40,949 bases of DNA. Origin: Chitinophagales bacterium (GTDB lineage Bacteria; Bacteroidota; Bacteroidia; Chitinophagales; UBA2359). The translations under genes and the position numbers were made by a program. Location of the stretch: the NCBI GenBank assembly GCA_016787295.1, contig JAEUUX010000185.1, positions 1-40,949 on the forward strand. Reading direction: 5' to 3'. Shown piece after piece: positions 1 to 40,949 of this stretch. A model generated the notes under the pieces. That model was given only the letters and a program-made list of their open reading frames with translations, did not search any database and was not told the DNA's origin. Each line of letters starts with the position of its first letter. Within the stretch, counting starts at the first letter, position 1.

Positions 1-3000
1 GGAAAGAGTATTGACGATGGTATTATTGTAGGGCTGTATGGTTTGTGCATAAACAGTCCGACCCAATACGTCTATGATGCTCAACTGTAGCGGTTCGTGC
101 CATTGGGTTTGTATTTGCACCTGACCAGTAGAAGGGTTGGGTACAATGTTCAGTATTCCGTTGATGGTATTGGCGGTTTGTTGGAACTGCGTTTGTCTAA
201 AAGGCATTGGCACTTCTTTGTCAAACAAGATGCCTTGCTGTTCGCCCACTATGGCTTGTGCATATACTGCTCCGAGGTGGTTTTGCTGTCGGGCTATGGG
301 CAATAGGTTTTGTTTTGCCAAACGTCCGCCTTCGTTGCCCAATAGTTGTTGGAATAAGTCATAAAAAGCTATATTCTCACTATTGTCCAAGGACAATTGT
401 TGGAGGTACTCTAAGGATTTGCTGTTATTGCCTTCGTCGAAGTAGGTGGCAGCCAATACTTTTTTGGCAGCATCGCGGTCTTCGGTTTGTAGGTCAATTT
501 TGCTTGTTTCGAGGGCATCGGTAGCCGACAGGCTTTTATAGAGTTCGGTATATAGGCTCAGTTTTTCGCGCGAGTCAGTAGTTGTGGCAATCGCCAAGCG
601 CTGCTGATTGGGGTCAACAGGCGGTGGTGGATTGTCTACTGCACATTCGCTGGTGATGGTTGTACCTGATGGATAGGGACAAGTTGTAGGTACAACATTT
701 CCGATATTTACGGTAGGAGTGACTGCTGTTTCCTGCGCTCGGTATTCAAAAGTAGTGTTCATTCCGCTAATAATATGATAGGGCGGCGGGAAAGCCGCGG
801 GGTTGGTGATGGTATGAAAATAGTTGCGACGGGCGAGCATAGGGTTAGTTAAATTACATATTCCTTGGTTTTCGAGGAGGCTGGAGCTATTGTCAATAGC
901 CCAGTCCCATAGGGTTTGGTTGCTATAGGTATTGCAGTCTATGACCATATTGTTGTTGTCGCCCGAAAAATTGTTGGCAGTAGCAAAACCACCTGTGAAG
1001 TTATTGTTTTTGATGGTGGTTTCAAAATTGTTGCTGCCCGTATTGCGGACAATCATACCGTAGGTCAAGAAGTCGTCGTAACTGGTAGGTGTGTTGGTAG
1101 CGCTACCGAAGGTATTGGCTCGGACAGTAGCTCCCATAGTTCCATCTATGAACAAGCCGTAGCTGGGGTTGGTGTTGGAGGGAGCAATAAAGCCGAGGCT
1201 ATTGATTTGGTTGTGGTGGATGTCTGATAGGAAACCTCCTGTTAAGGTTATGGCTCGGTGGGTACGTTCAAAATTGCAGTTGGCAATTTCGACAAAACCA
1301 CTTAGACTTGGCAAGGAGGCATAGTCTATCCCTTTGAATAGGCTTGTAAATTGGTTGTTTTGTAGGCGAACACGCGCATTGTTAGCAAATATACCCACAC
1401 CCTTGTCTGCCAAATTGGAGATATTGTCTACAAAAATGTTGCCTGTAAAGTCTTTTTTATAGCGGGCTTTTGCCAATACCATATTAACGGGTCGTCCCAA
1501 AAGATTGTTAAATAGGTCGATATTGTTTGTAAAGGTGGAATTAACAACTTGGCAAAATTTGTTTTCGTTAGGTAGAATAAGTGTATTGCCAAATTCATCT
1601 ACGAAAGTGCCGCTACCAATATTACAAAGGTATACGCCTATATCTGTATTGGTGAATTTTGCGTTTTGACATACCACAATACCATAACCGTTGTCAGTGG
1701 TATTCCTGGCATTCATAAGTCCTATTTGGGCATTTTGCACTTCACTATTAGTTCTGATAACCACAATACCATGGTCATTACTGGTTTGGGTAGATGGGTT
1801 AAAAGTAGTGGGCATGTTGGGCAGATTATTACCTATCGCCCTGATACCTTGCCAATAATTAGCAGCAGGGCAAGCATTGAGCGTACTATTGTCAATAATA
1901 AGTTTGCCACCTGGCTGCACAACAATGCCTGCTTCGTAATTTAGGAACTGTAGGTTGGCGTTCTGGATAGTAGTAATAACACCAGATGGAACGATGATAG
2001 AACTGCTTGTTACATTGTTGCTTAGTGTGCTACTACTATTCATTGTTGTGTTTAGGCTACTAAACAAGGTTTGAGGCAATTTAAGTACTGCATTATTGAT
2101 AATAGGCGTAACATAAGTCGTTTCGGTGAGGGTTTGGTTGATAACTTGGTTAGGTGCCGCAACTTGTACCAACAAATTAGAACTTGGGTCAATAGGATTG
2201 GGAAAAGTGATAGAAGGTGTTGCACTAGAATTGGTGACTGAGTTAACAAAAGGTTCATAATCAACCACCAAATTGAGTTTACAACTTTCATTTGGGGTAA
2301 TACTCGCCGTTATGTTCTCTATACCAACGGGTAGCAAAGAGGCAATTTGGCGAGTTTGCATATTATCGGTCACAAAAATATCATAAGTGAGGCTGACATT
2401 GGGTCTAAAAATACCATCAGAGTTAGCGGACAAAGGTGCGCCTGCCACTTCTTGCCATGTTTGGCTATAAGGCGGACAACCACCATAAGGCACTACATAC
2501 GAATTTCGGCGGTAGCGTGTGGGGATACTTAGAAGGTCTGCCAAAACATACTGGTTGAAGGCACTTTTGCCGTTATCAGTCAACAGCTTTAGTGAATTTA
2601 CTCTATTCATACTAATAGGGTCGGCTGTAAATTCAAAAGGGGTATTAATGCCTTGGTCGGTTTGGGGAGATATAACGTTACCAGCAATATCTCTAAAGAC
2701 GGTAGTTATCCCATTAATCGTCTCTGACATATCTTTGAATATCAAGGTAGAAACTACTGATATGGTAGGATTGCCAGGAATAATCAAATAAGAAACCTTT
2801 ACTTTGTTAATTTGGTTGACTTGTACATTAGGTAAGTCACAAGCCACATTGTTAAAACTAATAATGTAGTCATGTTCTCCGTTGCTTGTGAACCACTTAA
2901 GATAGTTGCCATAACCATAACCATTGTTAGGTCCTCCGAATACCTGGTTTTTACTACCCCAAAATTCAATAGCCTCCGGCGCTTGGTTTTGAGCTAAATT

Positions 3001-3324
3001 TGTGTTCAATAAAGATTTCTTAGCCACAAAAGTATTATTTTGAAAAAAACTGAATGACATAAGAAGTTGCGGAGGTAATTGGTTTTGTATAGGGATACAA
3101 CTTTCTGGCATATTAGGTTCCACATGAACTCTATATACCCCATCGTCTAATTTATAAACGGTGGTTTCTACTTCTAAAAACCCTTTGGGTTCAGAACACG
3201 CAATCTGCCCCCAAACCTGCCCACTTCCTATAGCAAGGCATAGGAACAAGCTACAACACATTACCCCCCCCCTAATATGTGCAAGCAGGGCGGTAAAACA
3301 ATAAGAAGAAAATAGATTTCTCAT
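1..3324 (-). CDS. Large secreted beta-helix-like protein with T9SS C-terminal sorting domain (3' end outside window)
   Basis: An uninterrupted reading frame of 1108 codons runs from the ATG at 3324 to base 1 and continues off the window, so the C-terminus is missing. The N-terminus has a hydrophobic export signal ending near GSGQVWGQ. The middle (roughly residues 400-860) is rich in short N/T/S/G turns such as VQNAQIGLMNARN and IHHNQINSLGF, the pattern of a right-handed parallel beta-helix. A proline-rich linker and a helical stretch follow. The last ~45 visible residues, starting NIVPNPSTGQ and containing LSIIDVLGRTVYAQ, are the first part of a type A T9SS sorting domain. It should therefore be secreted through the T9SS and anchored at the cell surface. 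A run of nine G lies inside the signal-peptide region; a second in-frame ATG at 3261 is an alternative start. The role is unknown; a surface adhesin or polysaccharide-binding function is only a guess. Confidence 0.85.
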   Translation of the reverse strand, partial: MRNLFSSYCFTALLAHIRGGVMCCSLFLCLAIGSGQVWGQIACSEPKGFLEVETTVYKLDDGVYRVHVEPNMPESCIPIQNQLPPQLLMSFSFFQNNTFVAKKSLLNTNLAQNQAPEAIEFWGSKNQVFGGPNNGYGYGNYLKWFTSNGEHDYIISFNNVACDLPNVQVNQINKVKVSYLIIPGNPTISVVSTLIFKDMSETINGITTVFRDIAGNVISPQTDQGINTPFEFTADPISMNRVNSLKLLTDNGKSAFNQYVLADLLSIPTRYRRNSYVVPYGGCPPYSQTWQEVAGAPLSANSDGIFRPNVSLTYDIFVTDNMQTRQIASLLPVGIENITASITPNESCKLNLVVDYEPFVNSVTNSSATPSITFPNPIDPSSNLLVQVAAPNQVINQTLTETTYVTPIINNAVLKLPQTLFSSLNTTMNSSSTLSNNVTSSSIIVPSGVITTIQNANLQFLNYEAGIVVQPGGKLIIDNSTLNACPAANYWQGIRAIGNNLPNMPTTFNPSTQTSNDHGIVVIRTNSEVQNAQIGLMNARNTTDNGYGIVVCQNAKFTNTDIGVYLCNIGSGTFVDEFGNTLILPNENKFCQVVNSTFTNNIDLFNNLLGRPVNMVLAKARYKKDFTGNIFVDNISNLADKGVGIFANNARVRLQNNQFTSLFKGIDYASLPSLSGFVEIANCNFERTHRAITLTGGFLSDIHHNQINSLGFIAPSNTNPSYGLFIDGTMGATVRANTFGSATNTPTSYDDFLTYGMIVRNTGSNNFETTIKNNNFTGGFATANNFSGDNNNMVIDCNTYSNQTLWDWAIDNSSSLLENQGICNLTNPMLARRNYFHTITNPAAFPPPYHIISGMNTTFEYRAQETAVTPTVNIGNVVPTTCPYPSGTTITSECAVDNPPPPVDPNQQRLAIATTTDSREKLSLYTELYKSLSATDALETSKIDLQTEDRDAAKKVLAATYFDEGNNSKSLEYLQQLSLDNSENIAFYDLFQQLLGNEGGRLAKQNLLPIARQQNHLGAVYAQAIVGEQQGILFDKEVPMPFRQTQFQQTANTINGILNIVPNPSTGQVQIQTQWHEPLQLSIIDVLGRTVYAQTIQPYNNTIVNTLS
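3264..3272 (-). repeat. Homopolymeric G9 tract inside the signal-peptide region
   Basis: Nine consecutive C on the plus strand (G on the coding strand) lie at codons 18-20 of the large secreted protein, between its first ATG (3324) and a second in-frame ATG (3261). A one-base slip would break the frame from the first ATG but not from the second. Confidence 0.9.
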
Positions 3325-3542
3325 AATTTTAAATTTTAAAAAAAAAGTTACGGAATTTATTGTAAAAGCACAGAACCTTTACAATTATTACAACAAAGGT
3401 AAAAAACATTTGTCAAAGTTGTATATCTTGCTGTTGTTTTTCTTTGTAATTTTTTTTATTGTAATGTATAAGTCGTTCATAATCAAAGAATTACAACACA
3501 AAATAAAAACATTACAAAATTTACACAAAAGAAATACGCATT

Positions 3543-3852
3543 TTAGATACCTTCAACGTATTAATAACGCAATTATTGTGTAAAAGGTTGCATTGGGTAG
3601 TTATTTTTTTGAGTTTTTTTGATTTGTGCCTATTTTTTTTACAAAATATTCACTTAAACCATAGATTACAAACAAAAAAGGCAATAGGAATGGTCACTAT
3701 TAGATACATTCAACGTAATAATGACGCAAGTATTGTGTAAAAGGTTGCATTGAGGGGTTGTTTTTTTTTGAGTTTTTTTTGATTTATGCCTATCTTTTTA
3801 CAAAATACCCGCTTAAGTTGTAGATCTAGCAACAAAAAAGGCAATTAGGAAA
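3543..3852. repeat. Two tandem copies of a ~150-bp AT-rich direct repeat
   Basis: Copy 1 is about 3543-3690 and copy 2 about 3700-3852, offset by 157 bp. Both start TTAGATAC, share CAACGTA and TTGTGTAAAAGGTTGCATTG, then long T runs, and end with AACAAAAAAGGCAAT. They differ by scattered substitutions and small length changes in the T runs. They lie upstream of the large secreted protein gene and look noncoding. Confidence 0.8.
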
Positions 3853-3857
3853 GATCG

Positions 3858-3960
3858 TCAAAAATGTTCTGGCGAATGATACCTACGTGTTTAACCTTTC
3901 GGGGGTTTGAAACCCCCGAAAGGTTTTTTTTAACGAATCAAGTCAAAGGTGCTTCGAAGC
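3858..3960. repeat. Left copy of ~100-bp dispersed repeat flanking the minisatellite
   Basis: The block beginning GTCAAAAATGTTCTGGC, then GATACCTACGTGTTTAA, the CCTTTCGGGGG hairpin, TTTAACGAA and CAAAGGTGCTT is repeated at about 4491-4590. The 21-bp minisatellite begins inside the right end of this copy, which suggests it grew out of this element. Confidence 0.75.
3893..3930 (+). terminator. Palindromic hairpin with T run (CCTTTCGGGGG family)
   Basis: AACCTTTCGGGGGTTT (3893-3908) pairs perfectly with AAACCCCCGAAAGGTT (3910-3925), followed by a run of T. The same hairpin recurs, more or less decayed, near 4525, 35819, 36197, 36531 and 40646, so it is also a dispersed palindromic repeat family. 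It could work as a terminator, but no plus-strand gene ends just before it. Confidence 0.6.
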
Positions 3961-4319
3961 GGGTCGAAGGTGCTTCGATGCGGGTCGAAGGTGCTTCGAA
4001 GCGGGTCGAAGGTGCTGCGAAGCGGGTCAAAGGTGCTGCGAAGCGGGTCAAAGGTGCTGCGAAGCGGGTCGAAGGTGCTTCGATGCGGGTCAAACGTGCT
4101 TCGATGCGGGTCAAAGGTGCTGCGAAGCGGGTCGAAGGTGCTTCGAAGCGGGTCAAAGGTGCTTCGAAGCGGGTCGAAGGTGCTTCGATGCGGGTCAAAC
4201 GTGCTTCGAAGCGGGTCAAACGTGCTGCGATGCGGGTCGAAGGTGCTTCGAAGCGGGTCGAAGGTGCTTCGAAGCGGGTCAAAGGTGCTGCGATGCGGGT
4301 CAAAGGTGCTGCGATGCGG
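3942..4319. repeat. 21-bp minisatellite, 18 uninterrupted units
   Basis: Eighteen head-to-tail units, each starting GTC and ending GCGG, run without spacers. Variation is confined to four two-state positions: A or G at position 4, G or C at 7, T or G at 13, and A or T at 17. Many units carry the palindrome GCTTCGAAGC. Because 21 is a multiple of 3 and the unit has no stop codon, several frames stay open on both strands and give artificial heptapeptide ORFs. The array runs straight into a perfect palindrome plus T run at 4316-4337. I treat it as noncoding. Confidence 0.92.
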
Positions 4320-4337
4320 GTGTACACCCGCTTTTTT
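4316..4337 (+). terminator. Perfect 16-bp palindrome followed by T run at the minisatellite end
   Basis: GCGGGTGTACACCCGC (4316-4331) followed by TTTTTTGC has the form of an intrinsic terminator for plus-strand transcription. Its left arm is the end of the last 21-bp unit. Confidence 0.55.
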
Positions 4338-4443
4338 GCAGATCAAAAAAAGTTTCATTTTAAGCCATTTTTTTTCGTTATAGCCTAAAAATATTTTTTT
4401 CGGGGGTCTGTATTTCTTTTTTTGGGGCAAAATATGCAAAAAA

Positions 4444-4479
4444 ACACCGTTTACCTGCTTCATTGCAGATAAACGGTGT
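4444..4479. repeat. Hairpin repeat, copy 1 (ACACCGTTTA family)
   Basis: ACACCGTTTACCTGC (4444-4458) pairs with GCAGATAAACGGTGT (4465-4479) with one mismatch. It is followed by GATGGAATAG. A second copy with the same flank lies at 4715-4750. Confidence 0.75.
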
Positions 4480-4490
4480 GATGGAATAGG

Positions 4491-4590
4491 TCAAAAATGT
4501 TCTGGCTAAGGATACCTACGTGTTTAAGCTTTCGGGGGGTGGAACCCTTGAAAGGTTTTTTTAACGAACCAAGCCAAAGGTGCTTTTTTG
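4491..4590. repeat. Right copy of ~100-bp dispersed repeat flanking the minisatellite
   Basis: This matches 3858-3960, beginning GTCAAAAATGTTCTGGC and ending AAAGGTGCTTTTTTGCGG. Its inner CCTTTCGGGGG hairpin is decayed (AAGCTTTCGGGGGGTGG). Confidence 0.75.
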
Positions 4591-4599
4591 CGGGGATTT

Positions 4600-4635
4600 T
4601 TCCGTAGGATAGTGTTTAAACCTTATCCTACGGAA
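4600..4635. terminator. Perfect 12-bp inverted repeat
   Basis: TTCCGTAGGATA (4600-4611) pairs with TATCCTACGGAA (4624-4635) around a 12-nt loop. It is one of several stem-loops in this gene-free gap and could be a terminator or a palindromic repeat. Confidence 0.5.
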
Positions 4636-4714
4636 GAATCTTATTGTATTGGTGGTTTTATTTTTTAACAGGAACCAGGTTAAAAGGCTTTTTGTCCGTC
4701 AAAGGTGCAAAAAA

Positions 4715-4750
4715 ACACCGTTTATCTGCAACGAAACAGATAAACGGTGT
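4715..4750. repeat. Hairpin repeat, copy 2 (ACACCGTTTA family)
   Basis: ACACCGTTTATCTG (4715-4728) pairs perfectly with CAGATAAACGGTGT (4737-4750), flanked by GATGGAATAG as in copy 1. Relative to copy 1 the stem is fully matched, so one copy carries a substitution. Confidence 0.75.
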
Positions 4751-4861
4751 GATGGAATAGATATAAAAACCTATCCGTTAGATGTATTTATTGCCAATGT
4801 TGTTGTCAAACTTTGGGAAAATTATTGTTATCATGTAGCTTTTTTGTTGCCAATAGCTACT

Positions 4862-5743
4862 CTATTTGTAGCTTCTGTTAGCCACCAAACCCATTACAAA
4901 ACTACCACATTCGCCTACCAAAAACCATAGGCGCGAGGCTACGGCAATGGTAGTAGCTGTTACGGTATCCATGCCCACAATTTTCAAAAACACTACCAAA
5001 ATGCCTTCACGCACCCCAAGTCCGCCGGGCGTGAGCATGGCAGCAATACCCAAAGTGATGGCTAAGGGATAGCCAAAGCCTGTCAAAAGAGATACTTTGT
5101 TGGGACTTAGGGCAGTACATAATAGGTAAAAACCCGCTGCCCACAATAGCCAATTGATGATATACCAGCCCAAAATTGGGAAAACTTGTTGCATGGCTAA
5201 ATGTGGCAAAGAAACCTTTTTGCGCAACAAACGAAGCGCCAAGGCTGATAACAAGCGGTTCACCCAATTGCTGAACACGCTCACTGTTAAAGCAAGCCAT
5301 AGTGTTGCGCTCAACCACCACCAAGCCGCATAGCCACCCGCCGCCGTCAAACCCAATAGACCAATGCTAAGACCTGTCCAAAGGGTGATGAGCTGGGTGG
5401 TCAGTGACAAAGCGGTCATTTGTGGCAAGGGATAGCCATATTTTTCGGTTACATAGCTCGCCCGTCCCACAATGACCATCACCTTGCCCGGTATATATTT
5501 GGCAAAAACACTCATGCCTGTTCCCGCAAAACAAATCGCGCTATCCACCGCAAAACCCGCCTGCTGTAGGGTTACTTTCCACGTATAAACTTGCGCCACA
5601 AAACCCAGCAACAACATTAGCAAAGATAATCCCAACAAAGGATAACTATAGATGGTGGGTATATGCAAAATATCGGCAGTATATAGGTAATATGCCAAAA
5701 ACAATAAAGACAATAGGGTAAGTAGGTGCAAAAAACGCTTCAT
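4862..5743 (-). CDS. LPG-synthase-TM / UPF0104-type integral membrane protein
   Basis: This 293-residue polytopic membrane protein has about eight hydrophobic segments. The C-terminal stretch TLGIAAMLTPGGLGVREG is the signature of the lysylphosphatidylglycerol synthase transmembrane (YbhN/AglD2-like) family, related to the flippase half of MprF. It lacks the soluble aminoacyl-transferase domain, so it is probably a lipid or glycan-lipid transporter-like protein rather than an LPG synthase. The start is placed at the ATG at 5743 (MKRFLHLLTLLS), because the 28 codons upstream are polar and follow a TACTTTTG -7-like box (minus strand, 5784-5791). It stands alone between two repeat-rich gaps. Confidence 0.8.
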   Translation of the reverse strand: MKRFLHLLTLLSLLFLAYYLYTADILHIPTIYSYPLLGLSLLMLLLGFVAQVYTWKVTLQQAGFAVDSAICFAGTGMSVFAKYIPGKVMVIVGRASYVTEKYGYPLPQMTALSLTTQLITLWTGLSIGLLGLTAAGGYAAWWWLSATLWLALTVSVFSNWVNRLLSALALRLLRKKVSLPHLAMQQVFPILGWYIINWLLWAAGFYLLCTALSPNKVSLLTGFGYPLAITLGIAAMLTPGGLGVREGILVVFLKIVGMDTVTATTIAVASRLWFLVGECGSFVMGLVANRSYK

Positions 5744-6680
5744 ATTTTGCGGTATTTTTAGGAAAAAAGAATGAATTTGGGTGCAAAAGTAGTATCTTTG
5801 TGGTATAAATGCACACATCACTCCCAAAATGGTTCTTTTATTAGGCTTTTCTGACGGAATATTAGTGTTCTGTTTTACCTATTTTGTCGGAATAAAATGC
5901 TATTATCTCGCACAACATCATAAATGTCCGAATGGCGAAGCGCGTTAGGGATTGTAAGGGCAGCCGCAGGCTGGTGCTTGCACCATAGCGAAGCGAAGCC
6001 CTGTAAAGCCCGACCCGCAGGGAAACGCCCAAAAAAATCAATGTGTTATTATCGGACTATTTAAGCAAAATGGAACATTAGTATACATTTGGGAACAAAA
6101 TCAAACCGATAATCACAGACACTATTTCTGCGATTATCGGTTTAATAATAGTCTCGCGATGTTGGCTATCGAAATTGTTTTTTTGGATAAAAACGCTTTG
6201 ATTGACTACAAAAATCTATTTTATACTGAATTGAAAATACTTTTCGGATTTGGCAATAGACGATGTTACATACTTGTCTCAAAATGCAACATCAATTAAC
6301 GGCAATTTACCATTCCTCCAAATGCTATTGTCACAAGCGATAAATGGTGATTCTACTTTTTTGCTCACCCAAAAAAGTAGCAAAAAAAGGTGTTCTTTTT
6401 CGTGTGGATTCGTCCGGCGTGCTGTGGTCTTTGCTTAATTTTGTGGTAGCAAGAAAAATCGTAGGCATTTTGTCTGTTTTTCCATATTAGCTACCACAAA
6501 ATGTAGGCAATCGTTGAGGCAGTTTATCTTTCTTTGTATATTTCTTCGTGACTTCGGTGCCTCAACGACCGACTACAGCACTATTTCGAGTGACGAAAAT
6601 AGTGTAAGCAGATGTGCGTTTTTTGTGACCGCAATTATTCGACCATCAACATTTTACAAAATCCGAAGACTGTATTCAAT
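5744..6680. other. 937-bp gap of repeat debris, no convincing gene
   Basis: It contains a copy of the GC-rich dispersed repeat, a 12-bp stem-loop AAACCGATAATC/GATTATCGGTTT (6103-6143), a 13-bp stem-loop ATTTTGTGGTAGC/GCTACCACAAAAT (6438-6502), and a pair of inverted repeats at 6222-6253 and 6657-6688. A plus-strand frame (about 6034-6299) stays open for ~88 codons with only a late ATG at 6159 and matches no family I recognise; it may be a gene remnant. Confidence 0.6.
5929..6078 (-). repeat. GC-rich dispersed repeat, copy 1
   Basis: On the minus strand it reads GGGCGTTTCCCTGCGGGTCG, a variable GC-rich middle, then ATCCCTAACGCGCTTCGCC. Copies lie at 12785-12941 and 28094-28197. Similarity to copy 2 extends past the core into TTATTATC, GACTATTTAA and AAAATGGAACA. 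It has no coding capacity. Confidence 0.85.
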
Positions 6681-6688
6681 TTAGTATA
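6222..6688. mobile_element. Possible MITE or IS remnant bounded by ~32-bp imperfect inverted repeats
   Basis: The left end (6222-6253, starting TATACTGAATTG) and the reverse complement of the right end (6657-6688, TATACTAAATTG) agree at about 27 of 32 positions, including TTCGGATTT. No transposase is visible in the 467 bp enclosed. The right end overlaps the stop codon of the neighbouring T9SS gene. No target-site duplication was identified, so the assignment is tentative. Confidence 0.35.
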
Positions 6689-9083
6689 CAATTAATTTCC
6701 CTGTGGCTATGGTATGTTGTTGTTGCTGCACACTAAACAAATACATACCACTTGCCAATTGCTGGCGTTGGAGCAAGATGGTGGTTTGTGTCACTTTTTG
6801 TCGATGCACTTCTTTGCCTTGTAGGTCATAGACATACAAAACCGCTTCGCCTTGCAAAGGTGTTGCCAACTGGATTTGGGTTTGTTCGCTAAACGGATTG
6901 GGTTCTATGCTGGCAACGTTGGTGCTGGCAGTGTTGGCAATACCGTCGGCAATGCTTAGGTCTTTGAGCGAGAAATTATCAACACCACATTCCAATAATT
7001 CATTATTGTTGTTATCGGCTTTTGCCACAAAAGTGATGGTCATGTTGTCGGTCAAAGGCAAATGGTCGGCTAATTGGTAGGTTTTGGTTGTCCAAGGGTC
7101 GCCCAATGTGAGGCGTATTTTGTCTATGGTGACTTGTTGCGTACCATTGTTAGCTATAACAATTAAGCTATCGTTGGTGGGAGTAAAATTTTGGTTGATG
7201 TTGCGGAACCACGCATCAAATTTCAATTCAGCTTGTTGGAAATTGGCAACGAGCATCACGGGCGAGGTAAGGCGCACCTGACCGCCATTGACAAAGTCGT
7301 ATAAATCTCCACTATTGCCTGTGCTATAGCATTGGTTGTCAAAATCGTTGGGCGAGTCTGCTCCTGGATTGAATACAAAAGTAGAAATTCCTGTTTCGAT
7401 AGGCACACCCAAATCCCAGTGTCCGCCGGTGTTGGTTTCGCCTGTCGAAGTCCAGCCAAAGTCGAGGGCAAATGGGTCGTAGTAGCCGTCCCACAATACA
7501 ATATCTATCGTAGCTTGTTCGGCAATGTATTGGGATTCGTTCACCAATTTGGTTTGATAGCCCCATTTGCCTGCAATAATTTCATAGTTGGTCGCATAAA
7601 TAGCCGCTATGGTGTAATTACCATTGGCATCGGTAGTAGCTGTTCGCACGGTGCCGTCTTCGGCTTTTAACTGCACTGTGGCAGCAGGAATAGGACCATA
7701 TTGTGTTGTCAAAACCCTGCCTTGCACGGTGAAAGTGGGCAAAGATTGCAAACTGAACGATTGGTACACATCAACACCATTGATGAGCAATACGTTTTCG
7801 ATGGTGTCGGTGGCATAGCCCGGAGCGCTCACTATGACCGAAAAATAACCTGCTCCGATAGTACCAGTTTGGAATCCGCCATTAAAATCGGTGTGGGTGG
7901 TTGCATTGCCATCTATGACGGTGATGGTGGCATTGGGAATACCTGCTCCCGAATCGGCATCTGTCACATTGCCCAGAAAATAAGCCGCATGAATATAATT
8001 GGGTTTGACAATAAACAAACCTTCTTGCATATCGGACAACAACAAATTGCCCGAAGGTAAGCCCGGTGCCACTCCCCAATCACCTTCCATATCTGTGCCT
8101 TCGAGGGGCGAACAGTCATAATATCCCACCAAAATCAAATTGTCGGGGTGTGTGGCATCATAGATTTGTACGCCGTCGGTATAATAGGAACAAACTATGA
8201 AATTATCGGGAACGGTATATACATTGTGAGGTGACGAAAGATCGTTTTGCCCTTCGCGATACGACTGAATGCGGTCTAACTCTTTGATGTCACTCAAATC
8301 AGATACATCATAAGCAGCTATATAGGCATTGGCTACCTCATCGGTAGTAAACACATAACGTCCATCGTCGGACAAAGCACAGTTGTGCGTAAAATTATTG
8401 GGTGTGGCAAAAGAAGCCATTACTTGGGGTGCTGCGGGATTGCTCACATCAATGACTTCGAGCAAACCATCATTGATTTCACCTGCCCAAAGGGTATCGT
8501 TGCGCACCAAAGCGTCGTGGATATAGCGGGGTGTAAACTGACCAATAACCGGCGGATTGGTCGGACTGACCGAAAGGTCTGCGATGATAGCTCCACCTGC
8601 ACCCACGTTAGCTCCGAAAATATATAAGCGTTCAGCAGGAATATCCACAAAAACTGTGTGGGCAGAACTGATATTCACCGTTGGAGCGCCTGTCCAAGTG
8701 TAGGTCTCTACGCTACTTGGCAAACCTGCCATGTCGATGATGGTCACACCACCGCCTGCCTCTGTGACGACATACGCATAATGCTCAAATACGCGCACTT
8801 CGCGCCAAATGCTTTGCGGTCCTGGAACAAAGGCTTTTTCTTGTGGCATATTGGGAACGGTTACATCGACAATAGATGTACCTGTGCGTGTGCCAACAAT
8901 GGCATACTCTCTGCCCGATGTCGCATCAACATAATACCACAAATTGCTCAAGCCCTGTGGATACGCCACATGTCCCATCAAAGCGGTATTCAGATGGGGA
9001 TTAGTATCTTGTGCTTTTACAGCAGGTTTACAAACAAATAGCAGGGCTGAAAATAGCACTACTGCAAATAGGGTTGGTTTCAT
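6681..9083 (-). CDS. Choice-of-anchor-B family secreted protein with T9SS sorting domain
   Basis: This 800-residue protein has a signal peptide (MKPTLFAVVLF...VKAQ). Residues ~30-365 form an LVIVD/choice-of-anchor-B beta-propeller, with motifs such as GTRTGTSIVDVTVPN, SSAHTVFVDIPAERLYIFG and TDMEGDWGVAPG. Two carboxypeptidase-regulatory-like beta-sandwiches follow (GNVTDADSGAGIPNATITV; GRVLTTQYGPIPAATVQL). A jelly-roll-like segment comes next (HWDLGVP...AELKFDAWFRN), then a type A T9SS domain starting IEPNPFSEQTQI and ending KLIVY. The multi-domain layout fits a surface-exposed protein; the propeller family has no firmly known substrate. A -7-like TATCTTTG lies on the minus strand at 9138-9145 upstream of the ATG. 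Confidence 0.9.
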   Translation of the reverse strand: MKPTLFAVVLFSALLFVCKPAVKAQDTNPHLNTALMGHVAYPQGLSNLWYYVDATSGREYAIVGTRTGTSIVDVTVPNMPQEKAFVPGPQSIWREVRVFEHYAYVVTEAGGGVTIIDMAGLPSSVETYTWTGAPTVNISSAHTVFVDIPAERLYIFGANVGAGGAIIADLSVSPTNPPVIGQFTPRYIHDALVRNDTLWAGEINDGLLEVIDVSNPAAPQVMASFATPNNFTHNCALSDDGRYVFTTDEVANAYIAAYDVSDLSDIKELDRIQSYREGQNDLSSPHNVYTVPDNFIVCSYYTDGVQIYDATHPDNLILVGYYDCSPLEGTDMEGDWGVAPGLPSGNLLLSDMQEGLFIVKPNYIHAAYFLGNVTDADSGAGIPNATITVIDGNATTHTDFNGGFQTGTIGAGYFSVIVSAPGYATDTIENVLLINGVDVYQSFSLQSLPTFTVQGRVLTTQYGPIPAATVQLKAEDGTVRTATTDANGNYTIAAIYATNYEIIAGKWGYQTKLVNESQYIAEQATIDIVLWDGYYDPFALDFGWTSTGETNTGGHWDLGVPIETGISTFVFNPGADSPNDFDNQCYSTGNSGDLYDFVNGGQVRLTSPVMLVANFQQAELKFDAWFRNINQNFTPTNDSLIVIANNGTQQVTIDKIRLTLGDPWTTKTYQLADHLPLTDNMTITFVAKADNNNNELLECGVDNFSLKDLSIADGIANTASTNVASIEPNPFSEQTQIQLATPLQGEAVLYVYDLQGKEVHRQKVTQTTILLQRQQLASGMYLFSVQQQQHTIATGKLIVY

Positions 9084-9205
9084 TGTACAAAAAAAATAAA
9101 AATGATGGAAAATTTTTAGGATTATTTAGAACGGCGGCAAAGATACGCTAATTTTAAGGCATTTCTTGCGCTTTTTTTTTAAATTCTTGAAAAAATTAAA
9201 TACAC

Positions 9206-9248
9206 ATAACAAAGGCTATCTTTCCAAACGGAAGATAGCCTTTGTTAT
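9206..9248 (-). terminator. Strong stem-loop between two minus-strand genes
   Basis: A 17-bp perfect stem (9206-9222 with 9232-9248, core AAAGGCTATCTT/AAGATAGCCTTT) lies 11 bp past the stop codon of the DUF4139 gene. It fits termination of that gene before the choice-of-anchor-B gene. Confidence 0.7.
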
Positions 9249-9258
9249 CATATCTACT

Positions 9259-10893
9259 TTATTCTCCTATTTTCAATATAGCACCTTTGGGATAATTGAT
9301 TTTGTATTCGACTGCTAAGGTCATTGGCACTTTGGGTTGAGCAGGAATATTCCATGTCAAAAAACCCGTATCGGACGTATATTCGGCTCCCGACAAGGTA
9401 ATTGGTTCTACGGTAACTTCGGCAGCAGAACTGACAGGAATGCGGTCGCGAAGTAGCAATTGAATAGCTTGTTGACGGTTGTTCATTATTCGGATTTTGT
9501 AGGAACATTTGACCGCATGTGTTCCTCCCGAGGCATCTATTTGTATGTAGTTATCAGCAAAAGAGGTGCGCTCTACATACACTCCATCTACTTTGCCAAT
9601 TTGAAGTGGAATTTCTGTTGCTGTAGTGTTTGGTTTGAAGGTTGTTTGGGCTACCCAAAAACCATCAAAATATACATCAACATTTCCTGAAGGCAAATCA
9701 TATTGTTGCCATTTTTGCAAATAAGCAGTCAAAAACACATCATTGTTCAAACGAGAATTAGCCCAAAATTCGTAGCGTGTGGGAATGGTGTCGGCTTGTG
9801 CCAGAGGGTAGCGGATATTGGTGTAGCTTTTGATGTCAAATTTTTTTTCTAATATCCGACGCGATTCGACAAAAGTTTTTTGTAATTGATAGGTTGTATC
9901 TAAAGCCCATACCTTGCATTTTTCGGGATCTTCGTTTAAACAACTTCGGTCACTACGTCCTTTTACCCAATGCATAGTGGGCGCGAAAATGGGTGGTTCA
10001 CCTATAGTTTCGCCATTGTTGCGTGAATGAATGCTCACTACTACGGGTTTAAACACATTGGTTTCATGGACAGGATGTGTGTCTCCATACGCTCTGTTAA
10101 TCAATACTAATTGCACATTTTTCCAGTCGCTTGGACTATTTTGTTTAATTTTGGCAAACAATTGGAGGTTTACTGCTTTTTGTGTGTTTGCAACATGCGC
10201 CTCATACGTTGGTTGCCATTCCCCTTGTTTATCGATATATTCTATATGTAGTGTATCGGCGATGGTTTTCTTACAACTGACCGTTAAGGCAAGAACATTT
10301 GTAATTGTTAGGTTAGAAGCTTTTGAGTTTGCAATTTTGTCAATGTCTTGCTGAATTTTGTTTTTTTGTTGGTCAAAAACGGCTTCTTGTCGCTTTGTTT
10401 CAGTGGTAAAGTTATCTATGGCTTTATAACTTTCTTCGAAAATACTGCTATTCAAAGTATTAGTTGGGGTCATTGTCCAGCGGCTCATCACTTGGTCATA
10501 CGCTACTTGGCGAGCATTACTGTAGGTTTGTTTGACAAGCGAAATAGAATCTAATTGTCGTCTTAGCTTATTTTTCTGAATGTCGGAAGCGTTCGAATTG
10601 GCATTGTACTTGTGTTGTATTGCCTGATAACTAACATTTTCGGAGCGCATAATTTTCATGCCCTCCACATAACTAAATTGCAAGGAAGGGAGGTCTGGTA
10701 TGTTTAACAGATACAAAACGTATTCACCTGCGCTGAGGGCTAATGGTGCCGACATTGTTAGCTGCGAAGTGTTATAATACAAAGTTACTTTGGTGAGTTG
10801 TGGGTTGAGGGTTATCGTGTCTTGGGTTTGAGCATATAGATAATAAGGACACAACAGGAGGAAGAGAGTTGATACTAAAAATTTTGTTGTCAT
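9259..10893 (-). CDS. DUF4139/DUF4140 (MuiA-like) exported protein
   Basis: This 544-residue protein has a signal peptide (MTTKFLVSTLFLLLCPYYLYAQ). Residues ~28-120 form the DUF4140 N-terminal region (KVTLYYNTSQLTMSAPLALS), then comes a helical segment with LRRQLDSISLVKQTYSNARQ. The C-terminal DUF4139 beta-rich domain shows VYVERTSFADNYI, IRIMNNRQQAIQLLLRDRIP and SDTGFLTWNIPAQPK. The family is often labelled 'mucoidy inhibitor MuiA-like', but its biochemical role is not established. The unusually polar DUF4140 segment and a central insert (CLNEDPEKCKVW) set this copy apart. It is monocistronic by spacing. Confidence 0.8.
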   Translation of the reverse strand: MTTKFLVSTLFLLLCPYYLYAQTQDTITLNPQLTKVTLYYNTSQLTMSAPLALSAGEYVLYLLNIPDLPSLQFSYVEGMKIMRSENVSYQAIQHKYNANSNASDIQKNKLRRQLDSISLVKQTYSNARQVAYDQVMSRWTMTPTNTLNSSIFEESYKAIDNFTTETKRQEAVFDQQKNKIQQDIDKIANSKASNLTITNVLALTVSCKKTIADTLHIEYIDKQGEWQPTYEAHVANTQKAVNLQLFAKIKQNSPSDWKNVQLVLINRAYGDTHPVHETNVFKPVVVSIHSRNNGETIGEPPIFAPTMHWVKGRSDRSCLNEDPEKCKVWALDTTYQLQKTFVESRRILEKKFDIKSYTNIRYPLAQADTIPTRYEFWANSRLNNDVFLTAYLQKWQQYDLPSGNVDVYFDGFWVAQTTFKPNTTATEIPLQIGKVDGVYVERTSFADNYIQIDASGGTHAVKCSYKIRIMNNRQQAIQLLLRDRIPVSSAAEVTVEPITLSGAEYTSDTGFLTWNIPAQPKVPMTLAVEYKINYPKGAILKIGE

Positions 10894-11010
10894 AATTGAA
10901 ACGTTTAGGTAATGAATTAGCTAATTATTGTATTGCAAAAACCGATATTTTTCACTCAAAAAAAACAAACTACCAAACTGCTTGAGGTTTGTGTTTTTTT
11001 GGATACAGAA

Positions 11011-11979
11011 CTACCAATAATACTTTTGGGGTAGTAAATAATTTTGCACGTAATCGCGTATAGCTGTTGAAAGGCTGTAAAAAGTAGCATTATAGGCGGC
11101 TACATTTTGCAATTTTGCAATGTTGGCTTGGGTGAAATATTGGTAGTTGTTTCGCAAATCTTCGGGCATATCCACAAAAATGATATTTGGCGGCAACTCC
11201 AAAGCAGCAAAAACGGATTCTGCTAAGTGTAGGAAAGTATTAGTTTGTCCTGTTCCCAGATTATATAGTCCTGATGGTGGGAGGTTTTCCATAAAGAAAC
11301 GGATAATTTGTACCACATCTTTGACATATACAAAGTCGCGCAATTGTTTGCCGTCTTCGTAATCAGGACGATGAGACCGAAACAGTTGAATTGTTCCTTT
11401 TTGTTGTATTTGTTGATACCCATGCCAAACTACCGATGCCATTCGTTTTTTATGGTATTCATTAGGACCAAAAACGTTGAAAAATTTAAATCCATACCAA
11501 TGCGGTGGAGTTTTGGGTTGTTGTAATGCCCAGAAATCAAAGTCATTTTTGGATTTGCCATACAAGTTTAACGGTTTCAGGTGCGATACAATGTCGTGGG
11601 AATCATCATAACCCTGTTCGCCAGCGCCATACGTAGCTGCTGATGAGGCATAGAACAAGGGTATTTGATGGCGTGTGCAAAAATCCCAGACGGCTTGTGA
11701 ATAATGGAGATTGAGTTCGTCAAAAATGGCGGCATTAGTTTCGGTTGTATCGGTACGTGCGCCCAAATGTATGACGGCTTTTGCTTCTTTGTATTGGTCT
11801 AAAAATAACAAGAAATGACGACGGTCTATGCGTGTGAGGTGGGAACGACTTGCCCAATTGAGGTTTTTTTCGGGGCGAGAAAAGTCATCTATCAATACAA
11901 TTTCTTTGTATTGATGTGCCAATAGTTCGCTTAACATACAACTACCGATGAAACCCGCAGCGCCTGTTAGTAGTATCAT
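11011..11979 (-). CDS. hldD: ADP-L-glycero-D-manno-heptose 6-epimerase
   Basis: This 322-residue short-chain dehydrogenase-type epimerase makes the ADP-L,D-heptose donor for the LPS inner core in the cytoplasm. The NADP-binding GAAGFIGS is at residues 6-13. FYASSAATYGAGEQGYDD (about 109-126) is the HldD version of the catalytic Ser region, and Y140xxxK144 (YGKSK) is the catalytic pair. FFNVFGPNEYHKKRMASV and LRDFVYVKDV are also typical. The start is the ATG at 11979, which places the Rossmann loop at the usual distance; the ORF could extend 14 codons further but would overlap the upstream gene. It starts 22 bp after the thioredoxin-like lipoprotein gene, so the two are probably co-transcribed. 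Confidence 0.93.
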   Translation of the reverse strand: MILLTGAAGFIGSCMLSELLAHQYKEIVLIDDFSRPEKNLNWASRSHLTRIDRRHFLLFLDQYKEAKAVIHLGARTDTTETNAAIFDELNLHYSQAVWDFCTRHQIPLFYASSAATYGAGEQGYDDSHDIVSHLKPLNLYGKSKNDFDFWALQQPKTPPHWYGFKFFNVFGPNEYHKKRMASVVWHGYQQIQQKGTIQLFRSHRPDYEDGKQLRDFVYVKDVVQIIRFFMENLPPSGLYNLGTGQTNTFLHLAESVFAALELPPNIIFVDMPEDLRNNYQYFTQANIAKLQNVAAYNATFYSLSTAIRDYVQNYLLPQKYYW

Positions 11980-12001
11980 AAAAAAGATAGGATAGGATAA
12001 T

Positions 12002-12574
12002 CTATGGATTTTGTTGTGCAAAAGTGTCGAAATCGGTATCAGAATAGTGATTTTCGTTAATATAGCGGAGCAATGTTTTCATGGCAGGCGTTTCCCTATA
12101 TCCCGGAAAAGCATTGATTCTCTCGCTGTTTTCGTCCAAGAAAGCGATGGTAGGATAGCCCACACTTGCGCCTTGCGGTATGTCGCCTAAGATGAGTTTA
12201 AAAGTTAATTGGTTAGTGCCGCGTCTGCCATTCTCTAAATAAGGATATTGTTGTCCATTGAAAGTCACATTGTCTTTTGTTTCGGCATTAAATTTTACGG
12301 CATAAAAATTTTCGCTGATGTATTTAGCTACTGTAGGGTCGGAAAAAGTGTTTTGGTCCATCTTTTTGCACCAACCACACCAATCTGTATAAAGGTCAAC
12401 AATCACTTTGCGAGGTTGGGCTTGCATTTTGGCGGGCAATTGGTCGATGGTGAGCCATTCGACAGCACCTTGTGTTGGTGTGGTGGTATTGGTGCTGGTT
12501 GTGGTGTCAGTTTGGCAAGATGAGAGGAATGTAATGGAAACGCAAAAATACAAAAACAAGATTTTTTTGAACAT
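12002..12574 (-). CDS. Thioredoxin-fold lipoprotein
   Basis: This 190-residue lipoprotein has a type II signal (MFKKILFLYFCVSITFLSSC, lipobox LSSC with Cys20). A Ser/Thr-rich linker and a thioredoxin-like domain follow, with the redox motif DWCGWCKK (Cys66, Cys69). The domain continues with FYAVKFNAETKDNVTFNG and a cis-Pro-type VGYPTIAFLDENSE. It likely faces the periplasm and acts in thiol-disulfide exchange, resembling DsbD-gamma/thioredoxin_7 proteins. Its partner is not in the window. It precedes hldD in the same short operon; no functional link between the two is obvious. Confidence 0.88.
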   Translation of the reverse strand: MFKKILFLYFCVSITFLSSCQTDTTTSTNTTTPTQGAVEWLTIDQLPAKMQAQPRKVIVDLYTDWCGWCKKMDQNTFSDPTVAKYISENFYAVKFNAETKDNVTFNGQQYPYLENGRRGTNQLTFKLILGDIPQGASVGYPTIAFLDENSERINAFPGYRETPAMKTLLRYINENHYSDTDFDTFAQQNP

Positions 12575-12669
12575 TATATTTAGTTATTTTTTGGGGAGAT
12601 GTGAATTTTTGCCACAAAAATACAGCAATAAATGGGATTTTACAACTTTGTGGAAAATTAGCACACTAA

Positions 12670-12704
12670 AAAACCTTCGGAAGTATGACATTTCCGAAGG
12701 TTTT
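12670..12704. terminator. Hairpin AAAACCTTCGGAA / TTCCGAAGGTTTT
   Basis: A 13-bp perfect stem with a 9-nt loop. Its sister at 22524-22558 has the same stem and a different loop. It could terminate the minus-strand barrel-protein transcript, but it lies ~370 bp past that gene's stop codon. Confidence 0.5.
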
Positions 12705-12784
12705 GGGCATATTGTGTTTATTTTTGGGGTGACATATTGCATTAGTATTGTTGAGGCATACAGTAGTGATGTAAAGTTTAGTAG

Positions 12785-12941
12785 TGTTCCATTTTGGTTA
12801 AATAGTCTGATAATAACGCATTGATTTTTGGGGCGTTTCCCTGCGGGTCGGGCTGCTGCGGGCTTCGCTTCGCTCGGTGCTGCGTTGCTCTCCGCACTGG
12901 CTAACGCCACCCTCCGCATCCCTAACGCGCTTCGCCATTCG
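12785..12941 (+). repeat. GC-rich dispersed repeat, copy 2
   Basis: Plus-strand copy: GGGCGTTTCCCTGCGGGTCG at the left and CCTAACGCGCTTCGCCATTC at the right. Its middle differs from copies 1 and 3. The left flank TTTGGTTAAATAGTC is shared (inverted) with copy 1. Confidence 0.85.
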
Positions 12942-13075
12942 AACAAAAATATCGTTATTTTTTTACGACAAATACAGCTTTCTTCCGAAAAAATAGAACA
13001 GTAACAATGTTTTTTGTGGACAGTAGTTTGGCAGCACAAAGAATAACAAATCTTGGAATTGTTTTGTTTCGTCAA

Positions 13076-13855
13076 TTAATTCATATAGTATTTTGTTTCG
13101 CTACCTTTGCGATATAAGGGCAAAAACCATGAAAACCGCGCTCCCAATAAAATATCATTTCGCGGGTTGGTTTCAGATGTTTGCGTGTCAAAGTTGAGGC
13201 TTCGCCGGTTTTTGGTTCGGGCATACGATAGTTCTACTCCAGCCGAGAAATTGATTAATTTGTTGTTGGCTAAATATAGATAGCCCAAATATGCAGATAC
13301 AGCAGGACCGTTGCTTAGGCGGTCATAACCTTTCAGGTAGTCGCCTTGTAACTGACGGATAGAATTTTCTTTATCAATAATTTTTATGTGGTGTTGCATT
13401 GCACCAATACCCAATAAGCCAACAATACCTGAATTATTGTTTTTCGGACTGATAGGAAACACTTTGCCAAACTTGAAAAAAGCCGCTATGCCACGTTCAT
13501 AGAAGCGAATGTCGGCATAAGTACCCGATTGTGTGAGAAGGTAGCCTTGTGCGGTGGCTAAATTACCGACCAAAGAATCTTCTACAATGCGGTTGCCAAA
13601 CAAAAAATCGGCATCTACACCAAAGAGCCAATTGGTGTTGGTTTTGCGAAACACGCCACCACCGATATTGGCATTAATACCAAATCGTTTTGCCATGTCT
13701 GCTTGCGGCACTTGCACTGCACCATCTATGCCAATGAGTGTTACGCTGCGAATGGGCGGCGGTGTGGTGGTGGTGTTTTGTGCCAATAAAGCAATATTAT
13801 GTAGCAACAGACACAATACGATAAAAAAAGGATTGGCAAATGAGGTGTTTGTCAT
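13076..13855 (-). CDS. Probable outer-membrane beta-barrel protein
   Basis: This 259-residue protein has a signal peptide (MTNTSFANPFFIVLCLLLHNIALLAQ). The rest shows alternating hydrophobic/polar strands with glycine and aromatic girdle residues, for example NIGGGVFRKTNTNWLFGVDA, GPAVSAYLGYLYLANNK and LLGARFSWFLPLYR. Such patterns fit an 8- to 10-stranded barrel in the outer membrane. No specific family is recognised. It lies 50 bp downstream of rpoN on the same strand and may be co-transcribed with it. Confidence 0.6.
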   Translation of the reverse strand: MTNTSFANPFFIVLCLLLHNIALLAQNTTTTPPPIRSVTLIGIDGAVQVPQADMAKRFGINANIGGGVFRKTNTNWLFGVDADFLFGNRIVEDSLVGNLATAQGYLLTQSGTYADIRFYERGIAAFFKFGKVFPISPKNNNSGIVGLLGIGAMQHHIKIIDKENSIRQLQGDYLKGYDRLSNGPAVSAYLGYLYLANNKLINFSAGVELSYARTKNRRSLNFDTQTSETNPRNDILLGARFSWFLPLYRKGSETKYYMN

Positions 13856-13905
13856 AGTATTGGGTTTATGGGTTGAGGTGGGGTTTATGGTGTTATCAAG
13901 TTATA

Positions 13906-15426
13906 CTACAGTTCCCTACGAAGTCGTGCTACGGGAATATCCAATTGTTCGCGATATTTGGCAACTGTTCGGCGGGCGATGTTATAACCTCTTTCGAGTA
14001 GGTCGTTCATGAGGCGTTCATCTGATAGTGGTTTGGTTTTGTCTTCGGCGGAGATGAGTTCGGTAAGAATTTTTTTGATTTCGCGGGTCGACACCTCTTC
14101 GCCCGATTCGGTTTGCATCGATTCGGAGAAAAAATCTTTGAGTCGGAATATACCAAATTCTGTCTGGACATATTTGCTATTGGCTACGCGTGAGACGGTC
14201 GAGATGTCTAAATCGGTGAGTTCGGCAACATCGCGCAGAATCATGGGGCGCAGCTTTAGTTCGTCACCTGTCAAAAAGTATTCATATTGATAGCCCAAGA
14301 TAGCTTGCATGGTTTTTTCCATCGTCGATTGGCGTTGTTTGATGGCATCGATGAACCATTTAGCAGCGTCAATTTTTTGTTTGATGAACATAATAGCATC
14401 TTTCTGGGAGCGTGATTTGTGTTTGCTAAGAGAGTATTCGCGCAACATGTCGCGGTACGTATCGCTGATGCGCAATTCGGGAGCATTTTTGGAGTTGAGC
14501 GAGACCACCAAACGTCCGTTTTGGTTAGTGATAATGAAATCGGGAATAATATAGTTGTGGTCAACTTTGCCACTTACTTCGTGCGTGCCTCCGGGTTTAG
14601 GGTTGAGTTTCAGTATTTCGTCTATGGCAGCTTTTAGGTCGTCGTTAGTGATGCCCATGTTGCGAATAAGTTTGTCATAATGTTTTTTAGCAAATTCGTC
14701 AAAATGGTCTAATAGAATTTTTTCGGCAATGGAGATAGCAGGATTGTTGGCAGGATTTTTTCGACGCAATTGAATGAGTAAGCATTCCTGCAAGTCGCGC
14801 GCGCCTACACCGGGAGGGTCAAAATCTTGTATGATTTGCAATGTGTATTCCAATTCTTGGAGCGAAGTAATGATATTTTGCCCAAAAGCCAAATCATCTG
14901 CGAGGGCATCTAACTGTCGTCGTAAATAACCGTCTTCGTCAATACTACCTACGATTTGATTACCGATTTGAAGCGTTCGTTGGTCAACCTGCAACATACT
15001 CAACTGTTCCACGAGGTATTCGTGGAATGTTTGGTTGCCCGAAGGAGGAGCTGTATAGTTGTCCTCGTCATCGTCGGGGTTGGAGTATTCGTCGCGCAGT
15101 TTGTAAGAAGCTACTTCGTCGTCGTAGTCATTGAAATAGTCACTCACATCGAGTTCGTCGTCCAATTGTGGTGTAAATTCATCTATATCATGTTCGTCAC
15201 GACTCTCGTATGATTCGTCGGTTGCTGGTGAAGATTCATAATCACCATAGTCATTGTCATAGCTATCTTGATATTCATCAGATTCCTCTAAGGCAGGGTT
15301 TGCTTCTAACTCCTCTTTGATGCGCTCTTCCAAATTGGCAGTAGGGATTTGCAGCAATTTCATAAGCTGAATTTGCTGTGGGGATAATTTTTGGAGAAGT
15401 TTTTGGTTTAATTTTTGGTTCAACAT
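13906..15426 (-). CDS. rpoN: RNA polymerase sigma-54 factor
   Basis: This 506-residue protein directs RNA polymerase to -24/-12 promoters and needs an AAA+ activator. Region I is the Gln/Leu-rich start MLNQKLNQKLLQKLSPQQIQ. Region II is strongly acidic (residues ~45-125, DEYQDSYDNDYGDYESS onward). The core-binding domain includes DFDPPGVGARDLQECLL and GLDISTVSR-like VAELTDLDISTVSRVANSKY. The RpoN box ARRTVAKYRE is at residues 484-493, followed by a basic C-terminus. All regions are intact, so it should be functional. No sigma-54 activator is in the window. Confidence 0.97.
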   Translation of the reverse strand: MLNQKLNQKLLQKLSPQQIQLMKLLQIPTANLEERIKEELEANPALEESDEYQDSYDNDYGDYESSPATDESYESRDEHDIDEFTPQLDDELDVSDYFNDYDDEVASYKLRDEYSNPDDDEDNYTAPPSGNQTFHEYLVEQLSMLQVDQRTLQIGNQIVGSIDEDGYLRRQLDALADDLAFGQNIITSLQELEYTLQIIQDFDPPGVGARDLQECLLIQLRRKNPANNPAISIAEKILLDHFDEFAKKHYDKLIRNMGITNDDLKAAIDEILKLNPKPGGTHEVSGKVDHNYIIPDFIITNQNGRLVVSLNSKNAPELRISDTYRDMLREYSLSKHKSRSQKDAIMFIKQKIDAAKWFIDAIKQRQSTMEKTMQAILGYQYEYFLTGDELKLRPMILRDVAELTDLDISTVSRVANSKYVQTEFGIFRLKDFFSESMQTESGEEVSTREIKKILTELISAEDKTKPLSDERLMNDLLERGYNIARRTVAKYREQLDIPVARLRREL

Positions 15427-15554
15427 ACTTTTAAGTCAGAAAACGGAGCTTGGGGCGTATTTTTAATTAAGGAAGGAGAAATTTGTTATTTAATTTGGTT
15501 GGAGCAATGTTTATAGAATAGTTTGGGAGGAGTTTAGTGATGATAAGAAACGGG

Positions 15555-16229
15555 TTAATCTGTTTTTCCTGCAACTACTATCACAATTTCCCCTTTAATC
15601 GTTTTGGCGCTATAATATTGTATAATTTCTTGCAGGGTGCCGCGTGTGGTTTCTTCAAACATTTTGGTCAGTTCGCGCGATACGCTGGCGGGGCGATCGC
15701 TGCCCAAAACGGCAGATAGTTGTTCTAATGTTTTGAGCAAACGGAAAGGTGATTCATAAAAAATCATGGTTCGCGTTTCGTTTTGGAGGGCATTGAGGCG
15801 GCTTTGTTTGCCTTTTTTTTGCGGCAAAAACCCTTCGAACACAAAACGGTCGGCGGGCAAACCCGAATTGATAAGGGCAGGTACAAAAGCTGTTGCACCG
15901 GGCAGTGTCTCTATGGCAATGCCTTCGCGAATGGCTTGTCGTGCCAGCAGAAATCCGGGGTCAGAGATACCGGGTGTGCCTGCGTCGGTCACTAAGCCAA
16001 TAGTAGTGCCACCTTTGAGTTGGTCGATGATTCGCTGTAGGTGTTGGTGTTCGTTGTGGGCATGATAGGATTGTAGCGGTTTTTGGATTTGGTAGTGTTG
16101 CAATAAAATAGCGGTTTGGCGAGTGTCTTCTGCCAAAATAAGGTCTACATTTTTGAGCCAATGCAATGCCCGCAAGGTAATGTCGGCAAGATTACCGATG
16201 GGTGTGGGTATGAGGTATAGTTTGGACAA
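15555..16229 (-). CDS. rsmI: 16S rRNA (cytidine1402-2'-O)-methyltransferase
   Basis: This 224-residue SAM-dependent methyltransferase 2'-O-methylates C1402 in the ribosomal P site. LYLIPTPIGNLADITLRAL is the family N-terminus. LILAEDTRQTAILLQHY and the glycine loop GLVTDAGTPGISDPG (about residues 78-92) form the tetrapyrrole-methylase-like SAM site; LPGATAFVPALINSGLP and RTMIFYESPFRL are also typical. It appears to start at a TTG (16229): no in-frame ATG lies upstream at a sensible distance and the family N-terminus begins here. It is slightly shorter than many homologues, ending in KGEIVIVVAGK. Confidence 0.93.
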   Translation of the reverse strand: MSKLYLIPTPIGNLADITLRALHWLKNVDLILAEDTRQTAILLQHYQIQKPLQSYHAHNEHQHLQRIIDQLKGGTTIGLVTDAGTPGISDPGFLLARQAIREGIAIETLPGATAFVPALINSGLPADRFVFEGFLPQKKGKQSRLNALQNETRTMIFYESPFRLLKTLEQLSAVLGSDRPASVSRELTKMFEETTRGTLQEIIQYYSAKTIKGEIVIVVAGKTD

Positions 16230-16276
16230 TGGTCGTGGTTTTTGGGTTATGATGGGAATGTGGAGAGGGGTGTAGG

Positions 16277-17401
16277 TTACAGACTCAATTGGTACGTATG
16301 TAAAATTTCAGCCCATTCTATTATGTGAAAATCCTTCACTTCGGTTGATTTTTTAGCGTCTTCGATTAAGTTTTTCGTATAAGTTTCGATGAAAAGCGTG
16401 TAATCATCGATGAATCGCAAGTAGTATTTTAGGGTTGTAATAATACCATTGGCAATAATGTCGATACCATTCTGGCTTTTTATTTGCAAAATATATTCAT
16501 TTGTTTCCTTTTCTGTGGCTGTATCGATAAAGCTATTTTTGTAAGTGGTTAAAATATAATAGCGCTTAATAGGGTTATTGCGTATTTTCTTCACAATATC
16601 AAAAATGAGGTATTTGTCTATTGGAATATTATGCTTAATTTCGACACTTTCAAAGGGAGTACCGTCTTGTTCACATATCTCTATATCACCAAAACCATGT
16701 TTATCAGAAGCGGTATGAACTTGTAAAGGCAACAATATTTTGTGTTTATATCGATCCATTATCGGAAGTAGTATTTCATACATGCTGTAAATGGCAATAA
16801 CAGGCAGGCGTGAACTTTGTTTGCTCGCAAAATGTTCTTCCAAAATGTGGATAACAGTAGCAATATTGACAATGCCCGATATTGGTTTTTCTACCTGTTT
16901 GAATATCGCTTCATTTTGCACAGAAAGTTTGATAAGTTGTGAAAAAAGGTAGTAAAGACAATGTTCAGGCTTGATTTCATTTGCTTCTATTTGTTCAAAA
17001 ATATTCAAAAAAGCATTTTTCAGTTTGACATCTCTAATTTTCAGATTATTGCCTTCCTCTTTTGACCATTTTATGCGTTCTCGTGTGGCTAAAGTCAAAA
17101 AAGCACTTTCTTCATTGGCATATCTGGGAAATTTTTCTTTAAAAAAAGGAACTGTAAACCGAGAATCCAATACCTTTGCCGAATATCCCCCCTCGAAATC
17201 TGTACGATGCAGACGAACATCTTGTTGCGGGTATATGATTTTTTTTACCAAACTTGTTGTTAATGCCGAAACAAGCGACTTATTATTATCGATTTTAGCA
17301 ATTAACACATCTACGTTTTCGATAATTTGAGCATCAATGGTGCTATTATCTATTGTTTGTGCTATGCAATAGGCATTTTCTAAAACTTTTTTTTCGTTCA
17401 T
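16277..17401 (-). CDS. Probable type II restriction endonuclease, PD-(D/E)XK-like
   Basis: This 374-residue protein has no signal peptide and is Lys/Ile/Asn-rich, more AT-biased than its neighbours, which suggests transfer. A PD-(D/E)XK-type site is visible as GFGDIEI (Asp239) and SVEIKH (Glu254, Lys256). Upstream, GGYSAKVLDSRFTVPFFKE (about 71-89) resembles a conserved stretch of some type II restriction enzymes, possibly of the SacI type; the exact family is uncertain. Its ATG overlaps (ATGA) the stop codon of a methyltransferase C-terminal fragment at 17398-17514, the coupling expected in an R-M operon. The methyltransferase body is absent. Recognition site and activity are unknown. Confidence 0.65.
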   Translation of the reverse strand: MNEKKVLENAYCIAQTIDNSTIDAQIIENVDVLIAKIDNNKSLVSALTTSLVKKIIYPQQDVRLHRTDFEGGYSAKVLDSRFTVPFFKEKFPRYANEESAFLTLATRERIKWSKEEGNNLKIRDVKLKNAFLNIFEQIEANEIKPEHCLYYLFSQLIKLSVQNEAIFKQVEKPISGIVNIATVIHILEEHFASKQSSRLPVIAIYSMYEILLPIMDRYKHKILLPLQVHTASDKHGFGDIEICEQDGTPFESVEIKHNIPIDKYLIFDIVKKIRNNPIKRYYILTTYKNSFIDTATEKETNEYILQIKSQNGIDIIANGIITTLKYYLRFIDDYTLFIETYTKNLIEDAKKSTEVKDFHIIEWAEILHTYQLSL

Positions 17402-17514
17402 ACAAATAGTTCTTGTATAATAGGATTTTGCTCAAGCCATTGCTCAATAAGTTGCACATAATCGGGATTGATTTCTATCCCCAAATACCACCAAAATATA
17501 TGGTTTAGAAGTTT
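17398..17514 (-). pseudogene. C-terminal remnant of a DNA methyltransferase
   Basis: The frame ending at 17398-17400 reads WWYLGIEINPDYVQLIEQW then ends QELFV. The string (Y/F)xGIEINPxYV followed by an amphipathic helix is the C-terminal signature of N4/N6-type DNA methyltransferases (the SAM-binding acidic strand). Homology starts at about 17490; an in-frame TAA lies at 17515-17517. There is no FxGxG or catalytic motif upstream, where the unrelated glycosyltransferase gene ends at 17551. The gene has therefore lost all but its last ~30 codons. Confidence 0.75.
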
Positions 17515-17550
17515 TTATTGTTGATTGGTGGACTTGTGAATTTACAAATT

Positions 17551-18483
17551 TTATACCCTATCCGAAATTTGATAATCATTCCGATTAGCGGCGTTGCGGG
17601 AGATAAGCTCGGCTACAAAACCTGCCAGAAACATTTGCGAACCAATAATCATGCACAACAAACCCAGAAAAAACATCGGACGTTCGGTCATGCGATATTG
17701 CTCAAACACGATTTTGGCGATGCTCAAATAAGTGGCTATCACAAAACCAATAGCAAACAAAACGGTTCCCCACGTACCAAAAAAGTGCATCGGTTTTTTG
17801 CCAAATCTACCAATAAACACAATGGTCATCAGGTCTAAAAAACCGTTGATAAAGCGGTTCAAACCAAATTTTGTTGTACCATATTTGCGGGCTTGGTGCT
17901 GTACGGTTTTTTCGCCAATTTTAGCAAAGCCTTCCCATTTGGCAATCACGGGGATATAGCGGTGCATTTCGCCATACACTTCGATGTTGTGTACCACCTC
18001 CGCTCGATAGGCTTTCAGTCCGCAGTTCATGTCGTTCAGATGAATGCCTGTCATGTAGCGCGTGGCGGCATTATAGATTTTGGTCGGAATGGTTTTGGAG
18101 ATAGGGTCATAGCGTTTCTTTTTCCAGCCCGACACAATGTCATAACCACCATTTTGTATCATGTTAAACAGTTCGGGAATTTCGTCGGGGCTGTCCTGCA
18201 AATCAGCATCCATCGTAATGACAACTTCGCCTTGAGAGGCATGAAAACCCTCGTTCAAGGCAGCCGACTTGCCATAGTTGCGCCGAAATTTTATGGCGCG
18301 AACATTCGAATACTGCTTTGCCAATTGCTGAATGACCGCCCACGACGCATCGGTCGAGCCATCGTCGACAAACAGAATTTCGCAAGACAATTTTTCTTTT
18401 TCCACCACCCGCTGTATCCATGCGGTAAGTTCGGGTAAAGATTCGGCTTCATTCAACAAAGGAATGATAATTGACAATTGCAT
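17551..18483 (-). CDS. GT2 family glycosyltransferase (polyprenyl-phosphate sugar transferase type)
   Basis: This 310-residue GT-A enzyme shows LSIIIPLLNEAESLPEL at the N-terminus and FVDDGSTDAS at 38-47. The metal-binding DADLQDSPDEIPEL starts at 92, then GWKKKRYDP, GIHLNDMNCGLKAYRAEV and VQHQARKYGTTKFG. Two C-terminal hydrophobic segments (about 235-300) anchor it in the inner membrane. The layout matches DPM1/ArnC/GtrB-like enzymes that transfer a sugar from a nucleotide donor to a polyprenyl phosphate. The sugar cannot be predicted. The start is the ATG at 18483 so that LSIIIPLLNE sits at the N-terminus. Confidence 0.88.
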   Translation of the reverse strand: MQLSIIIPLLNEAESLPELTAWIQRVVEKEKLSCEILFVDDGSTDASWAVIQQLAKQYSNVRAIKFRRNYGKSAALNEGFHASQGEVVITMDADLQDSPDEIPELFNMIQNGGYDIVSGWKKKRYDPISKTIPTKIYNAATRYMTGIHLNDMNCGLKAYRAEVVHNIEVYGEMHRYIPVIAKWEGFAKIGEKTVQHQARKYGTTKFGLNRFINGFLDLMTIVFIGRFGKKPMHFFGTWGTVLFAIGFVIATYLSIAKIVFEQYRMTERPMFFLGLLCMIIGSQMFLAGFVAELISRNAANRNDYQISDRV

Positions 18484-18576
18484 AAGTAGTTTTTGGGGAT
18501 AGATACAAGTTTTTGTGTATAAAAAAACACTAACGACAACGACCGACACCACTCAGCCGCTCAACGAACAACTTTT

Positions 18577-19137
18577 TTATAGTTCCAAAATACCTTCGGG
18601 CAGTTCCATAACCAAGATTTCTTCGTCCTCATCTAACAACACCACCAGCGATTCGTGCAAAGGCACTAACACCTCGCGCCCTTGGTATTCTACAGCTGCC
18701 AACTCACTTTCGCCCACACTGTAGATATTCGCGATGGTGCCAATGCGGTTGTCGTCCGAATCGATGAGAGTATAGCCTATCAAGAAATCCCAAGACTCGT
18801 CCTCTTCTTCCAATTCGGGGTGTTCGTCCCAAAATTTTTCTAACAATTTGGTTTCAAAAAAAACCTCTTTGCGGTTCAATTGTTCTGCCATTTCTTTGCT
18901 ATCAACTTCTTCCAAGCTAAGGGTATAGAGACCTTTGCCATCAGGTTTTGAGATGGCTTGCACAAAGTAAGGCACTTTTGCCATTTTGTTGGCAATATAG
19001 AGATGTGTGGGTTGTTGGTAGTCCAAAAAAGTCATAAAGTCGGGTTCAAAAGCTATTTTTATTTCGCCTTTCAAACCCTTGCTTTGCACAACGGTGCCAA
19101 TATACTGCAAATGTTTTTGTTTAGATTTGTTCGTCAT
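18577..19137 (-). CDS. rimM: 16S rRNA processing protein RimM
   Basis: This 186-residue ribosome maturation factor binds S19 and the 30S head. YIGTVVQSKGLKGEIKIAF is the N-terminal beta-barrel signature. The PRC-barrel half shows WDFLIGYTLIDSDDNRIGTI, VGESELAAVEYQGREVLVPL and ILVMELPEGILEL. The ATG at 19137 is preferred over a TTG 15 bp upstream; either way the gene overlaps the 3' end of the TPR protein gene, so the two are translationally coupled. rpsP, the common partner of rimM, is not adjacent here. Confidence 0.93.
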   Translation of the reverse strand: MTNKSKQKHLQYIGTVVQSKGLKGEIKIAFEPDFMTFLDYQQPTHLYIANKMAKVPYFVQAISKPDGKGLYTLSLEEVDSKEMAEQLNRKEVFFETKLLEKFWDEHPELEEEDESWDFLIGYTLIDSDDNRIGTIANIYSVGESELAAVEYQGREVLVPLHESLVVLLDEDEEILVMELPEGILEL

Positions 19138-20266
19138 TTTTTTGGGCGGCAATTTTAAATAGTCTTAGTGTTTCGTCCATTGGCATAAAAGGATTGTTCA
19201 CATAACGAAGCATTTTGTCTAAATCGCCCCTCACCATTCTCATGGCAGTAGCAAAGTAGTCAACTGCAAGCGTTTCCTTGTCTGCTAAGGCATTAAAAAC
19301 TCCCAAAAGGAAGTGCAAATCTGCCCAATCAGCATGATATTGTAGGGTTTCTTCTAGTTGTTTGATAGAGGCTTCGAGCTGACTGTTATCGTTGATATAC
19401 TCTACCATAGCAATGCGCATGCCCGCCCAAACAAAACTTTTGTCTTGTTCCCAGAGGATTTTGTAGTGTCGATATGCTTCTTCGTCGCGTCCTTCCAAGT
19501 CAAGCACATAAGCCAAATTGTAGCGATAAGCAGGACGGTGTGGTGCCAAAGCAAAGGCTTTTTCGAAGGCAGATAGACTTTTGGGTATATCGGTATTTTG
19601 GTATACCAGTCCCATCGCTTCCCATGCTTCGCTATATTTGCGGTCGATAGCCAAACATTTTTTATAGTTGACAACGGCTTTTTGAAGCATCTCGTAGCGC
19701 GCATAAATGTTGCCTATGTCATAATACAACGCTGCTTGTTGTGGTTTTTGTTCTACAGCTTTTTTAAAACATTCCGCCGCCAATTTTCGCTTGTCCATAC
19801 AAAGATAGGTTTCGCCCAAGTTCATTAGCGCCACTAATTCGGGACCATATTTTTCGATATATTGGCTAAATACCTGCAAAGATTTTTCATACATGTCTGC
19901 ATTTAGGTACACCAAACCCATATTGAACAAAGCCTCACGATTGTTAGGATTTATTTCCAAAGCCCTTCCATAGCACCGCAAAGCATTATCGTTTTGCTCT
20001 AATTGATAATGCACCGACCCCAAATCGTTCCACAAGGAATCGTTGTCATTATCAACAGCCAAATCCAAGGCTTTTTGCAAATATCGCAAGGCGTTTTTCA
20101 AATCTCCTTTATCCATGTAAACGACTCCCAATTCGTGCAATAAGTCACTATCATGTGAGTCTGTTTGCAAAATTTTTTGATAGTAATGAATACTTTCGTC
20201 ATACTGCTCTTTGTCGTATGCTTTACGCGCTTGCTCATAATAAGCAGCTATTTTTTTATCGTTCAT
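19121..20266 (-). CDS. Cytoplasmic TPR protein
   Basis: This 381-residue protein is built of about nine 34-residue tetratricopeptide repeats, for example YDESIHYYQKILQTDSHDSD, NALRYLQKALDLAVDNDN and DNALRCYGRALEINPNNREA. It has no signal peptide or membrane segment, so it is probably a cytoplasmic scaffold. The canonical 34-residue repeats separate it from the 42-residue kinesin-light-chain-like TPRs of the 31-39 kb cluster. It overlaps rimM, which hints at a link to ribosome maturation, but no partner is known. Confidence 0.85.
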   Translation of the reverse strand: MNDKKIAAYYEQARKAYDKEQYDESIHYYQKILQTDSHDSDLLHELGVVYMDKGDLKNALRYLQKALDLAVDNDNDSLWNDLGSVHYQLEQNDNALRCYGRALEINPNNREALFNMGLVYLNADMYEKSLQVFSQYIEKYGPELVALMNLGETYLCMDKRKLAAECFKKAVEQKPQQAALYYDIGNIYARYEMLQKAVVNYKKCLAIDRKYSEAWEAMGLVYQNTDIPKSLSAFEKAFALAPHRPAYRYNLAYVLDLEGRDEEAYRHYKILWEQDKSFVWAGMRIAMVEYINDNSQLEASIKQLEETLQYHADWADLHFLLGVFNALADKETLAVDYFATAMRMVRGDLDKMLRYVNNPFMPMDETLRLFKIAAQKNDEQI

Positions 20267-20313
20267 TAATGCTGTTAGATTAAAAATATACCAACCCTCA
20301 CAAATGAAGTGAG

Positions 20314-20345
20314 TTTGGTGATGTCAAAAAAAAGGCTTACTTTTG
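20314..20345 (+). promoter_or_regulatory. Bacteroidota-type promoter for the lipoprotein gene
   Basis: A -33 box TTTG (20314-20317), 20 bp, and a -7 box TACTTTTG (20338-20345) match the phylum consensus TTTG-N19/20-TAnnTTTG. It lies 19 bp before the ATG at 20365. Confidence 0.75.
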
Positions 20346-20364
20346 TGCTTCAAACCAGCAAAAT

Positions 20365-21090
20365 ATGCAAAAAAGCCTATTATTCATAGTGATGTGTGTG
20401 TTGGGGTGTTGCTATAGTTGTGGCGACCCCAAAGCCGAGTATAACGAACTGTTACAAGATATTGACGTTCGAAATACCGATTTGTTACAATCTTATCGCA
20501 ATGCAGACAACGAATCGCAACAAAAAATAGTGGTCAACAAAACCCGCCAATACCTAACTGACTTGTTGGGCAGCAAATTAAGCACCTATTGGTATGGCAC
20601 GCCGCTGTCTGCCGACGGACGCACCGAACTGCCGCGCGAAAGCAATACGTCACCGGTCAATTTTGTAGTAACCGTTTTGCGTGATGCCAATTTTAATATC
20701 GACCGCAATGCTTTGTTGCAACAAACACCCAACAATGTTATTCAGGCGCTCACCGCCGAAGCCAATATCAAACGTTTCGAAAACGAAGAAGCCGCTACTT
20801 TTATAGACCGTTTGCACGAGTGGGGCAGCGGTGTGTACTTGTTGGCACTTGACGAAACTTTCGGTTTTTTGGTGGTCAATGCTTGTGGGGTTCGTTTTAT
20901 ATATCCCTCCAAAAATGGCGTAAAAAACGAAGATGCGTCCCTATCTATTCCTGTGCGTGAGAGTCGCGTGCGGGTGTTGGGCGATTTTATCGAAACAGAG
21001 TGGAGTGTGCGCAAGTGGCTTGCGGGCGACGCTTTTGGTGGAAAAGCACCCACCACTAACGATACTGCCTCACCCGCCAAAGAACTATAA
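20365..21090 (+). CDS. Lipoprotein, possible NlpC/P60-like fold lacking catalytic residues
   Basis: This 241-residue protein has a lipoprotein signal (MQKSLLFIVMCVLGCCYSCG; Cys19 the likely acylation site). The body (LTDLLGSKLSTYWYGTPLS, VNFVVTVLRDANFNIDRNAL, VYLLALDETFGFLVVN) has the order of motifs of an uncharacterised Bacteroidota family that I recall as NlpC/P60-like: W/Y-GTP, then Cys-Gly-(Y)-FV-T-L, then a His-Gly/Val-Phe segment. Here the expected Cys and His positions read Val-Asn and Thr-Phe, so the protein would be non-catalytic. The fold call is from memory and uncertain. It is divergent from the TPR gene, with its own promoter. Confidence 0.5.
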   Translation: MQKSLLFIVMCVLGCCYSCGDPKAEYNELLQDIDVRNTDLLQSYRNADNESQQKIVVNKTRQYLTDLLGSKLSTYWYGTPLSADGRTELPRESNTSPVNFVVTVLRDANFNIDRNALLQQTPNNVIQALTAEANIKRFENEEAATFIDRLHEWGSGVYLLALDETFGFLVVNACGVRFIYPSKNGVKNEDASLSIPVRESRVRVLGDFIETEWSVRKWLAGDAFGGKAPTTNDTASPAKEL

Positions 21091-21232
21091 TAAGCATTTG
21101 TGCAAACTATTATGTACCGATATTTTGCTAAACTTGCAAAGTAGCGCACAAAGATAAGGTTATTTTTGTAGAGTCGGTATATCTTTGTCCCCAAAAACCT
21201 AATTTTGCTGTTTAAACCTTTTTAAGAAGCAG

Positions 21233-22357
21233 ATGAAAAAATTCCGCATTGGCGAAAAGATACAACTTGTCTTCACCGGCGAAACCGCTTTGGTGGAGCA
21301 TTACTTCGATGCCGAAACGATTATTGTCCGAACAGGCAACGTCACTTTTCCTGTTTTGATAGAGCATGTAGTGTCTTTAGAAAAACCCAAACCCCTTCTT
21401 GATACGCCACAGCGTACTACCGAACAAAAACCACCGCCACCACCACCCAACAAAGACCGTATTGTCGAAAAAATTAAAGCCATTGGTCTGCACACCGAAC
21501 CCGACGAGCTGCCCGACCGCGGCATCAAAGTTGCCCTACAGCCTTTCTACCACGCCGACTTGACAGTGGCTTATTTCCTTATCCATCTCATCAACCAATC
21601 GGGCAAGACCTTGTCGGTTGAGTACGAAATGTTTTTAGACACTCACGAACATCCTGTTTTTGTGCTAAAAAGTCATGTAGCAGGGCGCGAGGCAATTATT
21701 CTCAATTCCATTGATGCTGATGAGCTGAACGACAAACCCGAATTGTTGTTTCATTTTCAGCACACCTCCAAAGACTTGCCCAATACCTACCAAAACCGTT
21801 TTGAGCGCATAGTGCTGCCCAAAGCGAAAATGTTGCGCAACGACCCCCTCGAAACACCCATCATCAATGGACGAGCCTACTTGTATACTATAGATAATGA
21901 GCTACCCAAACAAAATGCTCATGCTCCTGACAATGCAGAGAAAAGTAGTCCCAAAATCGCACAATTAGATGCCGCAAGCCTCAAACAACAATGGTTGGAG
22001 CAAAAATTCACTCCCACAGCCGACATTCCTGCTCCTATAGCAGAAAAAACCGCCATTAATGCGGTAGTGCGGGAGATAGACCTCCATATCGAGCAACTTT
22101 TGCCACACCATAAACACCTCCATAAAGGCGAAATTTTGCGTTACCAAATAGCCACTTTTGAAAAAGAAGTCGAAACAGCTATCCGACGGCGCGAACTCCA
22201 AATGATTGTTATACATGGCTTGGGCAAAGGCAAATTGCGGGAGGAAATCATCAAATCTCTCCGAAACTATCCCCAAGTAGCTTCGTTTCGCAACGAATTA
22301 CACCCCAAATATGGTTACGGCGCTACCGAAATATTTTTTGAATATAGCAGTAAATAA
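21233..22357 (+). CDS. DUF2027 and Smr domain protein
   Basis: This 374-residue cytoplasmic protein has an N-terminal SH3-like module (about 1-50, FRIGEKIQLVFTGETALVEH). A Pro-rich linker (KPPPPPPN) and a DUF2027 beta-rich domain (about 95-230, AYFLIHLINQSGKTLSVEYE) follow. The C-terminal Smr domain (about 280-374) shows DLHIEQLLPHH, VIHGLGKGKLREEI and GYGATEIFF. Smr domains are DNA or RNA endonuclease modules of MutS2-type proteins. This combination is widespread in Bacteroidota and of unproven function. A -7-like TATCTTTG lies at 21180-21187, without a well-spaced -33 box. Confidence 0.88.
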   Translation: MKKFRIGEKIQLVFTGETALVEHYFDAETIIVRTGNVTFPVLIEHVVSLEKPKPLLDTPQRTTEQKPPPPPPNKDRIVEKIKAIGLHTEPDELPDRGIKVALQPFYHADLTVAYFLIHLINQSGKTLSVEYEMFLDTHEHPVFVLKSHVAGREAIILNSIDADELNDKPELLFHFQHTSKDLPNTYQNRFERIVLPKAKMLRNDPLETPIINGRAYLYTIDNELPKQNAHAPDNAEKSSPKIAQLDAASLKQQWLEQKFTPTADIPAPIAEKTAINAVVREIDLHIEQLLPHHKHLHKGEILRYQIATFEKEVETAIRRRELQMIVIHGLGKGKLREEIIKSLRNYPQVASFRNELHPKYGYGATEIFFEYSSK

Positions 22358-22523
22358 CTCACATGCAGCACCATTCGCCTATCTTTTTTCCTATCACCGT
22401 CCCAATTTTTCGTGAAATATCACCAATATTGTTGGAGCAATTGTCCAATACAATTCGCCCCACAAATGCTTTACTCTTTTATATCAAAACCATCACAAAA
22501 CATGTCTTTTGTATGACGTTTAA

Positions 22524-22558
22524 CAAACCTTCGGAAGCCCAAAACTTCCGAAGGTTTG
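22524..22558 (+). terminator. Hairpin CAAACCTTCGGAAG / CTTCCGAAGGTTTG
   Basis: A perfect 14-bp stem around AAAA-containing loop sequence, with the same core as the hairpin at 12670-12704. It lies 167 bp past the Smr gene and upstream of the tyrA promoter, consistent with a terminator or a dispersed palindrome. Confidence 0.5.
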
Positions 22559-22622
22559 CCTTATTATCAGGTTATTTAATCATGGTCATACTCACAAAAA
22601 TCAAAACTTTTTGGATATGTCA

Positions 22623-22654
22623 TTTGTTTTTTGTAGTTAATATAGCTATCTTTG
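22623..22654 (+). promoter_or_regulatory. Bacteroidota-type promoter for tyrA
   Basis: TTTG (22623-22626), 20 bp, TATCTTTG (22647-22654), 22 bp before the ATG: an excellent match to the TTTG-N19/20-TAnnTTTG consensus. Confidence 0.8.
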
Positions 22655-22676
22655 CCCCTAAAAATAAAAAATAGGC

Positions 22677-23522
22677 ATGATTATAGCAGTCATCGGATTG
22701 GGTTTAATTGGCGGGTCAATGGCATTAGACCTTCGCCAAAGAGGTTTTGCTCAAACCATCGTGGGCGTAGATAACAACCCCATACACACACTCAAAGCCT
22801 TAGAATTGGGCATTGTCGACGTGGTTTTGCCCCTGAACAGAGCCGTTGCTCATGCCGATTTGGTCATTGTTGCCATTCCTGTTCAACAAATCATCGCCAT
22901 CTTGCCCGATATTTTGAGCCTCATTCCGCCACATGCCATAGTTCTCGACCTTGGGTCTGCCAAAGAAGCTATTGTTGAGTCCATTCGCGAGCATCCACTT
23001 CGCAAGCGATTTGTGGCGGCACATCCTATGGCAGGCACAGAATATTCGGGTCCCGAAGCGGCTTTATCTGGGCTTTTTGACCAAAAAGTAGCCATTATTT
23101 GCAACGAACACGAGTCAGCACCCGATGCCGTACAAATTGTTGAGCAGCTATTCGCCACCCTCAACATGCCTCTGCGCCGCATGGAAGCCAACGAACATGA
23201 CATGCACGTAGCCTACATTTCCCACATCTCCCACATCAGTTCTTTTGTTTTGGCAACAGCGGTTTTGGAAAAAGAAAAAAGTGTCAATACCATTTTTGAT
23301 TTAGCGAGTGGAGGTTTTGCCTCAACAGTGCGTTTAGCCAAAAGCTCCCCGCAAATGTGGCGACCAATTTTTGAGCAAAATAGCCATTATGTGTTGGAAG
23401 TGTTGGACACTTATCTCTCCCATCTACAACATTGGCGCCAGCTCATAGCCGACCAACAGTTCGATACTATCGAAAAAATGATGACTCGAGCCAACGAAAT
23501 TAAGCGCGTTTTGGATAGATAG
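22677..23522 (+). CDS. tyrA: Prephenate dehydrogenase
   Basis: This 281-residue NAD(P)-dependent enzyme oxidatively decarboxylates prephenate to 4-hydroxyphenylpyruvate in tyrosine synthesis. AVIGLGLIGGSMALDLRQRG is the N-terminal Rossmann loop. VDVVLP and DLVIVAIPVQQIIAIL, the catalytic-site HPMAGTEYSGPEAA, HISHISSFVLAT and ASGGFASTVRLAKSSPQMW are typical. There is no fused chorismate mutase or ACT domain, so feedback control would have to be elsewhere. It is monocistronic here, outside a pheA/aroF cluster, with its own promoter. Confidence 0.93.
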   Translation: MIIAVIGLGLIGGSMALDLRQRGFAQTIVGVDNNPIHTLKALELGIVDVVLPLNRAVAHADLVIVAIPVQQIIAILPDILSLIPPHAIVLDLGSAKEAIVESIREHPLRKRFVAAHPMAGTEYSGPEAALSGLFDQKVAIICNEHESAPDAVQIVEQLFATLNMPLRRMEANEHDMHVAYISHISHISSFVLATAVLEKEKSVNTIFDLASGGFASTVRLAKSSPQMWRPIFEQNSHYVLEVLDTYLSHLQHWRQLIADQQFDTIEKMMTRANEIKRVLDR

Positions 23523-23600
23523 TCGCATTTTGCAACGGTGTCTTTGTTAGTTGTTTTTTTTAGGACAAAAACCTGACAAATGCTGTCCTACATCATTCGC

Positions 23601-24017
23601 CTAATAGTATTTCCTATCATAATATCCGCCACTATATTTTTGTTTAGGCATGAAGATTTGGCGCAAGAGATACCCACACGCCGCACCCAAACCGCCGCTA
23701 ATTCCACCAATTAGCGCCGTAATGACACCCAACAAAATTGTGGGTAGGTGCAATACTTGGGCAATTTGGGCGCTCAAATTGTAGGTCGAGCTAAGGTCTA
23801 TCAACAGACTATAACCGAGCCAGACCGCGCCAATGCCTAAAAAACCGCTCCCAAATGCCTGCCAAACCGACGAACTTTTGATGAGCAAATGCACCACAAA
23901 ACCAACGACAATGACATGCCACCAAGGTAGATATTGGTCGAGTAGCCACGTGAATAACAACTGCACCAATACCGCCAAAACGATGGTGGGAACAAGATTA
24001 AAACTAAATTTTTTCAT
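23601..24017 (-). CDS. Small four-helix membrane protein
   Basis: This 138-residue protein has about four hydrophobic helices (VPTIVLAVLVQLLFTWLL; WHVIVVGFVVHLLI; SGFLGIGAVWLGYSLLI; LLGVITALIGGISGGLGAAC). The short polar tail (MPKQKYSGGYYDRKYY) is rich in Tyr and Lys. The start is placed at the ATG at 24017. No named family is recognised. It lies between tyrA and thrA on the opposite strand, divergent from thrA. Confidence 0.6.
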   Translation of the reverse strand: MKKFSFNLVPTIVLAVLVQLLFTWLLDQYLPWWHVIVVGFVVHLLIKSSSVWQAFGSGFLGIGAVWLGYSLLIDLSSTYNLSAQIAQVLHLPTILLGVITALIGGISGGLGAACGYLLRQIFMPKQKYSGGYYDRKYY

Positions 24018-24127
24018 ACAAAAAGCCTGAAAGCATAGAACAAGCGCCAAATTAGGTTCTTTTTGGCAATTTATCTGCTTTCATTGCTATTTTTTTACTT
24101 CTTATCAACAAAAAAAACGTTTTTCCG

Positions 24128-26566
24128 ATGAAAGTTATGAAATTTGGCGGTACTTCTGTGGCAAATGCCGCTCGTATTACCGCCCTCAAAGATATTGTAT
24201 TAACCGTTTTGGCTCAAGAAAAACAAGTGGTAGTGGTAGTTTCTGCTTTGGGTGGTTTGACCGACCAACTGATTGCTATTGCCAACAAAGCTGTCAATGG
24301 TGACGATGTTTTTCTAAGCGATATGCAACAGGTGCGCCAGCGCCACTACGAAGCCATTCAGCAGTTGTTTGGCGAGGCTATTCCTATACAAGTGGTACAG
24401 TTTTTAGATGAACAAACCCAGCGTTTGGTGCAACTGTTGTCGGGTGTATCGCTCATCAAAGAACTATCGCCGCGCACAATGGACGTGGTGATGGCGTATG
24501 GCGAATCGGTGTCGTCTTATATCATTGCCCACTATCTACGCTTGTTTGTTCCTGACTGCCAGCACCTCAATTCGTTGCAGTGTATCAGAACCAACAGCGA
24601 TTTCGGCAATGCTCAAGTAGATTTTGCAACTACTAATGCGCTCTTGCTCCAAACAGTAGGCGGGTGTGTATTGAGTGTCATGGGTGGCTTCATCGCTACC
24701 GACCAGCAAGGCACCACCACCACTTTGGGGCGCGGTGGCTCAGACTACACCGCTTCTATTGTGGGTGCTGCGCTGGGGGCTAATGAGATACAGATTTGGA
24801 CAGATGTAAACGGTGTGATGACTGCCGACCCGCGCAAAGTCAAAAAAGCCCTTTCGTTGGTGGATATGACCTACGAGGAGGCTTTCGAAATGTCTTATTT
24901 TGGAGCAAAAGTGATTCATCCGCCTACCATTCAGCCTGCTTTGGAGCAAAAAATCCCCCTCCGCATTCTCAACTCCTTAGCGCCTTCACATCCCGGCACC
25001 TTAATTAGTTCTATCACTATTGACACTGTTCATCCTGTAAAGGGCATTTCATCTATGACCCAAATCGCTTTGCTAACCCTGCAAGGTAGTGGCATGAAAG
25101 GCGTTATGGGTATTGCAGGCAGATTATTTTCGGCTTTAGCCAAACAAAAAATTAATATCATTCTCATCACACAAGCCTCTTCGGAGCATTCTATTTCTTT
25201 TGCAGTCAACCTCAAAGATGCCGCCGCCGCACAAAAAACTATTGCTCAAGAGTTTGAAAGTGAAATGAACAGCCACCGCATTGACCCTGTCTTGGTGGAA
25301 ACCGATTTAGCAATTGTGGCTATCATTGGTGCGAATATGCGCAACGCTGTTGGGGTGTCGGGGAGAGCCTTTGGCGCTATGGCACGCAACGGTATCAATA
25401 TTCGCGCTATAGCACAAGGTTCGTCGGAGCTTAATATATCGGTGGTGATAAGCAAGGTTCACGAAACCAAAGCCTTAAATGCACTTCATGAAGCTTTTTT
25501 CTTGGCAGATACCCAAACACTTCACGTTTTTATGGTGGGTGTGGGTTTGATTGGCAAAACATTGCTGCATCAGATGGAACAACATGCGCCTTATTTGTTA
25601 GCAAGACAAGCCACCGAAATCAAAGTGGTGGCGCTATCTAACAGTCGTCAAATGTGTCTCAACGTCGATGGCATTGCTATTGGCGACTGGGAAAACCAAC
25701 TACAAAATGGCACCACCGCCAATACCGAACAGTTGGTCAGACAGATGCTCGAACTCAATCTGCCTAATAGTGTGTTTGTCGATTGTACGGCACATCCTGT
25801 TGCAGTGCCTTTCTACGAAACCATTTTAGCCAATAGTATCGCCATTGTGACACCCAACAAAATTGCTAATTCGGGCAGCCAAGAGCAATATAATCGCTAT
25901 AAAAAATTGTTGCAGCGATTGGGCAAGTTCCGTTATGAAACCAACGTTGGGGCAGGCTTACCTATCATTGGCACGCTCAACAACCTTTTGCAAAGCGGCG
26001 ATGAGATTTTGCGCATAGAGGCTGTTCTGTCTGGTTCTTTGTCGTTTATTTTTAACAACTTTGATGGTACAGTGCCGTTTAGCGACATTGTGCGTCAAGC
26101 CAAAACACTTGGCTATACAGAACCCGACCCGCGCGACGACCTAAGCGGTCTGGACGTGGCGCGTAAGGTATTGATATTGGCACGCGAAACAGGTGTTTCG
26201 TTAGAGCTAAGTGACATTCAGATAGCGAACCCATTGCCTAAAGCGTGTCAAGAAGCGCCAAGCGTTGATGATTTTTTTGTTGCTTTGGATAAAGCCAACG
26301 CTCACTTTGCCGCTTTGTATGATGATGCCCATCGCCAAAACAAGGTTTTGCGGTTTTTGGCAACCATCGAGGGCAACACAACCAAAGTGGGTTTGCGAGC
26401 CATTGATGCAGATAGTCCCTTTGGCGCTTTGTCGGGCAGCGACAATATGGTTGTCTTCACCACCTCGCGCTACAAAGAGCGTCCGTTGGTGGTTAAGGGA
26501 CCAGGAGCAGGTGCCGAAGTGACCGCCGCAGGTGTGTTTGCCGAAATTGTACAGTTATACAACTAA
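24128..26566 (+). CDS. thrA: Bifunctional aspartokinase / homoserine dehydrogenase
   Basis: This 812-residue cytoplasmic fusion catalyses the first and third steps of the aspartate route to threonine and methionine. The kinase (about 1-290) starts MKVMKFGGTSVANAARI and shows GFIATDQQGTTTTLGRGGSD and ADPRKV. Paired ACT domains (about 310-460; NIILITQASSEHSISFAV, NIRAIAQGSSELNISVVI) suggest threonine feedback. The dehydrogenase (about 470-812) has VGVGLIGKTLL, VTPNKIANSG, GAGLPIIGTLNNLLQSGDE and GYTEPDPRDDLSGLDVARK. All parts are intact. It converges with the ilv cluster; hairpins separate them. Confidence 0.96.
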   Translation: MKVMKFGGTSVANAARITALKDIVLTVLAQEKQVVVVVSALGGLTDQLIAIANKAVNGDDVFLSDMQQVRQRHYEAIQQLFGEAIPIQVVQFLDEQTQRLVQLLSGVSLIKELSPRTMDVVMAYGESVSSYIIAHYLRLFVPDCQHLNSLQCIRTNSDFGNAQVDFATTNALLLQTVGGCVLSVMGGFIATDQQGTTTTLGRGGSDYTASIVGAALGANEIQIWTDVNGVMTADPRKVKKALSLVDMTYEEAFEMSYFGAKVIHPPTIQPALEQKIPLRILNSLAPSHPGTLISSITIDTVHPVKGISSMTQIALLTLQGSGMKGVMGIAGRLFSALAKQKINIILITQASSEHSISFAVNLKDAAAAQKTIAQEFESEMNSHRIDPVLVETDLAIVAIIGANMRNAVGVSGRAFGAMARNGINIRAIAQGSSELNISVVISKVHETKALNALHEAFFLADTQTLHVFMVGVGLIGKTLLHQMEQHAPYLLARQATEIKVVALSNSRQMCLNVDGIAIGDWENQLQNGTTANTEQLVRQMLELNLPNSVFVDCTAHPVAVPFYETILANSIAIVTPNKIANSGSQEQYNRYKKLLQRLGKFRYETNVGAGLPIIGTLNNLLQSGDEILRIEAVLSGSLSFIFNNFDGTVPFSDIVRQAKTLGYTEPDPRDDLSGLDVARKVLILARETGVSLELSDIQIANPLPKACQEAPSVDDFFVALDKANAHFAALYDDAHRQNKVLRFLATIEGNTTKVGLRAIDADSPFGALSGSDNMVVFTTSRYKERPLVVKGPGAGAEVTAAGVFAEIVQLYN

Positions 26567-26645
26567 TCCCTTGCACGCTTTCTGCCATCTCACCCAATCA
26601 TTTGGACAAACACAAGTCTTTTTTTGCATATTACAATAAACACCC

Positions 26646-26693
26646 AATACATCTGCCGCTTTGCGAATCTCTTTGTAAAGCGGCAGATGTATT
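26646..26693 (+). terminator. 17-bp perfect stem-loop after thrA
   Basis: AATACATCTGCCGCTTT (26646-26662) pairs with AAAGCGGCAGATGTATT (26677-26693), 79 bp past the thrA stop and followed by ATTATTA. It is a likely terminator. Confidence 0.7.
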
Positions 26694-26824
26694 ATTATTA
26701 GGCATTCCTCCATCATGTAGCAGCAGTTTCTTAGTCTCAACACCCATAGAACATTTTTATCCTCTGTAAAAAACAGCAATAAGCCGAACAAAATCCATCT
26801 GCGGCAACCCAAAATGAATCATAA

Positions 26825-26862
26825 CCAAAGCCCTCTCTAAGTGTAATTAGAGAGGGCTTTGG
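26825..26862. terminator. 16-bp perfect stem-loop before the ilvC 3' end (bidirectional)
   Basis: CCAAAGCCCTCTCTAA (26825-26840) pairs with TTAGAGAGGGCTTTGG (26847-26862) around GTGTAA. It sits 57 bp past the ilvC stop and is well placed to end both converging transcripts. Confidence 0.75.
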
Positions 26863-26918
26863 GGTGAGTGATAAGCACACACCTACCACAGGCGATTTTG
26901 TTTATTCATCTGAACAAG

Positions 26919-27965
26919 TTAATCATTATTGGGACGAAGGCGACGCACCGCTGCGCCTGCTTGCCACAGCTCTGACTCGCGAATTTCGCGCAATTCCTCT
27001 TCCAATTTTTCGCGATAATCTGTCTTGCTACCTTCTGCAATGACGCGCGTTGCTTCTTTACCCGATGCAACATTGTCATACAATTCCTCGAACACAGGTG
27101 TAACAGCCGCCTTGAATTTACCTTTCCAGTCCAATGCACCGCGCTGTGCTGTCACAGAAGTGTTGGCGAACATCCAATCCATGCCATTTTCCGCCACCAA
27201 AGGCATAAGGCTTTGCGTTAGTTCTTCAACAGTCTCGTTAAAAGCCTCCGACGGCGAATGTCCGCGACGGCGCAACAATTCGTATTGTGCCTCGAACACT
27301 CCTGCCAGAGCACCCATCAAAATACCACGTTCGCCTGTAAGGTCTGAATAAACTTCTTTCTTAAAATCAGTTTCGAACAAATAACCCGACCCAATGCCAA
27401 TGCCAATGGCTAAACAACGCTCCATACAACGACCTGTATAGTCCTGATAAATGGCATAGCTTGAGTTAATACCCTGTCCTTTGACAAACAAGCGACGCAA
27501 AGAGGTGCCTGAACCCTTGGGCGCTACCAAAAAAACATCAACATTGGCGGGCGGAACAATGTGCGTTTGTTCCGAAAAGGTTATCCCAAAGCCATGCGAA
27601 AAATACAAGCCCTTGCCTTCGGTAAGTTGCTGCTTGATGGTTTTCCAATTGTCTATCTGTCCTGCATCAGATAAAAGGAACATGATGATAGTACCCTTTT
27701 GAGCGGCTGTTTCGATGTCAAACAGGCTTTCACCTTCCTTCCAGCCGTCTGCCAGCGCCTTTGTCCAGCTTTTGCCACCTTTGCGTTGTCCAACGATAAC
27801 ATTAAAGCCATTGTCACGCAAGTTTTGTGCTTGTCCTGGACCTTGAACGCCATAGCCGATAACCGCAATCGTTTCGTTTTGCAGCACTTGGCGGGCTTTG
27901 TCCAAAGAAAATTCGTCGCGTGTAACCACCTGTTCGGTCACGCTCCCAAAATTAATATGTGCCAT
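26919..27965 (-). CDS. ilvC: Ketol-acid reductoisomerase
   Basis: This 348-residue class I enzyme converts acetolactate/acetohydroxybutyrate to dihydroxy acids with Mg2+ and NAD(P)H for valine, leucine and isoleucine. The Rossmann loop is VIGYGVQGPGQAQNLRDNG, then VIVGQRKGGKSW, the substrate region GLYFSHGFGITFSEQ and VAPKGSGTSLRRLF. The all-helical KARI domain holds SDLTGERGILMGALAGVFEAQ and the metal-binding ETVEELTQ. It is last in ilvB-ilvN-ilvC but 301 bp from ilvN, with a dispersed repeat in between. Confidence 0.95.
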   Translation of the reverse strand: MAHINFGSVTEQVVTRDEFSLDKARQVLQNETIAVIGYGVQGPGQAQNLRDNGFNVIVGQRKGGKSWTKALADGWKEGESLFDIETAAQKGTIIMFLLSDAGQIDNWKTIKQQLTEGKGLYFSHGFGITFSEQTHIVPPANVDVFLVAPKGSGTSLRRLFVKGQGINSSYAIYQDYTGRCMERCLAIGIGIGSGYLFETDFKKEVYSDLTGERGILMGALAGVFEAQYELLRRRGHSPSEAFNETVEELTQSLMPLVAENGMDWMFANTSVTAQRGALDWKGKFKAAVTPVFEELYDNVASGKEATRVIAEGSKTDYREKLEEELREIRESELWQAGAAVRRLRPNND

Positions 27966-28266
27966 ATCAAAGATAAAAATAAAGATTACAAAAAAAGAAA
28001 AAAAGCAAGCTATGCTGCTGCTACAATGAGCAACAATAGGGATAGCAATTGGTCAATAGACCTTGCAATGTCTCAAAAGCGTATTATTTTTTTGGGCGTT
28101 TCCCTTGCGGGTCGGGCTTTGCGGGGCTTCGCTGCCGCTACGGTGCAAGCACCAGCCTGCGGCTGCCCCTCCAATCCCTAACGCGCTTCGCCACTCGAAC
28201 AAATGCCCTTTGGTGTGGGAACAACAACGCGCCCAACACCCACACAACCACAACAATAATACCGAT
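27966..28266. other. 301-bp ilvN-ilvC spacer carrying a dispersed repeat
   Basis: Apart from repeat copy 3 (28094-28197), I see no gene or clear promoter. The spacer is long for an operon of this kind. Confidence 0.7.
28094..28197 (+). repeat. GC-rich dispersed repeat, copy 3
   Basis: It begins GGGCGTTTCCCTTGCGGGTC and ends CCCTAACGCGCTTCGCCACT. The middle shares GGTGCAAGCACCAGCCTGCG with copy 1 but not copy 2. It lies within the ilv cluster, oriented against the genes. Confidence 0.85.
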
Positions 28267-28848
28267 TTACAGCAACTGTTCGTGACGGCTTTGTTGGTGC
28301 ATTTCCTTGAGATAGTGCGTGAGGGTTTGCAACGGTTTGGTGATAGCCACACGCCCCGACCGCACAAACTCCAACATACCAAAAGGATACAGTTGCTCGA
28401 ACAACTGCTGTGTTTCGGACTTATAACCGGTCTTTTCGATAATCATATAGTCGGCATTAAAAGTCAAAATGCGGGCATGATGGTCACGCACTATCCGTTC
28501 GAGGTCGGTGTTGGGTGGTATATTGTGCGTCGACACCTTGTAGAGTGCTATCTCTTGTTGTACAATTTCGTGGTCTTCGTGTACAAATGCCTTTAGCACT
28601 TCTACCTGTCTTTCTATTTGTTCTACCACTTTGCGAGCCTCTTGCAAAGGAATATTGACCACAATCGTAAAGCGATGCACGCCTTTGACCTCGCTTTCGG
28701 ACACTGTAATGCTCTCAATGTTGATTTTGCGGCGCGTAAAGATAAGCGCGATGCGGGTAAGCAAGCCCACGTGGTTCTCTGTAAAAACCGATATAGTAAG
28801 GTCGGGCAATTGCTCGTTCATTTGCCCATTCGGGTGGTAATTATTCAT
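28267..28848 (-). CDS. ilvN: Acetolactate synthase small (regulatory) subunit
   Basis: This 193-residue regulatory partner of IlvB confers valine sensitivity. The N-terminal ACT domain shows LTISVFTENHVGLLTRIALI, RRKINIESITVSESEVKG and RFTIVVNI. The C-terminal half has VEVLKAFVHEDHEIVQQEIA and DLERIVRDHHARILTFNADY, ending LTHYLKEMHQQ. The start is set at the ATG at 28848; ATG 28821 (MNEQLPDL) is equally possible. Further upstream the frame is open but reads as the ilvB-ilvN spacer (172 bp). The gene symbol ilvH would be equally valid. Confidence 0.93.
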   Translation of the reverse strand: MNNYHPNGQMNEQLPDLTISVFTENHVGLLTRIALIFTRRKINIESITVSESEVKGVHRFTIVVNIPLQEARKVVEQIERQVEVLKAFVHEDHEIVQQEIALYKVSTHNIPPNTDLERIVRDHHARILTFNADYMIIEKTGYKSETQQLFEQLYPFGMLEFVRSGRVAITKPLQTLTHYLKEMHQQSRHEQLL

Positions 28849-29020
28849 TGGGATAGATGGTTTTGGTGTATATTCAATAAGAAGAAAACCGCTGTTTGCC
28901 CACATAAGCACCACAGCAATTCTAAGTGTTGTGTTTGGAAAGAACAATATGCAGGTTTTTGTCCCACAATAGCCGATATTGCAGGTATTGGTAGGCATAT
29001 TTATACCAAGTATGCGCCTT

Positions 29021-30754
29021 TTACTGCAAACGTATTTCGCCGACACCTGCGCCTGTTGGCACCATTGGGAACACGTTCTCCTCCATTTCTACTACCACCT
29101 CCAATAGAAAAGCACCATTGTGGTCGAGCATTTCTTGGAGGGCATTTTGCAGGTCGTCAACGTCGGCTACTTGTCGACTTTTGATGCCAAACGCTTGTGC
29201 CAATAGGTGGAAATTAGGATTTTGCATCTCGGTTTGTGAATAGCGTTTCTCAAAAAACATTTCCTGCCATTGGCGCACCATACCCAAGAAAGAATTATTG
29301 AGCAACAATATCTTAACGCCGATTTGGGTCTGCATGATAGTTCCCAGCTCCTGAATGGTCATCTGCAAGCCTCCATCTCCCACCACTACTATCACTTCGC
29401 GCTCGGGACAGGCTAATTTTGCACCCATAGCAGCGGGCAAACCAAAGCCCATGGTGCCTAATCCGCCCGATGTTATCATGCTGTTGTGTTCGGTGAAGCG
29501 ATAATAACGGCTCGCAGCCATCTGATGCTGCCCCACATCGGTCACAATAAGGGCTTTACCGTTGGTGAGTTCGGACAGTTCGTTGATGACCCGCGCCATT
29601 TTAGGTTTGACGTGGTGAAGTGCCAAATCTTTGTTGATGACTATCTCTTGTTCCTGTTGGGCAACTAACTTAAACTCGTTGACCCAAGCCGTGTGCTGGC
29701 GTGGCTGCACAAGGTCGTGTAGCAATAGCAAGGCTTCTTTCGCATCGGCATGGATAGGCACTTCGGTGGGGATTATTTTGTTCAGTTCGGCAGCATCTAT
29801 GTCGATATGGATAACCCGCGCTTGGCGGGCATATTTTTGCACATTACCCGTCACACGGTCGTCGAAGCGCATGCCAACAGCCACCAAAACATCGCATTCG
29901 TTCGTCTTGATATTGGGCGCATAGTTGCCGTGCATACCCAAATAACCGACGTACAGCGGATGGTGCTGCGGAAAGGCGGACAATCCCAAGAGCGTTGAGG
30001 CGACAGGAATACCCGTTTTTTCGGCGAAGGCAATCAGTGCTTCCTCCGCATGTGACAAAGTAACGCCTTGTCCTACCAACAAATAAGGTTTGCGTGCTTG
30101 GTTGATGAGGGAGGCTGCCTTGAGCAAAGCGGCGTTGTCGGGAGTGGGTAGCGGCTGATAGCTGCGCAGCGAGCGGCAGGGTTCATACTGAAACTCCAGC
30201 GTACCGAACTGCGCGTCTTTGGTTATATCTACCAAGACGGGACCAGGTCTGCCCGAACGCGCGATATAGAAGGCTTTGGCAATGGCAAGGGGTATATCTG
30301 CGGCGCGTGTTACTTGGAAGTTCCATTTGGTGACGGGCATCGAAATGCCAATCACATCGGTTTCCTGAAAAGCATCGGTACCCAAAAGCGTGGAGGCGAC
30401 TTGTCCTGTAATGCACACAACGGGCGTGGAGTCCATCAAGGCATCGACGATACCTGTAATCAAGTTCGTAGCACCAGGACCCGATGTGGCAAGGGCTACC
30501 CCAACTTGGTGGGAGGCACGGGCATAGCCTTGTGCTGCATGGATAGCGCCTTGTTCGTGGCGCACCAATACGTGGTGAATCTGGTCGCTATATTGATACA
30601 AAGCATCATACACGGGCATAATAGCCCCACCAGGATAGCCAAATATGGTGCTTACGCCCTCTGCCAGCAACGAAAGCACAACGGCTTCGGCACCCGTCAC
30701 GGTCGGCAGAGGCTGGGGTAGCGACGTGGGTGTCGCTGTTTGGTGTTGGTTCAT
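29021..30754 (-). CDS. ilvB: Acetolactate synthase large (catalytic) subunit
   Basis: This 577-residue ThDP enzyme makes acetolactate or acetohydroxybutyrate. [20 protein letters not shown] and [14 protein letters not shown] open the PYR domain; the catalytic Glu is in [34 protein letters not shown], the FAD-region [14 protein letters not shown], and the ThDP motif [17 protein letters not shown] with [16 protein letters not shown] follow. The start is the ATG at 30754 ([10 protein letters not shown]). It heads ilvB-ilvN-ilvC; ilvD, ilvA and leu genes, often in such clusters, are not within the window. Confidence 0.96.
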
Positions 30755-30928
30755 CGGAGATTCTTTTTGTGGTGATATATTGTTCGTGTGGGGATAATCG
30801 GACGAAAAAGGGGGTAGCAACTGCACTATCTAAGGGCATACAATTGGTGCTTTGTGGCGCGGTGTGGGGAGCAATGGGGCGATGGTGTGGCAGTAACTTA
30901 TTTTGTAGCGTTACAAAGGGCGGTATGC

Positions 30929-32809
30929 CTATCCAAATGTTTCGCCTATGCCTTTCAAATGTTCAACCAAACTATTATTACTGGTATATTCTTGTGTCAT
31001 AACCAGCAACTCAGCTTCTGCTTTCACTAAATTGCGGTCGTTAGCAGGCAAAATTTCTTTGAATATTGCTATTGCTTTTTGCAGATAAAAAACAGCCTGT
31101 GGAATATCCTTAGATTCTTTGTTGTAAGAGGCTAAATTATTGTAACACATGCCCAATATAAAGTATCGTGGTTCTAAAGACTTTTCTTCAATATCAATAG
31201 CTTTTTGCAGGAGGGCTTTAGCTTGTTTGTATGCCCCCGCGTCTTGCATCACGGTGGATAAATTGCCATAACTAAGCACCAACTGAGGGTGTTTAGTACC
31301 TAAGTTTTTTTCTAAAATATCAATGGCTACTTGCATATGGGTTTGGGCGGCTTCCAATTTGCCCATACTGCGTAGTACTATACCTAAATTGACATAACTT
31401 TGTGACAATTCCATGTAATTACCTCCTCCCCTTTTTTCTTCAAGGGCAATTACGCGCTCCAAAATACTTTTAGCTTCTTGGTTTTCATTTAAACCATGCA
31501 ATGTCATGGCTAAATTGATATAGATATTAGCCGAATTGGGATGTTCTATCCCAAAATGTTTTTCTTGGATAGCCACTGCTTTTTGCAATAGTATTTTAGA
31601 CTGTTTATAGTCGAGTATATCATGTAGGGCTATTGCCAAACGGGTATAATGGGCGGGTAAAGATGGGTGTTTGTTACCCAACTGTTTCTCTTTGAGGGTC
31701 ACCACTTTTTGCAGCATGGCTATAGCTTGTTTACTGTCGCCTAATTCTTGGAATACTACCGCTAAATTGCTATAGTTTTCGGAGAATATAGCGTACTGGC
31801 TACCCAACTGTTTTTCTTGGATAGCCACCGTTTTTTGCAACAAGGCTTTAGTCTCCAATAGTTTCCCCATCTCGCGCAGGATTATTGCTAAACCCGAATA
31901 TGCTAAAGCTGTTGAAAGGTGGTTGCTGCCATAATGTTTTTCATTGATAGCAACCGCTTTTTGCAATAACTCACTGGCAGATTTATAGTTACATAAATCG
32001 CGCAACACGGAGCCTAAGCGCGCATAGTTTCCTGCCAAGATTGGGTCTTCATTGTCATAATGTTTTTCGTTGATAGCAATAGCTTTTTGCAATAAATCTC
32101 GGGCGGCTTCAGGTTCGTTAATGCGTTGCAAAACTAAGGCATAATCTGCATAATTTTCTGCCAAAGTAGGGTGTTCTATGCCCAAATTTTGTTCATTAAT
32201 GGCAATAACTTTTTCATAAAACGCTTTAGACGTTTCATATTCCTGCAATTCGAGGGATACAGCCGCTAAATTGGTATAATTTTCTATCAAGATAGGGTCG
32301 TCGCTGCCCAAATGTTGTTCATCAATAAGAATAGCTTGTTCAAAAAGCTCTTTGGCTTCTTTATATTCGCGCAATTCTAGCAATACCAAACCCAAATGCG
32401 TATAATTTTCTGCCAAGATGGGGTCGTTGCTATTCAAATGTTGTTGATTGATGATGATAGCCTTCCGAAAAGCTTGTTTAGCATGTTTATTATCGCCCAA
32501 ATTTTGCAAGGTTAAACCCAAATCGGTATAATTTTCGGCTAAAGCAGGGTGTGCTTTACCCAAGTGTTTTTCTTGGATAGCTATTGCTTTTTGCAAAAAG
32601 TTCCTTGCTTCGGTATATGTTTCCAAATCGTTTAGCACAGCAGCTAAATGGGCATAATTTTGAGCCAATGTGAGATGGTTTTTGCCCAACTGCCGTTCGT
32701 TGATAGCAATTGCTTTTTCAAAATGGGCTTTAGCTGCTTTGTAGTCAGTTGCTTCTTGTGCCGCTCTGCCCAAATCGGCGTAATGTTCTGCCGAATGAAG
32801 GTCTTCCAT
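30929..32809 (-). CDS. TPR-only protein C (kinesin-light-chain-like repeats)
   Basis: This 626-residue protein is almost entirely about 14 TPRs of 42 residues, such as YKAAKAHFEKAIAINERQLG and LAENYTDLGLTLQNLGDNKH. The consensus (A-x-E-x-L-x-KAIAI-x-E-K-H-x-G-x-x-HP) is that of TPR_12 proteins. It has no signal peptide, NTPase or effector domain. The start MEDLHSAEHYADLG matches the starts of the two paralogues upstream (MEDFHSAEDY, MEDFISAEDY), so ATG 32809 is used; the 49 codons before it are intergenic sequence also found upstream of paralogue B. It is the most diverged and longest of the three. The role is unknown; context suggests a sensor or scaffold. Confidence 0.85.
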   Translation of the reverse strand: MEDLHSAEHYADLGRAAQEATDYKAAKAHFEKAIAINERQLGKNHLTLAQNYAHLAAVLNDLETYTEARNFLQKAIAIQEKHLGKAHPALAENYTDLGLTLQNLGDNKHAKQAFRKAIIINQQHLNSNDPILAENYTHLGLVLLELREYKEAKELFEQAILIDEQHLGSDDPILIENYTNLAAVSLELQEYETSKAFYEKVIAINEQNLGIEHPTLAENYADYALVLQRINEPEAARDLLQKAIAINEKHYDNEDPILAGNYARLGSVLRDLCNYKSASELLQKAVAINEKHYGSNHLSTALAYSGLAIILREMGKLLETKALLQKTVAIQEKQLGSQYAIFSENYSNLAVVFQELGDSKQAIAMLQKVVTLKEKQLGNKHPSLPAHYTRLAIALHDILDYKQSKILLQKAVAIQEKHFGIEHPNSANIYINLAMTLHGLNENQEAKSILERVIALEEKRGGGNYMELSQSYVNLGIVLRSMGKLEAAQTHMQVAIDILEKNLGTKHPQLVLSYGNLSTVMQDAGAYKQAKALLQKAIDIEEKSLEPRYFILGMCYNNLASYNKESKDIPQAVFYLQKAIAIFKEILPANDRNLVKAEAELLVMTQEYTSNNSLVEHLKGIGETFG

Positions 32810-32976
32810 GTTTAAATACTGTTGATGAACGGGAATGGTTGCGGGCTGATAGCTGGTTTTGGGGTGAAGTTGGGAGTTGTTGTGCAATAATGGGCTAAAT
32901 AGTGTGCTATTATAGCGGTTTTGTTGGGTTGGTGGCTTTGGGGGTTTGAGGAGCAAGGAGGGAGTGTAGTGCTTTG
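32810..32976. repeat. Duplicated intergenic segment, copy 1
   Basis: This stretch between TPR genes C and B matches 34238-34404, sharing TTGATGAACGGGAAT, GCAATAATGGGCTAAATAGT, GCTATTATAGCGGTTTTGTT and TTTGGGGGTTTGAGGA. It shows that whole gene-plus-spacer units were duplicated. Confidence 0.85.
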
Positions 32977-32977
32977 G

Positions 32978-34237
32978 CTATTTCTTTGAACGGGATAGGA
33001 ACGAAACTTTTTGCAAATACGCCTTAGCTTCGTCGGATTTGCCCATTGATTCTAGTACTTCGGCTAATACGGTATAGATTCCGGTCAAAGCTTCGTTATC
33101 TTTTTCAAAATCTGCTTCTTTAATAGCTGCGGCTTTCATCAAAAAGCTGTAGGCTTCGTCGTGTTTGTCCGACACCTCTAATAGGCTAGCCAATTTAAAA
33201 TAAGAGACAGCCAAATCAGACTCGTCATCGTCGGAATGTTCTTCTTCTATGGCAATGGCTTTTCGCAAAAAGACTTGGGCTTGGTCATAGTTAGTCAAGT
33301 CGATGAATACAGCGGCTAAATTGCCATAAGAGGTAGCCAAAGTAGGGTGGTCGGTGCCAAAATGCGCTTCTTCTATGGCAATGGTTCGGAGTAATAGGCT
33401 TTTCGCTTTGTCAAGTTCGCCTAAGTTTTGCAATATGGTGGCTAAATTACTATAGTTAGTAGCCAAATCTGGGTGGTCGAGACCCAAACTTTCCTCTTCT
33501 ATGGCAATAACTCTTTGCAAAATGTCGCGGGCTTCCTTGTCTTCGCCTAAGTCACCTAATATAGTAGCCAAATTAGCATAGTTGTTAAGGACAGTAGGGT
33601 GATCGTCTTCAAAATACGCTTCATTGATGGCAATGGCTTTTTCGATGAGGGTTTTGGCTTGTTTATGGTTGCCTATATCGGATAGCACCATAGCCAAATT
33701 TTCATAGTTGGTAGCCACTTTAGGGTCGTCGGTGCCAAAATGTTTTTCATTGATGGCGATGGCTTTCTTCAAGAGGCTTTGGGCTTTTTTATAGTCCCCC
33801 AAATTTTGTAATACAAGTGCTAAACTGTTATAACTTGTAGCTAAATTGGGATAGTCTTTGCCAAAATGTTTTTCTTCTATGGCAATAGTGGTCTCCAAGA
33901 GGCGCTTGGCTTCGTCATAATCGCCCAAATCATGTAAGGCTAAGGCTAAATTGCCATACAAATCGGCAAAAGTGGGGTGTCCTTTAGAAAAATGCTTTCC
34001 ATTGATGGCAATAGCGCGCTCCAAAAGGCTTTGGGCTTCTTCGGCATCACCCAAACCCAGCAAGGCTGTGGCTAAATTGGAGTAGTCAATTGGCAAAAGG
34101 CTGCTATCTTTGCCAAGCTCTTGTATATTCATAGCAAGGGCTTGCTCAAAATAGGTCTTGGCGGCTTCATAGTCACCCTCTTCTTGTGCTTCGATACCTA
34201 ATTCGGTATAATCTTCTGCTGAATGAAAGTCTTCCAT
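32978..34237 (-). CDS. TPR-only protein B
   Basis: This 419-residue protein consists of about nine 42-residue TPRs (KTYFEQALAMNIQELGKDSS; AKSLLLRTIAIEEAHFGTDH; NLATILQNLGELDKA). It is the same length as paralogue A and colinear with it throughout. The start MEDFHSAEDYTELG is at ATG 34237. It is acidic overall, cytoplasmic by lack of a signal, and without catalytic domains. Its neighbours suggest a TPR partner in the NLR/TIR module, possibly a decoy, sensor or scaffold; this is inference. Confidence 0.85.
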   Translation of the reverse strand: MEDFHSAEDYTELGIEAQEEGDYEAAKTYFEQALAMNIQELGKDSSLLPIDYSNLATALLGLGDAEEAQSLLERAIAINGKHFSKGHPTFADLYGNLALALHDLGDYDEAKRLLETTIAIEEKHFGKDYPNLATSYNSLALVLQNLGDYKKAQSLLKKAIAINEKHFGTDDPKVATNYENLAMVLSDIGNHKQAKTLIEKAIAINEAYFEDDHPTVLNNYANLATILGDLGEDKEARDILQRVIAIEEESLGLDHPDLATNYSNLATILQNLGELDKAKSLLLRTIAIEEAHFGTDHPTLATSYGNLAAVFIDLTNYDQAQVFLRKAIAIEEEHSDDDESDLAVSYFKLASLLEVSDKHDEAYSFLMKAAAIKEADFEKDNEALTGIYTVLAEVLESMGKSDEAKAYLQKVSFLSRSKK

Positions 34238-34404
34238 GTTTAAAAATTATTGATGAACGGGAATTAGTGGGAGTTGGGGGGTGTTTTTGGAGCGGAGTTG
34301 GGGCTTGTTGTGCAATAATGGGCTAAATAGTGTGCTATTATAGCGGTTTTGTTGGGTTGATGGCTTTGGGGGTTTGAGGAACAAGGAGGGTGCATGGTGC
34401 TTTG
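34238..34404. repeat. Duplicated intergenic segment, copy 2
   Basis: It matches 32810-32976. Its right half (GCTATTATAGCGGTTTTGTT onward) is also recognisable, more diverged, downstream of the NLR gene at about 36771-36860, so the 3' flanks of TPR gene A and the NLR share ancestry. Confidence 0.85.
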
Positions 34405-34405
34405 C

Positions 34406-35665
34406 TTATCTCTTTCGGCGAACGAGTGCGTTAGCTTTTTGCAAATAGGCTTTAGCGTCGAGGTTTTTGCCCAATATCTTTGACACGTGGATTAGTTCGG
34501 TATAAATGCCTAGCAAAATATCGATGGTTGTGTTGGGGTCGCGTTCGTTAATGCTTGCTGTTTTTAGCAAAAAGGTACGCGCTTCGTTGAATTTACCCAT
34601 TTTTTTTAACACCAGCCCTATATTAAAATAATAGACAGCCAAGTCAGTCTGGTAGGTTTTCGAATGCGCCTCTCCTATGGCAATGGCTTTTCGCAAATAG
34701 GCTTGGGCTTGTTCATAGTTTTTCAAATCGATGAACACAGTGGATAAATTGGAATAAGAGGCAGCCAAAGTGGGGTGAGTGGCACCTAAATGTGCTTCTT
34801 CTATGGCGATGGCTTTGAGCAAAAGGTCTTTGGCTTTCTCAAATTCGCCTAAGTTTTTTAATACGGTGGCTAAATTATAATAGGTGGTAGCTAATTCGAA
34901 GTGACCGGTATTTAAACTTGCCTCTTCTATGGCAATAATTCTTTCCAAAATGTCTCGGGCTTCTTTGTCTTTGCCCAAATCGCCTAATATGGTCGCCAAA
35001 TTGGCATAGTTGTTAAGCAGTCTGGGGTGACCTTGCTCAAAATGTTTTTCGTTGATGGCAATGGCTTTGACCATAAAGATTTGGGCTTGTTTATAATTGC
35101 CTAATTCGCATAGCACCATTGCCATACTATCATAATTAATAGCTATTTGAGGGTCGTTGGGGTCAAGGTGTTTTTCATTGATAACGATGGCTTTTTTCAG
35201 CAGGCTTTGGGCTTTTTTACAGTTGCCCAACTGTTGTAATACTGTTGCTAAGGCATGATAACTTAGCCCCAAATTGGGGTAGTCTTTGCCAAAATGTTTT
35301 TCTTCTATAGCAATAGTGGCTTCCAAAAGGCTTTGAGCTTCGGCATATTTGCCCAATCTTTCCAACACTAAGGCTAATTTATTATACAAATCGGCAAAAG
35401 TGGGGTGTCCTTCGGGAAAATGCTTTTTGTTGAGGGCAATAGCATCTTCCAAAAGGTTTTGGGCTTCGACAGTATCGCCCAATTTATATAAAGCGATGGC
35501 TAAATTAGCATAGTTAATGGGCAAAAGCGTGCTATCTTCGCCAAACTCTTGTATATTGATAGTAATAGCCCGTTCAAAATGGGCTTTAGCTGCTTCATAG
35601 TCAGCCGCTTCTTGTGCCGCTATACCTAATTTGGCATAATCTTCGGCTGAAATAAAATCTTCCAT
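34406..35665 (-). CDS. TPR-only protein A
   Basis: This 419-residue paralogue of protein B has the same nine-repeat layout (AKAHFERAITINIQEFGEDS; DLLLKAIAIEEAHLGATHPT; NLSTVFIDLKNYEQAQAYL). ATG 35665 (MEDFISAEDYAKLG) is the start by alignment with B and C; an upstream TTG adds only three residues. It ends in a basic tail (LQKANALVRRKR), as does B. The nearest gene upstream is the NLR, 1.2 kb away. No known function. Confidence 0.85.
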   Translation of the reverse strand: MEDFISAEDYAKLGIAAQEAADYEAAKAHFERAITINIQEFGEDSTLLPINYANLAIALYKLGDTVEAQNLLEDAIALNKKHFPEGHPTFADLYNKLALVLERLGKYAEAQSLLEATIAIEEKHFGKDYPNLGLSYHALATVLQQLGNCKKAQSLLKKAIVINEKHLDPNDPQIAINYDSMAMVLCELGNYKQAQIFMVKAIAINEKHFEQGHPRLLNNYANLATILGDLGKDKEARDILERIIAIEEASLNTGHFELATTYYNLATVLKNLGEFEKAKDLLLKAIAIEEAHLGATHPTLAASYSNLSTVFIDLKNYEQAQAYLRKAIAIGEAHSKTYQTDLAVYYFNIGLVLKKMGKFNEARTFLLKTASINERDPNTTIDILLGIYTELIHVSKILGKNLDAKAYLQKANALVRRKR

Positions 35666-35698
35666 CTTTATCAATTGTTGATGAAGGGGAGTGGTTGG

Positions 35699-35861
35699 GG
35701 GGAGTGGAGTGTTGTTGCTTTGTTGTTTTGCAGTGTGTTTGTCGGAATGTCGGTGCTTGCTCCCTAAAGTAGGGTTGAAACTTTGTGGAATGGTGGTATT
35801 TAATGGATAATTGCCCTCAACCTTTCGGAGGTTTAGAACCCCCGAAAGGTTTTTTCACAAT
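35699..35861. repeat. 163-bp direct repeat, copy 1
   Basis: It begins GGGGAGTGGAGTGTTGTTGC, contains a CCTTTCGG hairpin near its right end, and ends TTTTTTCACAAT. It matches 36412-36574 without gaps and with only a handful of substitutions. Confidence 0.9.
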
Positions 35862-36318
35862 ATTGGGTCGAATCATACCACCCCATCGGGGTTTTTGCTA
35901 TTTGTTGGGTTGCCTCGTGCTATAAACCTATCACCCTTTCAGGGTTGTTTTTGCAGATTAACGGTGGGAAGGTGATGTAGGTAACAACGGTACTTGTACC
36001 GTTGAAAAGTTGATAATTATGCGACAATATGCAGGTGCAAATTAGCGGGGGGAGTGTGCTGTTATTGATATGTGGGGGTACAGATTGCCTTTGGGTTACT
36101 GTTGTCCAACGGTACAAGTACCGTTGCTACCTGTGGCTGATGCCTGTCATTAATATTCAGGTGCAGATTGATGATAAGGTTATGCCAATTACCCTCAAGC
36201 TTTCGGAGTCTTGAAACATCTGAAAGGTTTTAACCAAAATAAAACCCCGATGGGGTGAAATGATTATAGCAAATAGATAATAGCCCCAAACACGAACCCC
36301 GACGGGGTGATATTATAC

Positions 36319-36415
36319 CAATGCTTGGTGAAATAATGCTATGTCGTCATGATTTTTGCTACTTGGTTGGCTACATTTCTATAGCATCTTGTCATTTTTT
36401 CAGGCTTGTTTGGGG
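36319..36415. repeat. 97-bp direct repeat, copy 1
   Basis: It shares GTGAAATAATGCTATG, ATGATTTTTGCTA and CATCTTGTCATTTTTTCAGG with 36571-36667, with no gaps. It directly abuts the second 163-bp repeat. Confidence 0.88.
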
Positions 36416-36574
36416 AGTGGAGTGTTGTTGCTTTGTTGTTTTGCAGTGTGTTTGTCGGAATGTCGGTGCTTGTTTCGTAAAGTAGGGTTGAAACTTTGTG
36501 GAATGGTGATATTTAATGGATAATTGCCCTCAACCTTTCGGGGGTTTAGAACCCCCGAAAGGTTTTTTCACAAT
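36412..36574. repeat. 163-bp direct repeat, copy 2
   Basis: Second copy of 35699-35861. Its hairpin is the better-preserved one (CCTTTCGGGGGTTTAGAACC). Confidence 0.9.
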
Positions 36575-36667
36575 GTTTTGTGAAATAATGCTATGCCGTT
36601 ATGATTTTTGCTAATCGGTTAGCTACGTTTCTATGACATCTTGTCATTTTTTCAGGCTTGTTTGGGG
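36571..36667. repeat. 97-bp direct repeat, copy 2
   Basis: Second copy of 36319-36415, starting at the last bases of the second 163-bp repeat. The composite order is therefore A...B-A-B. Confidence 0.88.
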
Positions 36668-36885
36668 GTAGCGGCATTAGCAAGCTTTTTGTCGGTATGT
36701 GTCTTTTGCACGAGGGCAGTCCGCGATACCATTTTTTCATCTTGTTGCCAAGATATGCTAAACCATACCTTATTATAGCTGTTTTGCTGGGTGAATGGTT
36801 CTGGGGCGTTGAATAGTGATGGGAGTGTATGGTGCTATGCTCACTTTTTTATTGATTGGCGAAAGCTATTGTTCTGCAAAAGGAT

Positions 36886-39702
36886 TTAAGACTTGTTGTC
36901 TTTATCCACTTTTTGCAATACTGCGGCTAAATTGTTGCGGAGCGTGACCATATTAGGATGATCATTGCTAAAATGTTTTTTGGCAATATTGATGGCTTTT
37001 TCCAAAAGACTTTTAGCTTCTTCATAGTTACCTAAAGCCTTTAATACTAAAGCTAAATTAGAATAACGGATAGCCAAATTAGGATGTTCTGTCCCAAAAT
37101 GCTTTTCACCAATACTGATGGCTTTTTGCAAAAGGCTTTGAGCTTGTTCATAATTGCCTAAGCCTTGTAATACTAAAGCTAAATTAGCATAACGGGTAGC
37201 CAAAGTAGGGTGTTCTGTCCCAAAATGCTTTTCATCAATGCTGATGGCTTTTAGCAAAAGACTTTTAGCTTGTTCATAATTGCCTAAGCCTTGTAATACT
37301 AAAGCTAAATTAGCATAACGAGTAGCCAAAGTAGGGTGTTCTGTCCCAAAATGCTTTTCATCAATGCTGATGGCTTTGAGCAAAAGGCTTTGAGCTTCTT
37401 CATAGTTACCTAAGGCTTGTAATACTAAGGCTAAATTAGAATAACGAACGGACAAAGTAGGGTGTTCTGTCCCAAAATGCTTTTCATCAATATTGATGGC
37501 TTTTTGCAAAAGGCTTTTAGCTTCGTCATAATTACCTAAGTCTTTTAATACTAAAGCTAAATTAGAATAACGAGTAGCCAAAGTAGGGTGTTCTGTCCCA
37601 AAATGCTTCTCATCAATACTGATGGCTTTTAGCAAAAGACTTTTAGCTTCGTCATAATTACCTAAGTTTTGTAATACTAAGGCTAAATTAGCATAACGAA
37701 TAGCTAAAGTATGGTGTTCCGTCTCAAAATGCTTTTCATCAATACTGATGGCTTTTAGCAAAAGGCTTTTAGCTTCGTCATAATTACCTAAGTTTTGTAA
37801 TACTAAGGCTAAATTAGCATACAGCGTAGCCAAAGTAGGGTGTTCTGTCCCAAAATGCTTTTCATCAATGCTGATGGCTTTTAGCAAAAGACTTTTAGCT
37901 TGTTCATATTTACCTAAGTTTTGTAATACTGTGGCTAAATTAGAATAGTGGGTAGCCAAATTAGGGTGTTCTGTCCCAAAATGCTTCTCATCAATACTGA
38001 TGGCTTTTTGCAAGAAGCTTTGCGCCTTGTCATAGTTACCTAAGTGTTGTAATACTGTAGCTAAGTTGGAATAATAGGCAGCCAAAGTAGGGTGTTCTGT
38101 CCCAAAATGCTTTTCCTCAATACTAATAGCTTTTAACAAAAGACTTTTAGCTTGTTCATAATTACCTAAGTTTTGTAATACTAAGGCTAAATTAGAATAA
38201 TAGGTAGCCAAAGTAGGGTGTTCTGTCCCAAAATGCTTTTCACCAATACTGATGGCTTTTAGCAAAAGGATTTGGGCTTGTGCATATTCGCCTAAGTCTT
38301 TTAATACTAAGGCTAAATTATTCTGCAATACTCCCATCTCTTCCACCTCAAAACTCCCCAACACCTCCACCAAACGCTCTCCATAAGGCACCCAAACAAA
38401 CTTATCTGCGGGATTATCTTTGCTTTGGTCAAGATGGAGACAGGCTGTTACATTTTCAAGCAAAGGCATAGCCAATTCCATTGGTGGGGCTTGCTTTTTG
38501 CGTATAATCTGGGCTACGATGGTGTGCATACGGTAGCTATCGGTCGCGCTGTCTTCACTAATCCAGCCTTTTTCGCGCAATGCTTGCAAGGAAGGTAGAA
38601 GTCGGTGCTGCAAAGGATTACTATGGGTATCTAATAGCAACTGTAGGGTGCTATAGGGAATATTGGCAGCAGGTAAGTAGGTGAATTGGCACAACAAAGA
38701 CAGGGCATCGCCCTCTATACGGCTCAAATCGTAAATACTCTCCAAATAGCCCATCACGCGCTGTATGCGTTGGTTAGAGTTGGGTTGGTGTGCAACCGTA
38801 ATATAGGTAGCAGCATCTGTTGCCAATGCCTCAAAGAGTTGTTGGGCATCAAAACGCATAACTTGGGCTGTTTTTGCCAATATCTCAATGGCAAGGGTGT
38901 GGTATTCAATGCGGGCTAAGAGCTTTTGTCGGTCTTCGGTGCTAATGGCGTTTCGGGTATAATGGCGGTTAAAGAGTTGCAGGGCTTCGTCGGGCGACAG
39001 TTGGTCTAAGGCATATTCGGTATAGCCATAAATACTTTCGCGCGAGCTTATCAATACGTGCCAGTTGGGTGGGCAGGGTATTTGGTGGCGATAGTTCGCA
39101 AGGTCTTCTTGGGCGTTGTCAATGAGGAGCAAGCAGGGACGGTCGGGAATGCGGTGGAGGCGTGCCACTACCATAGTAAACCATTCCTTTGGGTCGGTGT
39201 TTTGTTGGTCTATGCCAAGGGTAACAAACAAACCTTCCGTGCTAATGAAGGCATCGGGCAGGCTTTGTCCATCTCCCTGTTTTACCCACAAGATATTGTG
39301 GTAGTCGTTGAAATAGCTATCTACATACACCTCTAAAAGGGTCGTTTTGCCCATACCGCCAATGGCATTCACCACCACTAAGGCTTGTTCCTGTTCGAGC
39401 ATGGCGCGCACCTGCGCTATATCTCGCTCCCTGCCCACAATGTCTTTGCGGCTTCGGCGCGGAAGTAGGTTGCACAAGCGGCGCGGTAGTTTGATTTCTT
39501 GGACAATCAAGTTGAAAGTAGCCTCGTTGATACTTCCAATGTTGTAAATCTTATCGCCCACCGTAATTTGCAGGTCACTAAACTGTTTGCCTAATTGCTG
39601 CAACGCACTCCAATTATTCGGAATGATTTGTTGCTTACCGTCAATGAAAACGACCAATCGGTCTTGTTCTATGCCATGTATGCGGAGACTATGAGGTAAC
39701 AT
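36886..39702 (-). CDS. NLR-type STAND NTPase: N-terminal KIYNI motif, NB-ARC/NACHT-like domain, TPR array
   Basis: This 938-residue cytoplasmic protein has three parts. The N-terminus (about 1-80) carries KIYNIGSINEATF at 51-63, matching the C-terminus of the adjacent TIR-like protein. The NTPase follows: VGRERDI (89-95), Walker A GGMGKTT (115-121), Walker B LLLIDN (191-196), sensor-like LISSR (217-221) and LDQLSPDEALQLF. Then comes a helical winged-helix-like region. From about residue 455 come about 11 TPRs of 42 residues, nearly identical (KAISIDEKHFGTEHPTLATR). STAND NTPases oligomerise when the repeat sensor binds a trigger and pass the signal through the N-terminus. The start is ATG 39702; a TTG 13 codons upstream is less likely. 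Confidence 0.9.
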   Translation of the reverse strand: MLPHSLRIHGIEQDRLVVFIDGKQQIIPNNWSALQQLGKQFSDLQITVGDKIYNIGSINEATFNLIVQEIKLPRRLCNLLPRRSRKDIVGRERDIAQVRAMLEQEQALVVVNAIGGMGKTTLLEVYVDSYFNDYHNILWVKQGDGQSLPDAFISTEGLFVTLGIDQQNTDPKEWFTMVVARLHRIPDRPCLLLIDNAQEDLANYRHQIPCPPNWHVLISSRESIYGYTEYALDQLSPDEALQLFNRHYTRNAISTEDRQKLLARIEYHTLAIEILAKTAQVMRFDAQQLFEALATDAATYITVAHQPNSNQRIQRVMGYLESIYDLSRIEGDALSLLCQFTYLPAANIPYSTLQLLLDTHSNPLQHRLLPSLQALREKGWISEDSATDSYRMHTIVAQIIRKKQAPPMELAMPLLENVTACLHLDQSKDNPADKFVWVPYGERLVEVLGSFEVEEMGVLQNNLALVLKDLGEYAQAQILLLKAISIGEKHFGTEHPTLATYYSNLALVLQNLGNYEQAKSLLLKAISIEEKHFGTEHPTLAAYYSNLATVLQHLGNYDKAQSFLQKAISIDEKHFGTEHPNLATHYSNLATVLQNLGKYEQAKSLLLKAISIDEKHFGTEHPTLATLYANLALVLQNLGNYDEAKSLLLKAISIDEKHFETEHHTLAIRYANLALVLQNLGNYDEAKSLLLKAISIDEKHFGTEHPTLATRYSNLALVLKDLGNYDEAKSLLQKAINIDEKHFGTEHPTLSVRYSNLALVLQALGNYEEAQSLLLKAISIDEKHFGTEHPTLATRYANLALVLQGLGNYEQAKSLLLKAISIDEKHFGTEHPTLATRYANLALVLQGLGNYEQAQSLLQKAISIGEKHFGTEHPNLAIRYSNLALVLKALGNYEEAKSLLEKAINIAKKHFSNDHPNMVTLRNNLAAVLQKVDKDNKS
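36960..38320. repeat. 126-bp coding tandem repeat (about 11 units) in the NLR gene
   Basis: The TPR array is a DNA-level tandem repeat with a 126-bp period. Conserved strings such as TAGGGTGTTCTGTCCCAAAA and GCTTTTCATCAATACTGATG recur in nearly every unit with few silent differences. The three TPR-only genes downstream have the same protein period but are much more diverged at DNA level. Confidence 0.88.
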
Positions 39703-39900
39703 ACCATTTCGTTTTAGTTGGTAATGATAGAAAAGGGACAAAAAGTGGCTATATAGGACGCATCATCACGCCACAAAACCAATAAACTCTCCGTAATATA
39801 GGGTTTTAACCCTACGATAGAGCAAAAAGTAGCTGTATAGGGCAAATTTGGACTATCCACCAAGCGAATGAACAATAATAAACACCATCAACGCACAACA
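39703..39900. other. 198-bp spacer between TIR-like and NLR genes
   Basis: It contains a short hairpin TAGGGTT-TT-AACCCTA and a loosely repeated motif CAAAAAGT(G/A)GCT(A/G)TATAGG about 85 bp apart. There is no clear consensus promoter, so read-through from the TIR-like gene is possible. Confidence 0.5.
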
Positions 39901-40443
39901 TTAGGAAAAATCTGCTTTGTCTATGTGCTGAATATTGTAGATTTTGGCAGCAAATTGCTGTTGCACGGGTGCTTGTTGCGCCCCATCTTCCTCTTTGCTC
40001 TTGTCGTTGCTTATTGCCACATAACTTGGGTCAATACTTTGGGCAATGGCTATCGTATTGTCGTGGTAGGCAGTATCGATTTGGGCGTAGTCGGTGATGG
40101 GTTTGTTAACCATGACCAAACATTGCTCCAACAAAGCATCGCGCCACACGCAAGGACGCACCAGCACCAACCACACCGCTTTTTGTTGGTCAATAGCAGC
40201 CTTCACTTGCGAATATATAGCCTCATTGCTAAGACTATTGGCACTAACAAACAGTAAATAATGCGTAGCCTTGTGGTGATAGCTCGCCGTTTCGCTATCT
40301 TTATCCGCGCCCGCAGGTATATCCGCCACATTCAAGACCTCCAACATAGCTTGTCGCACCAAAGGCTGTAAATGTTGTTGCAAAGCACGTACATGCGGTT
40401 CGTCCTGCTCATCAAACAATAGAAAAAAAGTAGTCATACCCAT
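39901..40443 (-). CDS. TIR-like protein with C-terminal KIYNI docking motif
   Basis: This 180-residue protein has an N-terminal TIR-like domain (about 3-137): FFLLFDEQDEPHVRALQQHL, ADIPAGADKDSE, a strand and loop YLLFVSANSLSN, and the diagnostic tail LVRPCVWRDALL with NKPITDYAQIDTAYHDN. That tail resembles effector-type bacterial TIRs (RPCxWRD...KPV/ITxxxxxDxA). Usual conserved positions are altered: the W-x-D-R-x-I loop reads LNVADI, and the position expected for the catalytic Glu appears to be Gln79 (IYSQVKAA). After an acidic, Gln-rich linker the protein ends KIYNIQHIDKADFS (167-180), matching the NLR N-terminus. ATG 40443 is chosen because AGGAGA precedes it by 11 nt; ATG 40437 is the alternative. 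A TACTTTTG -7-like box lies at 40485-40492 (minus). Confidence 0.75.
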   Translation of the reverse strand: MGMTTFFLLFDEQDEPHVRALQQHLQPLVRQAMLEVLNVADIPAGADKDSETASYHHKATHYLLFVSANSLSNEAIYSQVKAAIDQQKAVWLVLVRPCVWRDALLEQCLVMVNKPITDYAQIDTAYHDNTIAIAQSIDPSYVAISNDKSKEEDGAQQAPVQQQFAAKIYNIQHIDKADFS

Positions 40444-40645
40444 ATTTTTAATAATCTCCTTCCAATATAAGCCAATTGCGGGTGCAAAAGTACGAAAAAT
40501 TGTTGGTTACTAAGGGATTTTCTTATACCTATTGCTCTTAATAAGAAAAATTTAGGCATACAAAAACCGTTTTGCAAAAAAATCTTGTTATTTATGGGCA
40601 ATATACAGGAGAGAATTAGCAGTGGGAATATGCCAATTAGCCCCC

Positions 40646-40680
40646 AACCTTTCGGGGATTTTAAACCCCCGAAAGGTTTT
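40646..40680 (+). terminator. Palindromic hairpin of the CCTTTCGGGGG family
   Basis: AACCTTTCGGGG and CCCCGAAAGGTT form the stem, followed by TTAG. Its preceding bases (AGCCCCCAACC) match the flank of the hairpins at 35819 and 36531 (TGCCCTCAACC), so the dispersed unit is larger than the hairpin. Confidence 0.6.
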
Positions 40681-40689
40681 AGTCCGATT

Positions 40690-40949
40690 GCACGTGCAGA
40701 TTAACGCTGGCGCAGCGCCAGAACCAATTTGCACGTGCAGATTATCGCTGGGAATGTGCCAGAAGCAATATGCACGTGCAGATTATCGCTGGGAACACGC
40801 CAGAACCAATTTGCACGTGCAGATTATCGCTGGGAACACGCCAGAACCAATTTGCACGTGCAGATTATCGCTGGCACCGTGCCAGAACCAATTTGCACGT
40901 GCAGATTAACGCTGGGAACACGCCAGAACCAATTTGCACGTGCAGATTA
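40690..40949. repeat. 41-bp tandem array with paired palindromes (runs off the window)
   Basis: GCACGTGC recurs at exactly 41-bp steps (40690, 40731, 40772, 40813, 40854, 40895, 40936). Each full unit has the palindrome TGCACGTGCA, then AGATTA(T/A)CG, and a second stem CTGG...CCAG. In two units the second stem is perfect with different bases: CTGGCGC-A-GCGCCAG and CTGGCAC-C-GTGCCAG. The period is not a multiple of three and there are no variable spacers. Confidence 0.93.

Follow-up and report, generated by a model that had tools for sequence, protein, structure and literature searches.

We identified an intact, predicted Type II restriction endonuclease gene whose cognate methyltransferase appears to have been cut down by deletion to its last 29 codons. 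Our preferred reading, to which we give a probability of about 55%, is a recently orphaned Type II restriction-modification (R-M) operon in which the deletion also took the promoter and the translational coupling, with the nuclease left silent or almost silent. Solitary Type II endonucleases pose a puzzle, namely how a cell can live with a DNA-cutting enzyme once the protecting partner is gone. This locus offers an intact nuclease together with a clear remnant of the methyltransferase, sister systems for comparison and a target prediction that leaves an extrapolated 330 or so sites, so expression, activity and protection are each directly testable.

The endonuclease gene and the methyltransferase relic

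The window, i.e., the whole stretch of DNA analysed, is a complete contig (C6, 40,949 bp) of a 5.42 Mb genome that is assembled in 296 contigs and is 98.3% complete. The features of the locus are as follows.

16277-17401, minus strand: predicted Type II restriction endonuclease gene P0001 (374 aa), an intact open reading frame with predicted specificity GDGCHC
16634-16687, minus strand: catalytic residues D239 (16685-16687), E254 (16640-16642) and K256 (16634-16636), placed by homologue alignments and the structural model
17398-17401, minus strand: ATGA overlap of the relic's stop and the endonuclease start, read from the sequence and the same in most relatives' junctions
17398-17487, minus strand: putative relic, the last 29 codons and stop of the cognate beta-class N4/N6 DNA methyltransferase (YLGIEINPDYVQLIEQWLEQNPIIQELFV, then stop), from the family profile and ten relatives' tails
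17488-17550, minus strand: 63 bp, from the relic to the glycosyltransferase stop, that show no similarity to methyltransferases, by a codon walk and the tail alignment
17551-18483, minus strand: family 2 glycosyltransferase gene (PF00535, E=1e-34), the upstream co-directional neighbour, outside the R-M system and given for context only

Elsewhere in the window, 30929-39741 on the minus strand encodes successive large proteins of 675, 419, 422 and 951 aa that have TPR matches; the 951-aa protein contains at least eleven repeats, and its N-terminal half lacks a clear match.

An earlier reading of this DNA, made from the sequence only, had called the nuclease gene intact and guessed its active site as D239...E254-x-K256, and both calls held. 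The three residues are invariant in homologue alignments of 8 and of 10 sequences, and in an AlphaFold2 model that is confident over nearly its whole length (pLDDT 90.7, pTM 0.84) they sit in a PD-(D/E)XK-like core, with D239 immediately preceding strand 240-244 and E254 and K256 within strand 249-256. With this D...ExK arrangement, and with homologues that are linked to a cognate methyltransferase, P0001 is predicted to be a Type II restriction endonuclease of the PD-(D/E)XK superfamily. Curated-family, NCBIfam, PADLOC and PDB sequence searches gave no match to P0001, a first scan of genome contigs with the single endonuclease protein found nothing, and no relatives were found in viral contigs or phage records. 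Relatives 40-60% identical to it were found in records labelled Kapaibacterium, Cytophagales, Prevotellaceae, Bacteroidales, Elusimicrobiota, Desulfamplus, Desulfatirhabdium and WOR-3.

At the 73 columns that are invariant among the other family members (each of which, tested likewise, differs at 0-16), P0001 differs at 4 (R to K, T to S, K to E and T to N), so it has no excess of changes and appears to be without sign of decay. These four changes, together with solitary endonucleases that resemble active ones yet lack activity (cited in PMC3488263), could suggest an enzyme that substitutions away from the active site have inactivated or greatly weakened, or one that serves another role, so that the missing methyltransferase does no harm. 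We consider this improbable, as four is a usual number of changes for an intact member, the catalytic residues have been retained and confidence in the model is high over nearly the whole length.

The ATG of P0001 had been described as overlapping the stop of an upstream frame (17398-17514), taken for a methyltransferase C-terminus. The overlap is indeed a four-base ATGA that contains the TGA of the relic. The frame encodes KLLNHIFWWYLGIEINPDYVQLIEQWLEQNPIIQELFV, then a stop, and its methyltransferase origin was borne out for 17398-17487 but not for codons 17488-17514 (KLLNHIFWW), which are not methyltransferase-like. When the six-frame window was searched with the cognate methyltransferase profile, the sole match above the inclusion threshold was the relic (15.0 bits, E=8e-4, model positions 312-341 of 342), in line with the claim that nothing else of the methyltransferase remains. 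Aligned with each of ten relatives' tails, the relic tail scored z 6.9-11.1 against shuffles, and for every one of the ten, 0/1,000 shuffles reached the real score. As similarity ends at 17487, the deletion junction probably lies at or near 17487/17488. By this comparison, 29 of about 340 methyltransferase codons would be left, with the start among the lost part, and we infer that the promoter was also within the deleted part. The relic has W at an arginine position (..R[IL]) that is invariant in 10/10 relatives' tails; this change, although of one residue only, would fit relaxed constraint. A reconstruction of the empty site from rsmI synteny failed, as gene order is not conserved.

Intact homologous loci, a check proposed with the sequence-only reading, do exist. 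In ten relatives of the close group (L046-L054, L056), from several phyla, a homologous beta-class N6_N4 methyltransferase lies directly upstream of the endonuclease, and these M-R pairs are intact or near-intact. The methyltransferase of L003/L046 matches PF01555 at E=5e-49, and in most of the relatives the methyltransferase has a tail of this kind that overlaps the endonuclease start by ATGA. Together with the undecayed catalytic residues and the lack of any cognate-family methyltransferase in the genome, these pairs uphold the earlier claim that the methyltransferase was deleted down to its C-terminal tail. The opposite case was seen at L056 (5872-7009, WOR-3 record WFXS01000124.1), where the methyltransferase is intact and the endonuclease is broken: its frame is interrupted after approximately 224 codons, and similarity goes on in another frame.

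A misjoined contig, or one from a deletion variant in a population that has the intact M-R operon, could produce the same picture. The assembly, in 296 contigs, looks like a metagenome bin, and another methyltransferase gene is apparently split between contig ends C115 and C124. Against this, the 98.3%-complete assembly yielded no further fragment of a cognate-family methyltransferase, the junction is inside a contig with a complete gene on either side, and the R-to-W substitution in the relic points to genuine decay. We therefore rate such an effect as a slim prospect.

SacI-like endonucleases (L002, L003, L009) pair with three unrelated methyltransferase classes, namely m5C (G058, S. epidermidis), beta-class N4/N6 (the close family) and D12 adenine (Nostoc, Calothrix, Aeromonas). 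On Staphylococcus epidermidis plasmid NZ_CP093209.1 (L007, 1978-4098), a single 2.1-kb gene annotated as a DNA cytosine methyltransferase covers an m5C methyltransferase as well as an endonuclease resembling P0001, and is apparently an M-R fusion of natural origin. A 297-aa open reading frame in G223 (L006, 1360-2253) holds only the middle of a SacI-like endonuclease behind an unrelated N-terminal part; it is a decayed or chimeric copy, with no adjoining methyltransferase in the stretch read.

Predicted target and its depletion

To predict the specificity of P0001, 3,121 degenerate palindromic 6-bp patterns with enough expectation in each of seven carrier genomes were ranked by avoidance, with no motif assumed. 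The seven carriers were the window's own genome (a 776 kb sample) and six further carriers of the close family. GDGCHC ranked first of the 3,121 (worst observed/expected ratio 0.235, geometric mean 0.116), followed by its subset GRGCYC. The D/H boundary is sharp, as GAGCGC, GCGCAC and GCGCCC, which lie just outside GDGCHC, occur at about the expected level. From this genome avoidance, P0001 is predicted to recognise GDGCHC, the Bsp1286I/SduI specificity. GAGCTC (the SacI site) was considered as the whole target and rejected, since the testable GDGCHC words are all avoided and GCGCAC, GCGCCC and GAGCGC are not. An avoidance scan over the carriers of one R-M family is a cheap way to predict specificity without an assumed motif.

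As an outside control, GAGCAC was compared across whole genomes with its reversed control. In nine carriers the ratio of the two was 0.035-0.38, whereas among 59 relatives that lack the gene its median was 1.79 (Mann-Whitney p=1.4e-8 with the own genome left out and relatedness not corrected for); three genomes that have distant homologues gave 1.3-3.2. At a small number of non-carrier loci, the count was 40 observed and 55 expected. Three genomes of the same family as the window's genome (G010, G014 and G002) have low GAGCAC ratios (0.08, 0.30 and 0.31) without this gene, and the endonuclease family profile found no relative of P0001 in them. They may have a different GDGCHC-like system, or have lost one, and part of the site depletion may predate, or be independent of, this operon. 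Methyltransferases of G004 and G010 that are 33-34% identical to a cognate one were considered as a cause of G010's avoidance and rejected: they adjoin a different nuclease-like gene and are common to one avoiding and one non-avoiding genome.

In the window's own genome, GDGCHC was observed 47 times per 776 kb where 736 were expected (approximately 6%, or a roughly 16-fold depletion), as deep an avoidance as in the intact carriers. The whole-genome GAGCAC count, 96, agrees with the 776 kb sample, from which approximately 330 GDGCHC sites are extrapolated genome-wide. Avoided sites indicate that a system has long been resident, or are a trace left by its loss (PMC4687349).

Other palindromes are also avoided in this sample (G000; L080-L119 and the window), with observed/expected counts of 57/2,134 for GGCC, 276/1,671 for GATC, 0/47 for GACGTC, 0/32 for CGTACG and 2/123 for CTGCAG. 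Such extreme avoidance points to a heavy load of R-M systems. The HindVP prototype site is GRCGYC, and the genome has a HindVP-family endonuclease; GACGTC and GACGCC are both absent from the 776 kb sample, which serves as a calibration.

Possible silence or protection of the orphaned nuclease

No full-length relative was found when the window's own genome (98.3% complete) was searched with two cognate methyltransferases, and over 776 kb around other methyltransferases the family profile matched generic motif regions only, with the target-recognition region unmatched. The genome's R-M systems include endonucleases of the HindVP, Bpu10I, BsaWI, CfrBI and BanI/DpnII-like families. At least 15 PF01555 matches exceeded the cut-off, several of them without an evident adjoining endonuclease, including the best match to the cognate profile, an SPPY-type methyltransferase on contig C150. 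Hence the search for a second methyltransferase, also proposed earlier, found no cognate-family member, and left room for an unrelated protecting enzyme. The peptide YPRLYIAKQLLKDDG occurs at the ends of both contig C115 (L104, from 94) and contig C124 (L109, 1-579), and a single PF01555 methyltransferase gene seems to have been divided there by the assembly.

These enzymes bear on the possibility that the system is separated, with an active endonuclease and an unrelated methyltransferase elsewhere, of the same or broader specificity, that protects GDGCHC and made the linked one dispensable. PMC3488263 documents separated systems and gives 19 predictions for Type II, another bacterium has an orphan, multi-specific m5C methyltransferase able to block Bsp1286I (PMC3459991), and the site depletion is still as deep as in intact carriers. 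However, no methyltransferase found shares the cognate family's target-recognition region, and both m5C enzymes found adjoin other endonucleases (of the Bpu10I and HindVP families). We consider a separated system unlikely. It is unlikely, too, that the endonuclease is expressed and active without its methyltransferase, as a split or methyltransferase-independent defence enzyme; if so, it would be tolerated through the purge of GDGCHC, with the remaining sites covered by an unrelated methyltransferase or repaired.

For the orphaned operon that we prefer, the ancestral state would be a two-gene Type II operon, M then R, with a stop/start overlap and predicted specificity GDGCHC. Comparison with the relatives indicates that a deletion removed the methyltransferase upstream of its last 29 codons, and the same deletion would have taken the operon promoter and the upstream translation feeding the endonuclease start; joint loss of regulatory elements with the upstream methyltransferase has been proposed for such cases (PMC3488263). 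The coding-intact endonuclease gene would then most likely be unexpressed, or expressed below a harmful level. As decay is visible in neither the nuclease nor the site depletion, the loss was probably recent. The strong depletion would fit long earlier residence of a GDGCHC system, and would lower, not remove, the cost of leaky expression. The sequence-only reading held that an active enzyme of this kind should be lethal, which the depletion softens; since hundreds of sites would still be open to an active enzyme in unprotected DNA, a silent or near-silent gene after a recent deletion is the simplest reading. Counting against silence, the glycosyltransferase gene is co-directional and no intrinsic terminator was found in 17488-17550, so its transcript could run on into the relic and the endonuclease gene. 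Two weak sigma-70-like matches in the same 63 bp are not better than expected from shuffles. Sequence alone does not tell apart a gene that is silent, inactive, protected in trans or recently orphaned.

Comparison with known systems

EcoT38I recognises GRGCYC (REBASE), a subset of the GDGCHC predicted for P0001, and it is the best structural match of the P0001 model (PDB 7edb, 7e8r; Z 24.2, rmsd 3.7 over 332 residues, almost the entire protein; Foldseek E=4e-11), with the next unrelated row at Z 8.7. P0001 thus appears to have an EcoT38I-like fold, while identity is just 14-16%, there is no sequence-profile match and the predicted specificity of P0001 is broader. The SacI site, GAGCTC, is one GDGCHC word, and the target of P0001 appears wider. 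Distant plasmid relatives of P0001 are annotated as SacI family (PF09566, RE_SacI), which is matched by 4/10 aligned family members, weakly (best E=1.3e-4); P0001 itself gave no match to PF09566 and is below its gathering score. GDGCHC, as predicted for P0001 from genome avoidance alone, is the recognition sequence of Bsp1286I and SduI.

A close parallel is the class of solitary endonucleases described by Ershova et al. (2012, PMC3488263), who reported 74 full-length solitary enzymes with corrupted methyltransferase genes nearby, 11 of them Type II. They proposed regulatory elements lost with the upstream methyltransferase, inactivity, genomes without sites (PacI) and an unrecognised protecting methyltransferase; deletion of the PaeR7I methyltransferase did not kill the cell (cited in PMC3488263). 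Our locus shares with their class ii a full-length endonuclease, an adjoining broken methyltransferase (here a remnant within 4 kb), intact orthologous systems elsewhere and no cognate-family methyltransferase elsewhere in the 98.3%-complete genome. It is a clean new member of a class that is rare and was itself catalogued in 2012. In contrast to their cases, the methyltransferase here is cut to 29 codons rather than frameshifted, and the target was predicted from avoidance and counted in the genome.
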